DNA from: Saprospirales bacterium GYS_P2D
GTDB lineage: Bacteria; Bacteroidota; Bacteroidia; Chitinophagales; Saprospiraceae
Length of the DNA stretch: 64,000 nucleotides
NCBI GenBank assembly: GCA_009833045.1
Contig: WUUP01000005.1
Location: 62,001-126,000, forward strand
Reading direction: 5' to 3'
Shown here one piece after another: positions 1-64,000 of the stretch; within the stretch, counting starts at the first letter, position 1, and each line of letters opens with the position of its first letter. A program made the position numbers and the translations under genes. The notes beneath the pieces were generated by a model. That model was not told the DNA's origin and searched no databases. It saw only the letters and a program-made list of their open reading frames with translations.

Positions 1-367
1 TATTGTCGAGTCCGCTCATCTTGGAGAGCATATCGATGGCATTTCCCTGCTTAGCGCCGAGGATATGACCGAGAATACCAGCACCATCAGCAGCTTTGGT
101 GTTGTTGACTTGAGACGCCCCTTGGATGTATCCCATGAGATCATTGAGGATGCTACCATCATGGTCTCTATCGAGAGCTGCACCGAGAGCAGAAGCACCA
201 GTGTTATTTGATGAGTTTTTCGCCAGTGCGTTCATTAGGATAGCCATTCCATTGGTCACGGCTGTATTAGTTTGAGATTTGTCTACGTTATTACCGAGCT
301 GATTGCTCAGTGCTCCGATGACATCGTCAGAGAGCTGTGATTGTAATAAATCAAATAAGTCTGCCAT
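1..367 (-). CDS. DUF937 family protein, 3' end cut by window edge
   Basis: The reverse strand is open from ATG at 367 to the left edge, giving about 122 residues that begin MADLFDLLQSQLSDD. The helical pattern, with a QLG near residue 25, a long Ala/Asn/Gly-rich middle and repeated GAGILGHILG- and LSKMSGL-like stretches, matches the DUF937 (YidB-like) family of small cytoplasmic proteins of unknown function. There is no signal peptide. It is divergent from the glucosaminidase gene at 449. The C-terminus lies outside the window, so total length is unknown. The family call rests on the sequence pattern. Confidence 0.75.
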   Translation of the reverse strand, partial: MADLFDLLQSQLSDDVIGALSNQLGNNVDKSQTNTAVTNGMAILMNALAKNSSNNTGASALGAALDRDHDGSILNDLMGYIQGASQVNNTKAADGAGILGHILGAKQGNAIDMLSKMSGLDN

Positions 368-448
368 ATTGAGATTTGTTTATAAGTGTATGCTAATCCG
401 ATTCTGGTATAATGTTTGTTTTCTAATACCCCAACCAAATCTGCGAAA

Positions 449-1378
449 ATGATAAGAGTCGCCAAAATCACCATTTTTTTGATATCATGCATGTTTAGTC
501 AGCTACTTTTTAGTAGTGATGTTACATTGGACTATATCGATCAGTACAAGGGCATCGCTATTGCTGAAATGCAGAGGGTAGGAATCCCTGCCAGTATCAA
601 GATGGCACAGGCGATACTTGAGTCCAGTAGTGGCCAGAGCACTTTAGCTCGAGAGTCCAATAATCACTTTGGCATCAAATGCGGAAAAAACTGGACCGGT
701 AGAGAAGTATACAGAGAGGACGATGACTACAATAATGGCTTATTGATCAAAAGTTGTTTTAGAGCTTTTGATGATCCTGCTCAGTCGTTTTATGAGCATT
801 CAGAGTTTTTGGCTAATCCATACTCTAAGCGATATAAGTTTCTCTTTGAGCTGGATGTATATGATTATGAGGCTTGGGCCAAAGGGCTGAAAAAAGCAGG
901 ATACGCCACAGATCCTAACTATCCGAAGAAGCTCATCACCATCATCGAAAAATATGAACTTTATCATCTCGATCTGGGCATCATAAGCACTGCAGAGATG
1001 CTCGCCCAAGAGTCTGCTCAAGAAAAAACCTCGCCAGAAAATAATGAGCCCAATATCATCGCATCAAATGATCGAAAAATATCTACTGAGCAAGACCTTG
1101 GACAGAGATATGTAAATGCTGCCAGAACAAATAGAAAATCTAACGGACTACACAAAGTACAGGCAGGTGAAAGTATGGCTATCATCGCTGCTCAATACAA
1201 TGTAGGAGCGAAGGAGCTGTATGTGAAAAATAGAATGAAATTTGGCGATCAGCCAGCAGCAGGTCAAGATATAGCAGTGAGTAGCTACAAGCACCTGCCT
1301 CAGTCTACGAGTACAGTGCAGGCGCAAACTGGTAGTACGCTCTGGAAAGAGACCATCACCATAGGTGGTAGTCGATAA
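449..1378 (+). CDS. Secreted glucosaminidase (GH73-like) with C-terminal LysM
   Basis: Predicted peptidoglycan hydrolase that cuts the glycan backbone. The ATG at 449 is chosen because it gives a clean signal peptide (MIRVAKITIFLIS...); an in-frame ATG at 416 would add 11 polar residues. Residues about 28-180 form a glucosaminidase/FlgJ-type domain with the motif MAQAILESSSGQS, in which Glu58 is the expected catalytic acid, followed by the typical NNHFGIKC. An Asn/Gln-rich linker leads to a single LysM repeat at about 235-278 (HKVQAGESMAIIAAQYNV), which binds glycan. The protein is 309 residues and complete. It stands alone ahead of the metal-related genes and is probably involved in cell-wall remodelling. 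Confidence 0.9.
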   Translation: MIRVAKITIFLISCMFSQLLFSSDVTLDYIDQYKGIAIAEMQRVGIPASIKMAQAILESSSGQSTLARESNNHFGIKCGKNWTGREVYREDDDYNNGLLIKSCFRAFDDPAQSFYEHSEFLANPYSKRYKFLFELDVYDYEAWAKGLKKAGYATDPNYPKKLITIIEKYELYHLDLGIISTAEMLAQESAQEKTSPENNEPNIIASNDRKISTEQDLGQRYVNAARTNRKSNGLHKVQAGESMAIIAAQYNVGAKELYVKNRMKFGDQPAAGQDIAVSSYKHLPQSTSTVQAQTGSTLWKETITIGGSR

Positions 1379-1439
1379 AGCGTAATCGATGGCTTGCTAT
1401 TAGTGGATTCTGGTTTCTTTTTCCTGTAATTTTATAGCC

Positions 1440-1778
1440 GTGAATAAACTGGCGCTCATATTAGCTATAGTAGTGATAGGTCTGACCTTCAGGCCAGTAG
1501 CGTCCTATGTGCTGTCGGGTTCTACTTCGTGCTGTGCACAGGAGACGTCATGCGTGATAGATTTAGATCCGTCACATGATGATCAAGAGCACAAAGACTG
1601 TGATGGTCATGACTGTCTTCCGTTTCAGTCGTGCTGCAATGCTCCTGTACTTGTACCTTTTGTGGTACTGGATCTATCGTATCAAGCTTCGACCGATTAT
1701 GTAGCTAATTTTAATCTGAGCGCATTGATACCTCATCGATTAGCCCAAGAATACTGGCAGCCTCCCCGTTTAGTTTGA
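1440..1778 (+). CDS. Small exported Cys/His/Asp-rich protein, HYC_CC_PP-like
   Basis: The 112-residue protein starts at GTG (1440) and has an N-terminal hydrophobic segment (residues 4-20) acting as signal peptide or anchor. Cysteines lie at 31, 32, 38, 54, 59, 65 and 66 around an Asp/His-rich stretch (about 42-58), and the C-terminus ends in YWQPPRLV. The pattern of a CC pair followed by a hydrophobic stretch and a PP near the end resembles the small HYC_CC_PP proteins of Bacteroidota. These are often found beside HMA-domain and TonB-receptor genes, as here. A role in copper or other soft-metal handling is inferred from context and Cys content only. The family assignment is tentative. Confidence 0.6.
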   Translation: MNKLALILAIVVIGLTFRPVASYVLSGSTSCCAQETSCVIDLDPSHDDQEHKDCDGHDCLPFQSCCNAPVLVPFVVLDLSYQASTDYVANFNLSALIPHRLAQEYWQPPRLV

Positions 1779-1838
1779 TCTCATTAATACTACTGCAGTC
1801 AACCAACACTATTTATCAAACTAAGCATTCAAATAATC

Positions 1839-2177
1839 ATGAAATACTTTTCATTAATCATATCTCTGTTTTTGGCGATCAGCCTATCAAATACTTTATC
1901 AGCTCAGGCTACAAGCTCAGATGCTACTATCTCTACTATCGAAGTCAAAGTCAAAGGCATCAGCTGTGGCAATGGTCTTAAGAAAATCTGTAAAAGTGTA
2001 GAGGGCGTAGAAGGCGTCAACTACTGCAAGGCTATCAAAAAAGCTCGTGTATCAACATTTGAGGTGAGCTATCAGCCTGGCGAAGTAGATGAAGAAGCGA
2101 TATATGCTGCAATAGAGGCTACTCCCGGATGTAAAGATCCTAAGGATCGACCATTCGAAGTGAAGTCGAGAGAGTAG
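1839..2177 (+). CDS. Exported HMA-like metal-binding domain protein with altered CxxC
   Basis: A 112-residue protein with a signal peptide (MKYFSLIISLFLAISLSNTLSA, cut near residue 22) and one ferredoxin-like HMA fold at about residues 34-97. The usual GMxCxxC metal loop appears as GISCGNGLKKIC: Cys43 is kept, but the second Cys position is Gly46 and the next Cys is at 51; Cys63 and Cys98 are further downstream. The fold is supported by the IEVKVKGIS strand, the VEGVEGVNYCKA strand and the EEAIYAAIEATPGC helix. It lies between the Cys-rich protein and the TonB receptor, about 60-80 bases from each. It is probably a periplasmic metal carrier or sensor, but metal binding through the changed loop is unproven. 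Confidence 0.75.
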   Translation: MKYFSLIISLFLAISLSNTLSAQATSSDATISTIEVKVKGISCGNGLKKICKSVEGVEGVNYCKAIKKARVSTFEVSYQPGEVDEEAIYAAIEATPGCKDPKDRPFEVKSRE

Positions 2178-2260
2178 GTCGGTTTATCACCGATCAAGAT
2201 AGATAGGCAGTCAGTATCTGACATGCCTATATTTCAAAATAACTAAGTAAAATCAGAATC

Positions 2261-4465
2261 ATGAGAACAATTTTGTTTCTCTATGGTATGCTGGTGTCTG
2301 TGGGCGCTGTAGCGCAAAATATATCTGGTATGGTAGTCGATGACCATGATGATCCGCTCATGGGAGCGAATGTCATATGGCTATCAGGAGAGCATGGGAG
2401 CACTACTGATGAGGATGGCACATTCAGCATATTGAGATCAGATAATACTGATAAGCTGATCGTGAGTTTTGTGGGATATATGTCTGATACACTGACTATC
2501 AGTGACTCAGAAGTGTATATACGGCTACTGCCGGAGATGATGGAAGAGGTAGTAGTCAAAGCTCGTAAGGCAGGTATCGGCATCTCAAATATTGCAACCA
2601 GCAAGGTAGAAGCCATCGATAAGGTGGAACTAACTAAATCTGCCTGCTGTGATCTGGCGGGATGCTTTAATACGCAGGCATCTGTACAGGTACATACCAG
2701 CAATGTACTCACTAATAGTAAAGAGCTGAAGATCCTCGGACTCTCTGGAGTGTATAATCAGCTTTTAGTCGATGGATTTCCAATGCTACAGGGTCTCAAC
2801 TATACCTATGGTATCAGCAACATTCCTGGGACCTTAGTGCAGAACATCTTCATTTCCAAAGGGGCGAATAGCATCCTGCAAGGATCAGATGGGCCTAGTG
2901 GCCAGATCAATGTATTGTTAGCTGATGGAGATGCTGATCGACTGTTAGCAAATGCATATATGAATAGCTTTGGAGAAAAGCAGTTCAACCTGGGTCATTC
3001 TTTTAGTACTGGTGACTGGCGTAGCCATGTCGCACTACATACGGTACAGCCTGCAGGAGAGTTTGATCAGGATGATGATACTTTCCTTGATCTGCCAAAG
3101 CTGCGACGCTATGAGCTGTACAATAAATGGTCCTATGGCAATCAAAGTGACTGGGGCTGGAGTAGTGATATAGCGTATAGGCTAATTGACGAAAGTCGCA
3201 ATGGTGGGCAAACATCAGATAGTGATCTGGACTATCGTCAGACGGTAGATATGAATCTCTATGAGCTGTGGTCCAAGACAGTATTCAAATTTAGCGATGA
3301 GCATAAGTACAGCCTTTTTGCAAGTGCTCAGTATCATGATCAGGAATCGGTGTTTGGTCCATTGGGATACGATGCTGATCAGCTCAATGCATGGGCTAAG
3401 CTCGAGTATCAGTATAGCTACTCGGAGACCAGCAATCTCAAGGCGGGTGTCAACTATCAAGTTTTGGATCTATCAGAGAGCTTTACGGGTTCGGATAAAT
3501 TTGATATCTCAACGTTGGATAGCGATGAGTCGATCAGTAGGCTCTACACTGAGCATACGCTGGGGGCGATGGATGGTCGGCTGACATGGATGCTTGGACT
3601 GAGTGCTGACTACCATGACAGCTATGGCTGGCAGTACGTGCCACGTACTTTGATCAGATATGATCTCAATGATCGTCTGGTGGTCAGAGCTAACGCTGGA
3701 AGGAGCTGGCGTACGGCTAAGATCTTCAGCGAAAATATCAATCTACTGGCGAGTGCTCGAGAGATCGTCTTTGCTGATGATTTGGGTCAGGATAATCCAC
3801 TGCCCATCGAGCAGGCATGGAACTATGGAATCAATGCAGTCAAAAAATGGAGTACTGATAATGCGAATGGGTATATCAGTGTTGACTTTTATCGTACGGA
3901 GTTTGATCAGCAGCTATTTGTAGATTATGATGCTGAGGCGACAGCGGCATATATACGACAGTTTGGAGGAGAGAGTGTGAATAATGGATTTCAGACGGAT
4001 TTGGTTTTTAATTTTTGGGAGGCATTGGATCTGCGACTGGGCTATGTCTACGTGGATGCTTATCGTATAGTGGATGATGAGAAGCTCGTAGTCCCGTTCA
4101 ACTCTAAGCATCGAGTCCTCTATGGTATGGGCTATAAGCCTTTAGATCGGCCTTATGGATTTGATCTGAATGTGCACTGGTACGGAGAGCGGTTGATGCC
4201 TATCAATGATGGTGTACCGAATGAGTATATCCAAGATGCTGTGAGTGATCCATATGCTGTGCTTAATTTTCAGTTTAGCTTTAATCATGGCCGATTTGAG
4301 TGGTATACAGGCTGTGAGAACATCTTTGACTATCGTCAAGAGCAGGGTATCAGAGCGTGGCAAGATCCAACTTCGGACTACTTTGATACAGCGACCGTAT
4401 GGGGTCCATTGAGAGGTCGAGAGTTTTACCTTGGCGTGAGATACCGGATTCTTAAGGATAATTGA
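2261..4465 (+). CDS. TonB-dependent outer-membrane receptor, metal-associated type
   Basis: A 734-residue receptor importing a ligand across the outer membrane with energy from TonB-ExbBD. A signal peptide (residues 1-19) is followed by a CarboxypepD_reg-like domain (about 20-95, ISGMVVDDHDDPLMGANV), a plug domain (about 105-220) and a 22-strand-type barrel to the C-terminus, which ends in an aromatic-containing strand (EFYLGVRYRI). The plug begins with ELTKSACCDLAGCF (Cys129, 130, 135), a motif that in Bacteroidota receptors accompanies HMA and HYC_CC_PP genes. The two preceding genes are of exactly that kind, so a metal or metal-chelate substrate is inferred. The reading frame is intact. 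Confidence 0.9.
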   Translation: MRTILFLYGMLVSVGAVAQNISGMVVDDHDDPLMGANVIWLSGEHGSTTDEDGTFSILRSDNTDKLIVSFVGYMSDTLTISDSEVYIRLLPEMMEEVVVKARKAGIGISNIATSKVEAIDKVELTKSACCDLAGCFNTQASVQVHTSNVLTNSKELKILGLSGVYNQLLVDGFPMLQGLNYTYGISNIPGTLVQNIFISKGANSILQGSDGPSGQINVLLADGDADRLLANAYMNSFGEKQFNLGHSFSTGDWRSHVALHTVQPAGEFDQDDDTFLDLPKLRRYELYNKWSYGNQSDWGWSSDIAYRLIDESRNGGQTSDSDLDYRQTVDMNLYELWSKTVFKFSDEHKYSLFASAQYHDQESVFGPLGYDADQLNAWAKLEYQYSYSETSNLKAGVNYQVLDLSESFTGSDKFDISTLDSDESISRLYTEHTLGAMDGRLTWMLGLSADYHDSYGWQYVPRTLIRYDLNDRLVVRANAGRSWRTAKIFSENINLLASAREIVFADDLGQDNPLPIEQAWNYGINAVKKWSTDNANGYISVDFYRTEFDQQLFVDYDAEATAAYIRQFGGESVNNGFQTDLVFNFWEALDLRLGYVYVDAYRIVDDEKLVVPFNSKHRVLYGMGYKPLDRPYGFDLNVHWYGERLMPINDGVPNEYIQDAVSDPYAVLNFQFSFNHGRFEWYTGCENIFDYRQEQGIRAWQDPTSDYFDTATVWGPLRGREFYLGVRYRILKDN

Positions 4466-4572
4466 TCTACATACATATTAAGATAAAAAATGAAGGAGTC
4501 CAGCGAATGAATATGAGCTGGGCTCTTTTAGTTAATAGGCTCGATTATCTTTGGATAGAATATGATATCGCT

Positions 4573-5271
4573 ATGAGAGTAATATTGACTGTGATCTGTG
4601 CCTTTCTTATCACATGTGGTGCTAATGCCCAATCATTTTATTTTGGCCCGAAAGGAGGCCTGACTGTCGGACTACAAAACTGGAATGGAATAGAGCGTGA
4701 TCCATTATTGACTTATCATGGAGCGCTTTTCATAGAGAGCGATGATGCAGAGACTGACAATGCTCTTTTTGCACAGATCGGCTATCACAAGCGGGGCAGT
4801 GCAGAGCAGGTTTTGTTTTTCTCAGGTAGTAATAGCTCATTTCAGCGTCAGCCATTTGAGTTTAATAATGTAGCACTTCAGCTGGGCGCTAAGAAGAAGT
4901 TTGGAAGTATGCCGTCAGCCTACTATGGATTTGGTATACGGCTGGAGTACACTGTAGGGACTAATCTTGATGAGTATAGCCAGTTTGGTGGGTATTTTCC
5001 TGTAGATGAGTTCGTCAATGAATTTAACTATGGGGCGTCCCTAATGATTGGCAAGCGATTCATGTTTTCGGATTTGGCAGGTGCTTTTGTGGAGGCGAGT
5101 ATCTCTCCTGACATCTCTAAGCAGTATGAGCAGCCAGCGATTGCTAATGTCATCAGTCCTTTTACGGGTAATACTGTGACTCTCCGTGAACAAACTATTC
5201 GCAATATCACTTTCGAACTGACAGTCGGTTTCCGCTTTTTGAGAAAGGTGGTGTATCTCGATGAGAGATAG
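4573..5271 (+). CDS. Outer-membrane beta-barrel protein (PorT-like)
   Basis: ATG at 4573 gives a 232-residue protein with a clear signal peptide (MRVILTVICAFLITCGANAQ); upstream in-frame starts would add polar residues with no signal. The mature part alternates short amphipathic strands (FYFGPKGGLTVGLQ, YYGFGIRLEYTVG, YGASLMIGKRF, ITFELTVGFRF), typical of an 8-10 strand outer-membrane barrel of the PorT-like type. No enzymatic motif is visible. It follows the TonB receptor by about 107 bases and might be co-transcribed, but no shared function is evident. The specific role is unknown. Confidence 0.75.
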   Translation: MRVILTVICAFLITCGANAQSFYFGPKGGLTVGLQNWNGIERDPLLTYHGALFIESDDAETDNALFAQIGYHKRGSAEQVLFFSGSNSSFQRQPFEFNNVALQLGAKKKFGSMPSAYYGFGIRLEYTVGTNLDEYSQFGGYFPVDEFVNEFNYGASLMIGKRFMFSDLAGAFVEASISPDISKQYEQPAIANVISPFTGNTVTLREQTIRNITFELTVGFRFLRKVVYLDER

Positions 5272-5411
5272 GGATTATTAAATGATATAAAACGCAACCA
5301 CTAATAATCACAAGAGATATGAGATTGGCAAAAGCCAAATCCGCTCTATATCGACGATCCAATCATATAATTGTTATGGAGGTCAGTAGAGATTTGATTC
5401 GTTACCAAACT

Positions 5412-5444
5412 AAAAAAGCCAACTCAATTTCTCAAGTTGGCTTT
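5412..5444 (-). terminator. Rho-independent terminator after sdhB
   Basis: A perfect 10-bp stem (AAAGCCAACT at 5415-5424 with AGTTGGCTTT at 5435-5444) encloses a 10-nt loop. Read on the minus strand it is followed by a run of six U, as expected for the end of the sdhCAB transcript about 25 bases after the sdhB stop. The stem could also end transcription from the + strand gene at 4573, but its U-tract on that side is short. Confidence 0.85.
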
Positions 5445-5468
5445 GTATACTTTATAAAAGGGAATCTC

Positions 5469-6212
5469 TTACTCCTTGCCAATAGAAGCCGTGAGGAAGG
5501 CTCTATTGAGGTATGCGATATTATTCACTGATATTTCTTTTGGACATTCGACTTCGCAAGCTCTGATATTTGAGCAGAATCCGAATCCTTCTTTATCCAT
5601 CTGCGCTACCATCTTACGAGCACGAGAGGTCTCTTCTACTTCTCCTTGAGGGAGCTTGCCGAGATGAGCTACTTTAGCCGAGGTGAATAGCATAGCTGAT
5701 CCATTAGGACATGCTGCTGCGCAAGCACCACATCCGATACAGGCTGCTGCATCAAATGCTTCAAGCGCCGTATCTTTCTCGATCGGAATAGCATTGCCAT
5801 CAGGCGCTCCACCTGTGTTGACTGATACATATCCCCCAGCCTGAATGATTCTATCAAACGCCGAGCGGTCTACTACGAGATCTTTCACTACAGGGAAGGC
5901 TTTAGCTCTGTACGGCTCTACTGCGATAGTGTCTCCATCGTTAAACTTTCGCATATGCAGCTGACAGGTAGTAGTACCCTGCTGAGGTCCATGAGGGCGA
6001 CCATTGATGACCATACTACAGGCACCACAGATACCCTCTCTACAGTCATGCTCAAATGCCACAGGATCTTTCTTCTCTTGGATCAGCTGCTCGTTGAGCA
6101 CGTCCATCATCTCCAAAAACGACATATGCTCTGTCGCCTCCACCGTATGATTTTCAAAGTGACCTTTAGTGTTATTATTCTTTTGTCTCCAGACTTTTAG
6201 ATTGATTTTCAT
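5469..6212 (-). CDS. sdhB: Succinate dehydrogenase/fumarate reductase iron-sulfur subunit
   Basis: A 247-residue electron-transfer subunit that passes electrons from the flavoprotein to the membrane quinone site. All cluster ligands are visible: a [2Fe-2S] set at Cys57, 62, 65 and 83 (CREGICGAC...C), and two ferredoxin-type sets at Cys158, 161, 164, 168 ([12 protein letters not shown]) and Cys213, 219, 223 ([12 protein letters not shown]). Length and the spaced second domain match the Bacteroidota/epsilonproteobacterial class. It is the last gene of the minus-strand operon sdhC-sdhA-sdhB, 21 bases after sdhA, and ends shortly before a strong terminator. Direction of catalysis in vivo cannot be told from sequence. 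Confidence 0.97.
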
Positions 6213-6233
6213 CTCTATATGTTTTTGGATAGA

Positions 6234-8231
6234 CTATTTGTAGCTTCTCGTTTTGAGCTCGACATTATCAAATTTCAATTCTTCCTTGTACAGCTTATGA
6301 TCACCGCTCTCATCCCAGCTCCACGCTGCCACATAAGCATAATCTTCATCATTTCTCTGAGCTTCTCCCTCTGGAGTGCTGTATTCTTCACGGAAGTGAC
6401 CTCCGCATGATTCATTTCGATTGAGCGCATCTGCCATCATGACCTCACCAAGCTCAAGGAAGTCCGCTACTCGTATTGCTTTCTCCAGCTCCGGATTGAA
6501 CTCATCAGCATCACCAGGTACGAATACATCTCTGTAAAACTCCTCTCTGAGCTCACGTATCATCTTCTTACCTTTCTCCAGCCCTTCGGCATTGCGGGCC
6601 ATGCCACAGTAGTCCCACATGATATGACCGAGACGTCTATGGAATGATTCGACTGACTGATTTCCTTTGACCTTGATGATTTTATCTATCAGTGCCTTTG
6701 TATCATTCTCAGCCTTAATAAACTCAGGTGCATCAGGATCGATAGTCGGAGTACGGATCTCACCTGAGAGGAACTGACCTATAGTGTATGGTATCACGAA
6801 GTAGCCATCAGCGAGACCTTGCATGAGTGCTGATGCTCCCAGCCTATTAGCGCCATGATCAGAGAAATTACATTCGCCTAAAGCAAATAGTCCAGGGACA
6901 TTAGTCTCCAGATTATAATCTACCCATAGACCTCCCATCGTGTAGTGTACGGCAGGGTAGATTTTCATAGGTAGTTTGTATGGATTCTCTCCTGTGATCT
7001 TCTCATACATCTCAAAGAGGTTACCATATTTCTGCTCGATGACTGCTTCTCCGAGTTTTGTTATTTCGGCATCACTTGGATTAGCTATACCTTTTGATTT
7101 AGCTTCAGCCTTGCCATATCGTTGGATAGCTGAGCTAAAGTCGAGATATACGGCTAATCCTGTAGGTGCTACTCCTTTACCTTCATCACAAGCGACTTTA
7201 GCTGCTCGGGATGCCACATCACGTGGCACGAGATTACCAAAGGCAGGATATCTACGCTCGAGGTAGTAGTCTCTATCCCCTTCTGCTATGTCGAGTGCTG
7301 TTTTGCGACCTTCTCGGATAGCGACAGCATCTTCTATTTTATTTGGCACCCAGACACGTCCGTCATTTCTGAGCGACTCTGACATGAGGGTGAGTTTTGA
7401 CTGATAGTCACCTGATACAGGTATACAGGTAGGGTGTATCTGCGTGTAGCAAGGATTAGCCATTAGTGCACCACGTTTTACAGCTTTCCATGCTGCCGTT
7501 ACATTGGAGCCCATGGCATTAGTCGACAGGTAAAATACGTTACCATATCCACCACTTGCTAATACTACGCAGTGTGCCGCATGTCGCTCCAGTTCTCCAG
7601 TACGGAGATTTCTTGCGATGATACCACGAGCTTTTCCGTCTTTGATGACTACATCGAGCATCTCATGACGATTGTACATTGTTACATTGCCTGTAGCTAT
7701 CTGACGACTGAGAGCTTGATACGCTCCTATGAGTAGCTGCTGTCCAGTCTGACCCTTAGCGTAGAAGGTGCGAGATACCTGTACGCCACCGAATGAACGG
7801 TTGGCCAATAATCCACCATACTCTCTTGCAAAAGGTACTCCCTGAGCTACACACTGATCGATGATATCACGACTGACTTCTGCGAGTCTATGCACATTGG
7901 CCTCTCTGGATCTATAGTCTCCTCCTTTGATGGTATCATAAAACAAGCGGTATACGCTATCTCCATCATTCTGATAGTTTTTAGCGGCATTGATACCTCC
8001 TTGAGCAGCGATGCTGTGTGCTCGCCTCGGACTATCGTGGAATGAAAAACACTTCACATTATATCCGAGCTCTCCCAATGTAGCAGCGGCAGAAGCTCCT
8101 GCCAGACCTGTTCCTACCACGATGATCTCGATACGGCGCTTATTATTTGGCGCTACGAGATTCATAGTAGATCTGTAGTCTGTCCACTTCTCTGCTAATT
8201 CACCTTTAGGTACTTTACTCTCTAACTGCAT
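6234..8231 (-). CDS. sdhA: Succinate dehydrogenase/fumarate reductase flavoprotein subunit
   Basis: The 665-residue catalytic subunit of complex II, converting succinate and fumarate. It has the dinucleotide-binding motif [11 protein letters not shown] near residue 40 and the covalent-FAD motif [10 protein letters not shown]. The substrate-domain signature HYTMGG and the catalytic-arginine region ([14 protein letters not shown]) are also present. The C-terminal helical domain carries the family's CGGHFR motif. The gene lies 6 bases after sdhC and 21 before sdhB on the minus strand. The length is typical for the long Bacteroidota form. Together with aconitase at 25.8-28.0 kb it indicates a working oxidative TCA cycle, or a fumarate reductase branch under low oxygen. 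Confidence 0.97.
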
Positions 8232-8237
8232 GTCTGA

Positions 8238-8921
8238 TTAAGATTGTGTGAAAAAGATATATAATGGAAGAATAGCGAAGCCTAATGGCACCACGATGGC
8301 ATATATTTTTCCTACTCCTTCGATGATCGGAGTGTATTTTTTATGTCTCAGGCCTAATGTCTGGAAGGCACTTGCAAATCCATGCCAGAGATGAAATGCT
8401 AAAACAATAAGACCTATTATATAGCAGGCCATCCATATCGGATTGCTCATCACTGTGACGACTGACGCATATGCATCTATGATCTGACCATCACCGTAGT
8501 CTACATATGATACGCCGCTGTTTGTTTTAAACTTCAACCAAAAATGCCCCATATGCATGAGGATAAAGGCAAAAATAATTCCTCCTAAAATGGCCATGTT
8601 TTTAGATGCCCAAGAGGTGTCATTTTTAGCTGCTACAGCGTATTTTGACCCCTTCGCCGCTTTGTTTTTGAAGTATAACATGATGCCTATGATGGCATGA
8701 GCCAATATAAAAACATAGTTGCCCTTAGCTATAGTTTGGATGAGCGCATTCGTGCTCATGAATTCAGTGTACTCATTAAATGCTCGGCCTCCATCACTGC
8801 TGAGCAGTTGGAGATTTCCGATGAGATGTACGATTAAGAAAAGAATCAAAAATATCCCAGTAAGGGACATAATAAACTTTCTTCCGATACTTGATGTAAA
8901 GAAGTTGGCAAGCCATTTCAT
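8238..8921 (-). CDS. sdhC: Succinate dehydrogenase cytochrome b subunit (b558 type)
   Basis: A 227-residue membrane anchor with five hydrophobic helices (about residues 13-35, 65-85, 105-130, 155-180, 200-223), the class B arrangement with two hemes. Histidines in or near the helices (in IVHLIGN, LAHAIIGI, LMHMGHFW and AFHLWHGFAS) are the likely heme ligands. It anchors SdhAB to the inner membrane and reduces or oxidises menaquinone. It is the first gene of sdhCAB. The start is ATG (MKWLANFFTSSIGRK); an imperfect TAnnTTTG-like box (TTAATTTG) lies only about 10 bases upstream, so the promoter position is unsure. Confidence 0.93.
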   Translation of the reverse strand: MKWLANFFTSSIGRKFIMSLTGIFLILFLIVHLIGNLQLLSSDGGRAFNEYTEFMSTNALIQTIAKGNYVFILAHAIIGIMLYFKNKAAKGSKYAVAAKNDTSWASKNMAILGGIIFAFILMHMGHFWLKFKTNSGVSYVDYGDGQIIDAYASVVTVMSNPIWMACYIIGLIVLAFHLWHGFASAFQTLGLRHKKYTPIIEGVGKIYAIVVPLGFAILPLYIFFTQS

Positions 8922-9019
8922 AATTAATCACAAATTAAGTTTGGCAAAACTAATTATTTAAACCCATAGGGCGTGAATGGTTTTTTCAGGGATTTTATTT
9001 AGACTTGATTTAATTAGAT

Positions 9020-9035
9020 AATTGGTTGACCAATT
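9020..9035. promoter_or_regulatory. 16-bp inverted repeat between sdhC and the rnr operon
   Basis: AATTGGTTGACCAATT consists of two perfect 7-base arms with a 2-base centre, about 100 bases from the divergent sdhC start and 80 bases from the gene at 9115. Its size and symmetry suit a dimeric repressor or activator site. No known regulator could be assigned. Confidence 0.4.
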
Positions 9036-9059
9036 TTGCCCAAAGTGACCTTTGTACTT

Positions 9060-9091
9060 ATGTCGAAATGAGTGGTATAAAATGTCGAAAT
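9060..9091 (+). repeat. Direct repeat ATGTCGAAAT, two copies 22 bases apart
   Basis: ATGTCGAAAT occurs at 9060-9069 and again at 9082-9091. The start-to-start distance of 22 bases is about two helical turns, so both copies would face the same side of the DNA. The pair lies 24-55 bases before the start of the gene at 9115 and may be an activator site for that transcript. No binding protein is known. Confidence 0.35.
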
Positions 9092-9114
9092 TTGTAATCA
9101 CTCAAAAATAATTT

Positions 9115-9624
9115 ATGACCCGAGCTGAATCATTCAGAGCTTTTTTAGGTTGTTTCTCAGAGGAGTCATTTCCGATTACATTGTCTGATGACAACATTCC
9201 TTATTTTTCATCTAAGAATGTGGCTTTGCCACCAGATCTGATCAGAAGATTTATCCTACAAGGAGAAAAGTCAGAAGAAATAGATGAGTATACAGAATAT
9301 ATCGCATGCTGCATAATACCCGATACGGGTGATATCCATGCTGTAGTCTACTGGAAGGGTGGTTTGTTACAGTATGAGTTTGTATTGATCACATATGATA
9401 AAAATGGGGTCGTACTACATCGTAAAGTTATAGCAGGTGTCAAATCGGATGGAGTAGATATAGTCAGATCCATAGCTACCATTGACGAAGACTGGATCGT
9501 CCATATCGTCGTGGGGCATCAATCTGGTGATGACGAACATTATAACCCATCAAATAGTCAATCTATGACTATGGAATTAATGATAAATGGTGAGATACTA
9601 TTTCAAGTAGATCACAACACTTAA
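9115..9624 (+). CDS. Conserved-looking protein of unknown function upstream of rnr
   Basis: A 169-residue soluble protein that I do not recognise. There is no signal peptide, membrane segment or metal motif. The N-terminal half starts TRAESFRAFLGCFSEESFPITLSDDNI. The second half alternates beta strands (IACCIIPDTGDIHAVVYWKGG, YEFVLITYDKNGVVLHRKVIAG, DWIVHIVVGHQ), so a small beta-sheet fold is likely. The gene ends 7 bases before rnr, so the two are almost certainly co-transcribed and possibly translationally coupled. A role near RNA decay or stress is only a guess from position. Confidence 0.7.
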   Translation: MTRAESFRAFLGCFSEESFPITLSDDNIPYFSSKNVALPPDLIRRFILQGEKSEEIDEYTEYIACCIIPDTGDIHAVVYWKGGLLQYEFVLITYDKNGVVLHRKVIAGVKSDGVDIVRSIATIDEDWIVHIVVGHQSGDDEHYNPSNSQSMTMELMINGEILFQVDHNT

Positions 9625-9631
9625 AAAGCAA

Positions 9632-11791
9632 ATGTCAAAATCAACAAAGTCTAAAAAATTACCTCAGCGGTTTTTACAACAGACTATCCATAAGTTTCTA
9701 AGAAACAAACCAAGCAAAGTATATAGTCCGAGGACTATAGCTCAGAAAACAGGAGTCAAAAACTCAAAAGACTCAATCGTAGCTGCTCTCCGAATATTGG
9801 AGAATAAAGGGAAAGTCATCTCGTCAAAAGATGGTCGATATGCCGCTAATCCCAACTATAGACCACAAGGAGCTAATAGCTTAGCTAAACTGGTAGTAGG
9901 TACACTTGATGTAATCACTTCAGGAGCTGCTTTTGCCTCTGTAGAAGGTCAGCCCAGAGATATCTATATACCCGAGCGCTACCTGGGAGGTGGACTACAC
10001 AAGGATAAAGTAGAAATAGAAGCGATTTTTTCAAGGGGAGGGCGCAGGCCTGAGGGGAAAGTGGTCCGAGTCCTCGAGCGAAATCGCAATTCTTTCTTAG
10101 GTGCCTTTAGATCTTATAAAAAGAATGCTGTCGTTTATATCACCGACCCCAAAGTAGAACTCGAAGTGACGGTGCTCCCCTCCGACTACAAGGATGCTGA
10201 AGATGGAGATACGGTAGTCGTAGAGATCACCGACTTTGGCAAGACGAAAGTAGGTCGACTATACGGAGTTATAAAGGCGGTGATCAACGAAGAAAATCGC
10301 AATGAATTCGAGATGAATTCTATCTTGATTAATAATGGCTTTGATATAGAATTCAGCAATGCAGTATTGGAAGCCAGCCAGGCTCTGAGTGATAAGATCA
10401 CAGCTGAAGATCTCGCTGAGAGGTTAGATCTGAGAAATATAGATACTTTCACTATTGATCCAGTAGATGCAAAGGATTTCGATGATGCTTTATCATTTGT
10501 GCGTCATGACAATGGTCATGTGGAGGTGGGAGTACATATAGCGGATGTCACACATTTTGTGCAGCCAGGATCAGTGCTGGATGAAGAGGCGCTGGAGCGA
10601 TCGACCTCAGTATATTTAGTAGATCGGGTATGCCCGATGCTCCCAGAGCGCATCTCAAATGAACTATGTTCTCTCCGACCTCATGAAGATAAATTTAGCT
10701 TTTCAGCAATTTTCACTTTTGATAAAGAAGGGAAAATAGTTAAACAATGGTTTGGAAAGACCTTGATACACTCTAAACGAAGATTCACCTACGAAGAAGC
10801 ACAAGAGGTCATCGAGACAGGTAGCGGGGACTTAGCTGATGAGATCATTAGTCTCAATAAATTGGCTCATAAGCTAAAGGAAGAAAGATTCAAAAATGGA
10901 AGTATAGACTTTGACAGTGACGAAGTTAGATTTGTCCTCGACGAGGAGAGAAAACCCATTGGCGTCAAGCGCAAAGTCAGAAAAGATGCTCATAAATTAG
11001 TAGAAGAATTTATGCTTTTGGCCAATAGAAGGGTGGCAAAATATGTGGCTAAAAAGACTAAACCAGAGATACCGTATGTATATCGAGTCCATGATTTACC
11101 AGATCCTGAGAGACTGATAGAGCTGGCACTCTTAGCAGGGGAGTTTGGCATTAAGCTAAATGTGGATACTCCGAAAAACATAGCTGAATCGCTGAATAAG
11201 CTGACCAGTAGCACACAAGATAGTACGCTGGCAAATGTGCTTAGACCTATGGCGATTCGTACTATGGCAAAAGCGACCTATAGTACCGATAATATAGGAC
11301 ACTATGGATTGGGCTTTGATTATTACTCTCACTTTACTTCTCCTATACGCAGATACTCTGATGTATTAGCTCATCGCATACTCTATAGAAATCTCACTGG
11401 GGAATATAGGGCTCAAAAGGATAAGCTTGAGGAGAAATGTCTCCACATATCAAATAGAGAAAGAGCGGCAATACAGGCAGAAAGAGAATCAATAAAATAT
11501 AAGCAGGTAGAATACTTATCTGGATTAGTGGGCGAAGAGCTGCCTGGCGTAATACGTAGCATCATAGATAAGGGCCTATTTGTAGAATTAGAAGAATCTC
11601 AAGCAGACGGCATGATTCGATTTGATCGATTTGATGAGCCTTTTATACTCCATCCTGCTAAGATCAAAGCTACCGGTGCTAGGAGTGGGTTGATACTTCG
11701 CATTGGTGATCCAGTCGTCGTGAAAATTCTAAAGGTCGATATGGAAAGAAAACAGATCGAATTTGAGTTAGTCCAGTCAACTAATAAATAA
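9632..11791 (+). CDS. rnr: Ribonuclease R (3'-5' exoribonuclease)
   Basis: A 719-residue processive exoribonuclease degrading structured RNA. Domains in order: an N-terminal winged-helix segment (about 15-70), cold-shock-like OB domains (about 85-230), the RNB catalytic domain with DPVDAKDFDD at 276-285 supplying the metal-binding aspartates, and a C-terminal S1 domain (about 630-712). The HYGLG...YSHFTSPIRRYSD motif, characteristic of the family, is present. There is only a weakly basic tail, as is common outside the Gammaproteobacteria. The gene follows the unknown gene at 9115 by 7 bases. About 110 bases separate it from the next gene, which has its own promoter. Confidence 0.97.
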   Translation: MSKSTKSKKLPQRFLQQTIHKFLRNKPSKVYSPRTIAQKTGVKNSKDSIVAALRILENKGKVISSKDGRYAANPNYRPQGANSLAKLVVGTLDVITSGAAFASVEGQPRDIYIPERYLGGGLHKDKVEIEAIFSRGGRRPEGKVVRVLERNRNSFLGAFRSYKKNAVVYITDPKVELEVTVLPSDYKDAEDGDTVVVEITDFGKTKVGRLYGVIKAVINEENRNEFEMNSILINNGFDIEFSNAVLEASQALSDKITAEDLAERLDLRNIDTFTIDPVDAKDFDDALSFVRHDNGHVEVGVHIADVTHFVQPGSVLDEEALERSTSVYLVDRVCPMLPERISNELCSLRPHEDKFSFSAIFTFDKEGKIVKQWFGKTLIHSKRRFTYEEAQEVIETGSGDLADEIISLNKLAHKLKEERFKNGSIDFDSDEVRFVLDEERKPIGVKRKVRKDAHKLVEEFMLLANRRVAKYVAKKTKPEIPYVYRVHDLPDPERLIELALLAGEFGIKLNVDTPKNIAESLNKLTSSTQDSTLANVLRPMAIRTMAKATYSTDNIGHYGLGFDYYSHFTSPIRRYSDVLAHRILYRNLTGEYRAQKDKLEEKCLHISNRERAAIQAERESIKYKQVEYLSGLVGEELPGVIRSIIDKGLFVELEESQADGMIRFDRFDEPFILHPAKIKATGARSGLILRIGDPVVVKILKVDMERKQIEFELVQSTNK

Positions 11792-11867
11792 AAGTTAAAA
11801 ACAAGTCGCAATAGGTTCATTAGCAGTGGGTTAACCACCTTCGGGCGAATGATAGTATAAAAAAATG

Positions 11868-11875
11868 TATCTTTG
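11868..11875 (+). promoter_or_regulatory. Promoter -7 box TATCTTTG before the GT5-like gene
   Basis: A perfect match to the Bacteroidota -7 consensus TAnnTTTG, 25 bases before the ATG at 11901. The -33 element is weak (TTCG at 11840-11843, spacing 24). It would drive the envelope-precursor operon ending at murA. Confidence 0.6.
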
Positions 11876-11900
11876 CAGGCCTATTTAGAAAACGTACCAT

Positions 11901-12719
11901 ATGAGTAAAAAAAGAGTTTTATTCGTCACTCAGGAGATGAAGCCATATACGACAGCAAGTGAGATTTCTGAAATATTGAATCAGATAGCTCCGTATGCGT
12001 ATAACAAAGGCTATGAAGTACGAGTATTGATGCCTAAATATGGCTTGATCAATGAGCGCAGACACAGATTGCATGAAGTGGTGAGACTATCAGGGATGAA
12101 CATCATCGTAGATGATGATGACTTTCCATTAATCATTAAAGTAGCGTCACTACCTGGATCAAGAATGCAAGTATATTTCCTGGATAACGAAGAATTCTTT
12201 AAGCGAAAATTCATCTTTAAGGATGATGAGGAGCAACCTTTTGAGGATAATGCAGACAGAATGGTATTTTTCTGTAAGGGAGTAATGGAAACGGTGAAAA
12301 AATTTGGTTGGGCTCCAGATATTATCCATTGTCATGGTTGGATGACCAGTTTAGTTCCATTATATCTTAACAAGATCTATAAGAATGATCCAATCTTTGA
12401 GAAAGCTAAGATGATATATTCTGTCTATGACGAGTCATATGCAGATACATTTGATGAAGGCTTTTTTGATAAGGCTACGATCAATGATTTAGAAAAAGAA
12501 GATTTGGCTGATTTTCAGCAGGGAGATAAAATCACCCTACACGAAGGTGCGATTAAGTACGCTGACTCGTTAATAGCAGTGGGAGATGCATTGCCTGATA
12601 GTGTACAGGATGCATTTGATAATGCAGATAAGCCGAAAATCGAGCACCCAGGAGAGGAGTTTGAGGCAGATTACTTAGATTTTTACAAGTCTCAGTTAGA
12701 AGACGAAGAAGAAGCATAA
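11901..12719 (+). CDS. Glycogen/starch synthase N-terminal-domain protein, truncated family form
   Basis: A 272-residue protein equivalent to the N-terminal Rossmann half of a GT5 glycogen synthase (KKRVLFVTQEMKPY, then DIIHCHGWMTSLVPLYL). The C-terminal GT-B half, which holds much of the donor-nucleotide site, is absent; the protein ends in an acidic tail. The substrate loop that reads KTGGLADV in active GlgA is replaced by KPYTTASEIS at residues 14-23. Activity as a glucosyltransferase is therefore doubtful. The frame is intact, so this is a family form and not a recent break. It leads the operon with DUF4270, glmS, DUF4290 and murA, suggesting a regulatory or envelope-related role. Confidence 0.8.
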   Translation: MSKKRVLFVTQEMKPYTTASEISEILNQIAPYAYNKGYEVRVLMPKYGLINERRHRLHEVVRLSGMNIIVDDDDFPLIIKVASLPGSRMQVYFLDNEEFFKRKFIFKDDEEQPFEDNADRMVFFCKGVMETVKKFGWAPDIIHCHGWMTSLVPLYLNKIYKNDPIFEKAKMIYSVYDESYADTFDEGFFDKATINDLEKEDLADFQQGDKITLHEGAIKYADSLIAVGDALPDSVQDAFDNADKPKIEHPGEEFEADYLDFYKSQLEDEEEA

Positions 12720-12731
12720 AAAAGAATTCTC

Positions 12732-14075
12732 TTGAGAATATCACATTTTATTGTGGCAATGATTGCCATTTCGATGGCATTTATGTCTTGTGGAGATTCT
12801 ACTCCCGTTGGATCAGGTTTGTTAGAAGATGAAGATCTGAAAGTTCTATACAGAGATGACTTTGAGATCAAAGCAAGTACTGTATTGACTCCGCCGACTA
12901 TTACGTTTACTTCGCTTAATAATCCGATAAGTGATCACTACATAGGTGAGCTGGATGATCCGATATTTGGGAGATCTATGTCATCGTTTTATTTTCAGAT
13001 GAGGTATTACTCCACAGGAGGATTACCGGACTATGAAGATGCTCAGCTTGACTCAGCCGTGTTGATGCTCCAGGTCAATCCTGAGTTGACTTATGGGGAC
13101 TCTACTGCAGCATTTGATTTCGAGCTATATAGATTGAGGGAGAATATTCTTCTTTTAGACACTATTTATTCTGATCAGGTATTTGTTACTGATGCAGTTC
13201 CGTTAAGCACAGTGAATGGATTTAGACCTATCGATCGTGATACATTCACTATTACTGACCCGATACAGGACAGTATCACACTATCAAATGTGGTTAGATT
13301 TAGACTTGATGATGCTTTTGGTCAAGAAATCATGAACACAGATATTCCAGATGAAGGCCAGGCAGATGCTTTGATAGATCAGTTTAATGGATTTTATCTC
13401 ACGGCTATTTCAGATAAGAGTTCGATGATGAATTTTGATTTATCGAGCAATTCTATTAATAGCTTTTTGTCAGTTTATTATACAATTAATGATTCTGTTT
13501 CGAGCAGATTCGATTATGTCCTTGGTTTGGATAGACCTTTATTATTCAACCATGAATATGCTGGCACACCTGTAGATGAAGCGCTCACTGATACACTCGG
13601 AGCTACTGATAATCTTTACATTCAGGGAATGAATGGGGTAGATGTAGAAATAGATCTATCTGATTTGTTGAGTTTAGAAGGTGAGTTATTAGTCAATCAT
13701 GCAGAGCTCGAATTTACGGTTGCACAAGAGTCTCTTGCGGATACGATCCTTTATCCAGTATTGAGTAATATCGGCATGTATAAAGAGGCTTCAAATGGAA
13801 ATTTAGTTGAAGTGGATGATTTGTTTACAGCTCGGACGATAGGCGCTACTAGTTTATTGTTTGGAGGAGTACCAGAGAAAGGTGATAATAATGAAATCAC
13901 ATATAAAATAAATTTCACCTCTCACGTTAAAGATATATTGAGAGGAAATGAATCTACCACAGTCTACCTATCTGCACTTAGTAAGGGCCAGAATCCAGGA
14001 AGAACTGTTATATTGGGACCTAATCATGAAAGCCATCCTTTGACGCTTAGAATAACGTATACAGTACCAAATTAA
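12732..14075 (+). CDS. DUF4270 lipoprotein
   Basis: A 447-residue predicted lipoprotein. The start is TTG at 12732: it gives the signal MRISHFIVAMIAISMAFMSC with lipobox Cys20, while later in-frame ATGs would damage the signal. The mature part is rich in beta strands and Asp/Ser/Thr and carries the DUF4270 pattern (SGLLEDEDLKVLYRDDFEIKA, then YIGELDDPIFG). The function of DUF4270 is unknown; it is found only in Bacteroidota, typically next to glycogen-synthase-like and glmS genes, as here. It starts 12 bases after the preceding stop and ends 12 bases before glmS, so it belongs to one operon. Confidence 0.88.
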   Translation: MRISHFIVAMIAISMAFMSCGDSTPVGSGLLEDEDLKVLYRDDFEIKASTVLTPPTITFTSLNNPISDHYIGELDDPIFGRSMSSFYFQMRYYSTGGLPDYEDAQLDSAVLMLQVNPELTYGDSTAAFDFELYRLRENILLLDTIYSDQVFVTDAVPLSTVNGFRPIDRDTFTITDPIQDSITLSNVVRFRLDDAFGQEIMNTDIPDEGQADALIDQFNGFYLTAISDKSSMMNFDLSSNSINSFLSVYYTINDSVSSRFDYVLGLDRPLLFNHEYAGTPVDEALTDTLGATDNLYIQGMNGVDVEIDLSDLLSLEGELLVNHAELEFTVAQESLADTILYPVLSNIGMYKEASNGNLVEVDDLFTARTIGATSLLFGGVPEKGDNNEITYKINFTSHVKDILRGNESTTVYLSALSKGQNPGRTVILGPNHESHPLTLRITYTVPN

Positions 14076-14087
14076 AAAATTTAACTC

Positions 14088-15926
14088 ATGTGCGGAATTG
14101 TTGCCTATATAGGTGAGAAGCCTGCATATCCAATATTGATAGATGGTTTGTTCAAACTTGAATATCGTGGGTATGACAGTGCTGGAGTAACATTATTGAC
14201 CAATACCAGCAAGAATACTTTCCGAAAAAAAGGAAAAGTAAAAGAACTGGATGCTATAGTGGATAAAACAAATCTTTCTCCAGTAGGAATAGGTCACACG
14301 AGATGGGCAACACATGGTGAACCTAATGATATTAATGCGCACCCTCATACATCACAAGACGGCAGTATATCGTTAGTGCATAATGGTATAATTGAGAATT
14401 ATCAAGTACTCAAAGAGGCACTGATAGATACTGGCTATGAATTTATGAGTGATACTGATACAGAAGTTATAGCTCATCTCATTCAAGAGATGAGAGATAG
14501 CCTTGAGCTTGATTTGCACGAAGCGGTGAAAGAGGCTTTGAGAAAAGTAGTAGGAGCCTATGCATTAGTCGTCACTGACAAAAATGATCCAGATACAATC
14601 ATCGGTGCAAGAAAATCCAGCCCTTTAGTTTTAGGTATAGGAGATGGCGAATTGTTTTTAGCATCAGACCCTAATCCGATAGCCCAATATACTGATCAGT
14701 TCATCTTTCTGGAAGATGAGCAAATCGTAAAAGCTAATTTTGGCGGAGAGTATGAAATAAGTAATTTAGACAATACAGAGGCAGTCAATGAGATCCAAAA
14801 AATAGACCTCAAAATAGAAGAGCTTGAAAAAGATGGATATCCACACTTCATGCTAAAGGAGATCTATCAGCAGCCAAATACTGTCGCCGATAGTATGAGA
14901 GGACGACTGAATAAAGTAGAAGGCTGGATATCTGTCGGGGGACTGAACCAAGAAATAGAAAAGGTCCATAATGCGGATAGATTAATCTTCGCTGCTTGCG
15001 GCACATCATGGCATACAGCACTCATAGCAGAATACTTATTCGAAGATATAGCAAGAATACCATGCGAGGTAGAATATGCCTCTGAATTCAGGTATCGCAA
15101 TCCTATAATCAATGATAAAGATGTACTCATCGTACTATCTCAATCTGGTGAAACAGCGGACACCTTAGCAGCGCTTGAATTGGCCAAAGAAAAAGGCGCA
15201 TTGACATATGGTATCGTCAATGTAGTAGGATCGAGCATAGCTCGAATGACTCATACGGGATCCTATATTCACGCAGGCCCAGAGATAGGGGTGGCCTCGA
15301 CTAAAGCTTTTACGTCACAATTGACCGTACTCATGCTTATGGCTATCCAGTTGGGCCATAAAAAAGGTACTTTATCAGACGAAAAGTATCAATCTTATAT
15401 CAAAGCTCTTTCAGAACTACCAAACAAAATAGAAAAGATCTTAGACCAAAATGATAAGATCAAGTATATCGCATCTGAAATAAAAAGTGCATCAAATGCA
15501 CTGTACCTCGGAAGAGGATATAATTTTCCTGTAGCCTTAGAAGGTGCACTGAAGTTAAAAGAGATATCGTATATTCACGCTGAAGGATACCCTGCTGCAG
15601 AAATGAAGCATGGTCCTATAGCGCTGATCGATATGTATATGCCTGTCATAGTCGTAGCAACTAATGAAAGTGCATATGATAAAATAGTAAGTAATATAGA
15701 AGAGGTCAAAGCCAGAAAAGGTATCGTCATCGCAGTCATCAATGAGTCCGATACGAAAATCCACAAGCTGGCTGATTATGTGATAGAAATCCCAGATACT
15801 ATGGAGGCCTTATCTCCATTATTATCAGTCATACCATTACAACTGCTCTCATACCATATCGCAGTAATGCGAGGATGTGATGTAGACCAACCAAGAAACT
15901 TAGCAAAATCTGTAACAGTAGAATAA
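14088..15926 (+). CDS. glmS: Glutamine-fructose-6-phosphate aminotransferase (isomerising)
   Basis: A 612-residue enzyme making glucosamine-6-phosphate from fructose-6-phosphate and glutamine, the first step to UDP-GlcNAc. Cys2 (MCGIVAYIG) is the N-terminal nucleophile of the class II glutaminase domain (about 1-225), with GHTRWATHGEP, HNGIIENY and SDTDTEV motifs. Two SIS sugar-isomerase domains follow (about 290-425 and 460-600), including CGTSWH, SQSGETADT and a C-terminal LAKSVTVE. Length is normal. No glmS ribozyme was recognised in the 12-base gap upstream. Its placement with murA in one operon ties precursor supply to peptidoglycan synthesis. Confidence 0.98.
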   Translation: MCGIVAYIGEKPAYPILIDGLFKLEYRGYDSAGVTLLTNTSKNTFRKKGKVKELDAIVDKTNLSPVGIGHTRWATHGEPNDINAHPHTSQDGSISLVHNGIIENYQVLKEALIDTGYEFMSDTDTEVIAHLIQEMRDSLELDLHEAVKEALRKVVGAYALVVTDKNDPDTIIGARKSSPLVLGIGDGELFLASDPNPIAQYTDQFIFLEDEQIVKANFGGEYEISNLDNTEAVNEIQKIDLKIEELEKDGYPHFMLKEIYQQPNTVADSMRGRLNKVEGWISVGGLNQEIEKVHNADRLIFAACGTSWHTALIAEYLFEDIARIPCEVEYASEFRYRNPIINDKDVLIVLSQSGETADTLAALELAKEKGALTYGIVNVVGSSIARMTHTGSYIHAGPEIGVASTKAFTSQLTVLMLMAIQLGHKKGTLSDEKYQSYIKALSELPNKIEKILDQNDKIKYIASEIKSASNALYLGRGYNFPVALEGALKLKEISYIHAEGYPAAEMKHGPIALIDMYMPVIVVATNESAYDKIVSNIEEVKARKGIVIAVINESDTKIHKLADYVIEIPDTMEALSPLLSVIPLQLLSYHIAVMRGCDVDQPRNLAKSVTVE

Positions 15927-15941
15927 ATGATTAACCACGGA

Positions 15942-16619
15942 ATGCAGTATAACTCTCAGCTAGAGAATATGAAAATAGCTGAGTATGGACGTAATGTTCA
16001 AAATCTAATCAACTATACTAAGAAGGTAGAAGATAAAGAAGAAAGACAAAGACTCGCTGAAGGTATCGTAGATCTCATGTATCAAATGAATCCGATGCAC
16101 AATAATGATAAGGACTATCGAGAAAAACTCTGGAGACACCTCTTCAGAATAGCAGAGTATGAGCTCGATGTAGTCCCGCCGAGTGGAGTGATACCTACTC
16201 CAGAAGAAAGCGAATACAAACCTGCTCCGATAGAATATCCAGAGAATCAAAAGTCTTTCAGGCATTACGGATACCATGTCAAGATGCTCATCGAAAAGGC
16301 ATCTAAAATGGAGGATCCAGAGAAACAAGAAGAGTTTGCACTGATCATAGCGTCATACATGAAACTGGCCTATCGTACATGGAATAGAGAACACTATGTC
16401 AGTGACGAAATCATAAAGAGAGATCTTGGGAAACTATCTAATGGCGCTCTGAAACTGGATGATGATGTGGCCATAGATATATCGGCGGTCAATCTTACTC
16501 CTAAGAGGACATATACCAACAATAACAACAATCGTAGAAAGAGTAATAGCAGAAACAATAATAACAAGAGAGGCTATTCTCGAAGTAATAACAACAATAG
16601 AAATAAAAGAAGGCGTTAG
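15942..16619 (+). CDS. DUF4290 protein with basic Asn/Arg-rich tail
   Basis: About 225 residues of unknown function. The start at ATG 15942 (MQYNSQLENMKIAEYGRN) matches the way DUF4290 proteins begin; an ATG at 15927 directly abutting the glmS stop would add five residues. The helical core (about 1-165) includes the family's EYGRNVQNLINY and LWRHLFRIAEYELDV stretches. The last 45 residues are almost only Asn, Arg, Lys and Ser, giving a strongly positive disordered tail suited to nucleic-acid or envelope contact. It is followed 40 bases later by murA, a neighbour arrangement known across Bacteroidota. Confidence 0.87.
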   Translation: MQYNSQLENMKIAEYGRNVQNLINYTKKVEDKEERQRLAEGIVDLMYQMNPMHNNDKDYREKLWRHLFRIAEYELDVVPPSGVIPTPEESEYKPAPIEYPENQKSFRHYGYHVKMLIEKASKMEDPEKQEEFALIIASYMKLAYRTWNREHYVSDEIIKRDLGKLSNGALKLDDDVAIDISAVNLTPKRTYTNNNNNRRKSNSRNNNNKRGYSRSNNNNRNKRRR

Positions 16620-16659
16620 CTTTATACGTATTCTCCGTCATATCTAACTATCGACTCAA

Positions 16660-17973
16660 ATGAGCGAAACTAATACTTTCAGAGTCCAAGGTAATGCTAA
16701 GCTTTCGGGTAGTATAACACCTCAAGGGGCTAAGAACGAGGCACTCCAAGTGATCTCAGCAGTACTTCTTACTGATCAAAAGATAATCATGAAAAATGTC
16801 CCCGACATCTTGGATGTTCGGAGACTGATAGATCTATTAAAGGGACTGGGAGTCAAGGTAGAAAGATTGAGCAAAAGTGACTATTCATTTGAGGCCAGTG
16901 AAATTGACTTGGACTATATCGCCAGTCCTGAGTATCAAAAAACAGCAAAAAGAATAAGAGGCTCTGTGATGCTCATGGGGCCGATGATCGCCAGATATGG
17001 GAAAGCATTCATGCCAAAACCAGGAGGTGATAAAATAGGTCGCCGCCGACTTGATACCCATATTAATGGATTTCATAAGTTAGGGGCAAAGTTTGATTTT
17101 GACAAAGAAAGAGAGAGTTACTTCTTAGGAGGAGATGATCTAAGAGGATCTTTTATCTTAATGGATGAGATATCAGTCACAGGTACGGCTAATATTTTGA
17201 TGGCTGCAGTACTGACAGAAGGCACTACGACCATATACAATGCTGCCTGTGAGCCCTATCTCCAGCAGCTCTGTAGGATGCTCATCTCTATGGGAGCTAA
17301 GATCGATGGAGTAGGGTCTAATAAGCTCATCATATACGGAGTAGATCATCTCAGTGGAACGACTCATACTATACAGCCTGATTTTATTGAGATCGGTAGT
17401 TTCATCGGACTCGCAGCCATGACTCAGTCAGAGCTGACTATCAGTGGTGGAGGAAAAGCTGATCTGGGTATTATACCATCGGTATTTAATTTGATAGGGG
17501 TAGAAGTAGAGATCAAAGGAGATGACATATATATCCCAGCCCAAGAAGTATATGATATTCAGTCCTTCATAGATGGCTCTATTATGACGATCTATGACTC
17601 CCCATGGCCGGGCTTTACACCAGACTTGATTAGTATATTATTAGTGGTAGCTACGCAGGCTAATGGAAGTGTACTAATACATCAAAAGATGTTTGAAAGC
17701 CGCTTATTCTTTGTGGATAAACTCATCGACATGGGAGCTAAGATCATCCTCTGTGATCCACATAGAGCGACAGTGATAGGACTTGGCAGGTCTCAAAATT
17801 TACGAGCTATAGAGATGACATCTCCTGATATTAGAGCAGGTGTTTCGCTCTTGATTGCAGCATTATCTGCGGATGGGACTTCACTTATTCACAATATACA
17901 ACAGATTGATCGAGGATATCAGGATATTGATGTGCGACTTAACGCATTGGGAGCGCAGATAGAGCGTATTTAA
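16660..17973 (+). CDS. murA: UDP-N-acetylglucosamine 1-carboxyvinyltransferase, Asp active-site form
   Basis: A 437-residue enzyme transferring enolpyruvate from PEP to UDP-GlcNAc, the first committed step of peptidoglycan synthesis. It has the N-terminal GAKNEAL motif (Lys25, Asn26) and the inverted alpha/beta EPSP-synthase-like fold throughout. The active-site loop reads PGGDKIGRRR at 121-130. The usual Cys, target of fosfomycin, is Asp124 (codon GAT at 17029-17031). The same change makes MurA of other bacteria insensitive to fosfomycin, so intrinsic resistance is expected. It is the last gene of its operon; its stop overlaps the convergent polyprenyl synthase stop by 4 bases. Confidence 0.96.
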   Translation: MSETNTFRVQGNAKLSGSITPQGAKNEALQVISAVLLTDQKIIMKNVPDILDVRRLIDLLKGLGVKVERLSKSDYSFEASEIDLDYIASPEYQKTAKRIRGSVMLMGPMIARYGKAFMPKPGGDKIGRRRLDTHINGFHKLGAKFDFDKERESYFLGGDDLRGSFILMDEISVTGTANILMAAVLTEGTTTIYNAACEPYLQQLCRMLISMGAKIDGVGSNKLIIYGVDHLSGTTHTIQPDFIEIGSFIGLAAMTQSELTISGGGKADLGIIPSVFNLIGVEVEIKGDDIYIPAQEVYDIQSFIDGSIMTIYDSPWPGFTPDLISILLVVATQANGSVLIHQKMFESRLFFVDKLIDMGAKIILCDPHRATVIGLGRSQNLRAIEMTSPDIRAGVSLLIAALSADGTSLIHNIQQIDRGYQDIDVRLNALGAQIERI

Positions 17974-18941
17974 GATCTCCGAGATACTACGAACTCCACT
18001 AAATTTCTGAGACCGAGCATTGCTTCATTTTGAGGATACTTATTCAGAATGGCCAATGCACTAGCTTTATATTCATTCATTTTGAGTTCTGAATAGGATA
18101 TACCATCATGTTGATTTACGAAATTCAACACTTCTTTGAAGGTAGACTTCTTATCGCTTTTCCGCTTGATGAGGTTGATTATTCTACGGCGATCATTATT
18201 TTCACATTTTTGCAGCGAATGAATTAATGGGAGCGTCATTTTCTTTTCTTTGATATCGATACCTGTAGGTTTACCGATATTTTGATATCCATAGTCAAAA
18301 AGGTCATCTTTAATCTGGAAAGCAATACCTGCTAACTCTCCGAATTTCTTAAAGTCTGATACCACTTCTTGTTTGCAGCCTGCACTTGATGCTCCAGCAC
18401 TGCAGGCTGCAGCCATCAGAGATGCAGTCTTCTGTCGGATAACTTCGAAATATACGTCTTCGGTGATATCGAGCTTTCTTGCTTTGTCTATCTGCATAAG
18501 TTCGCCTTCGCTGAGTTCTTTTACCGCCGTAGATACTATTTTCAGTGTTTGGTACTGTTCATGTTCTACAGCTAGCAATAGGCCTTTAGAAAGTAAATAG
18601 TCTCCTACTAATACAGCGATTTTGTTCTTCCAGAGGGCATTTACAGAAAAAAAACCTCTCCTGAGATGAGAGTCATCCACTACATCATCATGGACTAACG
18701 AGGCCGTATGAAGCAGCTCGATCAAAGATGCAGCAGTATATGTCTCATCCTTTATGGGGCCAAAGATCCTCGCACATAAAAATACAAACATAGGACGCAC
18801 CTGTTTTCCTTTTCGCTGGACGATATAGTGCATGATCCGATCGAGGAGAGCCACCTTACTTTTCATAGAATCTCTAAATCGGGATTCAAATAAATTAAGC
18901 TCTTCAGCAATAGGTTTTTTTAATGCGTCTAATTTTGACAT
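17970..18941 (-). CDS. All-trans polyprenyl diphosphate synthase
   Basis: A 323-residue isoprenyl chain elongase that most likely makes the side chain of menaquinone. ATG at 18941 (MSKLDALKKPIAEELNLFE) is preferred; the longer TTG start at 18953 falls inside a promoter-like box (CAAAGTAA on the + strand, 18951-18958). The first aspartate-rich motif DDVVDD is at 85-90 and the second (KDDLFDYGYQ) near 210; the GKQVRP motif at 45-50 binds the substrate diphosphate. The residue before the first motif suggests a long-chain product (octaprenyl or similar), but exact length cannot be read from sequence. It is monocistronic and converges on murA with shared stop bases. Confidence 0.92.
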   Translation of the reverse strand: MSKLDALKKPIAEELNLFESRFRDSMKSKVALLDRIMHYIVQRKGKQVRPMFVFLCARIFGPIKDETYTAASLIELLHTASLVHDDVVDDSHLRRGFFSVNALWKNKIAVLVGDYLLSKGLLLAVEHEQYQTLKIVSTAVKELSEGELMQIDKARKLDITEDVYFEVIRQKTASLMAAACSAGASSAGCKQEVVSDFKKFGELAGIAFQIKDDLFDYGYQNIGKPTGIDIKEKKMTLPLIHSLQKCENNDRRRIINLIKRKSDKKSTFKEVLNFVNQHDGISYSELKMNEYKASALAILNKYPQNEAMLGLRNLVEFVVSRRS

Positions 18942-19073
18942 ATTGGATATCAAAGTAAATCACCAAGGTACATATCTCTTCTTATGTTATGGACATTAGC
19001 GTATACCTTTAGTAATATTGAATTCATCAAATAAATAATGACCTTATTCTCAATGTTTTACTTAGGTAGCGAT

Positions 19074-19081
19074 AAATTTGT
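19074..19081 (+). promoter_or_regulatory. TAAATTTG box adjoining the DUF6427 start
   Basis: A perfect TAnnTTTG match placed 3 bases before the GTG at 19085. If used, transcription would begin at or very near the start codon and give a leaderless message. No good -33 element is visible, so confidence is low. Confidence 0.35.
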
Positions 19082-19084
19082 CGA

Positions 19085-20077
19085 GTGATTCAGATATTTA
19101 AGAAGAATGATATTGTCAATATAATAGCACTGTTGCCATATGTGATAATAGTAAGGCTCTACAGTCTGATCCATCCTAATAGCTATGTACCCACCGAGAG
19201 TGATACTCAGATCACTCAATGGATATTCAGTGAAGGTGGATTGGGTATGCTGTCACAATCTATAATCGCTATCATTCTTGTCTACTTTCAGGCGATCCTG
19301 ATCAACATGCTAGCCAACAATAATCGCATATACCATGTACAATGCGGATATGCCAGTATGTTTTACGTGCTTTTCACCTCATTTGCTCCTGGGCTACAGG
19401 TCTTATCGCCCATACTAATAGGCGCCTTTTTTATCATCTTAGCTACGTTTAATGTTTTTCAAGTCTATAAAATGGCCAATGCCACTACCAATATTTTTAA
19501 TGCGGCCTTACTGTCAGCTATTGCGACATTGATTTACTCTCCATTTTTTTTTGTGGCTATAGCCTTTTTTATTCAGATTGGTATTCTACGTAGTTTCTCG
19601 ATTAGAGAGCGATTACAGTATTTGACAGGATATGGAGTTATATTCTGGATAGTCGGTAGCTTCTGTTACTATCTTGGATGGTTAGAGTGGCCGCTATTGG
19701 TAGGCGTTGATCCTCTCGACTCTGTATTGAAACTCTGGTCATCACCTATTGAGAGCTGGGTATATGTATTGGTCTCTCTATTATTGGTTATCATAGCATT
19801 GATGGGCTATTATAATAACATGAAGAAAAAAGGTATTGAGGTCCGTAAAAAAATAGACTTTTTTTATTGGTTTCTATTAGCTGCCTTAGTCAGCTTTCTA
19901 TTCATGAGAGACTTAAGTTTTACCCATCTGCACTATCTGGCATTTCCTATGAGTATTTTCTTCGCTATGAGCTTTAGTCAGGTGAAGAACACATACAGAT
20001 TGGAGCTAATGCATTTTGTTATCATATTGGCAGTGTTTTTGTCTCTTTTTAAGACTTACGTCTTTGTACAGATATGA
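19085..20077 (+). CDS. DUF6427 multi-pass membrane protein
   Basis: A 330-residue inner-membrane protein starting at GTG with eight to ten hydrophobic helices and short loops. It matches the Bacteroidota DUF6427 pattern (IQIFKKNDIVNIIALLPY at the start, a VPTESDTQITQW region, then repeated hydrophobic spans ending in the ALVSFLFMRDLSFTHLHYLAFPMSIFF region). Function is unknown; the architecture resembles glycosyltransferase-like or polymerase-like integral proteins without their catalytic motifs. A perfect TAnnTTTG box ends only 3 bases before the GTG, so the message could be leaderless or the true promoter may lie elsewhere. Confidence 0.82.
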   Translation: MIQIFKKNDIVNIIALLPYVIIVRLYSLIHPNSYVPTESDTQITQWIFSEGGLGMLSQSIIAIILVYFQAILINMLANNNRIYHVQCGYASMFYVLFTSFAPGLQVLSPILIGAFFIILATFNVFQVYKMANATTNIFNAALLSAIATLIYSPFFFVAIAFFIQIGILRSFSIRERLQYLTGYGVIFWIVGSFCYYLGWLEWPLLVGVDPLDSVLKLWSSPIESWVYVLVSLLLVIIALMGYYNNMKKKGIEVRKKIDFFYWFLLAALVSFLFMRDLSFTHLHYLAFPMSIFFAMSFSQVKNTYRLELMHFVIILAVFLSLFKTYVFVQI

Positions 20078-20120
20078 GTTAATGTTTTATTAACTGGTGG
20101 AGGCTTGATAGAGCATGCCA

Positions 20121-20128
20121 TACATTTG
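20121..20128 (+). promoter_or_regulatory. Promoter -7 box TACATTTG before dsbD-like gene
   Basis: A perfect TAnnTTTG match about 100 bases before the ATG at 20228. It would give a 5' leader of around 95 bases. No clear -33 TTTG at the expected distance. Confidence 0.45.
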
Positions 20129-20227
20129 CACTGTCGATGTAACTTGACGGACAAAATAGATGTATATCAGTATGACCTGACAATCAATTAGTCCTTTCAC
20201 GCTTTACTTAGTAAGAAAAAATACCCG

Positions 20228-22753
20228 ATGATAAGATCAATAGCATTCTTTTTCTTTTCATTTACCTTTCTGGCATTGTCTGCTCAAGAACTGAATCCTG
20301 TAAAGTGGACATTTGAAGCTGAGCCAATATCCCAAAATGAATACATGCTCATCTATACCGCCAGTATAGATAAAGGATGGAATGTGTACTCACAATATAT
20401 TGAGGAAGGAGGCCCTGTACCTACATCTATCTGGTACGATACTGAAGGAGTAGTAGAAAATATAGGAGAAGCCGCAGAAGAGGGTCATAAGAAAGAAGTA
20501 ATGGATCCCATCTTTGAAATGAATGTGATCAAATTTTTGGATGATAAAGATTTCATTATAAAGCAAAAGGTAAAAGTCCTTGATGCGAGCCAGAAGCTAA
20601 AAGGATATCTGACCTATATGACCTGTGATGACGAGCGATGTCTGCCTCCGACAGATGTAGATTTTGAGTTTGATTTTGGTCAAGGAAAATCTTCTGTGCC
20701 GACACAATCTGCCATCTCAGCTCCAGCTCAATCCATGGCTACAACGGTCAGTCCCAAAACTATACTCTCTCGAGAAGGGCCAGTAACATGGTCGATGGAG
20801 GTAAAAAAAAATTCTAATAGCGAAGTAGCGGATTACGATTTAGTCTTCACCGCAGACATAGATGAAGGCTGGACTGTATATAGCCAAGAAGTAGAAGAAG
20901 GCGGCCCTGTACCAACGTCATTTTGGTATGAAAATGTGGATGTAGTCGAACTCATAGGACCTGCCACAGAATCAGGTAAAAGTAAAGAAGGAATTGATCC
21001 CGTTTTTGATGTGAAGGTCAAGAAATATTTGGCCGCAGAGCCATTTGTGCTAACTCAGCCGATCAAAGTAAAAAATGAAAAGGCCGAGCTAATCGGGTAT
21101 CTGACCTATATGACCTGTGATGACAGTAAGTGTCTACCACCGACGGATGTAGAGTTTAAAGTCAATCTCCAGAATGGTAAAATCATATCAGCGAATAGCG
21201 AAGAGGTATTGCAAAATGCAGCTGCCGATATTTCTGGTAACGTCATAGACCAAACAAGACAAGGGTTAAGAGATACTTATCAAGAACCAATAGCAGACTG
21301 TGGGGATGAAGTCCAGAATAGTCAGAGCCCGCTATGGATGTTCATCTTTGGTTTTTTAGGAGGTTTGTTGGCACTTTTGACACCATGTGTGTTTCCTATG
21401 ATACCATTGACGGTGAGTTTTTTCACAAAAGATAGCAAGAAGAAAGGATGGCAAAATGCAGCGATCTATTCACTATCAATCATCGTGATATATGTGACCA
21501 TTGGCTTATTGATCACGATGCTATTCGGAGCTGAAGCGCTCAATCGACTATCGACTAATTGGATAGCGAATACTGCTTTTTTCGTAATATTTATATTTTT
21601 CGCTTTTTCATTTTTCGGATTTTATGAGATCCAGCTACCGAGCTCATGGGCTAACAGGTCCGATAAGATGGCCGATAAAGGAGGTTTAGTAGGGATTTTC
21701 TTCATGGCTTTCACATTGGCTTTAGTATCATTTTCATGTACTGGGCCGATCATCGGGACAGCCATTGTCCAAGCGGCGACTAATCAGATAGGCCCCTTTA
21801 TTGTCATGTTAGGATTTGCTATAGCCTTAGCCTTGCCATTTGGTTTATTTGCGGCATTCCCAGCTTGGCTCAATAGCCTACCACGATCTGGAGGCTGGAT
21901 GACTAATGTCAAAGTGATCTTAGGATTCTTAGAGTTAGCCTTGGCATTTAAGTTTTTGTCTGTAGCTGACATGACCAATAACTGGGGATTCCTGCGCTAT
22001 GAGGTGTTCATGGGAGTCTGGGTATTAGTAGCTATAGCTATGGCCTTGTATGGTTTTGGTTTTATAAAGTTTCCTCATGATAGTCCGATCAAAAAACTAA
22101 GTCCAAGAAGGTGGGCGTTTTCTCTGGGTTCGGTTGCTTTAGCGGTATACTTGGCCACAGGGTTTGTCTATAAACCTGAGACTAATAGCTATAACTCTCT
22201 GCCATTACTCAGTGGTGTGGCACCACCGTCTACATACAATTACTTTTTGCCAGAGCCGACTATAGATGCAGAGCTCAAGAGTCAGTATCCTTCTCTTGGC
22301 AAATGTGCTAACAATATAGATTGCTTCAAAGATTACTATGAGGGATTGGCATATGCTAAAAAAGTGAATAAGCCCCTACTAATCGATATGACGGGATACG
22401 GCTGTGTCAACTGTCGTCGCACAGAAGAACATATCTGGGTCGATGATCGAGTGCGAAATATGCTTTCTGATGATTTTGTGCTCACTTCTTTATACGTAGA
22501 TGATGATAAGAAGCTCGAAGAGATACTCATCTCAAAACCACGAAATAAGAAAATGAGAAACGTGGGGAACAAGTGGGCAGATTTTCAAATAGTAAACTTT
22601 GAGCAAAACTCACAACCACTATATATCATGGTGACTCCTGATGAAGAAGTGATAGCCGCTCCACGTGGGTATAAAGAAGGACTCAATGATTACATAGATT
22701 TCTTAGACTGTGGGCTTTCATCATTCAAGAGTCTATCGTCTACTCAGATGTAG
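20228..22753 (+). CDS. DsbD-like thiol:disulfide interchange protein with duplicated N-terminal domain
   Basis: An 841-residue protein carrying reducing power from cytoplasmic thioredoxin to the periplasm. After the signal peptide (1-19) come two tandem copies of a DsbD N-terminal-like domain (about 24-150 and 184-314), each ending in YLTYMTCDD..CLPPTDV with Cys pairs 133/138 and 297/302. A membrane domain with eight helices follows (about 368-650), with redox cysteines in LTPCVFPMIP and FSCTGPIIG. The C-terminal thioredoxin-like domain (about 695-835) has CVNC at 726-729 and a cis-Pro region (NSQPLYIM). The doubled N-terminus is unlike the single one in E. coli DsbD. It overlaps the convergent serine hydrolase gene by 14 bases. 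Confidence 0.93.
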   Translation: MIRSIAFFFFSFTFLALSAQELNPVKWTFEAEPISQNEYMLIYTASIDKGWNVYSQYIEEGGPVPTSIWYDTEGVVENIGEAAEEGHKKEVMDPIFEMNVIKFLDDKDFIIKQKVKVLDASQKLKGYLTYMTCDDERCLPPTDVDFEFDFGQGKSSVPTQSAISAPAQSMATTVSPKTILSREGPVTWSMEVKKNSNSEVADYDLVFTADIDEGWTVYSQEVEEGGPVPTSFWYENVDVVELIGPATESGKSKEGIDPVFDVKVKKYLAAEPFVLTQPIKVKNEKAELIGYLTYMTCDDSKCLPPTDVEFKVNLQNGKIISANSEEVLQNAAADISGNVIDQTRQGLRDTYQEPIADCGDEVQNSQSPLWMFIFGFLGGLLALLTPCVFPMIPLTVSFFTKDSKKKGWQNAAIYSLSIIVIYVTIGLLITMLFGAEALNRLSTNWIANTAFFVIFIFFAFSFFGFYEIQLPSSWANRSDKMADKGGLVGIFFMAFTLALVSFSCTGPIIGTAIVQAATNQIGPFIVMLGFAIALALPFGLFAAFPAWLNSLPRSGGWMTNVKVILGFLELALAFKFLSVADMTNNWGFLRYEVFMGVWVLVAIAMALYGFGFIKFPHDSPIKKLSPRRWAFSLGSVALAVYLATGFVYKPETNSYNSLPLLSGVAPPSTYNYFLPEPTIDAELKSQYPSLGKCANNIDCFKDYYEGLAYAKKVNKPLLIDMTGYGCVNCRRTEEHIWVDDRVRNMLSDDFVLTSLYVDDDKKLEEILISKPRNKKMRNVGNKWADFQIVNFEQNSQPLYIMVTPDEEVIAAPRGYKEGLNDYIDFLDCGLSSFKSLSSTQM
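20297..21169 (+). repeat. Tandem duplication of the DsbD N-terminal domain coding region
   Basis: Two diverged copies (20297-20677 and 20777-21169) encode the two N-terminal domains. Shared protein landmarks include GW.VYSQ.(V/I)EEGGPVPTS.WY, a (M/I)DP(I/V)F segment, and GYLTYMTCDD. Identity is visible at protein level and moderate, so the duplication is old. Confidence 0.8.
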
Positions 22754-23975
22754 AGCTTGATTTTTGATCGAGTTCATATTGGTAGACGAGCCTGCCGACC
22801 TCTGCTAAAAAAGGTATACCTATAGACTCATATTCGTATATGCCATCGTTATAGATTTCGTTTTCATTGACATGAATCGTGGCAGCAAGAAAAAAGTCTA
22901 TACCCTCGTTATTGTCTTTGATATAAGCGCAATCTGTCAGATAGCCATAGGCCCATCCGACTTTATTAGCGATCTCTATATGATCAGGTATTGGATCCTG
23001 ACTATCTCCATACATTAAGAACTTGACATAACTATCATAGTATGTGGTATCTGACTGTAGATAGGAGATCTCAGTAGGATAGGTAGTCATGACCTTGTAT
23101 AGGTAGTCGTATTGTTCTTTTGATAGATGATACCGTTCTTCTTCCGGATATATCTGAGGATAGATCACACGGATGAGACTCTGCTGCATGTCATTCAGAT
23201 TGATGAAGTTTTTCTCACTCATTTCAAATGGTGCATAGATCACACTATCCAGATCGTCATCATAGTACCCTCTCCCTTTTTGTGTTTTTGTAAGAGGGCT
23301 GAAGCCTTCGTATAGCGCATAGAGTTCATCACGTTCATGAATCACGTTGCCCGTGCTATCGATGATCCTATATGGATTAGCGTATTTATTGCTCTCTGTA
23401 TCAAATCCCCCAATACCAACCCTTGTTCGGATTCGACTATTAGTAAAAATATTTTTCTCCTGATGTCGCTCATTGATATAGTCTTGACCCAGAAATTCAT
23501 ACAGTCTATTGTATGCATTATTATCGCTTATGGCGAAAACTCCCTCAATGAAATGTGCGATATTGGGATATCCAGTAGGGCTCGTGGTATCGATATGCAT
23601 GGTGCTCTGAGGTGCAGCTACGCTATCAAATAAAATAGTCGAGTACATATCGATCTCAGGATATTGATCGGTGAGCTCATTTATATACTCCAGAGCTAAA
23701 AATGCTGCGGGCATTTTCACGGTGCTCGCTGGATAAAAATATCTATCTCTATCAAAGTTAAAATAGTGCGGCTCTAAGATTAGGCTATCTCCGACATGCT
23801 CGATAGAGGTATATATTATCTGTACTTCATACCGGTCTATATCAAACAGTACTCGCTGGACGATATCATGATCTGTATCAAATATCTGATCCCATGGCGA
23901 TCCATACCGAGATGTCTGATCACTATGACAAGACAAAAGACCTATAGAAAAAAATAAAAAGAGTAAGCTACGCAT
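22740..23975 (-). CDS. Serine hydrolase lipoprotein, class A beta-lactamase-like fold
   Basis: A 411-residue lipoprotein. ATG at 23975 gives MRSLLFLFFSIGLLSC with lipobox Cys16; an upstream start at 23996 would spoil the signal. The serine-enzyme motifs are visible: Ser-x-x-Lys as STVK (Ser84, Lys87), SDN at 150-152, and a KVG near the C-terminus in place of KTG. It therefore belongs to the beta-lactamase/DD-peptidase-like superfamily (Beta-lactamase2). The substrate is unknown, and the degenerate KTG argues against a classical beta-lactamase. It is the last of a minus-strand group (mce, TauE, this gene), 1 base after TauE, and overlaps dsbD by 14 bases. Confidence 0.8.
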   Translation of the reverse strand: MRSLLFLFFSIGLLSCHSDQTSRYGSPWDQIFDTDHDIVQRVLFDIDRYEVQIIYTSIEHVGDSLILEPHYFNFDRDRYFYPASTVKMPAAFLALEYINELTDQYPEIDMYSTILFDSVAAPQSTMHIDTTSPTGYPNIAHFIEGVFAISDNNAYNRLYEFLGQDYINERHQEKNIFTNSRIRTRVGIGGFDTESNKYANPYRIIDSTGNVIHERDELYALYEGFSPLTKTQKGRGYYDDDLDSVIYAPFEMSEKNFINLNDMQQSLIRVIYPQIYPEEERYHLSKEQYDYLYKVMTTYPTEISYLQSDTTYYDSYVKFLMYGDSQDPIPDHIEIANKVGWAYGYLTDCAYIKDNNEGIDFFLAATIHVNENEIYNDGIYEYESIGIPFLAEVGRLVYQYELDQKSSSTSE

Positions 23976-23976
23976 A

Positions 23977-24738
23977 TCAGAATATATCAAAAGCACTGAA
24001 TATAGCGATGATAATGACTACCACCAAAACTCGATAGGCCCATATCTCAGCATCAGGATATCGAGAGGCGAGATCAGCCGTGAAGTATCCACCTACAGAT
24101 TGGCCTGAAGCAATTATCAGTCCGAGCTTCCAGTCTATCAGCCCATTCATATGAAATAATGCTACAACTAAGACTGAATAAACGGTCACGATAAATGTCT
24201 TCAGAGCATTAGCATCTATGAGATTATACTTCATGATGAGGACAGTGATGACTAAGAATATCACTCCCATACCCATCTGTATAAAACCGCCGTAAAATCC
24301 CAATGCCCAAAATGCAGGAATAGAAAGCCAAGGATTGTGAATGGCATTTTCGCTGGTTTTGATCAGCCATCGTTTGGGATTGACTAATATAACAAGCAAC
24401 ATTACTAATAACAGATATTTGAATATCAGTTTGAATTGATCATTGGATATGCTCATGGCGACATAGACGCCGATGACTGCTCCGATCACTGCTGTGATGA
24501 TGTGTATTTTAGAGTTAGACAGATTAGAGTAGCGATCATTTTTGATAAATCCTGCACTAGATGCAGCACTCTGAAAAAGAACACCGACACGATTAGTCCC
24601 ATTCGCCATATTGCCAGGGAGTCCCATGAGCTCAGTGAATATGCTCAAAGTGATCGCTGATCCATTACCTGCCAATGTATTAATGATGCCTGCTAAGAGT
24701 CCTCCCAATACTGCTATAATGATGGTTGATGCATCCAT
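23977..24738 (-). CDS. TauE/SafE family membrane transporter
   Basis: A 253-residue inner-membrane protein of the sulfite exporter TauE/SafE (DUF81) family. It has seven to eight hydrophobic helices and the family's N-terminal AGIINTLAGNGSAIT motif, with a second half-repeat containing FYGGFIQMGMGV. Members move sulfite, sulfonates or organic anions; the substrate here cannot be told. It starts 4 bases after mce and ends 1 base before the serine hydrolase, so the three are one transcription unit, though their functions are not obviously connected. Confidence 0.9.
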   Translation of the reverse strand: MDASTIIIAVLGGLLAGIINTLAGNGSAITLSIFTELMGLPGNMANGTNRVGVLFQSAASSAGFIKNDRYSNLSNSKIHIITAVIGAVIGVYVAMSISNDQFKLIFKYLLLVMLLVILVNPKRWLIKTSENAIHNPWLSIPAFWALGFYGGFIQMGMGVIFLVITVLIMKYNLIDANALKTFIVTVYSVLVVALFHMNGLIDWKLGLIIASGQSVGGYFTADLASRYPDAEIWAYRVLVVVIIIAIFSAFDIF

Positions 24739-24742
24739 TGTA

Positions 24743-25147
24743 TTACTCTTTTATTTCTTGACAGAGCTCGATTAGTACTCCATGTGCATTCTTAGGATGT
24801 ACAAAGCAAATCAATTTATTATCTGCTCCTCTTTTAGGTTCATCATTAAGTAGCCTGAAACCCTGATCTTTTAACCGTTTCATCTCGGCTCGGATATCGT
24901 CTACATCAAATGCGATATGGTGTAATCCTTCACCTTTTTTCTCGATATACTTGGCAATGACGCCATCTGGAGTAGTCGAGGCGATGAGTTCTATTTTATT
25001 GGGTCCTGTCCTAAAGAAAGAGGTGGTTACATTTTCTGAAGCTACAGTCTCGGATTTATAGGGCTCTGTACCGAGTAGCTGAGAATAGAGATCATTTGCT
25101 TCATTTATGTTTTTCACGGCTATTCCTATGTGTTCTATTTTTCTCAT
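24743..25147 (-). CDS. mce: Methylmalonyl-CoA epimerase
   Basis: A 134-residue VOC-fold protein interconverting (R)- and (S)-methylmalonyl-CoA between propionyl-CoA and succinyl-CoA metabolism. The start MRKIEHIGIAVKNINEA carries the first metal His (His6). EGLHHIAFDVDDI holds the next, and HGVLIELCQE at the C-terminus supplies the Glu. Length and the NDEPKRGADN-like segment near residue 100 are typical of bacterial epimerases. Methylmalonyl-CoA mutase genes are not in the window. First gene of a three-gene minus-strand unit, downstream of mscL with a terminator between. Confidence 0.93.
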   Translation of the reverse strand: MRKIEHIGIAVKNINEANDLYSQLLGTEPYKSETVASENVTTSFFRTGPNKIELIASTTPDGVIAKYIEKKGEGLHHIAFDVDDIRAEMKRLKDQGFRLLNDEPKRGADNKLICFVHPKNAHGVLIELCQEIKE

Positions 25148-25173
25148 AGAGTGAAGATACAGCGGTGTGAAAC

Positions 25174-25207
25174 AAAAAGAGCTCCGTCAAACGTGCGACG
25201 AAGCTCT
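25174..25207 (-). terminator. Rho-independent terminator after mscL
   Basis: Arms AGAGCTCCGTC (25178-25188) and GACGAAGCTCT (25197-25207) pair over 11 positions with one mismatch around an 8-base loop. On the minus strand the stem is followed by a U run, about 30 bases after the mscL stop. Confidence 0.75.
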
Positions 25208-25236
25208 AATTTATTGTCAAGTCAGACTCTTGAATG

Positions 25237-25638
25237 TTATTTCTTCAATAAGTCTCTGATCTGTGCTAATAACTCTTCTTGAGTAGGACCTGCTGGTGCA
25301 GCTGGGGCCGCAGCCATTTTGTACTTTCTCGCAGCTTTAGTCATCATGAATAACACAAAACCAATGATGATCAAGTTGATGATCGTATTGATCCAAGCGC
25401 CATATCTGATAGCATTTTCTGGCTTGATGATTTCACCGTCAGCACCGATCTCTGCTGGAGATAATACCACCTTAAGATCTGCAAAATCAAGACCTCCAGC
25501 GAAATTACCGATGACCGGCATCATGATGTCATTGACGAATCCATTCACGACTAATCCTACAGCACCTGCTAAGATTACGGCAATCGCAAAGTCGATAACA
25601 TTGCCAGTCATGATAAACTCTTTAAACTCTTTCCACAT
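25237..25638 (-). CDS. mscL: Large-conductance mechanosensitive channel
   Basis: A 133-residue pore protein that opens under membrane tension to release solutes in hypo-osmotic shock. It has the conserved N-terminal amphipathic helix (MWKEFKEFIMTGNVIDFAIAV), TM1 with the GLVVNGFVNDIMMP gate region, a periplasmic loop (about 48-78), TM2 (about 80-102) and a short Ala/Pro-linked C-terminal helix. Length is within the family range. It is monocistronic between terminators on either side. Confidence 0.96.
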   Translation of the reverse strand: MWKEFKEFIMTGNVIDFAIAVILAGAVGLVVNGFVNDIMMPVIGNFAGGLDFADLKVVLSPAEIGADGEIIKPENAIRYGAWINTIINLIIIGFVLFMMTKAARKYKMAAAPAAPAGPTQEELLAQIRDLLKK

Positions 25639-25672
25639 GTTATTACAGTTTTTCGTTAGTTAATATTTATTC

Positions 25673-25709
25673 AAAAAAATAGTGTCGTACTTGAGACGCA
25701 CGACACTAT
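25673..25709 (-). terminator. Rho-independent terminator after aconitase
   Basis: A perfect 10-bp stem (ATAGTGTCGT at 25679-25688, ACGACACTAT at 25700-25709) with an 11-base loop. On the minus strand it runs into seven U. It lies about 50 bases after the aconitase stop and before the mscL start. Confidence 0.88.
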
Positions 25710-25757
25710 CAAAAATAACATATATTTTAAATTAAATATATTTTCTACCAGCGGGCC

Positions 25758-28046
25758 TTAGCTCACACCAGCTTCTTCTCGGATTTTATTTAATGCTGAT
25801 CCTGCTCTTACCCAGTCGATTTGAGCTTGATTATAGGTATGTGCCACTTCAAATGAATCATCAGTACCGTCTGCATGATGCAATACGACAGTAAGTGGTT
25901 TACCTGGGGCCATATCTGCGAAACCGTAAAGGGATACTTTATCATCTTGACGGATCTTATCATAGTCAGCAGTATTGACGAAAGTCAAACCCAGCATACC
26001 TTGCTTTTTAAGATTTGTCTCATGGATACGAGCAAACGACTTAACGATGACGGCCTTCACTCCAAGGAATCTTGGCTCCATAGCTGCATGCTCACGAGAA
26101 GATCCTTCTCCATAGTTTTCTTCTCCGAATACTACGGTACCAATACCAGCAGCTTGATACTTGCGAGCACTATCTGGTACTGCCATAAATTCTGCATTGG
26201 ATGCATCGTCAGCATAGTTAGCGACACTATTCGTCTTTTCGTTGAAATAGTTTACTGCTCCGATCAGACAGTTGTTTGAGATGTTCTCAAGATGACCTCT
26301 GTATCTGAGCCAAGGACCTGCCATAGAGATATGGTCAGTAGTACACTTACCTTTAGCCTTAATGAGGATCCGCATATCGTGCATTTCCTCTGGCTGTATC
26401 GGCTTGAATGGTGTCAAGAGCTGTAATCTCTCTGACTGAGGGTCTACTTTTACTTCTATACTGCTACCATCTTCTGCAGGAGCGTGAAATCCTCTATCCT
26501 CCACAGCGAATCCTTTTGGAGGGAGCTCCCATCCAGTCGGCTCATCGAGCATTACTTCTTCACCATTCTCATTGATGAGTTTATCCGTAGCGGGATTAAA
26601 GTCCAGTCGCCCTGATATAGCTATAGCCGCTACGAGCTCAGGTGACGCTACGAATGCATGCGTATTCGGATTGCCATCCGCTCTCTTGGCGAAATTTCTA
26701 TTGAATGAGTGTACTATAGAATTTTTAGGAGCATTTGCAGGATCGCTATATCTCGCCCACTGTCCTATACATGGTCCACAAGCATTAGTGAATATCTTAG
26801 CATCGAGCTTTTCGAATACTTCCAAAATACCATCTCTGGCCGCTGTATATCTTACTTGTTCTGATCCTGGGTTAATACCAAATTCTGCTTTAGTCTTCAG
26901 CCCCTTATCCAATGCTTGCTGAGCGATAGATGCTGCTCTGGATAGATCCTCATATGATGAGTTAGTACATGATCCGATGAGTCCCCATTCTACCTCCAGT
27001 GGCCAGTCATTTTTAGTGGCAGCCGCTGTCATATCTTTACCGGCGACAGTAGATAGATCTGGAGTGAAAGGACCGTTGAGTAGAGGCTGTAGCTCATCAA
27101 GATTGATCTCGATTACTTGGTCAAAATATTTCTCTGGATCTTCATAGCATTCTGGATCTGCAGTCAAATGTTCTTTGATCTGATCCGCCATCTCTGCGAT
27201 CTCCTCTCTGTCAGTAGCCCTGAGATATCTGCTCATGGAGTCATCATATCCAAAAGTAGATGTCGTAGCACCTATCTCTGCACCCATATTACATATAGTA
27301 CCCTTACCAGTACAGCTCATACCGATAGCTCCTGGGCCAAAGTATTCTACGATCGCACCCGTACCTCCTTTTACAGTGAGGATATCTGCCACCTTTAGGA
27401 TTACGTCTTTTGGCGCAGACCATCCAGAGAGTTTGCCGGTGAGCTTGACACCGATGAGTTTTGGCATCTTAAGCTCCCATGGCATACCGGCCATCACGTC
27501 TACTGCATCAGCGCCACCTACACCGATAGCGACCATACCGAGACCACCAGCATTCACTGTGTGAGAGTCAGTACCGATCATCATCCCTCCTGGGAAAGCA
27601 TAGTTTTCTAATACTACTTGGTGAATGATACCCGCACCAGGCTCCCAGAATCCAATACCATACTTGTCTGATACAGACTCGAGGAAGTTGAATACCTCGT
27701 TGCTGGTATTGATAGCACTCTGGAGATCTTTGTCAGCTCCTAGCTTTGCCTGAATGAGGTGATCACAGTGTACGGTAGATGGCACAGCCACTTTGTCCTT
27801 GCCCGCCATCATAAATTGTAATAATGCCATCTGAGCAGTCGCATCCTGCATAGCTACTCTGTCAGGAGCGAAGAATACATAATCCTTTCCTCGACCATAT
27901 CCCTGAAGAGGAGACTCTTCGTGAAGGTGGCTGTAAAGAATTTTTTCTGCTAAAGTCAAAGGACGATTGAGTGTTGATTTTATTTTCTCAATCTTCCCGG
28001 GAAGGGCATCATAATGCGCCTTAATCATATCTATATCAAACGGCAT
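25758..28046 (-). CDS. Aconitate hydratase (mitochondrial-type)
   Basis: A 762-residue [4Fe-4S] enzyme isomerising citrate to isocitrate in the TCA cycle. Cluster cysteines are in [10 protein letters not shown] and the CxxC of ACGPCIGQW. The N-terminal [25 protein letters not shown] and the swivelling C-terminal domain ([14 protein letters not shown]) are all present. The length and motif set match the eukaryotic mitochondrial-type aconitase that Bacteroidota share, not AcnB. It has its own promoter and a strong terminator. It functionally partners with sdhCAB in this window. Confidence 0.96.
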
Positions 28047-28080
28047 AATTTAATATTTTTGTTCTTTTCAGGAATCGCTG

Positions 28081-28088
28081 CAAATATA
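28081..28088 (-). promoter_or_regulatory. Promoter -7 box TATATTTG for aconitase
   Basis: A perfect TAnnTTTG on the minus strand, 34 bases upstream of the aconitase ATG. The -33 element is not convincing. Confidence 0.6.
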
Positions 28089-28137
28089 TTGCCTAACGGG
28101 CTATTAAGCGATGATTAACAAAAGCTATTCTAAAAAG

Positions 28138-28980
28138 ATGAATAATAAAATTGTACAACTATTAGCCATATTAATGACCTTTTCTGCATGTATGACATCT
28201 CAGGAGGTCCCAAAGATCGACTGGGAAGAACTCGGAAAAACAGAACCCTGGAAGGCGACAGAGGTCTATGAGCCAGTACCACCTAAAGTGACTCCAGGTA
28301 AATGGCAAGAAGCACCTTCAGATGCGATCGTATTATTTGATGGAGATGATCTAAGTCAATGGGTCAAGCCCCAAAATGACTATGGTGTCAATATGGAGCA
28401 GATCGAGCCAATGTGCCAGCTGATGTTTAAGACAGACTGGAGTGGTCGTGCGCCTGCAGACTGGATCATCAAGGATGGACAGCTCATAGTCAATCAAGGG
28501 AAAGGAGGTATCGAGACAAAAGAAGCATTTGGAGACGTACAGATCCACCTCGAGTGGCTATCTCCCGTAGATCCTGAAAAGGAAGGTCAGCAGTATAGTA
28601 ATAGTGGTATATTCTTCATGGGTCTCTATGAGGTACAGATCCTAAATAACTATGAGAATGAGACTTACGTCAATGGTCAGGTCGGCTCCGTATATAAGCA
28701 GCATATCCCACTCGCAAATGCCAGCCGTCCTCCTGGAGAGTGGCAATACTATGATATAGTCTTCACCGCTCCAAAATTTGATGGAGACCAGTTGGTATCA
28801 CCAGCATATCTGACGGTTTTTCACAATGGAGTATTAACTCAAAATCACGTAAAACTAAAAGGCCCTACATGTTTTATAGGCGAGCCACACTATGCTCCAC
28901 ATCCTGCAAAGCTACCTCTATCTCTCCAAGATCACGGCGATGCAGTACGCTATCGCAATATCTGGATCAGAGAGTTGTAA
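28138..28980 (+). CDS. DUF1080 (3-keto-disaccharide hydrolase-like) lipoprotein
   Basis: A 280-residue lipoprotein. ATG at 28138 gives MNNKIVQLLAILMTFSAC with lipobox Cys18; an upstream ATG at 28111 would add nine polar residues. The mature part is the concanavalin-like DUF1080 fold (VLFDGDDLSQW near residue 65, LIVNQGKGGIETKEAFGDVQIHLEW, then NSGIFFMGLYEVQIL). Several members cleave 3-keto-glucosides; others have no tested activity. It stands alone, convergent with the GCS2-CBS gene with only 5 bases between stops. A role in surface glycan use is a family-based inference. Confidence 0.9.
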   Translation: MNNKIVQLLAILMTFSACMTSQEVPKIDWEELGKTEPWKATEVYEPVPPKVTPGKWQEAPSDAIVLFDGDDLSQWVKPQNDYGVNMEQIEPMCQLMFKTDWSGRAPADWIIKDGQLIVNQGKGGIETKEAFGDVQIHLEWLSPVDPEKEGQQYSNSGIFFMGLYEVQILNNYENETYVNGQVGSVYKQHIPLANASRPPGEWQYYDIVFTAPKFDGDQLVSPAYLTVFHNGVLTQNHVKLKGPTCFIGEPHYAPHPAKLPLSLQDHGDAVRYRNIWIREL

Positions 28981-28985
28981 AGAAA

Positions 28986-30896
28986 TTATTGGATGATCCT
29001 GTCGGTGATTTTCAAGAAATTGCTCTCAGTGATCATCCCTACTAATTCTTTGTTTTGGACGACGGGTAGACAGTTTACCATGTGTTCATTCATGAGGCTT
29101 ATGGCCTCTGAGATATTTGCCGAAGGAGTGATCGTGATAGGTTCTTCTTCCATGACATCTTTTATTAGGAGATCTTTTGGTTTCTGTTTTTGACGCTCGA
29201 GGATGAGTTCGTTCATGAGCTTTTTAGCGGTTACCATACCGACGAGTCTTCCTCTTTTGTCTTCGACCGCCATATAGTTGAGCTGACGCCACTCCATTAG
29301 CTGAGCACAGAGCTCTGCGAGATCTGATTTTTGGACGGTGAGCATCTCCGTCCGCATGATATCTTCTACTGTGAGTAGATCAGGCTTATAGCCTTTATAG
29401 TCTTGGAGAGTGGGGGCTTTCCATTCGTGTACGGGGTGGTTTTCTTGATTTTGATTGTGATGCATGGCAGCGGTGAGCACACATAGCGCTTCGTCTTTGC
29501 TGGTGCTGATGTTAGATAGAGAAGTATAGGATCGCAGGAGCCATCGAGCGCCAGTCATGTGTTTTTCGACACGCTGCTCTACGATGCCGAGATAGTACTC
29601 TCGATCGACATCTGAGATCTCCATATGTCTGAGGCCCTCATGTGCTAATGGGATGAGCTCTCGAGACAGCAGATCACGAGCATTGATCTTCTGATCTTTG
29701 AACCATGTAAACTTTGAATCAATACCAAAGCGAGCGGACTTGCCAAAATTATCTCTGACATCATCGAATGACATATGATTTCGTGGGTCACCGTATTCTC
29801 TCGACATACCGATCATGGCACCCAGCCAAAATGCCATATTAGCCATCTCATCAGCGGTAGTAGGCCCTGCTGGGAATACTCGGTTTTCTATTCGCAGGTG
29901 CGGCTTTCCAGTGTCACTGATACCGTAGCAGGGACGATTCCATCGATATACGGTACTATTATGCAGCTGTAGATACTTGAGTTTTGGCACATGTCCAGCT
30001 TGGATCTCATCCAATGAATTTTTCTCCGAAAGGATATGCATGAGTATCCTGAATCGTGCGATATCCTCCTTAAATATCTCCATGATAGAATGGTCAAGCC
30101 ATCGATCTCCTAGTGTGACTCTCGGACTCATCTGTCGCAGGTGATCTCGAGTACGACGTGTATCTATGGCCTGCTGAAAGAGAGCAATCCTCGTCTCGTG
30201 CCAAAGCCGCTTACCGAAGACTAATGGCGAATTAGAAGAAAGAGAGATACAAGGAGCCGTTAATGCCAAGGCAATATTATACAGTTGTACAAAATTATTG
30301 GGTGATACCTGTAGATGGGCCTGAAAGCTGGTATTGCAGGCCTCCATGAGAGGGGAGTCATGTTTGACGAGCATTTCATCGATGCCTACGAGTCGGAGCT
30401 CAAAGTCATTTCCAGAAAGCTCACCATGGATGGCTCGCATTAACTCTTTATATCGATCTTTCGGAGTGAGATTCTTGAGGTCGAGGTGATATTTCTTCAG
30501 TGTAGGAAGTATGCCCGTGAGGACAAAATCCGCATTATGCTCAGCCAGAGCCATTTTTGTTTTGGACAGATAGTCTTTGAGCTCTGCATGCATGCGACTC
30601 AGCGCATTTCCGCTGAACACTTGAGGGCTGAGATTGATCTCTAGGTTAAACTGTGCTAACTCTGATACGAGCCAGTCATACTCCGGGTAGTCTGCGAGTA
30701 TCTGAGGACCAAGATTGAGAGGTCGGAAATGATCCTTATCAATGATGACCATCTCTTGTTCCGCACCGATGCGTACGATATCATCTTCAAACCATGATTG
30801 GTCCAGCATGAATTCCATGGCCCTGATATCTTGGAGAAGACCCTTGACAAATAGATTCTTGGAGCTCTGTGACACACGAGGATTGCGAGTAGACAT
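28986..30896 (-). CDS. Glutamate-cysteine ligase-like (GCS2) protein fused to CBS pair
   Basis: A 636-residue two-part protein. Residues about 20-430 form a carboxylate-amine ligase/GCS2-type fold with the metal-binding IGAEQEM (Glu46, Glu48), NLEINLSPQVF and the RIENRVFPAGPTTADE motif. Residues about 510-636 are two CBS domains (VEDIMRTEMLTVQ and IKDVMEEEPITITPS), which normally bind adenosine nucleotides. The N-terminal part could join glutamate to an amine; the true substrate is unknown. The CBS pair suggests control by AMP/ATP or S-adenosylmethionine. It is monocistronic, downstream of tRNA-Met on the same strand, convergent with the DUF1080 gene. Confidence 0.88.
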   Translation of the reverse strand: MSTRNPRVSQSSKNLFVKGLLQDIRAMEFMLDQSWFEDDIVRIGAEQEMVIIDKDHFRPLNLGPQILADYPEYDWLVSELAQFNLEINLSPQVFSGNALSRMHAELKDYLSKTKMALAEHNADFVLTGILPTLKKYHLDLKNLTPKDRYKELMRAIHGELSGNDFELRLVGIDEMLVKHDSPLMEACNTSFQAHLQVSPNNFVQLYNIALALTAPCISLSSNSPLVFGKRLWHETRIALFQQAIDTRRTRDHLRQMSPRVTLGDRWLDHSIMEIFKEDIARFRILMHILSEKNSLDEIQAGHVPKLKYLQLHNSTVYRWNRPCYGISDTGKPHLRIENRVFPAGPTTADEMANMAFWLGAMIGMSREYGDPRNHMSFDDVRDNFGKSARFGIDSKFTWFKDQKINARDLLSRELIPLAHEGLRHMEISDVDREYYLGIVEQRVEKHMTGARWLLRSYTSLSNISTSKDEALCVLTAAMHHNQNQENHPVHEWKAPTLQDYKGYKPDLLTVEDIMRTEMLTVQKSDLAELCAQLMEWRQLNYMAVEDKRGRLVGMVTAKKLMNELILERQKQKPKDLLIKDVMEEEPITITPSANISEAISLMNEHMVNCLPVVQNKELVGMITESNFLKITDRIIQ

Positions 30897-30964
30897 AGAT
30901 AGCGTTGTAATATTCCTTAATGAGAGAAAGGTAATAACTAATCGGAGATGAGCGGCTATCTAAA

Positions 30965-30995
30965 AAGAAAAAGCCCAAGCAAACCGCTTGAGCTT
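30965..30995 (-). terminator. Terminator after tRNA-Met
   Basis: AAGCCCAAGC (30971-30980) pairs with GCTTGAGCTT (30986-30995), with one mismatch and a 5-base loop. U-rich tracts lie on both sides, so it could also work on the + strand. It sits 8 bases downstream of the tRNA 3' end on the minus strand. Confidence 0.7.
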
Positions 30996-31003
30996 TTTTT
31001 GAG

Positions 31004-31077
31004 TAGCGTGAGGCAGGCTTGAACTGCCGACCTCAGGATTATGAATCCTGCGCTCTAACCAGCTGAGCTACCACGCC
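31004..31077 (-). tRNA. tRNA-Met (CAT), elongator-type
   Basis: A complete 74-base cloverleaf on the minus strand. The acceptor stem is GGCGTGG with TCACGCT (two G-U pairs), the D-arm has GCTC...GAGC, the anticodon stem is CAGGA/TCCTG with loop TTCATAA giving anticodon CAT, and the T-arm is GGCAG-TTCAAGC-CTGCC. The 3' CCA is not encoded. The G1-U72 pair instead of the C-A mismatch rules out initiator tRNA. Elongator Met is most likely; a lysidine-modified Ile(CAT) tRNA cannot be fully excluded by eye. Confidence 0.93.
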
Positions 31078-31093
31078 AGATTATTTCGGGGTG

Positions 31094-31101
31094 CAAATAT
31101 A
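31094..31101 (-). promoter_or_regulatory. Promoter -7 box TATATTTG for tRNA-Met
   Basis: A perfect TAnnTTTG on the minus strand 16 bases before the tRNA 5' end. A TTTG lies at 31117-31120 as a possible -33 element with a short spacing of 15. Confidence 0.6.
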
Positions 31102-31146
31102 TATTAAATCTCAAATCAAAGAAATAGAAAATAGTATCTTACTCGC

Positions 31147-31890
31147 ATGATTTTTCCTATCGGTGATACGAATGTCAAAGGAGGGTACAAACCGCTATTC
31201 AGTTACTCACTGATAGTGATCAATGTTTTGATCTTTTTATTGCAGCTTTCTGTACCAGGAAATCTGGTTTGCGAATTCGCCACTATTCCTAATGATATTG
31301 TTGGAGGACGGCATCTCTTCACCTTGTTCACCAGTATGTTCATGCATGGAGGATGGATGCACCTGATCGGCAATATGATGTTCATATGGATATTTGCAGA
31401 TAACATTGAGGCGGTCAATGGGAATATAAAGTTCATTGTATTTTACCTCTTAGGAGGACTGGTTGCTTCAGCGGTACATATTTTCTTTGAGATGTATACA
31501 GGTGCAGGATCTGCTTTGGCGGATTGTTGTGTGCCTTGTGCATCTACATTTGGCTGTGAGGGCGCCACACAGATGTGTGCAGGATCGGTGCCATCTCTTG
31601 GAGCCAGCGGAGCTATCAGTGCGGTGATGGGAGCGTATGTAGTTATGTTTCCTAAGTCTCGGATTAAGATGCTATTCTTTGTGATGACCTTTGAGCTATC
31701 AGCCATCTATTTTTTAGGCTTTTGGTTTTTGGAGCAGCTCATTTCAGGAGTCGGATCTATCGGCCCCATGGCTGGTACTACTGGAGGCGTCGCTTGGTGG
31801 GCGCACATTGGGGGATTTGTCTTTGGCGTAGCCTATGGTATGCTGACTAAAAAGAATAGACCGAGTATGTCTAAGGTATATGAAAAATAA
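31147..31890 (+). CDS. Rhomboid family intramembrane serine protease with Cys-rich insert
   Basis: A 247-residue inner-membrane protease that cleaves substrates within the bilayer. The catalytic dyad is Ser154 in GASGAISA and His220 in WWAHIGGFVFG. The HGGWMHLIGNMMFIWIFADNIE motif of TM2 is intact, and six helices are visible. Between TM3 and the catalytic Ser lies a segment with five cysteines (127, 128, 131, 137, 144), not part of the usual rhomboid core. It might bind metal or form disulfides on the outer side. It is upstream of rplY with its own stop about 80 bases before, and is probably monocistronic. Confidence 0.93.
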   Translation: MIFPIGDTNVKGGYKPLFSYSLIVINVLIFLLQLSVPGNLVCEFATIPNDIVGGRHLFTLFTSMFMHGGWMHLIGNMMFIWIFADNIEAVNGNIKFIVFYLLGGLVASAVHIFFEMYTGAGSALADCCVPCASTFGCEGATQMCAGSVPSLGASGAISAVMGAYVVMFPKSRIKMLFFVMTFELSAIYFLGFWFLEQLISGVGSIGPMAGTTGGVAWWAHIGGFVFGVAYGMLTKKNRPSMSKVYEK

Positions 31891-31929
31891 AAATATTTGG
31901 GAGCTCTTTTTTCATACACTTAATAGTGT

Positions 31930-31937
31930 TACTTTTG
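31930..31937 (+). promoter_or_regulatory. Promoter -7 box TACTTTTG before rplY
   Basis: A perfect TAnnTTTG 33 bases before the rplY ATG. It would drive rplY, nlpC-like, adk and obg. A TTTG at 31896-31899 is too far to be a standard -33 element. Confidence 0.6.
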
Positions 31938-31970
31938 CAATCCTTTTTCAAAAAATTTAGAATTACAGTC

Positions 31971-32549
31971 ATGAAGGTCGTTTCAATAACTGCTGAAGAA
32001 AGAACAGAGTTTGGTAAAAAAGCCACTAAGGAGATAAGAACAGCTGGCAAGATACCGGCAGTAGTATACAGTGTGAATGGAGTGACTCACTTCTCCACTA
32101 CTCCTAAAGCGGTAAAGCCCTTGGTATATACTCCAGAGTTTAAAGTAGCAGAGATAGAGATAGCTGGAGCTACTAAGAAAGCTCTGATCAAAGCCATCGA
32201 CTTTCACCCAGTGACTGATGAGATTTTACACATGGACTTCATCGAGATGGTGGAAGGCCAGCCGATCAGGGCAAGTATTCCTGTAAAGTTTAAAGGTGTG
32301 TCTCCAGGTGTAAAAGCTGGTGGAAAGCTCATCTCTAACTTGAGAACAGTAAAGGTAAAAGCAACTCCTGATACACTTGTTGATGAGCTTTACGTTGATA
32401 TATCTTCACTTCAGCTTGCTGAGGCAGTAAGAGTGAGAGATATAGAGGTGCCAGAAGGTCTATCTATCGAGGTGGATGGTGCGACGCCTATCGCTGTAGT
32501 AGAGGTGCCACGTGCGCTTAAGAGTGCTGCTGCCAAAGCAGAAGCTTAA
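31971..32549 (+). CDS. rplY: 50S ribosomal protein L25 (CTC type)
   Basis: A 192-residue 5S rRNA-binding ribosomal protein of the long general-stress CTC form. ATG at 31971 (MKVVSITAEERTEFGKKATKEIR) matches family starts; the longer frame back to 31926 runs through the promoter. The N-terminal L25 domain (about 1-95) holds KIPAVVY and AIDFHPVTDEILHMDF. The C-terminal TL5 domain follows, then a short Ala/Lys tail. It heads a four-gene set ending with obg. Confidence 0.95.
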   Translation: MKVVSITAEERTEFGKKATKEIRTAGKIPAVVYSVNGVTHFSTTPKAVKPLVYTPEFKVAEIEIAGATKKALIKAIDFHPVTDEILHMDFIEMVEGQPIRASIPVKFKGVSPGVKAGGKLISNLRTVKVKATPDTLVDELYVDISSLQLAEAVRVRDIEVPEGLSIEVDGATPIAVVEVPRALKSAAAKAEA

Positions 32550-32577
32550 CTAATAGTAGAAATTCCTGTAAAGTATT

Positions 32578-33075
32578 TTGAGATATATAGGTAGAGTTGG
32601 TATTGTTTTAATACTGCTTTACTCTATGTGGTCTTGTGGTACATCTCGTGTGATCTCCGATCATGCAGCTGATACGGATATGTCTGTGCGATCGACTGTA
32701 GTGGGTGCAGCTATAGATCGCATTGGATCTAAGTATGAGTATGCCAGCCGTGGTCCCAATTCTTTTGACTGTTCAGGTTTAGTCACATACGCATATAGGT
32801 CTGCTGATATCTCTATCGCTGGCTCGTCATCATCTATGAGTAAAACCGCTAAACCGATAGAAATCTCTAAGGCTCAAGCGGGTGATCTTATTTTTTTTAA
32901 GAAATCCGGGAAGGTTTTTCATGTATCCATTGTTATTGATAATCAGAAAGATGCACTCTGGGTGGTACACAGCACGAGTTCAAGAGGTGTGATCAAAGAA
33001 GATGTATTAGCCTCCAGCTATTGGAGAGGAAAGATCGATAAAGTCATATCTTTAGGCGCACTGATAAATCGCTAA
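32578..33075 (+). CDS. NlpC/P60 family lipoprotein (cell-wall peptidase)
   Basis: A 165-residue lipoprotein starting at TTG, with signal MRYIGRVGIVLILLYSMWSC and lipobox Cys20. The NlpC/P60 papain-like domain carries catalytic Cys65 in NSFDCSGLVTYAY, His115 in FHVSIVI and a third polar residue near His131. Such enzymes cut the stem peptide of peptidoglycan. Some are activators of other cell-wall hydrolases. It lies 28 bases after rplY and 44 before adk on the same strand. Confidence 0.92.
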   Translation: MRYIGRVGIVLILLYSMWSCGTSRVISDHAADTDMSVRSTVVGAAIDRIGSKYEYASRGPNSFDCSGLVTYAYRSADISIAGSSSSMSKTAKPIEISKAQAGDLIFFKKSGKVFHVSIVIDNQKDALWVVHSTSSRGVIKEDVLASSYWRGKIDKVISLGALINR

Positions 33076-33119
33076 GTGTGAGTATCATTAAATGGATCAT
33101 ATCATATTTTAAGTCAGAA

Positions 33120-33704
33120 ATGGAAGAGAAGAGAATAAACATTATCTTATTTGGCCCTCCAGGCTCAGGAAAAGGAACACAAGCAAAGCAATTAGAAGAA
33201 AAATTTGGATTAGTTCAGGTCTCTACTGGAGATTTGTTTAGATACGAAATGGGCAACAATACGCCCCTTGGCCAAAAGGCAAAAGAGTATATGAACAAAG
33301 GTCAACTCGTACCAGATGAGGTGACAGTAGGTATGCTCAAAAATAAAATTGACAAATTTCCGGAGAGCAAAGGATTCATTTTTGATGGCTTTCCAAGAAC
33401 GATACCACAGGCTGAGGCATTAGATGCGCTATTAGCAGAGAGAGGAGAATCGGTAAATAGCCTCATCGCACTCAAGGTAGATGATGACGAAATCGTCAAA
33501 AGATTGCTCGAAAGAGGAAAGACTTCTGGCCGAGCAGATGACGCTAATGAAGAGGTCATTCGAAATCGAATCGCTGTCTACAAAGCCGAGACTTCTCCTG
33601 TGTACAATTACTATGCAGAAAAAGATCTATCTGTAGAAATCGAAGGAGTAGGATCAATAGAAGATATACAAGGAAGATTAGCCTCGCTGATCGAATCAAT
33701 CTAA
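33120..33704 (+). CDS. adk: Adenylate kinase (short form)
   Basis: A 194-residue enzyme balancing ATP, ADP and AMP. ATG at 33120 ([21 protein letters not shown]) is chosen; a GTG at 33078 would add 14 residues not seen in the family. The P-loop is at 12-20, the NMP-binding [10 protein letters not shown] follows, then the GFPRT segment. The short LID ([11 protein letters not shown]) lacks the zinc-binding cysteines of the long type. It ends 4 bases before obg, so the two are coupled. Confidence 0.96.
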
Positions 33705-33708
33705 TCAT

Positions 33709-34701
33709 ATGGCAGACCGCAATTTTGTAGATTTTGTAAAAGTCTGCTGTCGGTCTGGCAATGGCGGCCCTGGCAGTAGTCACTTTTTTAGAGATCGTCT
33801 CCAGCCACAGGGTGGTCCAGATGGTGGAGATGGAGGCAAGGGTGGTGATATCATAGTCCGTGCCAATCCTCAGCTCTGGACCTTACTCCATCTTAAGTAT
33901 CGCAAGCACATACTGGCGGGTCATGGTGAGTCTGGAGGAGCCTCTCGCAAGACGGGTGCTGATGGCAAAAGCGAAATACTCGAGGTGCCTCTTGGTACTG
34001 TCGCAAAAGACTTTGAGACAGGTGAGATCTTATTTGAAGTGACAGAAGAGGACCAAGAGTATGTACTACTCTCGGGAGGCAAGGGAGGAAGAGGTAACTT
34101 TCATTTTAAGTCGGCAACTAATCAATCACCACGATACGCCCAGCCAGGTTTGCCTGGCAAGGAAGAATGGAAAATATTAGAGCTGAAAGTCCTTGCGGAT
34201 GTCGGTCTTGTGGGTTTTCCAAATGCTGGTAAGTCAACATTGCTATCAGTAGTATCCGCAGCTAAGCCTAAAATAGCCAACTACCCATTCACGACTTTGA
34301 CACCAAATCTCGGGATCGTCAGCTATAGAGATAGTAGATCTTTCGTCATGGCAGATATCCCTGGCATCATAGAAAAGGCGCATGAAGGTAAAGGTCTTGG
34401 CCATAGATTTCTCAGACATATTGAGCGAAATAGTCTCTTGTTATTCCTAGTACCTGCGGATGCTGACAATATCAGAGAGCAGTATCATATCTTGCTCAAT
34501 GAGCTTCATATGTACAATCCTGAATTACTATATAAGCCAAGATTGCTCGGAATATCAAAGGCAGATCTGATAGATGAAGAGATCAAGGAATTATTGACAC
34601 CTGATCTGCCAGAGGATGTGGATATCGTCTTCTTTTCAAGTGCTACCATGCAGGGTATCACTGAGCTGAAAGATCAGATCTGGCAAAGTCTAAATGGATA
34701 A
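33709..34701 (+). CDS. obgE: GTPase Obg/CgtA
   Basis: A 330-residue GTPase needed for late 50S assembly and linked to stress response. The glycine-rich Obg domain (about 1-158) includes [30 protein letters not shown]-like glycine runs. The G1 motif GFPNAGKS is at 169-176, with [10 protein letters not shown] (switch I), DIPGI (G3) and SKAD (G4) after it. There is no C-terminal OCT extension. It is the last gene of the rplY set; 34 bases further the convergent cvpA gene ends. Confidence 0.96.
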
Positions 34702-34735
34702 GAATTGCTAAATCAATAATAGTAAGTAAGAGTGA

Positions 34736-35281
34736 TTACTCGATATTCTCTTTTACCTGATCAAGGGTCGATGTGAACTTGCCCCAGAATTCAGAGAAGA
34801 CATTCTTAAACCCATCGATGACCCAGCCTCCGTCCCGACTGACTGAGATGAGATGATCGTAGAGTGAACTTTGATCGACATATGACTCGGTGAGTATCTT
34901 AAGATTAGTCAATAGCACCAACAGTCCCCCAACCAAAAATGCTGCCACGAGGCCTAATAGAGCGCCTCCAGCCAGTTGATTGACAAAATTGATCTTGACA
35001 GCTCTGAGGAGATCTTCCATACGCTCTCCGATAAATCGCAATAAAAGCATCACTACGAAGAATACAATGAGAAAACCCAATACAAACTCAAGTGCTGGAT
35101 TAAGATTGACCATCTCCTGCAGACGATCGATGAGTAGAGGAGAAAACTTCAAGGCTACCACAAGACCTACCAAAATAGAGAGAGTATCTACTACAGTATT
35201 AATGAATCCCTTAGAGTAGCCTCTGTAGAAAGCATAGCTAATAATCAAAGCAGCCAATAAATCAATAATCATATACAACAC
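34736..35281 (-). CDS. CvpA family membrane protein
   Basis: A 181-residue inner-membrane protein with four hydrophobic helices (about 3-22, 28-45, 62-82, 100-125) and a polar C-terminal tail. The FYRGYSKGFINTVVDTLSILVGLVVA pattern is that of CvpA, named from colicin V production in E. coli; its actual role is still unclear and may concern the envelope. It is monocistronic and divergent from parE. The start could also be ATG at 35272, three codons later. Confidence 0.9.
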   Translation of the reverse strand: MLYMIIDLLAALIISYAFYRGYSKGFINTVVDTLSILVGLVVALKFSPLLIDRLQEMVNLNPALEFVLGFLIVFFVVMLLLRFIGERMEDLLRAVKINFVNQLAGGALLGLVAAFLVGGLLVLLTNLKILTESYVDQSSLYDHLISVSRDGGWVIDGFKNVFSEFWGKFTSTLDQVKENIE

Positions 35282-35293
35282 TTAATCAAGGCG

Positions 35294-35301
35294 CAAAATT
35301 A
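35294..35301 (-). promoter_or_regulatory. Promoter -7 box TAATTTTG for cvpA
   Basis: A perfect TAnnTTTG on the minus strand about 12 bases before the cvpA ATG. No clear -33 element. Confidence 0.5.
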
Positions 35302-35343
35302 GACTATTCTGACCATATGCGGATAATTCTCGTGAGATTGGGC

Positions 35344-35374
35344 TTTACATGTCGGTTTAGCTTTATTAGTTTTG
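35344..35374 (+). promoter_or_regulatory. Promoter for parE (TTTA, 19-base spacer, TAGTTTTG)
   Basis: TTTA at 35344-35347 is one base off the -33 TTTG, and TAGTTTTG at 35367-35374 is a perfect -7 box, with 19 bases between. Leader about 75 bases to the ATG at 35455. Confidence 0.65.
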
Positions 35375-35454
35375 CAGGTGCTGCCTGTAACTATCTGTAA
35401 AACTGTGGGTAACAAATAAACAGTTTTGCTAATCTAAATACTAAAGAAATAGAG

Positions 35455-37356
35455 ATGGCTCAAGTAAATTATACTGAAGACAATATAAAATCCCTCGACT
35501 GGAAAGAACATATCCGACTACGGCCTGGTATGTATATCGGAAAGCTCGGGGATGGCTCTGCACAAGATGACGGGATCTATGTGCTGCTCAAAGAGGTCAT
35601 GGACAACTCTATTGATGAATATGTAATGGGCTATGGTAGAGAGATCAAGATAGATGTCAAAGAAGGACAAGTGTCTATCAGGGATTTTGGTAGAGGTATA
35701 CCACTGGGTAAGGTAGTGGACTGTGTATCAAAGATCAATACAGGAGGAAAGTATGACTCAAAGGCATTCAAAAAGTCGGTAGGTCTTAATGGTGTCGGTA
35801 CTAAGGCTGTCAATGCATTGTCCAACTACTTCAAAGTACAGGCAGTCAGAGAAGGAAAAACTAAGATAGCTGAATTCGCTAAAGGAGAACTGACCAGCGA
35901 AAGTAAAGCGCTCAAGACCGATGAGCTCAATGGTACTATAGTCAGCTTTGTACCAGATAATACGATATTCAAAAACTATAAGTTTCGCTCAGAATATATA
36001 GAAAATCAACTGTGGAACTATGCCTATCTCAATGCCGGACTGAGATTAAATTTTAATGGAAAGGTCCTGTACAGCAAAGATGGATTATTAGATCTATTGT
36101 CAAATAAGACAAAACCTGAACAGCTCCGATATCCGATCATCCATCTGAAAGGTGATGATATTGAGATAGCCCTGACACATGGCAATCAGTATGGCGAGGA
36201 GTATTACTCTTTTGTCAATGGTCAAAACACCACACAAGGAGGTACACATCTCGCAGCTTATAGAGAGGCGATAGTGAAGACGGTCAGAGATCATTTTGGT
36301 AAAAACTATGATGCTCGAGATATACAGAGCTCTATCATAGGAGCGATCTCGGTAAGAGTAGAAGAGCCAGTATTCGAGTCACAGACAAAGACTAAGCTGG
36401 GCTCGCAAAATGTCGGACCAGATGGTCCTACGCTGCGTACTTTTGTGATGGACTTCGTGAAAAACAATTTGGATAACTACCTTCATAAAAATACAGAAGT
36501 AGCGAAATCCCTCCAAAAGCGTATCGTACAGTCTGAGCGAGAACGAAAAGAGATATCTGGCATCAAGAAACTGGCAAATGCCAGAGCCAAAAAGGCAAAT
36601 CTGCACAACAAGAAGCTACGTGACTGCCGTGTCCATTACAATGATAAAAAATCCGATGAGGACGTGAAGCTTGCTACCAGCATTTTCATCACAGAGGGTG
36701 ATTCGGCGAGTGGATCTATCACTAAGGCTCGAGATGTACAAACACAGGCGGTATTTAGCTTGAGGGGTAAGCCCCTCAACTGCTACAATATGACCAAAAA
36801 AGTGGTCTATCAGAATGAAGAGTTTAATCTACTCCAGCATGCGCTCAATATAGAGGATGGCATCGATGGCCTCCGATATAATAAGGTGATCATAGCTACG
36901 GACGCCGATGTCGATGGCATGCATATTCGTTTATTGCTCTTGACGTTTTTCCTTCAGTTTTTTCCTGATTTGGTCAAGCAGAGTCACTTGTATATTTTGG
37001 AGACGCCATTATTCAGAGTACGAGATAAGAAGACGACCTACTACTGCTATAGTGAGCAAGAAAAGGCCCAAGCAGTCCAAAAACTAAGAGGCAAAGCAGA
37101 AATCACCCGATTCAAGGGATTGGGTGAGATTTCACCGAGCGAATTTGAAGACTTCATCTCTGATAATATTAAGCTCGAGCCAGTCTATCTCTCGAGCAAT
37201 ACTGATATATCAGAGATCCTATCATATTACATGGGTAAGAACACACCACAACGACAGGACTTTATTATCAATAATCTCAAAGTGGAATTATTGGATGTAG
37301 ATGGTGAAGATGTACCTGCTTTATCTGAAGAAGAGGCCGTAGCTATCGAGGCGTAA
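35455..37356 (+). CDS. parE: DNA topoisomerase IV subunit B
   Basis: A 633-residue ATPase subunit that separates linked daughter chromosomes together with ParC. The GHKL ATP site is seen in [24 protein letters not shown] and [14 protein letters not shown]. The toprim motifs are ITEGDSASG and [10 protein letters not shown]. The start [22 protein letters not shown] and the length match the Bacteroidota ParE form and not GyrB, which is longer. The usual partner parC is not directly downstream; lon comes next. The reading frame is intact. Confidence 0.93.
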
Positions 37357-37483
37357 GATTGAATCATCATACTGCCAGAATGTCCGCTATTTTTGTTGAT
37401 AGCTGACAGATATTACACTTTTAGGAAGAGATAGGTGGTTGGACCGCTTATTGATACCTAAAGTGATAATCCAATGAATACGA

Positions 37484-39883
37484 ATGTTCAAGAATAAATA
37501 TATACTTAGCCAGATGTCAGATGAAGGGGATTTTGGGCCTTTGATTTCTTTAGAGGAAGAAGATAATCTTGACCCAGACAGCATTCCTGCGACCCTTCCT
37601 GTATTAGCTTTAAAAAATACAGTTTTGTTTCCAGGGGTGGTCATACCGATCACCATAGGCCGTGATAAGTCTATCAAGGCTGTCAAAAAGTCCTATGAAA
37701 AGCATAAGTATATCAGTGTTCACTCCCAAAAAGAGTTGAAAAACGAAGACCCTTCGTTTGAGGATCTATATAGTAATGGCTGTATTGCCAAGATCATCAA
37801 AATGATCAAAATGCCAGACGGGTCGACTACAGCGATCTTGCAAGGAAAGATCAAAAGTGAACTACAGGATTTGATTTTAGAGGATCCATACCTCGAGGGG
37901 AATATTTTACTCAAGTCGGATATACACCCTACGGACCAGTTAGAGTTTGAAGCTATCATGGCCTCTATCAAGGATATGGCAATAAAGATCATAGAGCTAT
38001 CTCCTCATATACCATCTGAGGCTGCTGCGATGCTGGATAATATGAAGAGCTCTGCATTTTTGATCAACTTCATAGCGTCCAATATCAATATTACCGTCAA
38101 GGAAAAACAAGGTGTACTCGATATAGATAGCGTGCCTGATAGAGCACAGAAAGTAATGGGACATCTCGATGCACAGCTACAGCTATTGGAGCTTAGATCT
38201 AAGATCGAAAATAAAGTACGTACAGATATAGAGAAGCAGCAGAGAGACTACTTCCTTAATCAGCAGCTCAAGACCATACAGGAGGAGCTCGGTCAGAATC
38301 CTCAACAAGAACAGGTCAATGAATTAGCCAAAAGAGCTAAGTCCAAGAAATGGCCAGTATATGTCAGAGACCAATTTCTCAAAGAGCTCAATAAAGTAAA
38401 GCGAATCAATCCTCAAGTGGCGGAATATTCTGTGAGTCTCAATTATCTGGAGCTCATGTTGGATCTCCCTTGGGAGACCTATACTAAGGACAATTTTAAT
38501 CTAAAAAGAGTCAAAAAAGTACTTGATAAAGAGCACTATGGCCTCGAAAAGGTCAAGGAGCGTATCATAGAGCATCTCGCTGTGCTCAAGCTAAAAGGTG
38601 ACATGAAGGCCCCTATCCTCTGTCTCGTAGGCCCTCCTGGAGTAGGTAAGACCTCTCTGGGCAAGTCAATAGCGACTGCACTCAAGCGAGAATTCATCCG
38701 AATGTCACTGGGTGGACTACATGATGAAAGTGAGATCCGTGGTCACCGAAAGACCTATATCGGAGCGATGCCAGGTCGTATCATCCAGAGTCTGAAGAAA
38801 GCGGGCTCTTCTAACCCTGTATTTATACTTGACGAGATAGATAAGATAGGCAAGGACTTCAGAGGAGATCCTTCTTCGGCACTTTTAGAGGTGTTGGACC
38901 CAGAACAGAATAGCACGTTTTATGATAATTACCTTGAGCTCGAGTATGACCTCAGCAAAGTAATGTTCATCGCTACGGCTAACTCGCTCAATACGATCCA
39001 GCCTGCGCTGCTCGATAGGATGGAGATCATCGATATCAGCGGATACTCGACAGAAGAAAAAATAGAAATAGCTGCGAAGCACCTCGTGCCGCATCAGCTC
39101 AAAGAGCACGGACTCAAGTCCCCTCAAGTGAGTCTGACAAAGCGTGTCATCCAGCAGATCATACAAGACTATACTCGAGAGTCTGGAGTGAGATCGCTCA
39201 ATCGGCAGATAGCTGGTGTCATGAGAAATGCCGCTAAGCGAATCGCTCTCGATGATGAGACTAAGGTATCTGTCAAATTAACAGACTTAGAAGAGGTATT
39301 GGGCCCAACCAAATTCTCTAATGAAAAATACACTAATACTAAGCTAAGTGGAGTAGCAATAGGTCTCGCATGGACACGAGTCGGAGGAGATATGCTGTAT
39401 ATCGAGGCCAGTCTCAATAAGGGCAAAGGCAAACTGACATTGACAGGTAATCTCGGCGACGTCATGAAAGAGTCAGCGACTACTGCACTCAGCTATATTA
39501 AAGCAAATGCTGAGGATATAGGTATTGATCATAAAGTATTCGAGGAGAATGATATTCACATACACGTCCCAGAAGGTGCTATACCTAAGGATGGTCCGAG
39601 TGCAGGTATCACGATGATGACAGCTCTCACCTCAGTCTTGAGAGATCAGCCTGTGAGACCCTATCTGGCGATGACAGGTGAGATCACACTCAGAGGACAG
39701 GTCCTGCCAGTAGGAGGTATCAAGGAGAAAATATTAGCAGCTAAGCGGTCAGGCATCAAAGAAATCATACTCTGCAAGGAGAATGAAAAACATGTACGTC
39801 AGATCCCAGAAGAATATCTGACTAATCTCAAGTTCATCTATGTAGATAAGATGAAAGAGGTCTTGGATCACGCCCTGAGTTAA
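37484..39883 (+). CDS. lon: ATP-dependent protease Lon
   Basis: A 799-residue protease that removes misfolded and regulatory proteins. The N-terminal LON substrate-binding domain (about 40-235) begins [18 protein letters not shown] coiled-coil segment ([20 protein letters not shown]) follows, then the AAA+ module with P-loop GPPGVGKT at 383-390 and Walker B in FILDEIDK. The C-terminal protease domain carries catalytic Ser706 (GPSAG) and Lys749. ATG at 37514 ([10 protein letters not shown]) is an alternative start ten codons later and may be the true one. It is monocistronic, about 130 bases after parE. Confidence 0.97.
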
Positions 39884-39969
39884 ATGGCTGTTAAAATGTA
39901 CCTCTGCGTACATCTGACGGTATGACATTGGTTTTATTCATACCTTTATTAGTGTAAGAAGAGAGGTAT

Positions 39970-40620
39970 ATGGACAGACAGTTATTTATGAGATTTTCGC
40001 TGTTAGCATTTATGTTTTTACTGGTATCAGTTGGGATGGCACAGGATGAGCCCACTAAGGTGGTTCAGTTTTCTGGTCGAGTGGTCACTGCGGACAATGG
40101 TAAGATCGAAAAACTCATATATGTCAATGTGGCGGTAGAAGGTACTCCTAGAGGTGTTAATTCTGATATTGATGGATTCTTTTCGCTACCAGTCCGAGAG
40201 GGAGAGACGGTGCTATTTAGTACGGTAGGGTATGAGAGGAAGAAATTCACCATACCAAGCGGTATAGAAGGCAATATGTTTTCGAAGGATATCATCATGA
40301 AGAAAGATACCTTATTCTTACCAGAGGCCTTGATCTATCCATGGCCCGATAAGGATTATTTCAAGATAGAGTTTCTGGCCTTGGATGTGAGTGATGTCTT
40401 TGAGGATATCGTCGCAGAGAACCTTTCTCCAGAAAAGATGCAAATCCTACGAGAAATCCTCCCCGTCGATGGAGGAGAAGTGTCTAAAATCGAACTTAAC
40501 AGAGCAGCCCAAAACTATTATTCTGAGGGTCAGCTCAAGCCGCAGAACATTTTTAACCCACTGTCGTGGAAAAAATTCATTGATGCGCTGAAGCGAGGAG
40601 ACTTCAAGAAGAAGGAGTAG
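39970..40620 (+). CDS. Exported protein with carboxypeptidase-regulatory-like domain
   Basis: A 216-residue protein with a signal peptide (MDRQLFMRFSLLAFMFLLVSVGMAQ, cut near 25). Residues about 35-120 form a CarboxypepD_reg-like beta-sandwich (FSGRVVTADNGKIEKLIYVNV...GVNSDIDGFFSLPVREGETVLFSTVGY) like that at the start of TonB receptors, but there is no plug or barrel. The C-terminal 95 residues are helical with a basic end (KRGDFKKKE). The role is unknown. It lies between lon and metF as a single gene. Confidence 0.78.
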   Translation: MDRQLFMRFSLLAFMFLLVSVGMAQDEPTKVVQFSGRVVTADNGKIEKLIYVNVAVEGTPRGVNSDIDGFFSLPVREGETVLFSTVGYERKKFTIPSGIEGNMFSKDIIMKKDTLFLPEALIYPWPDKDYFKIEFLALDVSDVFEDIVAENLSPEKMQILREILPVDGGEVSKIELNRAAQNYYSEGQLKPQNIFNPLSWKKFIDALKRGDFKKKE

Positions 40621-40722
40621 CTATCCCTTATCCATACTGACTCCATTTTTCTTCTGAAATCTGAATGGGCTTAAGAATACTGGGCTATACGCTATATTCG
40701 CAGGAAATTTCTAACAGTCATC

Positions 40723-41679
40723 ATGAAGGTAACAGAGTACTTTGAGAAAAAGCCTGATCACACTTATGTGTCATTTGAGGTATTGCCTCCACTAAAAGGA
40801 GGCGGCATGAAATCGATATTTGAGACTTTAGACCCCTTAATGGAGTTTAAACCACCTTTCATAGATGTGACCTATCATAGAGAGGAGTATATCTACAATC
40901 AAAAAGACTCTGGATACTATGAAAAGATCGCAATCCGCAAACGTCCCGGCACTGTAGGAATATGTGCTGCCATTATGCATAGATATGGCGTCGATGCTGT
41001 CCCTCATTTGATCTGTGGTGGCTTCACTAAAGAAGAAACAGAGAATGCATTGATTGATTTGAATTTTCTGAATATCAATAATGTATTGGCACTCCGAGGA
41101 GATGCCCGAAGATTTGAAGATAAGTTTGTACCTCAACAAGGAGGTCATAAATATGCACTCGATCTTGTCAAGCAGGTCAGTGATATGAATCAAGGGAAAT
41201 ATCTTGATAAGGGTATTGAAAACGGGGAGAAGATGGATTTCTGCATCGGAGTAGCAGGCTATCCAGAGAAACATTTTGAAGCACCCAATTTTGAGAATGA
41301 TCTTCAGTTTACCAAAGAAAAGATAGATGCAGGAGCTTCCTACATAGTCACACAGATGTTTTTTGATAATGAGAAATACTTTGACTATGTGGACAAGTGC
41401 AAAGAGCATGGGATGAATGTGCCGATCGTGCCAGGTCTAAAGCCATTGACTAAGAAATATCAGTTGAATTCTATTCCTCGTCGATTCTTCATCAATTTAC
41501 CAGAGGCATTGGCTAAAGAAATACAGAAAGCTAAAACTGCTGATGCGATCAAGGAGGTCGGTATCGAGTGGGCTATCGAGCAGTGTAAAGAGCTCAAAGC
41601 ACGCAATGTACCGTGTCTTCATTTTTACACTATGGGAGACTGGGATACGACTAAGCGTATCATCGAAGCTGTCATGTAA
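40723..41679 (+). CDS. metF: Methylenetetrahydrofolate reductase
   Basis: A 318-residue FAD-containing TIM-barrel enzyme reducing 5,10-methylene- to 5-methyltetrahydrofolate for methionine synthesis. Conserved features are SFEVLPPLKGGG at the start (Glu in the active site), DVTYH, the LALRGDARR loop after residue 120, and IVTQMFFDNEKYF. Length is close to the bacterial norm. There is no riboswitch-like structure in the 100 bases upstream; an imperfect TATATTCG box is at 40693-40700. No methionine-synthase gene is adjacent. Confidence 0.95.
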   Translation: MKVTEYFEKKPDHTYVSFEVLPPLKGGGMKSIFETLDPLMEFKPPFIDVTYHREEYIYNQKDSGYYEKIAIRKRPGTVGICAAIMHRYGVDAVPHLICGGFTKEETENALIDLNFLNINNVLALRGDARRFEDKFVPQQGGHKYALDLVKQVSDMNQGKYLDKGIENGEKMDFCIGVAGYPEKHFEAPNFENDLQFTKEKIDAGASYIVTQMFFDNEKYFDYVDKCKEHGMNVPIVPGLKPLTKKYQLNSIPRRFFINLPEALAKEIQKAKTADAIKEVGIEWAIEQCKELKARNVPCLHFYTMGDWDTTKRIIEAVM

Positions 41680-41771
41680 GAGGGTGCTAAAGCAGCAGAT
41701 AAGATCCAGTCCTCGTTCTTATGAATAGAATGTCAGTTGATATTCACATAGGTTAATAGTACATTTAGAGG

Positions 41772-42335
41772 ATGGACTTCGTATTAGGATTAGATCATGA
41801 GGCTGATTATATCGCCGCCTGCGCCCGCAACGAGCGGTGGGCCCAGGAGATCGTCTATAAGGAGTACTATCCTATCATGATGTCGATATGTCTGCGATAC
41901 TCTAATAATCGAGAAGACGCATTGGACATCTTGCACGAAGGATTCATCAAGGTATTCAAGCACATATCAAAGTTTAAGCAAGGGACTTCTCTGTCTGCCT
42001 GGATGAAAAGAGTCATGGTGAATACAGCAATCGACTACTATCGTAAGCGGGTCAGGAGACGGACAGAAGATCTCGATACCGTACTCGATATGTCATCGAG
42101 TGGTCCCGACGTCATCAGCCAGATGACGGCCCAAGAGATCTTAGTCTGTCTGCAGCAGCTATCACCATCTTATCGTACAGTATTTAACCTATACGTCATT
42201 GAGGGATATTCGCATAAGGAGATCGCCGAGCAACTCGACATCTCTGAAAGTACGTCCCGATCCAATCTGGTCAAAGCCAGGACAAAATTGAAAGTATTGT
42301 TAGCAGCGAAGAGTGAGGAATATGGCAAAAGATAG
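41772..42335 (+). CDS. ECF-type RNA polymerase sigma factor
   Basis: A 187-residue group 4 sigma factor. Region 2 (about 25-95) includes YPIMMSICLRYSNNREDALDILHEGFIKVF for core and -10 binding. Region 4 (about 120-178) has YSHKEIAEQLDISESTSRSNL, a helix-turn-helix for -35 recognition. There is no region 3. The gene overlaps the next by 14 bases, so both proteins are probably made together, the usual layout of a sigma factor and its membrane regulator. A TACATTTA box lies only 5 bases before the ATG. Confidence 0.93.
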   Translation: MDFVLGLDHEADYIAACARNERWAQEIVYKEYYPIMMSICLRYSNNREDALDILHEGFIKVFKHISKFKQGTSLSAWMKRVMVNTAIDYYRKRVRRRTEDLDTVLDMSSSGPDVISQMTAQEILVCLQQLSPSYRTVFNLYVIEGYSHKEIAEQLDISESTSRSNLVKARTKLKVLLAAKSEEYGKR

Positions 42336-43785
42336 GTTTGATGATGAAATACGAGATCTCTTAGGCGGACATACACCTGAGTATGATGCTAGCTCGTGGG
42401 ATAAGCTTTCTCAGACCTTAGATGAGATGGATGGCGAAGGCGAGGCTGATTTTGAGCCGATGATGAAAGAGAAACTCGAAAGCTACACCGCTCCTCTCAA
42501 GGAAAGTCATTGGCTAAAATTCAAAGAAGAACTTGAGGCACTCGAAAGACGTCGCTACAGACTCTGGGCTATCAAGCTTACGGAGTCGGTCATTGTCTTA
42601 TTGTTGCTTTTCACATATTGGAACTATACACAGCTGAAGTCAGAGAAGACTGATAACATTCACTATGCAGCTGTAGAAGAGAATACTATAGAAAGCGAAT
42701 CTCAATCTTCAAATCCTATAGTGGCTTTAAATGCTAGTCAACAAGAGGGTATCCATCAAGAACAAACATCGATAGCAGCAAGTGAAGACTTTAAAACGAT
42801 AAATGGATCAACTGTAGCAGGAGAAATTTTAAGTGTAAATACTTCATCCACGATAGAAGAAAGAGCGTTTGATAAAGCCAAATCGGTATATTCTACAATA
42901 GGTGATTTATTAAGTACGCTATCGGCCCCGATCAATGATCAGTCTACCCCTATGCAATCGGAAGCTATAGCCGAAGAAAGTAATCTAAACCTCTTTGATC
43001 ACGATTATTTTCATTCTATTGCTCGCATAGCACTATCACCTTTTGATCTGACTCTACCTATAGTAGCATACGCTCCAGAACAGGTAGTGATCATCAATAA
43101 TCTGAACACAAAAAGTAATAGTCAAGATGGCTTTTGGCTATCAATACCTGTATCTCAAGATTTTAACTTTGTTAACTCAGCTATTAATCTCGATTACTTT
43201 GCCTCACAGGTGTCATCTGGAGTCTATGGTTCATCGATCGGTATACTGGGGTCATATATGAAGGGGTCCATTGAGCTCGAGACAGGTCTGCGATATAGTG
43301 ATAAGAGCTATGCTCCAGGTCTACTACGCAGCTTCTCTAAGGCCAGTGCCGATACTTATTTGGAGTCACAGCTGGACTTCGTACGATTCAATCAGCTACA
43401 GGTACCAGTAGTGGTTAAGCTACATGCGCTCAGTGATAGCAGAGTCAATTTGTACTCGATGGCTGGATTTGCTATCAATGGAGTATTAGACTATGACTAC
43501 AATATCCGTAAGTCGGTACAGCCATCTGCCAGAGTGACATTCTTTGCGGATGAACCGCAGCTGGACATAGCGAATCTGCCAGAAGGAATCTTAGAAGGAG
43601 GTCGTGCTCAAAATAACATGTTCGTGACTGGAGTGCTCGGTCTTGGAGTACAGACCCAAATGCCCAATGGTGCTGCTCTATTCTTTCAGCCACAGTATCA
43701 GTTTAGTGTGATCGGGGATCTCAATGACTATGTACGAAATGTGAATACACTGAGTATAGAAGCAGGAATTAAGTTTAAATTTTAG
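42322..43785 (+). CDS. Putative sigma regulator: cytoplasmic segment, one TM helix, C-terminal beta-barrel-like domain
   Basis: A 487-residue protein. ATG at 42322 is chosen; a GTG at 42313 would add three residues. Residues 1-80 are acidic and cytoplasmic-like, with two copies of a short Trp motif (SSWDKLSQTLDEM around Trp26; SHWLKFKEELEAL around Trp64). One hydrophobic helix spans about 81-102. A polar Ser/Glu-rich linker (about 105-260) follows. From about 265 to the end there are alternating strands and a terminal NTLSIEAGIKFKF typical of an outer-membrane barrel (PorT-like). It overlaps the ECF sigma gene, which suggests an anti-sigma-like sensor reaching across the periplasm. No known anti-sigma zinc motif is present, so this is inferred. 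Confidence 0.7.
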   Translation: MAKDRFDDEIRDLLGGHTPEYDASSWDKLSQTLDEMDGEGEADFEPMMKEKLESYTAPLKESHWLKFKEELEALERRRYRLWAIKLTESVIVLLLLFTYWNYTQLKSEKTDNIHYAAVEENTIESESQSSNPIVALNASQQEGIHQEQTSIAASEDFKTINGSTVAGEILSVNTSSTIEERAFDKAKSVYSTIGDLLSTLSAPINDQSTPMQSEAIAEESNLNLFDHDYFHSIARIALSPFDLTLPIVAYAPEQVVIINNLNTKSNSQDGFWLSIPVSQDFNFVNSAINLDYFASQVSSGVYGSSIGILGSYMKGSIELETGLRYSDKSYAPGLLRSFSKASADTYLESQLDFVRFNQLQVPVVVKLHALSDSRVNLYSMAGFAINGVLDYDYNIRKSVQPSARVTFFADEPQLDIANLPEGILEGGRAQNNMFVTGVLGLGVQTQMPNGAALFFQPQYQFSVIGDLNDYVRNVNTLSIEAGIKFKF

Positions 43786-43834
43786 GTTATAAAGCTTTTT
43801 CCCGTAGAAATGTTAATAGACTTAAGAAGTCCTA

Positions 43835-44440
43835 TCAACTCATGAAGGCATATCGTTTACCCTGCGTTGAGTATATTTTCCACCATTTTCTCCATCCAAC
43901 AATAGCCAATATCAAATACGTAAAGTAAAGTAGCGATATCAAAGGCGCTCCTCTTGACCAATAGAGATAGATGCAGAGTATATCGATAGCGATCCAATAG
44001 CCCCAAGTGTCAAGTAGCTTATATACCATCAAAAAAGTCGCAAATATGGATAGGATAGAAGTGAATCCGTCTATGTATGGAAAGGCAGCATCCGAATTAT
44101 AGTCCATGATATATCCAGTCGGGAGTGCCAAGATCAGTGCTAAAAAGATATAGCTCAAGGATTTGGAGGTCGGTAATTTAGAGATTCTGATTTTTGATTG
44201 TTGGACATTGCCACTGAGCCAAATGTATAGTCCAGCAGCTGCGATCACCGCATAAAACAACTGTATCATGCCATCAAAGTATAGCTTGAGATTAATGAAG
44301 TCCTCAAAAGCGATAGCCACCGTACTGATGATGCTGTAAATCCAGCATTGATTCTTGTTGTACGCAGCGAAGACGATGTAGAGTATTCCAAAAATGAAAC
44401 CTACCCATTGGTAAGTGCTGATGGATGCTATATCCAGCAT
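43835..44440 (-). CDS. pnuC: PnuC-family vitamin/nucleoside transporter
   Basis: A 201-residue inner-membrane protein with seven helices. The family pattern is clear (WVGFIFGILYIVFAAYNKNQCWIYSI, IQLFYAVIAAAGLYIWL, and ending near WRKWWK). PnuC proteins take up nicotinamide riboside by facilitated diffusion; close Bacteroidota relatives move thiamine or riboflavin instead. No riboswitch or biosynthetic neighbour decides the substrate. It begins 13 bases after the OmpA-DUF1573 gene, so it is transcribed with it. Confidence 0.9.
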   Translation of the reverse strand: MLDIASISTYQWVGFIFGILYIVFAAYNKNQCWIYSIISTVAIAFEDFINLKLYFDGMIQLFYAVIAAAGLYIWLSGNVQQSKIRISKLPTSKSLSYIFLALILALPTGYIMDYNSDAAFPYIDGFTSILSIFATFLMVYKLLDTWGYWIAIDILCIYLYWSRGAPLISLLYFTYLILAIVGWRKWWKIYSTQGKRYAFMS

Positions 44441-44453
44441 GAATTACATGATT

Positions 44454-46913
44454 CTATTTATTGACTATGACGACATCTACTAAAAACTTCGCCTCTACTA
44501 CAATAGGATCTGTATTAGCGATGATGTCGAGTGTTTTTTCGTAGGGGCCTTCCATCCCAGCACTATCAAAGATTGCTACAATCTTAGCTGACTCTCCTGG
44601 AGAGACAGGCTCCTCGGGCCATGTGATCTCTGTACACTTACAGGCCGTGACTAAGTCAATGACTAAGTCTGCATCTCCAGTATTTTCAAATTCGAATGTG
44701 ATTTCTGATTTTTCTCCCTGAGTCAGTTTCCCGATATCTATATGATTCTCCTTGAATGTGATGATGGGACCTTGAACAGATTTTAAAAGATCTTTTCTTT
44801 TGAGGATATTACCGGTAGACTGTTTGCCACCGTTATAGGTATCTTTTTTGATCTCTCTTTTGATCTGTATGGAGTCTGGACCAGCGATGATTTTGAATTC
44901 CGTCCTTCTGTTGAATCTATGTTCCTCATCTGTACATCTTACCCCATTTACACATCGATTCAGGATGACGGATTCACCATATCCCACTGCTTTGATGCGA
45001 TCTTCTACGACACCTCTTTTCACGAGCCAGTCTTTTGCAGATTTAGCTCTTTTTTGAGAGAGGTCTTTGTTATATGGGGTCGTACCTCTGGAGTCAGTAT
45101 GTGATGATAGTTCTATCACCATATCTGGGTATTCATTCATGAGCTCGAGGATGGTGTTGAGATCAATCTCTGCATCTGGTAGGATATCCCACTTCTCAAA
45201 GTCGTAGTAAATATTATTGAGTCGAATTGCCTGATTAATAGTGACTGTCTCAATGGTGTATTCTGATAGATCTGGTTCTCCATCTCCATCTTTGTCGTTA
45301 GGATCAGGCGCCACTTCCAGCATTACTTTCTTACGGATCTTAGTGTCTTCTACGATCCCATTGGTAGTGAATTCTATAGTGTCAGATACGTACCCTTCTT
45401 TTGATGTGATTACTTGGTACTTTCGCTCAGAGTACAGATCAAATGGGAATCTGTATTCATCCTCCAAGGTCTTGTCCTCGAGTTCCTCGACGGTCATATC
45501 AAATAACTCGACGGTAGCTCCTTTGAGGGCTTTTTCTTTACCATCTACGAGCTCTCCTACACCGACTAATAGATCGATATCGAGCTGTCTGAGCTCAAAT
45601 GCATAAATATCATAGCAACAAGTCTCGCTCTTCAGTTTTTTCTTTTTTTCATCTGGACGATTTGAGACTAAGTATCCTTTAGTGCCATCAGTGTTGAAGC
45701 TAATCGAGTAGTCGTCATAGGGTCCATTATATTGATGTCCGAGATTGACAGGTGTAGACCAGGCCTTCCCATCCCAGTCACTGCGAAAGATATCGAGATT
45801 GCCCAGACCAGGTAGGGCGTTCGTGCTGAAGTATAGTGCTCCATCATGATAGCTCGGGCCGAGTTCGTTTTCTTCAGTATTGATGGTCTCTCCGAGATTT
45901 GTAGGTGTGCCCATGCGAGTACCATTGATCGTAGAGTAGTAGATATCATATCCACCCATGCCACCGTCCATATCTGAGACGAAGAATAGCACCTCCTCTC
46001 CAAAAAGCTCTCCTACAGATGGCTGCATAGAGATGAAGTCACCATTGACCACTTGGAGTGGCTCAGGTGCACTCCAATCATCAGAGCCCATAGTGCTGTA
46101 GTAGATGTTAGAGGAGATCACAGCTTCATTCTGCAGCGTCTGACGACAGAAAAACATGGTGCGCTTATCTTTTGAGAAAGTCACACCAGTGACATGAAAT
46201 CCGTCCCGATTGATTTTTCTGTTGAGGGGCTCTGGCTTGCCATATCCTTTTTCAGTCATCTCTGACTTATAGAGCTTGGCATGAAAATCAGTCTCCTTAC
46301 CATCGAGCACGATTTCTTTCCTACGTTGAAAAGATGAGAAGTATAGTGTCTTATCATCATACTGTCTTGGTGTATATTCACCATTACCGGTATTGATCTC
46401 TTCACTGCCAAACATGACTACCACATCATTATTAGGAGCGAGACTTTCGGCAATAGCCATACCATCCAGCTCGTTTTGAGCCAACTTACGGAGTTCTTCG
46501 TCATCGCTGAGCGCTAAAAATTTGTCGAACTCTACTTTTGCTTCTGCTTCTTTGCCCAGTGCTCGCAGTACCTTGCCGTATGAGTAGCGATCCTCTACGA
46601 AAATATTATCTATATCCTCCTCGAGTACTCGAGAGTACCATCGCTCCGCATTCTCATAGTCTCGCATTTTATAGTAACTATAGCCGATAGATAGGGCGAC
46701 GTCAGCGGATTTTACTTCTTTGTAGATGTTGCGATACCACTCCAGTGCATTGAAGTAGTCGCCGAGCTCCATTTGCTCATCAGCAGTAGCATACATATCA
46801 TCCAGCTTATAGCTCTTGATAGGCTGAGCAAAAGCTATAGCCCCGATCAATAAAAAGCAAAAACTGAGTAAGAATGATTTCATATTTATGGTAGTCGTTT
46901 TTATCATTTTCAT
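44454..46913 (-). CDS. OmpA-family PD40 protein with C-terminal DUF1573 domain
   Basis: An 819-residue envelope protein. After a signal peptide come TPR-like helices (about 35-150, ALEWYRNIYKEVKSADVALSIGYSYYKM), PD40 beta-propeller blades (about 190-440), a short regulatory-like beta domain, then OmpA (about 575-683, with SSHTDSRGTTPYN...RAKSAKDWL) that binds peptidoglycan. The last 105 residues (715-819) are an added DUF1573 immunoglobulin-like domain (IDIGKLTQGEKSEITFEFENTG...ACKCT). The first part is the layout of PorE-like type IX secretion and gliding components. ATG at 46883 is an alternative start. It follows the PorP gene by 21 bases and precedes pnuC by 13. Confidence 0.88.
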   Translation of the reverse strand: MKMIKTTTINMKSFLLSFCFLLIGAIAFAQPIKSYKLDDMYATADEQMELGDYFNALEWYRNIYKEVKSADVALSIGYSYYKMRDYENAERWYSRVLEEDIDNIFVEDRYSYGKVLRALGKEAEAKVEFDKFLALSDDEELRKLAQNELDGMAIAESLAPNNDVVVMFGSEEINTGNGEYTPRQYDDKTLYFSSFQRRKEIVLDGKETDFHAKLYKSEMTEKGYGKPEPLNRKINRDGFHVTGVTFSKDKRTMFFCRQTLQNEAVISSNIYYSTMGSDDWSAPEPLQVVNGDFISMQPSVGELFGEEVLFFVSDMDGGMGGYDIYYSTINGTRMGTPTNLGETINTEENELGPSYHDGALYFSTNALPGLGNLDIFRSDWDGKAWSTPVNLGHQYNGPYDDYSISFNTDGTKGYLVSNRPDEKKKKLKSETCCYDIYAFELRQLDIDLLVGVGELVDGKEKALKGATVELFDMTVEELEDKTLEDEYRFPFDLYSERKYQVITSKEGYVSDTIEFTTNGIVEDTKIRKKVMLEVAPDPNDKDGDGEPDLSEYTIETVTINQAIRLNNIYYDFEKWDILPDAEIDLNTILELMNEYPDMVIELSSHTDSRGTTPYNKDLSQKRAKSAKDWLVKRGVVEDRIKAVGYGESVILNRCVNGVRCTDEEHRFNRRTEFKIIAGPDSIQIKREIKKDTYNGGKQSTGNILKRKDLLKSVQGPIITFKENHIDIGKLTQGEKSEITFEFENTGDADLVIDLVTACKCTEITWPEEPVSPGESAKIVAIFDSAGMEGPYEKTLDIIANTDPIVVEAKFLVDVVIVNK

Positions 46914-46934
46914 ATTTCTTATTGGGTCGATGGA

Positions 46935-48005
46935 TTAGAGAGTAGGACAGAAGATGACAGGCTTGACATCTGGGGTCTTGTAGATACGCCCGATATATCC
47001 TACTGCCAGCTCAAATGCGCCGCCACCTGCATTGCGTAAGCCAGACATGGTCACGTCGTAGCTGATACCGATCTTGAGATCTTTGATCTGTATACCACCG
47101 ATGAGCTCCACAGCATCACCTACTCTATATCCGAGGCCTCCTGTTACTACTGTCCCTTTCTTAGGATCGAGTAGGTAGTCTGCAGTGCTCTGTACTGCCA
47201 GTTCAGTAGCGCCTGACTTAGCTTGAAATATGAAAGCCGGATTGATCCTAAGTTTGTCAGTGCTCAAAAATGATCCCTCTCCAGTGAAGGTGACTCTACG
47301 ATCAAATCCTACCACACGATTGGTAGTTGGATTAGGATTAGGATTTGGATTAGTCGGATCTTGCTGCGCTGTGACTAGTGATATATTAGGAGATGTGATA
47401 TGTGCTGCCGTCAGCCCAAATCTCACTAAGTCCCCATCATCATTGAGCTGACTTTTATAAGCTATGCCAAGTGAGATATCTGAAAAGGTCTTATTTACAT
47501 TTCCTTCATTATCTGCCGAGAAATTTTCTCTCGGTCCTCCTGATAGATCAGTAGGCATCGTGATATCAAAAACATTGAACCCCTGACTGCCGCTACCGTA
47601 CGATAAACCTGCCGAAAAAACATTATTGTAGTCATCATCGAGACCTATATGGTATCCGATATTGAGAGCTGTGAGCTGCTGCTTGAATCTCAGGGTGCCC
47701 GCCTGATCCGATACGAATAGAATACCCCCTGATATCCAGTCATTCTCCAGTAGGAGATCGGATTTTATATTTACTTCGGCTGTGGCCAATGGTGTCTGAT
47801 AGGGGCGACTATTGCTGATAGGTCGCCACTGATCCCGATAGATCCCGCTGATACGATAGGTCCCCTTGAAAGCTCCTGTGAATGCAGGATTGACTGAGAC
47901 CGGTGCCATACGGAAATTAGTGAAATGAATATCTTGCGCTATACCAAGAAAGCTCAGCGAAGATAGAATGATCACTATGGCAAATCGTTGTAAATGTTGA
48001 GGCAT
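46935..48005 (-). CDS. PorP/SprF family type IX secretion membrane protein
   Basis: A 356-residue outer-membrane barrel protein with signal peptide (about 1-23). The start of the mature part, DIHFTNFRMAPVSVNPAFTGAFKGTYRISGIYRDQWR, is the hallmark of the PorP/SprF family, which anchors or helps export surface proteins in Bacteroidota. A loop near residue 220 has a PNPNPNP run encoded by a 6-base repeat. The C-terminal strand ends FELAVGYIGRIYK. It leads the operon with the OmpA-DUF1573 protein and pnuC. The giant adhesin often found upstream of such pairs is absent. Confidence 0.92.
   Translation of the reverse strand: MPQHLQRFAIVIILSSLSFLGIAQDIHFTNFRMAPVSVNPAFTGAFKGTYRISGIYRDQWRPISNSRPYQTPLATAEVNIKSDLLLENDWISGGILFVSDQAGTLRFKQQLTALNIGYHIGLDDDYNNVFSAGLSYGSGSQGFNVFDITMPTDLSGGPRENFSADNEGNVNKTFSDISLGIAYKSQLNDDGDLVRFGLTAAHITSPNISLVTAQQDPTNPNPNPNPTTNRVVGFDRRVTFTGEGSFLSTDKLRINPAFIFQAKSGATELAVQSTADYLLDPKKGTVVTGGLGYRVGDAVELIGGIQIKDLKIGISYDVTMSGLRNAGGGAFELAVGYIGRIYKTPDVKPVIFCPTL
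47329..47352 (-). repeat. 6-base repeat (GGATTA x4) in the PorP-like gene
   Basis: Four near-identical GGATTA units (one is GGATTT) on the + strand code for Asn-Pro repeats on the minus strand. Such a repeat in a surface loop could change length by slippage in whole codon pairs without breaking the frame. Confidence 0.7.
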
Positions 48006-48085
48006 AAATATAGTATTGTCTTTATCTCCAAATATCGTAAGTTACGCTAAATAAGTGAAGCAGCTCAAAAGTATACTTTAATCAT

Positions 48086-49075
48086 ATGAACATACAGATA
48101 CCCGCTCGGTATGTGCTGATATTATTGACCTACTTGATGGTGCTACCACTCTATAACCAATCATCTCCCTTACCAAACGCACTAAATCAAAATAATGCTA
48201 TAGATACGGTCAATAAAAAACGACTAAATCTATTGGTTGGTTCTGCAGCGGCCATATACACGAGTGGATCGATAGCTCTCTATCATGCATGGTATCGTGA
48301 CTATGATCAGGACAGCTTCCATTTTTTTAATGATAGTGGTGAGTGGCTACAGATGGATAAGATGGGTCATGTTTACTCAGCTTATCAGCAGACACGGCTG
48401 AGCTATGCGGGATTGAGATGGACAGGCCTCTCGTCGGATAAATCACTGCTATACGCCAGTATCTCAAGTGGCGTCGCACAGACTACTATCGAGGTGATGG
48501 ATGGATTCTCCAGTGAGTGGGGTTTCTCGTGGTATGACTTTGGAGCAAATATAGTGGGAATAGGAGGATTTGCTTTTCAGCAAAAATGCTGGCAAGAGCA
48601 GCGAATACTCATGAAGTACAGCAGTAGGATCAAGAGCTATGATGATGTACGTCAAGGAGAGACTGTGATCAGTATCGAGGATCGAGCCGATGCACTTTTT
48701 GGGCGATCATGGCCTGAGCGCTTGCTCAAAGACTATAATGCACAGACCATCTGGCTGAGTGCTAATGTAAAGTCATTTATGCCAAAATATAGCGTCCCGG
48801 ATTGGCTCAATGTTGCTGTAGGATTTGGAGTAGAGCAGGTCTATGGAGGTTATCAAAATCGCTGGGAGCAGGCAGGTCAGAATATCGATCTGACTGAAAA
48901 CCTGCAGCGATACTATCAGCTCTATATTTCGCTGGATATGGATCTTAGCAAGATTGAGACTGATAGCAAGTTTCTACGGACGACACTCGAGATTTTAAAT
49001 GCCATAAAAGTACCCTTTGGAGCTATAGAAGTTAATACCTTGGGCCAAGTAAAGCTGCATCTCATTCATTTTTAA
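48086..49075 (+). CDS. DUF2279 (YfiM-like) protein
   Basis: A 329-residue protein of unknown function. It starts MNIQIPARYVLILLTYLMVLPLYNQ (signal or anchor) and has a second hydrophobic helix around 48-66. The DUF2279 signature is the WLQMDKMGHVYSAYQQTR segment with GFSSEWGFSWYDFGANIVG after it, as in YfiM-like envelope lipoproteins. The C-terminal 130 residues are partly beta-rich. It is divergent from the PorP operon and ends 9 bases before the DJ-1-like gene, so the two are co-transcribed. Confidence 0.85.
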   Translation: MNIQIPARYVLILLTYLMVLPLYNQSSPLPNALNQNNAIDTVNKKRLNLLVGSAAAIYTSGSIALYHAWYRDYDQDSFHFFNDSGEWLQMDKMGHVYSAYQQTRLSYAGLRWTGLSSDKSLLYASISSGVAQTTIEVMDGFSSEWGFSWYDFGANIVGIGGFAFQQKCWQEQRILMKYSSRIKSYDDVRQGETVISIEDRADALFGRSWPERLLKDYNAQTIWLSANVKSFMPKYSVPDWLNVAVGFGVEQVYGGYQNRWEQAGQNIDLTENLQRYYQLYISLDMDLSKIETDSKFLRTTLEILNAIKVPFGAIEVNTLGQVKLHLIHF

Positions 49076-49084
49076 GATCATAGT

Positions 49085-49900
49085 ATGAAAGGATTATACA
49101 TTGCGATAGCTATATCGTTTGTCATCGTAGCGATGAGTTGCCAATCGAAAACCAATGTCAATGTCGGAAAGAAGCCTTCACTTGACCCTGAGAGATACAA
49201 CGTCGCTTTTTTGATCATGGATGGTGTATACAACACAGAGCTCACTGCTCCGTACGATATCTTTCAGCATACTCAGTACCGACAAGGTATCAAGAGCATG
49301 AATGTTTTCACTGTGGCGAATACCTTAGATCCTATCAGAACTTTTGAAGGGCTGCGTATTTTACCAGACTATGATTATAGTACAGAGGATCTACCACACA
49401 TTGACATATTAGTAGTGCCCAGTGCGGAGCATCATCTCGATACAGATCTGGAGGATCGTGGGATGATCGACTGGGTCCGGACTGTAGGAGAGTCAGCTAG
49501 CTATATCACCAGTCACTGTGACGGAGCGTTTGTCTTGGCAGAAGCAGGACTATTGGATGATGTTGCTTCGACTACTTTCCCAACTGATGTGGATGCCTAT
49601 AGAGAGGGCTATCCTGATCTTGATATTAAGGAGGATGTACTATTTGTCCATGATGGTCGGGCCATCACTTCGGCAGGAGGTGCCAGATCTTTTGAGGCAG
49701 CGCTCTATCTCTGTCACCATCTCTATGGTCCTGAGATTACTAAGAGTATTGCTCGAGGACTCGTCATCGACTGGGATATCTCAGAGGTCAATTATTACAA
49801 TCCTGATAAAATAGCCGAAAAAAAGCCAATTTCAGAGCGCTCCGAGGTAGAGCTACGTGTCAAGACACCTATGTTTGACAAGGCTATTTTAGTGATGTAA
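49085..49900 (+). CDS. DJ-1/PfpI (GATase1-like) lipoprotein
   Basis: A 271-residue exported member of the DJ-1/PfpI superfamily. The signal MKGLYIAIAISFVIVAMSC ends in lipobox Cys19. The catalytic-type Cys145 is in TSHCDGAFVLAEAGLL, the nucleophile elbow, with Glu52 in a position typical of the family's acidic partner. The DFEALYLAP-like start (YNVAFLIMDGVYNTELTAPYDIF) resembles isonitrile hydratase/transcription-regulator-type members. Most family proteins are cytoplasmic; this one is predicted to be anchored in the envelope. Substrate unknown. It is downstream of DUF2279 by 9 bases. Confidence 0.85.
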   Translation: MKGLYIAIAISFVIVAMSCQSKTNVNVGKKPSLDPERYNVAFLIMDGVYNTELTAPYDIFQHTQYRQGIKSMNVFTVANTLDPIRTFEGLRILPDYDYSTEDLPHIDILVVPSAEHHLDTDLEDRGMIDWVRTVGESASYITSHCDGAFVLAEAGLLDDVASTTFPTDVDAYREGYPDLDIKEDVLFVHDGRAITSAGGARSFEAALYLCHHLYGPEITKSIARGLVIDWDISEVNYYNPDKIAEKKPISERSEVELRVKTPMFDKAILVM

Positions 49901-50009
49901 GCTGTGATTTTGCTTGTTATGAACCTCAAGCTTAAAAAGCGAAAAGCCTCATAGCTCAACTCATCTACGATCCCTGATAATTAATACTAAAAGACTGCAC
50001 AAAAAAACG

Positions 50010-50017
50010 TATATTTG
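50010..50017 (+). promoter_or_regulatory. Promoter -7 box TATATTTG before rimP
   Basis: A perfect TAnnTTTG 53 bases before the rimP ATG. Start of transcription would be near 50022-50025, just ahead of a hairpin. Confidence 0.65.
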
Positions 50018-50030
50018 CACTCTCATTGGG

Positions 50031-50057
50031 AAAGGGAACGTTGGGTTCCCTTTTTTT
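50031..50057 (+). terminator. Terminator-like hairpin in the rimP leader (possible attenuator)
   Basis: AAAGGGAAC (50031-50039) and GTTCCCTTT (50045-50053) form a perfect 9-bp stem with 5-base loop, followed by seven T (50051-50057). It lies directly after the predicted start of transcription and 13 bases before the rimP ATG, so it looks like a premature terminator governing rimP-nusA-infB. Confidence 0.65.
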
Positions 50058-50070
50058 AATAAATATTTAG

Positions 50071-50514
50071 ATGATAGAAAGACTATTATCAGAGGCTTTA
50101 GAAAAGCGTTTTCAAGAGGAAGACCTGAAAGATTGTTTCTTAGTCGATATCGTGACTAAGAAGGATAGCAAGGTAGAAGTGTACATAGATTCTGATTCTT
50201 CCCTTTCTTTAGACACTTGTCGAATAGTGAGCCGCTATCTTGAGAATTTAATTGAAGAAAACAATTGGTTAGGTGAGAAGTATACTCTCGAAGTATCTTC
50301 TCCTGGATTGGATAGACCATTGAGTCTGCTCCGACAGTATGTCAAAAACATAGGACGAAAAATCCGTGTGACAAAAGAAGACGGCTCCAAAATAGAAGGA
50401 AAGCTCACAGCAGCCACGCCCGATAAGATCGAAGTAGAAATCAATAGCACGAAGGAAACTTCAATCAAATTTGACGATATAAAAACAGCAAAAATTCTCG
50501 TGAGTTTTAAATAA
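50071..50514 (+). CDS. rimP: Ribosome maturation factor RimP
   Basis: A 147-residue factor for 30S subunit maturation. The N-terminal alpha/beta domain (about 1-75) carries VEVYIDSDSSLSLDTCRIVSRYLE and YTLEVSSPGLDRPL; the C-terminal Sm-like domain holds GRKIRVTKEDGSKIEGKL. First gene of rimP-nusA-infB, the conserved bacterial order. It ends 6 bases before nusA. A terminator-like hairpin is in its leader. Confidence 0.96.
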   Translation: MIERLLSEALEKRFQEEDLKDCFLVDIVTKKDSKVEVYIDSDSSLSLDTCRIVSRYLENLIEENNWLGEKYTLEVSSPGLDRPLSLLRQYVKNIGRKIRVTKEDGSKIEGKLTAATPDKIEVEINSTKETSIKFDDIKTAKILVSFK

Positions 50515-50520
50515 AACTTG

Positions 50521-51753
50521 ATGAACTTAATTGAAACATTTTCAGAATTTAAGGCGGGTAAGAATATAGACCGCCCGACCATGGTGAGAGTCTTGGAAGA
50601 TGTGTTTCGCACATTGATCAAGAAGAAGTATGGCACTGACGAAAACTTCGACGTGATCGTCAATACTACCAATGGTGACTTGGAGATCTGGAGAGTAAGA
50701 GAGATAGTACCAGACGGAGAGGTGACAGATGCCAGAGCACAGGTGTCGATCACAGATGCCCTCGAGATAGATGAGGACTATGAGATCGGAGAAGAGTGCT
50801 ACGAGCAGTTAGAGTTAGCGGAGTTTGGACGTCGATCAGTGATGGCGGCTCGTCAGACCCTGATCTCTCGTATCATGGAGCTTGAGAAGGATGAGATATT
50901 CAAGAAATACTCAGATCGGGTAGGTGATGTCATCATCGGGGAGGTTCATCAGATCCTAAAAAGAGAGATACTCATCATAGATGATGCGACTGGTAATGAA
51001 TTGGTATTGCCAAGAAACGAGATGATTAAAGGTGACTTTTTCCGCAAAGGAGATATGGTCAAAGGAATCATCAAGCGTGTGGATATGCGCAATAACAATC
51101 CCGTGGTGATCATGTCACGTACTGACAATTCATTCCTCGAGAAGCTCATGGAGCAAGAAGTACCGGAGATTGAGGATGGCCTCATCACTATACAGAAGAT
51201 CGTACGTATCCCTGGAGAGCGTGCTAAGGTGGCCGTTGAGTCTTACGACGACCGTATCGATCCAGTAGGCGCCTGTGTAGGGATGAAGGGTAGTCGTATA
51301 CATGGTATCGTGAGAGAGCTCAAAAATGAGAATATTGATATCGTAAATTATACGAACAACATAAATCTATTTATTCAGCGATCTCTGACGCCAGCTAAAG
51401 TAACCAGCATCAAGCTCGATGAAGAGTCTAAGACGGCGGCTGTATTCTTAAAGCCAGATCAAGTATCATTAGCCATCGGTAGAGGAGGTAGTAATATCAA
51501 ACTGGCCAGTAAGCTCACAGAATATGAGATCGATGTCTATAGAGATACAGATGAGGAGATAGATGATGTAGATTTAGATGAATTTACAGATGAGATCGAT
51601 GTGTGGATCATCGATTCATTAAAGGCTATTGGTTGTGATACAGCTCGTAGTGTATTAAACTTGAGCAAAGAAGAGTTGATCAGAAGAACAGATTTAGAGG
51701 AAGAAACGATAGAAGATGTCCTCAAAATATTGAATTCTGAGTTCGAAGACTAA
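50521..51753 (+). CDS. nusA: Transcription termination/antitermination factor NusA
   Basis: A 410-residue RNA polymerase-binding factor controlling pausing and termination. ATG at 50521 ([20 protein letters not shown]) is chosen; a TTG one codon earlier is an artefact. The N-terminal domain (about 1-125) is followed by S1 (about 130-200) and two KH domains with [26 protein letters not shown] and [17 protein letters not shown] short acidic helical C-terminal segment ends the protein, without the paired repeats of E. coli NusA. It could be regulated by its own leader hairpin. Confidence 0.96.
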
Positions 51754-51797
51754 TATTTGCAAAAGCAAGAAGAGAAATAGTAGACTTAAAGGAATAT

Positions 51798-54608
51798 ATG
51801 TCAAAAAGGCTAGTCAAGATTGCCAAAGAATTAAATGTAGGAACCTCTACCATAGTGGAGTTCTTGACTAATAATGGCTTTGAGATAGAAAACAAGCCGA
51901 CAGCCAAAGTCTCTCCGGAGATGTATAGCTTGTTGCTCAAAGAGTTTAGTCAGTCAGTGGAAGAGAAGGTAAAGGCCGATAAACTGATCATCGGATCGAG
52001 AGGTGCAACAGAAGAGCCTCCAACGCCAAAACCTGCTCCACCAAAGCCAGCGGCGGTGACACCACCTCCGCCTCCACCACCTGCACCAAAAGTAGAGGAG
52101 AAGAAGCCAGAAATCAAAGAGGAGAAGAAGCCAGAACCGCCGAAACCTACCCAACCGGAAACACCTAAAATAGGTCTCAAGGTAGTAGATAAGATAGATC
52201 TAAATCCTAAAAAGAAGTCTGCACCTAAGAAAGAAGAAGCACCAGCTCCGAAAGAAGAGCCAAAAGCAACTACTCCTGCTCCTGCTCCTGAAAAGAAGGT
52301 GGAGAAGCCCATGAAAGAGGCACCAAAACCGGAGCCTAAGAAAGAAGCTACTCCAAAGAGCGAGAAGCCAGTGGCTAAAAAAGATGAAAAACCAGCAGAG
52401 GCAGCAGCGCCTAAAGGTGAGCAAATGGTGAGAGCTAAGACTCCACAGCTCCAAGGCTTAAAGATCATGGGTAAAATCGATACCGATAAGCTCAAGCCGA
52501 AACGTAGTAGTAGTGACAAAGGATCATCAAGTACTGATAAGTCTGCGGGTCAAGATGGTGCTAAGAAAAAGCGCAAGCGTAAACGTAAAAAGGTACCTAC
52601 CAATTCCCCTTCCACTAATGTCAGGGATAATCGCTCAACAGGCAGACCGTCCAATAGAAAAGGGAAGAAAAAAGATGACGAGGTAAAACAGGTTTCTTCT
52701 AAAGAAATCGAAGAAAAGATCAAAGCTACAATGGCTCGGATCAAAGGCGGGAAGTCTAACAAGCGCCAGAAGATCAGAAGGGACAATCGTAGTGAGAAAA
52801 GAGAAAAGCAAGAAATCCTCGAGGCAGAAGGTCACAATGAAAAGATTCAAGTAACAGAATTCATCTCTGTATCTGAGCTAGCCAGTCTTATGGACATACA
52901 GGCGACAGATATCATCATGACCTGTATGAACATGGGAGTGATCGTGTCTATCAATCAGCGACTGGATGCTGAGGTGATCGAGCTCGTAGCAGATGAGTAT
53001 GAGCGAGAGATAGAGTTCATTAGTGCTGATGCTCAAGAAGAGGAGGAAGAAGAAATCGTAGATGATCCAGCAGACCTCGAGCCACGTGCTCCGATAGTGA
53101 CCGTCATGGGACACGTCGATCATGGTAAGACGTCACTCCTGGACTATATCCGTAGTGCCAATGTCGCCAGCGGTGAGGCGGGAGGTATCACACAGCATAT
53201 TGGTGCCTATGAGGTCAAGGTGAACGAGAAGAAAGTAACCTTCCTCGATACCCCAGGTCACGAAGCCTTTACAGCGATGAGAGCCAGAGGTGCTAAAGTG
53301 ACGGATGTGGTGGTAATCATCATCGCAGCAGATGATCGGATCATGCCTCAGACTAAAGAAGCCATCAGTCATGCTCAGGCAGCCGGTGTACCTATGGTCT
53401 TTGCCATCAATAAGGTAGATAAACCAGGAGCTCGTCCAGAAAAAATAAAAGAAGAACTCGCCAGTATGAACCTCCTCGTAGAAGAGTGGGGTGGTACTTT
53501 TCAGTCGCAGGACATCTCCGCTAAGACTGGCCTCGGCATAGAGGACTTACTAGAGAAGATACTCCTTGAGGCAGAAGTACTCGAGCTACAGGCGAATCCT
53601 GATAGAAATGCGATAGGTACAGTCATAGAAGCATCCCTCGATAAGGGGCGTGGATATGTCACTAAAATCCTCGTGCAGACCGGAACACTCGAAATCGGAG
53701 ATGTAGTCGTCGCTGGAGGATCAAGCGGTAAGGTCAAAGCCATGTTTAATGAGCGTGGAGAAAGAGTGAAAACTGCTGGTCCTTCGAGTCCAGTATTGTT
53801 GCTCGGACTTAATGGTGCTCCTCAGGCAGGTGAGAAATTTAAAGTAGTAGACTCTGAGCAAGAAGCGAGACAAATTGCCTCTAAGCGTCAGCAGATAGAA
53901 AGAGAGCAGTCAAATAGGGCGAATAAGCGTATTAGTCTCGATGAGATCGGCAGACGATTAGCATTGGGTAGCTTTAAGGAGCTCAACCTCATCGTGAAAG
54001 GTGACGTGGATGGATCTATAGAGGCACTCTCTGACTCATTGATCAAGCTATCAGTAGAGTCTATCCAAGTAAATGTCATCCACAAAGCGGTAGGTCAAAT
54101 CGTAGAGTCTGATGTACTATTGGCGTCCGCTTCAGATGCGATTATTGTGGGATTCCAGGTGAGACCTTCATCCGGAGCACGTACCCTAGCTGAGAGAGAA
54201 GGTGTAGAGATCAAAACCTACTCGATCATCTACGAGGCGATCGATGAGATCAAAGCGGCTATCGAAGGTATGCTCGAGCCTACTAAAGAAGAGCGTATCA
54301 CGGGCGAAGCGGAAGTACGAGAAACCTTCAAAATCAGTAAGGTCGGTACTATCGGTGGATGCTATGTGAATAACGGAATCGTCAGAAGAAACTCCCTCGT
54401 ACGAGTCATCCGAGATGGCATCGTGATCTATCCGACTAAGGAAGGCGTCACTGGTGAGATCGCTACTCTCAAGCGATTTAAAGATGATGTCAAAGAAGTC
54501 AAGACTGGAATGGAATGCGGTATTCTCGTCAAGAACTTCAATGATATTAAGGTAGGAGATGTCATCGAGAGTTATGATATCGTAGAGATCAAACAAACAC
54601 TAGATTAG
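51798..54608 (+). CDS. infB: Translation initiation factor IF-2
   Basis: A 936-residue GTPase placing initiator tRNA on the 30S subunit. A short N-terminal helical domain ([21 protein letters not shown]) is followed by a long Lys/Pro/Glu/Ala-rich disordered stretch (about 65-300) and a basic segment. The G domain starts with GHVDHGKT near 438, with DTPGH (G3) and NKVD (G4). Domains II-IV follow to the C-terminus ([18 protein letters not shown]). Low-complexity sequence creates long but meaningless antisense frames. The stop is directly followed by the TIGR02757 gene. Confidence 0.98.
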
Positions 54609-54610
54609 TC

Positions 54611-55384
54611 ATAGATAGACAAAGTCTCAAAGAATATTTAGATGCTCAGGTCGATTTATACAATCGGCCTGAGTTTATTGTTTCTGACCCTATCTCTATC
54701 CCTCATCTCTACTCTGATCTGCGAGATATAGAGATCACCGGGTTTTGGGTAGCTATGCTTTCTTGGGGTCAGCGAGTGACTATCATTAATAAGGCTACGG
54801 AGCTCTTTGAGCGCATGGATGGCGCACCGTACCAATTCATCACTCAGCATACTGATAGTGACCTTGAGCGATTTTTAGATTTTAAGCATCGGACCTTTCA
54901 GCCTGATGACACCTTATATTTCATAGATTTCTTCCGTCGTATGTACAGTGAGTATGATACTATGCAAGATGCATTCGTAGGAGAAGGAATGATAGATGTA
55001 AAGAGCGCACTTCAGCGGTTTCATCATTATTTTTTTGATAGTCCCAATGCATTACAGCGCACTCGCAAGCATGTCAGTACACCTGCAAGAAAAAGCTCTT
55101 GCAAACGTCTCAACATGTTTCTCCGATGGATGGTGAGACGAGACGATAGAGGGGTCGACTTTGGCCTTTGGGATAGGATTGATCCTGCTATGCTGATGAT
55201 TCCTTTAGACGTCCATGTTTTTAATGTTTCACGGCAGGTCGGTCTACTCACTCGAGATAAGACAGATTGGATGGCCGTAGAAGAACTCACAGAACAGTTG
55301 CGATCATTCGACCCCTCTGATCCCGTCAAATACGATTATGCTTTGTTCACTATGGGCTTGGAAAAACGCCAAGCTATATTTTAG
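54611..55384 (+). CDS. TIGR02757/DUF2400 family protein, apparent ATA start
   Basis: A 257-residue protein if started at ATA 54611, two bases after the infB stop. The frame is open from 54578 to the stop at 55382-55384, but has no ATG, GTG or TTG before ATG 54755. The translated upstream part (DRQSLKEYLDAQVDLYNRPE, then DPISIPHLY...DIEITGFWVA) is the conserved N-terminus of the family (LKEFLD..V..YN.P.FI..DPI.IPH pattern), so starting at 54755 would lose about 48 residues. The rest (MLSWGQRVTIINKATELFERM, KRLNMFLRWMVR, IPLDVHVFNVSRQVGL) is intact. Function unknown. Initiation at ATA, or at GTC 54608, through coupling to infB is inferred; a base error is the alternative. Confidence 0.75.
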   Translation: MDRQSLKEYLDAQVDLYNRPEFIVSDPISIPHLYSDLRDIEITGFWVAMLSWGQRVTIINKATELFERMDGAPYQFITQHTDSDLERFLDFKHRTFQPDDTLYFIDFFRRMYSEYDTMQDAFVGEGMIDVKSALQRFHHYFFDSPNALQRTRKHVSTPARKSSCKRLNMFLRWMVRRDDRGVDFGLWDRIDPAMLMIPLDVHVFNVSRQVGLLTRDKTDWMAVEELTEQLRSFDPSDPVKYDYALFTMGLEKRQAIF

Positions 55385-55733
55385 TGACTCTGAGTTTTAC
55401 GACTTTATGTTTTTGGCTACCTCTTGACTTTTGACAGTAGTAGAAAAGACGGTATTCTTGAGACTCCTCATCGGATATATGCAGAATACCGTAGGTCTTA
55501 TCGTAGCTGAGTTTTATAGGATGAGACCTTGTGATTTTGGTGGATTTAGGATTGTATAGTTCAGCGAGTTTTGACTGTGCCTGATGTTTAGACAGTTTGG
55601 TAGTAGAGCTTTCATCTTGCCATTCTATATGATCCGCCATGTTTTGATGGATGAACTCGATCTGTCCAGATAGTTCCAGGGGTAAAATAGTACTTATGAA
55701 AATAGTCAGCATTGCACTTACACTAATCATCAT
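55374..55733 (-). CDS. DUF4783-like exported small protein
   Basis: A 119-residue protein with a signal peptide (MMISVSAMLTIFISTILPLELSG). The mature domain (about 24-119) has the order expected for the NTF2-like DUF4783 family of Bacteroidota: a charged helix (LSKHQAQSKLAELYNP), a strand with His (ITRSHPIKLSYDKTYGILHI), then EYRLFYYCQKSRG and a final KVVKLRVTKI. Similarity is at pattern level only. It ends inside the last 11 bases of the convergent TIGR02757 gene. Function unknown. Confidence 0.65.
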   Translation of the reverse strand: MMISVSAMLTIFISTILPLELSGQIEFIHQNMADHIEWQDESSTTKLSKHQAQSKLAELYNPKSTKITRSHPIKLSYDKTYGILHISDEESQEYRLFYYCQKSRGSQKHKVVKLRVTKI

Positions 55734-55924
55734 TTTAGGTTTTGGAGGTTAGCAATTAATGATATTAGAAGTAGATGTTCGTGCGTATACTTAACGTTTT
55801 TTTAAGGTTAGACGAAACTATAAACACGATAGTTCGGGCGAATATTGTTTTCATAGCTAAAATCAATCCTGTCGATTCTTTTATCTTGTGGTGTCATTAT
55901 GAATAAAATTGAAAGAGGTACATC

Positions 55925-57442
55925 ATGCAAAACAAAAAAGCACTATTAGTCATATTAGATGGCTGGGGCAAAGGAAAAATTGCTTCTGTGGACGCTATTC
56001 AGCAGGGAGCTACACCATGCTACGACAGCCTACTGGAGAAATATCCAAATGCTAATCTCGTCACATATGGTGAAGAGGTGGGTCTTCCAGAAGGCCAAAT
56101 GGGAAATAGCGAGGTCGGACACCTTAATATAGGAGCGGGTAGAATCGTCTATCAAGAGCTGGCTCGGATCAATAAGGCGATAAAAGATGACACATTGATG
56201 AGCGAGGCGACCATCGCAGAGGCTATCGCTTACGCTAAGGAAAAAAAGAAGACAGTACACTTCTTAGGATTACTATCTGATGGAGGAGTACACTCACATA
56301 TCAATCACCTTAAGGCCTTAGTGAGTGGATTTGCTGCAGAGGGTATTGATAGTATCAAGATTCATGGATTCATGGATGGCCGTGATACTGACCCTCAAGG
56401 TGGTGCTGACTATATCAGAGAGCTACAAGAAGCTATAGCTGACACTCCTGCGACCATCGCTACTCTGATAGGCCGATACTATGCTATGGACAGAGATCTC
56501 CGCTGGGAGCGTATCAAAAAGGCCTATGACCTATTGGTCAAAGGTATTGGGACTAAAGCTAAAGATGCCGTTGCTGCCCTTGAAGATTCTTATGCCCAAA
56601 ATATAACTGATGAATTCATAGAGCCGACCATCATTGATGAAGATGCTCAGATTAAAGAAGGCGATGTAGTGTTCTTTATCAACTTTAGGACAGACCGACC
56701 GAGGCAGATCACTCGAGCATTGACTCAGGAGTCATTTGAGGAGTATGACATGCAGCCATTGTCTCTGTACTTTGTCACCATGACAGAATATGATAAGACT
56801 TATGAGGGATTACATGTGGTATTTACTAAGGATCTATTGAAAAACACCTTAGGAGAAGTTGTTCAAGATGCCGGATTGACCCAAGTGCGTATAGCGGAGA
56901 CAGAGAAGTATCCGCATGTGACTTTCTTTTTTAGTGGTGGACGTGAGGCCGGGTATGATGGGGAGTATCGTATACTTGTTTCTTCGCCTAAAGTAGCAAC
57001 CTATGACCTCGCCCCAGAGATGAGCGCTGTAGAGGTGACAGATAAGATATGTGCATATATCAACTCTGATCATCCTGACTTCATCTGTCTCAACTATGCA
57101 AATGCAGATATGGTAGGACACACGGGTGATTTTGATGCGGCTAAGGTTGCAGTAGAGACAGTAGACACTTGTCTATCAAGACTCATCGATACAGCGCTGG
57201 CAGATGACTATGAGATCATTGTCATTGCAGATCATGGCAATTCTGACTTCATGATCAATGAAGATGGGTCGCCCAACACCGCTCACACGACTAATCTCGT
57301 ACCACTGATCTATGTGAGTGCGGATCCAGAAGCGCCTACAGCCATCAAAGATGGCAAGCTGGCAGATGTCGCACCGACAATATTAGGACTGATGGGAGTA
57401 GATCTACCAATAGAGATGACCGGTGACAATTTATTAGCTTAA
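55925..57442 (+). CDS. gpmI: 2,3-bisphosphoglycerate-independent phosphoglycerate mutase
   Basis: A 505-residue glycolytic enzyme converting 3- to 2-phosphoglycerate. It is an alkaline-phosphatase fold with catalytic Ser62 in GQMGNSEVGHLNIGAGR. Metal ligands are in the N-terminal ILDGWG, and in the C-terminal ADHGNSD and NTAHTTNLVP. The substrate segment GFMDGRDTDPQGG is complete. Length is typical of the manganese-dependent class. It has about 190 bases of upstream spacer without a clear TAnnTTTG box. Downstream is serC, which draws on 3-phosphoglycerate-derived substrate. Confidence 0.97.
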   Translation: MQNKKALLVILDGWGKGKIASVDAIQQGATPCYDSLLEKYPNANLVTYGEEVGLPEGQMGNSEVGHLNIGAGRIVYQELARINKAIKDDTLMSEATIAEAIAYAKEKKKTVHFLGLLSDGGVHSHINHLKALVSGFAAEGIDSIKIHGFMDGRDTDPQGGADYIRELQEAIADTPATIATLIGRYYAMDRDLRWERIKKAYDLLVKGIGTKAKDAVAALEDSYAQNITDEFIEPTIIDEDAQIKEGDVVFFINFRTDRPRQITRALTQESFEEYDMQPLSLYFVTMTEYDKTYEGLHVVFTKDLLKNTLGEVVQDAGLTQVRIAETEKYPHVTFFFSGGREAGYDGEYRILVSSPKVATYDLAPEMSAVEVTDKICAYINSDHPDFICLNYANADMVGHTGDFDAAKVAVETVDTCLSRLIDTALADDYEIIVIADHGNSDFMINEDGSPNTAHTTNLVPLIYVSADPEAPTAIKDGKLADVAPTILGLMGVDLPIEMTGDNLLA

Positions 57443-57469
57443 GGCATAGTCAGATTTAAGAAAATTCAA

Positions 57470-57501
57470 TTGATTGACATTTTATAATAAGCCTATTTTT
57501 G
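57470..57501 (+). promoter_or_regulatory. Promoter for serC (TTGA, 20-base spacer, TATTTTTG)
   Basis: TTGA at 57470-57473 resembles the -33 element, and TATTTTTG at 57494-57501 is a perfect -7 box, 17 bases before the ATG at 57519. Confidence 0.6.
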
Positions 57502-57518
57502 AGGCTCAATAAAAAACC

Positions 57519-58589
57519 ATGAAGAAGTATAATTTTAGCGCAGGGCCAGCGATCTTACCACAAGAAGTATTCGCTGAGGCATCTCAGGCAGTTGTTGATT
57601 TCGCCGGTATTGGTCTGTCTATCCTCGAGATCTCACATAGATCTAAAGAGTTTCAGGCAGTCATGGACGAGGCGCAAGCATTAGTCAAAGAGTTGTTAGG
57701 GCTTTCTGATGATTTTGAGGTTTTATTCTTACAGGGAGGAGCGAGTACCCAGTTTGCTATGATTCCTATGAATTTCTTAGGGGAGAATGAGACAGCAGGC
57801 TATGTAGATACCGGTAGCTGGTCGACGAAGGCTATCAAAGAGGCAAAGCGCTATGGAGGGACGAGCGTATTAGCCAGCTCTAAGGAGGACAACTTCAATC
57901 ATATACCTAAGGGCTATGATATACCTGCAGATCTCAAGTACCTACACATCACATCAAATAATACCATCTTCGGTACAGAGTATCACTCACTACCCGATAC
58001 AGATGTGCCGGTAGTAGCAGATATGTCATCAAATATATTCAGCAAACCGATCGATGTCGATAGATATGGACTGATCTATGCTGGAGCGCAAAAGAATATG
58101 GGACCTGCGGGTACGACATTGGTGATCGTCAAAAAAGACTTCTTAGCTAAGCAGGTGCGAGAAGTACCTACTATGCTCGATTACAATACTCACGTAGGTA
58201 AGCAGTCAATGTTTAATACACCTCCAGTATTCGCCATATATGTCAGCATGCTCACGCTCAGATGGGTCAAAGCTCAAGGTGGAGTCACTGGTGTACAAAA
58301 GCTTAATCAAGCTAAAGCGGATCTCCTATATAGTACTATTGACGATAGTTCTTTATTCTACAATCCAGTAGCTAAAGAAGATAGGTCACTCATGAATGTG
58401 ACATTCTTAATGAAGAATAAGGATCTCGAGGCGGACTTCTTAGCAGCTGCCACTGCTGCCGGCTGTAGCGCTATAAAGGGTCACAGATCGGTAGGTGGAT
58501 TCAGGGCGAGTATCTACAATGCTATGGACCTCGAGGGCGTCAAAGTACTCACGGAGGTGATTACAGATTTTGATAAAAAGCATGGCTAA
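57519..58589 (+). CDS. serC: Phosphoserine aminotransferase
   Basis: A 356-residue PLP enzyme converting 3-phosphohydroxypyruvate to phosphoserine. The start KKYNFSAGPAILP is typical. The pyridoxal lysine is Lys192 in YAGAQKNMGPAGTTLV, and GGASTQFAMIPMN shapes the cofactor phosphate site. Its last 8 bases overlap the YgjP-like gene, which begins inside the stop region (ATGGCTAA), so the two are translationally coupled. No serA or serB is near. Confidence 0.96.
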   Translation: MKKYNFSAGPAILPQEVFAEASQAVVDFAGIGLSILEISHRSKEFQAVMDEAQALVKELLGLSDDFEVLFLQGGASTQFAMIPMNFLGENETAGYVDTGSWSTKAIKEAKRYGGTSVLASSKEDNFNHIPKGYDIPADLKYLHITSNNTIFGTEYHSLPDTDVPVVADMSSNIFSKPIDVDRYGLIYAGAQKNMGPAGTTLVIVKKDFLAKQVREVPTMLDYNTHVGKQSMFNTPPVFAIYVSMLTLRWVKAQGGVTGVQKLNQAKADLLYSTIDDSSLFYNPVAKEDRSLMNVTFLMKNKDLEADFLAAATAAGCSAIKGHRSVGGFRASIYNAMDLEGVKVLTEVITDFDKKHG

Positions 58590-59322
58590 AGCCAAGAAAG
58601 TAATATGGGATATCGATGGACTCGATATCCCTGTTCATATTTACAAAGAGTGGCGAGATAATAATCGCATTTCTATCGGAAAAGATAAAGTCATCATGCG
58701 TGTTGCCAATCTCGGTCCAGGTATGATGACTTCTTCTTTTGAGGGCTGGGCCCGAGACTGGATCAGACAGCAGCTACGTCTCCATCCTGAGATAAAGACA
58801 CGTCTCGTCGGCAAGTCATATCCAAATGGATATGTCATACAACTTCCTGAAAAATCTTATCAACTTCAGATCCGAAAGGAAGATCGGAAAACCAGTGCTG
58901 CAAAACTGATTTCGCCTGAGGTCATCCGTATAGCTCTTAATCATAGGCTTTCGCAAAAAGAAATCAGCAAATCAATAGAGACATTGTGCAGTAGGATCAT
59001 AGCTCAGGACAATCATGAGCGAGTGGAGCACCGTATTCGCCTACTCAACGATCGATATATCAGGGAGCATATCAAAACCGTCAGGCTGAAAAACAACAAC
59101 TCCAACTGGGGTAGCTGCTCCTCCTCTGGCAATATTAATATATCTACTAAGACTTTATTCGCTCCGCCCGAGGTGAGAGACTACGTATATATCCACGAGC
59201 TCGCTCACCTTAAGGAGCTCAATCATTCTTCCAGATTTTGGTCTATAGTCGCCGATATCATGCCCGACTATGGTGCTAAAGAAAAATGGCTCAAAGAAAA
59301 AGGTCATCTCTGCAGGATATAG
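58582..59322 (+). CDS. YgjP-like (M48-type) metallopeptidase
   Basis: A 246-residue protein with ATG at 58582 overlapping the serC stop. The C-terminal half contains NNNSNWGSCSSSGNINIS and the zinc motif HELAH at 205-209 followed by His215 (HLKELNHSSRFW), the pattern of the YgjP/SprT-like metallopeptidases (DUF45). The N-terminal part is a beta-rich domain ending in long helices. Substrate unknown. Linkage to serC may be only transcriptional. Confidence 0.9.
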   Translation: MAKAKKVIWDIDGLDIPVHIYKEWRDNNRISIGKDKVIMRVANLGPGMMTSSFEGWARDWIRQQLRLHPEIKTRLVGKSYPNGYVIQLPEKSYQLQIRKEDRKTSAAKLISPEVIRIALNHRLSQKEISKSIETLCSRIIAQDNHERVEHRIRLLNDRYIREHIKTVRLKNNNSNWGSCSSSGNINISTKTLFAPPEVRDYVYIHELAHLKELNHSSRFWSIVADIMPDYGAKEKWLKEKGHLCRI

Positions 59323-59340
59323 TGTAGATCTATCAGACAT

Positions 59341-59371
59341 AAAAAAGGCCATCTCTGATGAGACGGCCTTT
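59341..59371 (-). terminator. Rho-independent terminator after rplI
   Basis: AAAGGCCATCTC (+ strand 59344-59355) pairs with GAGACGGCCTTT (59360-59371); on the minus strand the single mismatch becomes a G-U pair, so the hairpin is fully paired there, followed by six U. It ends the rpsF-rpsR-rplI transcript. Confidence 0.82.
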
Positions 59372-59400
59372 CCGTAATAATGTATCTGTAGCTTAGGATT

Positions 59401-59847
59401 TTACTCCTGTACTAATTCGATTTTCATTGTGCCCTTAGCTTGAGCATGTAGAGCCACCTCGATATCGTATGTACCTACCTCCTTGATCTCTTCAGGGAGA
59501 GTTACTTTTTTACGAGGTATTTCCAGTTCGAATTGTTCTTGGAGAGCTTTCACTATCTGGATAGCATTGACACTACCGAAGATTTTTCCGCTGGTACCAG
59601 CTTTCACTCCGATTTTCAATACTTGACCATCAAGCTTAGCGACCATTGCTTTGAACTCGTCTACTCTTGCTTCTTCAGCTGCCTGCTCTTTAGCTTTGAG
59701 GTCATCGAGTTTTTTCATATTTGGCTCATTAGCGATTACTGCTAAGCCTTTAGGTATAAGGTAGTTTCTACCATATCCGTTTTTGACCTGGACGACATCG
59801 TGCTTGTCACCCAGCGTACCCATATCTTTTAATAGAATTACTTCCAT
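59401..59847 (-). CDS. rplI: 50S ribosomal protein L9
   Basis: A 148-residue elongated ribosomal protein at the L1 stalk base. The N-terminal domain (MEVILLKDMGTLGDKHDVVQVKNGYGRNYLIPKGLA-type start) contains the typical GYGRNYLIP. A long connecting helix (KKLDDLKAKEQAAEEARVDEF) and the C-terminal domain complete it. Last gene of the operon, 30 bases after rpsR. Confidence 0.97.
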   Translation of the reverse strand: MEVILLKDMGTLGDKHDVVQVKNGYGRNYLIPKGLAVIANEPNMKKLDDLKAKEQAAEEARVDEFKAMVAKLDGQVLKIGVKAGTSGKIFGSVNAIQIVKALQEQFELEIPRKKVTLPEEIKEVGTYDIEVALHAQAKGTMKIELVQE

Positions 59848-59877
59848 TGTTATTTGTTTTAAGGATTGACTAAATGA

Positions 59878-60144
59878 CTATTTCAATAAATCTGCTACGT
59901 ATGGCATCAGAGCTAAGTGTCTTGCTCTTTTGACAGCTATAGCGACTCTCTTCTGATACTTCAGTGAGTTACCAGTGATACGACGAGGGAGTAGTTTCCC
60001 TTGCTCATTTACAAACTGCAAAAGGAAGTCAGCGTCTTTGTAGTCAATATGCTTAATACCGAACTTCTTGAATCGGCAATACTTTTTTCTTCTCGATCCT
60101 ATATTAGGATTGCTTAAAAATTTAATGTCGTCTCTTGAAGCCAT
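59878..60144 (-). CDS. rpsR: 30S ribosomal protein S18
   Basis: An 88-residue ribosomal protein that pairs with S6 on the platform of the 30S subunit. The C-terminal block FVNEQGKLLPRRITGNSLKYQKRVAIAVKRARHLALMPY contains the usual basic LPRRITG motif. No zinc-binding cysteine cluster is present. It lies 2 bases after rpsF, so it is tightly coupled. Confidence 0.97.
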   Translation of the reverse strand: MASRDDIKFLSNPNIGSRRKKYCRFKKFGIKHIDYKDADFLLQFVNEQGKLLPRRITGNSLKYQKRVAIAVKRARHLALMPYVADLLK

Positions 60145-60146
60145 GA

Positions 60147-60590
60147 TTATTCTTCTTCTTTTGTAGCTACTGGAGCTGGTTTAGGAGTAGGTTTTGGTGC
60201 CGGTTTTCTTTCGTTCTTTCTATCAGATTTTTTCTTATCTGACTTCTTTTCTACTTTACCGATTAGACCATTTCTCTTATCCTCGTTATACTTAACACCA
60301 TATTTGTCAAGCTTAATGCTGAGGAATCTCATGATACGCTCGTCACGACGGAGCGCTAATTCAAGTTTGTTGATTACGCTTCCTGTCTCTCCAGAAAACT
60401 CAACGCTGTAGTACACACCTGATGATCTTTTGTTGATCGGGTATGCTAATTGTCTAAGACCCATTTCATCCACATGGACAATGTTGTAATTTTCATTACG
60501 GAGCATGTCTGTGTAAGTCTTAGCTGTCGATTTGATTTCATCGCCTGACAGTACGGGATCGACGATGAAAGTGACTTCATAATGTCTCAT
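60147..60590 (-). CDS. rpsF: 30S ribosomal protein S6 with Lys/Pro tail
   Basis: A 147-residue protein. The S6 domain (1-105) begins MRHYEVTFIVDPVLS and includes LRQLAYPINKRSSGVYYSVEFSG. The last 40 residues are a basic, Pro-rich tail (KKSDKKKSDRKNERKPAPKPTP) making it longer than the 100-135 residues common for S6. First gene of rpsF-rpsR-rplI; no ssb is between them. Confidence 0.97.
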   Translation of the reverse strand: MRHYEVTFIVDPVLSGDEIKSTAKTYTDMLRNENYNIVHVDEMGLRQLAYPINKRSSGVYYSVEFSGETGSVINKLELALRRDERIMRFLSIKLDKYGVKYNEDKRNGLIGKVEKKSDKKKSDRKNERKPAPKPTPKPAPVATKEEE

Positions 60591-60627
60591 TAAATAATTG
60601 AAATTTAAACTTTTTTAAAAAGGAGTG

Positions 60628-60657
60628 CAAAGTTACCCTTTTATGTTAATAATGAAA
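60628..60657 (-). promoter_or_regulatory. Promoter for the rpsF operon (TTTC, 18-base spacer, TAACTTTG)
   Basis: On the minus strand TAACTTTG (+ strand 60628-60635) is a perfect -7 box and TTTC (60654-60657) is one base off the -33 TTTG, 18 bases apart, about 38 bases before the rpsF start. Confidence 0.68.
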
Positions 60658-60680
60658 GGCCTAAAAGTCTTTAAAAGCCC

Positions 60681-60688
60681 TATTTTTG
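60681..60688 (+). promoter_or_regulatory. Promoter -7 box TATTTTTG for the DUF4920 gene
   Basis: A perfect TAnnTTTG 18 bases before ATG 60707. It lies about 24 bases from the divergent rpsF -33 element, so the two promoters are back to back. Confidence 0.55.
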
Positions 60689-60706
60689 AAAGAAAATACT
60701 GCTCAT

Positions 60707-61183
60707 ATGAAATATTTTGTTTATGCCATCGCCATTTTATCAATGGTTTTTGCTTATTCATGTCGTCCAGATGTACAGATGACAGAAGGTGTTAATCATT
60801 TTGGCGCAGAAATATCACCGGACGGCGCTACAGATATTGCGGCGGGTCTGTCACAATTGTCTCAAACAGATACGGTTGATGCCAAGATAGAAGGCGAGAT
60901 CCTCGAAGTCTGCCAAGCAAAAGGCTGCTGGATGACGCTCAATAATGAGGGAATGGACAATGAGATCTTCATCAAGTTTAAAGATTACGCATTCTTCGTA
61001 CCTAAGGATGCATCGGGTAAAAAAGCGATTGTCTCAGGAAAACTATACAACTCTATCACCAGTGTGGATGAGCTGCGCCATTACGCTGAGGACAAAGGAG
61101 CAAGTGCGGAAGAAATCGCTGCAATCACTGAGCCAGAATCTGAACTCAAGATGATGGCAGAAGGAGTGATCATTTACAACTAA
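60707..61183 (+). CDS. DUF4920 lipoprotein
   Basis: A 158-residue lipoprotein; ATG at 60707 gives MKYFVYAIAILSMVFAYSC with lipobox Cys19. A TTG at 60686 is inside the promoter and is rejected. The DUF4920 domain shows VDAKIEGEILEVCQAKGCWMTL with a Cys pair at 69 and 74, FIKFKDYAFFVPKDASGKKAIVSGKL and a C-terminal ELKMMAEGVIIYN. It may bind metal or heme through the Cys pair; no activity is known. Its stop overlaps that of the convergent BioD-like gene by 4 bases. Confidence 0.88.
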   Translation: MKYFVYAIAILSMVFAYSCRPDVQMTEGVNHFGAEISPDGATDIAAGLSQLSQTDTVDAKIEGEILEVCQAKGCWMTLNNEGMDNEIFIKFKDYAFFVPKDASGKKAIVSGKLYNSITSVDELRHYAEDKGASAEEIAAITEPESELKMMAEGVIIYN

Positions 61184-62283
61184 GAATTAGGTATCAAAAT
61201 TTGATCTAAATCGACACTCTCGTTGATGAGTTCTATTGCTCGACTTATTTTCCAAGGGGTGTGTCGATTTATTTTTACTTCTATTTTACTGATCTTGATT
61301 ACCACTCCAAATGTGTCAAAGTTGGTCCTAATGAGAGGTATTTTGTGATCATTAATATATTGATAGCTCGATTTATCCAGTTTTCCTTCTCCAGTCACGA
61401 TGATACCAGATAGTGGACTCTGATCTAAACCTTGGGTTTGGCAGAAGTTTTCTACTCTTTTTATTGCTCGGCCTATGGTGCGTATACTGGCTACGATGAG
61501 ATGATTTTGCATTGTGTTGAGCTCCTTCAGATCTACCAGAGATCCGGCTAAGATATTTTCTACTCGATTAGTGTCAAGATAGTCTTCATTGAGCTCTACA
61601 GTCCCTTTCAGACTATCAGCTACGGTACTCATGAGAGGATAGGCGAGACACTCGTCGTATGGGACTAATCCCAATACGGGGATATTTAGCCTCCCCATAT
61701 GCGTCTTGAGATAGCGAGCGATCTTATCTATTTTGTCAGGACGGATTTTATTGATGATGAGGCCTATGATAGGTATGTCCTGCTCTCTGAATACTGCGCT
61801 ACACATATGAAACATGTCAATGGTACTGCCTATACCCCCCTCGAGAATCATGACTACAGAGGCGTCCAGCATTTTTGCGACTTGTGCATTAGATAGGCCA
61901 GCTACACTTCCGACACCAGGATGACCCGTGCCTTCAAATATCGTTAGGTCATGTACACTATTGAGGTGATTTTTAGCATTGATGATTTTCTGTTCAAATC
62001 CCATGGACTGAGGCTCATCGATGAGTTGACGGACCGTAGAGCTGGGCAATACGACTGGACTGTGGATTTCTGGGGAAATATCAAAATCGATCAGATCAGC
62101 AAAAAGGAGAGTATCCTTATCTACAAAAAGATTGTGCAAGTCCAAAAATTTTTGACCTACTGGCTTGCAGTAGCCGACATTGACACCTTTCTGCATCATA
62201 CAGGAGACAAGACCCAGCGTGCTGGTAGTTTTACCGACATGTTGATTACTTGCTGCTACGTAGATATTCTTGTATTTCATCAC
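61180..62283 (-). CDS. BioD-like ATPase with DRTGG domain
   Basis: A 367-residue cytoplasmic protein. The N-terminal P-loop domain (about 1-205) has AASNQHVGKTT (Gly17, Lys18, Thr19) and DLTIFEGTGHPGVGSVAGLSNA, as in dethiobiotin synthetase and the N-terminal domain of long phosphotransacetylases. A DRTGG-type domain occupies about 210-330 (VADSLKGTVE, then LIVASIRTIGRAI...LSGIIVTGEG). There is no C-terminal phosphotransacetylase domain. It may be a regulator or ligase acting on an acyl compound; function is unknown. It follows the outer-membrane protein gene by about 80 bases. Confidence 0.85.
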   Translation of the reverse strand: MMKYKNIYVAASNQHVGKTTSTLGLVSCMMQKGVNVGYCKPVGQKFLDLHNLFVDKDTLLFADLIDFDISPEIHSPVVLPSSTVRQLIDEPQSMGFEQKIINAKNHLNSVHDLTIFEGTGHPGVGSVAGLSNAQVAKMLDASVVMILEGGIGSTIDMFHMCSAVFREQDIPIIGLIINKIRPDKIDKIARYLKTHMGRLNIPVLGLVPYDECLAYPLMSTVADSLKGTVELNEDYLDTNRVENILAGSLVDLKELNTMQNHLIVASIRTIGRAIKRVENFCQTQGLDQSPLSGIIVTGEGKLDKSSYQYINDHKIPLIRTNFDTFGVVIKISKIEVKINRHTPWKISRAIELINESVDLDQILIPNS

Positions 62284-62323
62284 ATTTTGAGATCTGATAG
62301 CAGCAAAATAAGAGCATTATTTG

Positions 62324-62346
62324 AGTTGGCCAATTATTGACCAACT
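62324..62346. promoter_or_regulatory. 23-base near-palindrome upstream of the BioD-like gene
   Basis: AGTTGGCCAAT (62324-62334) and ATTGACCAACT (62336-62346) are complementary with one mismatch around a single T. On the minus strand the mismatch is a G-U pair. It lies between the stop of the outer-membrane gene (62367) and the BioD-like start (62283). There is no U run, so it is less like a terminator than an operator or an RNA 3'-end hairpin. Confidence 0.4.
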
Positions 62347-62366
62347 CCATTATGTCTTTCCTACTA

Positions 62367-64000
62367 TTACCATCCTGGGATGAAGTTCAGTCCAAATCGT
62401 ACCTGACTGTCTTTCTGTAGCGGATATGCCCAGTATGGCTCTATGATCATAGCACCGAATAAATTGACCCTCACAGATAGGCCTACACTCTTAGCGATGG
62501 CCGGTTTTATATTTTGGGTCTCATATCCGATAGATCCATCTGGATTTTCTACTTCTACCAGTAGAGGCTCTCCATCGCTGAGATGGCTGAATTCGTTGAA
62601 TGCTACACCGGCATCAAAGAAAAGGGCTAAGTCCGTGAATAGTACATTGGATCCGATAAGAGCTAACTGCTTAGGCCCAGTGAATGGCATCCTAATCTCT
62701 GCAGAGATCAGCCCCATCTTAGATCCTAAAAGCTGCTCCAAGTAGAGATCTTCTCCAGCGTCAAAAAAATCATATCCTCTCACAAAGCCCATCTGACCTA
62801 TGTATAGTGGATAGACAGAATTGACCTCCTGCTCGTATCGCACATATCCTAATCCTCTGATCGCAAAGGAGAATGGCTTCATCCAGAAGTACTTACGATA
62901 GTCTCCTAAAAATCCCACATAGTCATCTACTCCATAGCTTTTCTCTACGGATAGTCTGAAGCGATCTCCGTAAAGAGGAGAGGTCAGGCCGAAATATGAG
63001 TTGTCTCCCACTAAAGCGATATTAGCCGTACCCACGAGTCCTTTAGTAAGGGTGTAAAATTGATTAAACTGTATTTCGTCACCGGTCTCCAATTTATTTC
63101 GTTCTTCTCCAAAAAATCCTCCTCTGGCAAAATTTCCATTGCCAATAGGGATTGCTTGAGAATAAAACTTAGTCTCATCCCATCTGAAGCCTCTATGTCC
63201 GATGTCTGCACTACCCTCGAGACGCAGCGTAGTAGAGAATGGTAAATGAGCAAATACTGTAGCGCTCTTATCAAATATGCGAATGATATTCAGACGATCT
63301 ACGATAGATGTGACAGATTGATTATTACCGATAGGTACCTCCTCGAGCGTGCTTTGACCGTAGGCGCCAAATCGTGTAGGCACATGTGATACTCCAAATC
63401 CCCAGGCTAACTGATTTGATCGATTGATGTAGTTTATACGAGCTCCAAAGTCGTAGATCTCACCATTCAAGGCTACCTGAGAGAAGATCTGATGATTTCC
63501 CAATACATCTCCAAAAAGTAAATCAATACCTCCTTGGAGACCTGTATAGTTGCCAAATGTAGAGTTAGTCACGCCGACGCCTGCACTACCACCGATATAG
63601 TCGAGCTTAAAGTTGGGTTTGTACTTGACGTCTTTAAATGTACTCGTAGATACATAGTCGATTTTGTCTATTCTGCCGAAGCGATCGTTGACAATATCAG
63701 TCTTGCCCATACCTACCATAGGTAATGTGCCTGCGGCGAAATCTACCATTGTTTTATCTACAGGTTCATTGAGCAGACGCTCCACATTACCAGACTTAAT
63801 GGTATACTCGTTCCCATAGTAGTGCGTGAATAGTACCCTGTCTCGAGTACGAGCGGCAGTCAGTACTGGTGAAAATCTTGATATACCGCTCAGTCCTGTC
63901 AAGAAATCAGTCATCCGTAGCACCTCTCCTGTCTCAGGGATGTAGCGATACATATTTCTATACCCATCACCATCTGACATGAAGTAGATATTGTCCTCGT
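62367..64000 (-). CDS. PD40/outer-membrane barrel protein, 5' end cut by window edge
   Basis: The reading frame is open to position 64000; the seven codons before Met at 63980 read EDNIYF and join a typical PD40 blade (EDNIYFMSDGDGYRNMYRY), so the gene continues beyond the window and the ATG at 63980 is internal. About 544 residues are seen: the end of a beta-propeller, a linker, then from about 145 a barrel domain with Omp85/surface-antigen-like strands (YIGGSAGVGVTN, YVGFLGDYRKYFWMK, FVRGYDFFDAGEDLYLEQLLGSKM) ending in VRFGLNFIPGW. Probably an outer-membrane protein joining a periplasmic propeller to a barrel. Confidence 0.82.
   Translation of the reverse strand, partial: EDNIYFMSDGDGYRNMYRYIPETGEVLRMTDFLTGLSGISRFSPVLTAARTRDRVLFTHYYGNEYTIKSGNVERLLNEPVDKTMVDFAAGTLPMVGMGKTDIVNDRFGRIDKIDYVSTSTFKDVKYKPNFKLDYIGGSAGVGVTNSTFGNYTGLQGGIDLLFGDVLGNHQIFSQVALNGEIYDFGARINYINRSNQLAWGFGVSHVPTRFGAYGQSTLEEVPIGNNQSVTSIVDRLNIIRIFDKSATVFAHLPFSTTLRLEGSADIGHRGFRWDETKFYSQAIPIGNGNFARGGFFGEERNKLETGDEIQFNQFYTLTKGLVGTANIALVGDNSYFGLTSPLYGDRFRLSVEKSYGVDDYVGFLGDYRKYFWMKPFSFAIRGLGYVRYEQEVNSVYPLYIGQMGFVRGYDFFDAGEDLYLEQLLGSKMGLISAEIRMPFTGPKQLALIGSNVLFTDLALFFDAGVAFNEFSHLSDGEPLLVEVENPDGSIGYETQNIKPAIAKSVGLSVRVNLFGAMIIEPYWAYPLQKDSQVRFGLNFIPGW

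Follow-up and report, generated by a model that had tools for sequence, protein, structure and literature searches.

The DNA studied here, referred to as the window, is a stretch of 64,000 nucleotides from contig WUUP01000005.1 of Saprospirales bacterium GYS_P2D. On its plus strand, a gene for an ECF sigma factor overlaps a gene for a partner protein, which is predicted to reach from the cytoplasm to the outer membrane, and two putative promoter elements precede the pair. The following features were recognized (positions are those of the window):

41692-41717, plus strand: putative ECF-type promoter element GCAGC-N17-CGTT, conserved upstream of sigma genes.
41737-41767, plus strand: second, housekeeping-like putative promoter element TTG-N20-TACATTTA, close before the ATG of the sigma gene.
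41772-42335, plus strand: ECF sigma factor, Das-like, 187 amino acids (PF04542, PF08281, TIGR02937 with 105 bits, alignment A1 of 22).
42322-43785, plus strand: partner, a Dma-like anti-sigma candidate of 487 amino acids (open reading frame, linkage, AlphaFold model).
42337-42414, plus strand: Trp unit 1, helical hairpin, residues 6-31 with W26 (repeat HMM 29.1 bits; model helices 2-14 and 22-35).
42463-42534, plus strand: Trp unit 2, proximal to the transmembrane (TM) helix, residues 48-71 with W64 (repeat HMM 18.2 bits; model helices 43-53 and 60-105).
42562-42618, plus strand: TM helix, residues about 81-99, predicted N-in (hydropathy 1.74, model, preceding ERRRYR).
42655-43116, plus strand: predicted disordered periplasmic linker, residues 112-265 (pLDDT < 50 in model residues 111-187, 200-256 and 258-264).
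43129-43779, plus strand: predicted 8-strand outer-membrane beta-barrel, residues 270-486 (AlphaFold, Foldseek, VIA-align; PF13568 in relatives).

The sigma frame was recognized by Pfam in region 2 (E 7e-18) and region 4 (E 3e-18); with the model NF058625 (PG0214/GFO_1088 sigma) it scored 80.4 bits, below the curated cut-off of 130. The partner starts with an ATG at 42322 and stops at 43785, and 42322-42335 belong to both frames, in agreement with the overlap of 14 bases claimed in an earlier note on this locus.

A model of the partner was obtained with AlphaFold from an alignment of 56 sequences (mean pLDDT 71.5; model residue n is protein residue n + 1). In this model, the second helix of Trp unit 2 continues into the TM helix (model helix 60-105), which is preceded in the translation by ERRRYR. 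Stretches with pLDDT < 50 hold 141 of the 154 model residues 111-264. Eight long strands follow in model residues 269-485, with pLDDT mostly of 82-98 in blocks and 57-66 in loops, and the chain ends with GIKFKF. Fold comparison with Foldseek and VIA-align, which covered model residues 265-486 alone, gave solved 8-strand outer-membrane proteins with Z of 16-19 over 133-183 residues, the top match being a Legionella T4SS-associated porin, followed by NspA, OprF, OmpA and OmpW. At the level of sequence, the search of solved structures with the partner gave none at E 0.1, the match to PF13568 was weak (E 0.054; nothing at the threshold of 0.01), and the NCBIfam scan gave a single match of 18 of 135 bits, below cut-off. 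PF13568 was matched individually by 42 of the 56 members of set A2, to which the Pfam barrel test was confined; A2 consists of the window partner and 55 partners from the best 80 loci described below, drawn from 71 left after removal of five running off their contigs, L095, L132 and two near-identical ones. The anatomy proposed earlier, i.e., two Trp-centred helical motifs, one TM helix, a long linker and a C-terminal barrel, was borne out by these methods, and residues 265-486 are modelled as an 8-strand barrel, not as the soluble periplasmic fold which had been named as the outcome that would speak against it.

The pair is conserved as such. When 60 relatives were searched with the partner alone, it was found in the window genome, in 32 of the 36 others belonging to the same genus or family, and in none of the 23 from other families; of 29 loci from this search, 27 yielded sigma gene and partner as neighbours. 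In the other two, the sigma gene was absent at a contig end (L058), or the partner match lay within a frame of 312 amino acids missed by the pairing comparison (L061). Scanning of named genomes with the alignment of sigma factors gave at least 562 confirmed matches, of which the best 80 were retained (L063-L142; Saprospiraceae and relatives, among them Portibacter and Phaeodactylibacter). In all 80 of these best loci of at least 562, the sigma gene is directly followed by an ORF encoding one Trp unit or more; 74 of these partners are complete (447-814 amino acids), five run off the contig and that of L095 is interrupted by masked bases. Assuming the earliest start codon, the two frames overlap in 72 of the 80. 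The absence of conserved linkage, which had been named as refuting the association, is therefore not the case, and chance pairing was rejected in view of the 27 of 29 and 80 of 80 loci (best 80 of at least 562). Membrane topology and linkage of the pair can be regarded as solid predictions. A genome-wide search for sigma genes beside genes of the same layout, also proposed earlier, gave 32 matches to sigma region 2 in the window genome, four of which have, by eye, a long partner of this kind (L005, which is the window, L011, L020 and L023; the TM helix of L020 is below threshold). A profile holding L011, L020 and L023 matches the barrel of the window family (hhalign 99.8%).

Among the recurrent neighbours of the best 80 of at least 562 loci there was no broadly conserved third gene of the operon. 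The most recurrent was a topoisomerase IV/gyrase A gene, which lies on the opposite strand about 1-4 kb upstream of the sigma gene in 47 of the 80 loci. It was followed by SmpB (15), DUF547 (14), an alpha/beta hydrolase (10) and an MscS-type channel (9), and three clusters (23, 19 and 9 loci) without a Pfam match may be antisense frames. In 11 of the 14 DUF547 loci, the DUF547 gene follows the partner in the same orientation and ends within about 2 kb; there it could be part of the operon.

The Trp-centred motifs, the presence of which had been noticed before, are units of a tandem array of variable length, which had been overlooked. The unit comprises 28 amino acids, with the consensus FDDIIREKLENLEVPYDPSHWDLLEERL, and repeats about every 40 amino acids in the cytoplasmic part; that this part is a tandem array, mostly of two to four copies and with a range of 1-10 among relatives, is new here. 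In 97 proteins (104 less seven duplicates), 244 matches of at least 5 bits were found in the 10,736 residues before the TM helix, and none in 37,533 residues of periplasmic and barrel sequence (0.4 per shuffle); the HMM was built from proteins in which it then counted, a circularity which is lessened, not removed, by the periplasmic control and the out-of-family set. By HMM, which gives lower bounds, one protein has no copy (L058, incomplete), five have one, 49 two, 32 three, eight four, and one each five and eight. The latter, L132, contains ten Trp residues at intervals of 36-39 residues, and ten units can be counted by eye; in L117, three Trp precede the TM helix, with a single HMM match. 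A tandem duplication of 114 bp is present in L132 at the DNA level, and its model shows a helical N-terminus (low confidence), TM helix, tether and barrel. The position of the TM helix moves by 39 residues per unit copy (r 0.93). On a sigma tree of 75 rows, at least 18 changes of copy number are needed, compared with 25-35 in 100 shuffles; copy number thus tracks descent, but alters often.

First, middle and last units hold 57.4, 55.2 and 55.1 bits of information, respectively, with D and W almost invariant, although the threshold of at least 5 bits favours conserved copies. The Trp is present in 90 of 91 first, 55 of 57 middle and 95 of 96 last units, the remainder being gaps, and the last unit bears a signature of its own, PY..HW..M..RL. 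The unit was also found with out-of-family sigma homologues: 35 of 46 partners (some near-identical) matched it with at least 5 bits, compared with 0.25 per replicate of shuffled sequences. Of 33 partners that were aligned, every one has the Trp, and OMP_b-brl_2 occurs in 16. One out-of-family partner carries PKD repeats (PF18911, PF00801), a hint that anti-sigmas of this type can exchange their outer module. In the window genome, the unit HMM gave no match with 24 other proteins encoded downstream of sigma genes, including L011, L020 and L023; the Trp motif in such proteins is visible by alignment or by eye alone. Three short proteins from the same genome (L006, L007 and L012; 108-199 amino acids), whose genes likewise follow other sigma genes, possess a single TM helix and scant room for a barrel, and L006 and L007 show the Trp motif by eye, unmatched by the HMM.

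The element at 41692-41717 had been missed in the earlier note. It was sought in a set of 76 loci, i.e., the window and 75 of the best 80 (of at least 562) loci, five loci with a match starting after residue 1 being omitted. In a dyad scan of the 150 bp upstream of the sigma gene, CAGC-N17-CGTT came out in 57 of the 76, compared with 7-9 for the best dyad in three shuffle sets; within 300 bp, it was found in 68, and a form with N16 in six more, the window being among the resulting 74 (the misses are L095 and L117). GCAGC-N16/17-CGTT was found before none of 46 out-of-family sigma genes, and in the window genome it was absent before 27 of 28 scanned sigma genes, i.e., all but that of the window. 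A second search gave the motif at seven of eight in-family loci (one 283 bp away), including the window and some that are probably repeats of the first set. From its presence at 74 of 76 family loci and at none of 46 others, this motif would appear to be a clade-specific promoter, new here, and autoregulation of the sigma gene is probable. TTG-N17..23-TAnnTTT occurs within the final 60 bp upstream of the sigma gene in 30 of the 76 loci (shuffle mean 1.3); the element of the window at 41737-41767 resembles the Bacteroidota -33/-7 promoter type. It is so near to the sigma ATG that a transcript from it would be nearly leaderless. With both elements, the operon probably possesses a basal and a self-activated promoter.

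Other genes led by the motif were sought in 60 family genomes, where RGCAGCAW-N15-CGTT has 237 matches versus 100 for its reversal, part of the excess, of uncounted share, being the sigma gene's own site. Examined were 120 of the 237 (80 hand-picked, with A/T-rich spacers favoured, and 40 others) and 40 of the 100 reversed ones; the 120 exclude the other matches of G017, one of G005, those at recognized sigma loci and those beyond the list. Four sigma loci and one short piece from each set were omitted from the tallies. Outside long ORFs were 33 of 76 hand-picked matches versus 4 of 39 others; the pooled 37 of 115 exceed random positions (13.4%, p 2e-7), and the difference from the reversed pattern (8 of 39) is not significant (Fisher p 0.22). 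Twenty genes start at most 200 bp from a non-coding motif copy, and 17 of them are exported according to a hydropathy rule (compared with 32% at random positions, p 1.5e-6); this rule was also passed by three of four genes of the reversed pattern, and among the 17 the start of L397 is probably misplaced. Pfam, applied to 17 motif-led genes, gave names to few of them: an OMP_b-brl_2 barrel, DUF6089, DUF5686, a T9SS-tailed protein, a lipocalin-like lipoprotein and a polysaccharide deacetylase; by eye, a look-alike of the deacetylase is motif-led in a second genome (L282 and L397). The window genome has 18 matches to GCAGC-N17-CGTT versus 10 for the reversed pattern, and no second target was found there, since only the window's own match is non-coding with a gene start close downstream; a motif-led target from a genome of the same genus, used as a query of 70 amino acids, was unmatched in it, in a search without positive control. 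An envelope-related output of the sigma factor in relatives is suggested by these data, which are the weakest part of the analysis.

The founding description of Dma anti-sigmas is reportedly a PNAS paper by Pardue of 2024. In FecR/FecI signalling, which also links the outer membrane to an ECF sigma factor, a separate TonB-dependent transducer is employed, and ZAS anti-sigma factors have a His/Cys zinc motif in their cytoplasmic part. The window partner differs from both: in the Pfam scan, a weak OMP_b-brl_2 match was the only one, without a FecR domain or a ZAS-type match, and its translation has no cysteine N-terminal to the TM helix. A closer counterpart is provided by Dma, the dual membrane-spanning anti-sigma, and its sigma factor Das, as far as they are described in the accessible text of PMC13088901. 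Dma consists of an N-terminal sigma-binding domain, a TM helix, a disordered tether and a C-terminal barrel, and its gene adjoins that of an ECF21 sigma factor; deletion of dma2 has an effect on vesicles which depends on das2, and the members named there are all from Bacteroides thetaiotaomicron (PMC13088901). With Dma1/Das1 and Dma2/Das2 the window pair shares the single TM helix, the long disordered tether, the barrel, the adjoining ECF sigma gene and the origin from Bacteroidota. Since its anatomy is the published one, the principle is known. The counterpart of the N-terminal domain of Dma would be the cytoplasmic Trp units, a role suggested by linkage; they number two in the window and 1-10 in relatives. 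Unlike in Dma1/Das1 and Dma2/Das2, the sigma gene precedes that of the partner and is led by a promoter motif of its own. In Dma3, a sigma domain is fused to the N-terminus (PMC13088901); the logic of sigma, TM helix, tether and barrel is similar, whereas in the window sigma factor and anti-sigma candidate are encoded by separate, overlapping genes, and no fused frame occurs among the sigma matches listed (open frames up to 289 amino acids). Membership of the Dma family rests on anatomy, the sigma factor being recognized as ECF in general, the group of those beside Dma genes being ECF21. In the literature searched (ECF21, ECF promoters, barrel anti-sigmas), neither repeated sigma-binding units nor the GCAGC-N16/17-CGTT promoter were found; the accessible text of PMC13088901 contains "tryptophan" nowhere and "repeat" once, in the methods, that of PMC12596196 names Das1/Dma1 and gives no promoter, and the founding paper may mention repeats.

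Very probably, then, the pair represents a sigma and anti-sigma factor of the Dma/Das kind, with predicted two-membrane topology, presumed sigma binding by Trp units and an operon presumably transcribed by its own sigma factor. The anti-sigma function is ascribed to the partner by analogy with its published relatives, and this reading does not rest on the regulon signal, so that its odds are unaffected by the weaker pooled figures. The partner would sit in the inner membrane by its single TM helix with the N-terminus in the cytoplasm, the disordered tether would cross the periplasm, and the barrel would provide the anchor in the outer membrane. The Trp hairpins are candidate sigma-binding units. 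As in Dma1 and Dma2, the sigma factor may be kept inactive until an event at the outer membrane or barrel travels down the tether; once freed, it would act on its own operon via GCAGC-N16/17-CGTT, a motif which it presumably recognizes, and perhaps on a few mostly exported proteins in related genomes. Of the idea of single-chain control put forward earlier, the chain leading from the cytoplasm to the outer membrane and its link with an ECF sigma gene have held; T9SS as the output has not.

How the sigma factor would be released is less certain. Regulated proteolysis is known for RseA and FecR-type anti-sigmas, and a linker as long and disordered as that of the partner would lend itself to cleavage. 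Activation could thus perhaps proceed in the ordinary way, with the periplasmic linker cut, the cytoplasmic part freed by an intramembrane protease and the barrel acting as a sensor which exposes the cut site. This deserves serious consideration, if at somewhat less than even chances; of eight recurrent neighbour clusters at the best 80 of at least 562 loci, the five named by Pfam include no protease, and three are without a Pfam match.

A further question concerns the number of sigma molecules held. Additional Trp units are as conserved as the TM-proximal one, and each is therefore probably a working binding site, so that one anchor may hold several sigma molecules; from the sequences, the partner would be a multivalent, envelope-sensing anti-sigma. 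Tentatively, this may be extended to a store in which each hairpin holds one sigma factor, a single barrel event frees one to ten of them into a promoter with positive feedback, and evolution tunes threshold or size of the response by gain and loss of units, as by the tandem duplication in L132. If true, the number of repeats would act as a dial by which a bacterial envelope switch is set. A Dma-type protein in which the TM-proximal unit alone binds sigma, with 1:1 stoichiometry and with upstream units as spacers, dimerization hairpins or decoys, is conceivable to a similar, limited degree: most out-of-family partners have one unit right before the TM helix, and the last unit has its distinct signature. 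Spacers, however, would be expected to lose the Trp, and the key positions are retained in first and middle units at the same information content, albeit among matches chosen at 5 bits or more.

The suggestion of T9SS control as one output came from neighbouring genes on the minus strand. A PorP-like gene (PF11751, E 3e-36) and a PorE-like gene are indeed present on that strand near the pair, though not immediately downstream as had been stated, because one gene for a PnuC-type transporter intervenes. The PorE-like protein (44454-46913, minus strand) scores higher with the OmpA model CHU_0125 (376 bits) than with that of PorE (274), both below the NCBIfam cut-offs, and carries a DUF1573/HYDIN-like Ig domain (residues about 716-806) C-terminal to the OmpA domain. 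That the pair is a T9SS regulator is improbable. In its favour, PorE/CHU_0125-like and PorP-like genes lie near the pair in the window, L063 and L087, a T9SS tail was recognized in one (L281) of the 17 motif-led genes of relatives, other than sigma genes, that were scanned with Pfam, and PorT was weakly matched by 10 of the 56 members of A2 (best E 1.4e-4). Against it, PorE plus PorP are missing at the other 78 of the best 80 of at least 562 loci, some of which end early at contig edges, the window genome has 10 PorP/SprF genes, and the sigma factor reaches 80 of the 130 bits required by the PG0214 model. PorE-like genes of weak similarity (25-38% identity) and without PorP were seen not more than about 5 kb away at L085, L088 and L128, and at L054 of the other set. 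T9SS as leading output was rejected on these grounds. PorX/SigP control the T9SS of Porphyromonas gingivalis (PMC4800418, accessible text); alike are the Bacteroidota ECF sigma factor and some T9SS-type genes nearby, but around pairs of the window type this neighbourhood is not conserved. Hardly tenable is the view that the sigma gene merely adjoins an unrelated outer-membrane protein, in the face of linkage at 80 of 80 loci (best 80 of at least 562), frame overlap and one cytoplasmic unit conserved alongside sigma far outside the family.

The wiring of the outer membrane to transcription by Dma proteins is a recent addition to the literature. To this, the present clade adds a defined promoter sequence, which should serve as a direct reporter for sigma activity, and a candidate for a minimal sigma-binding unit, about 28 residues long; with natural variants of 1 to 10 units, binding, stoichiometry and activation should be testable with short constructs.

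ECF sigma factors 45% identical to that of the clade were also noticed on two viral contigs from IMG/VR (L143, 4923-5498, and L144, 4968-5543). There, no gene with Trp units follows directly on the same strand; the next larger ORF resembles, by eye, a subunit of a type II topoisomerase.
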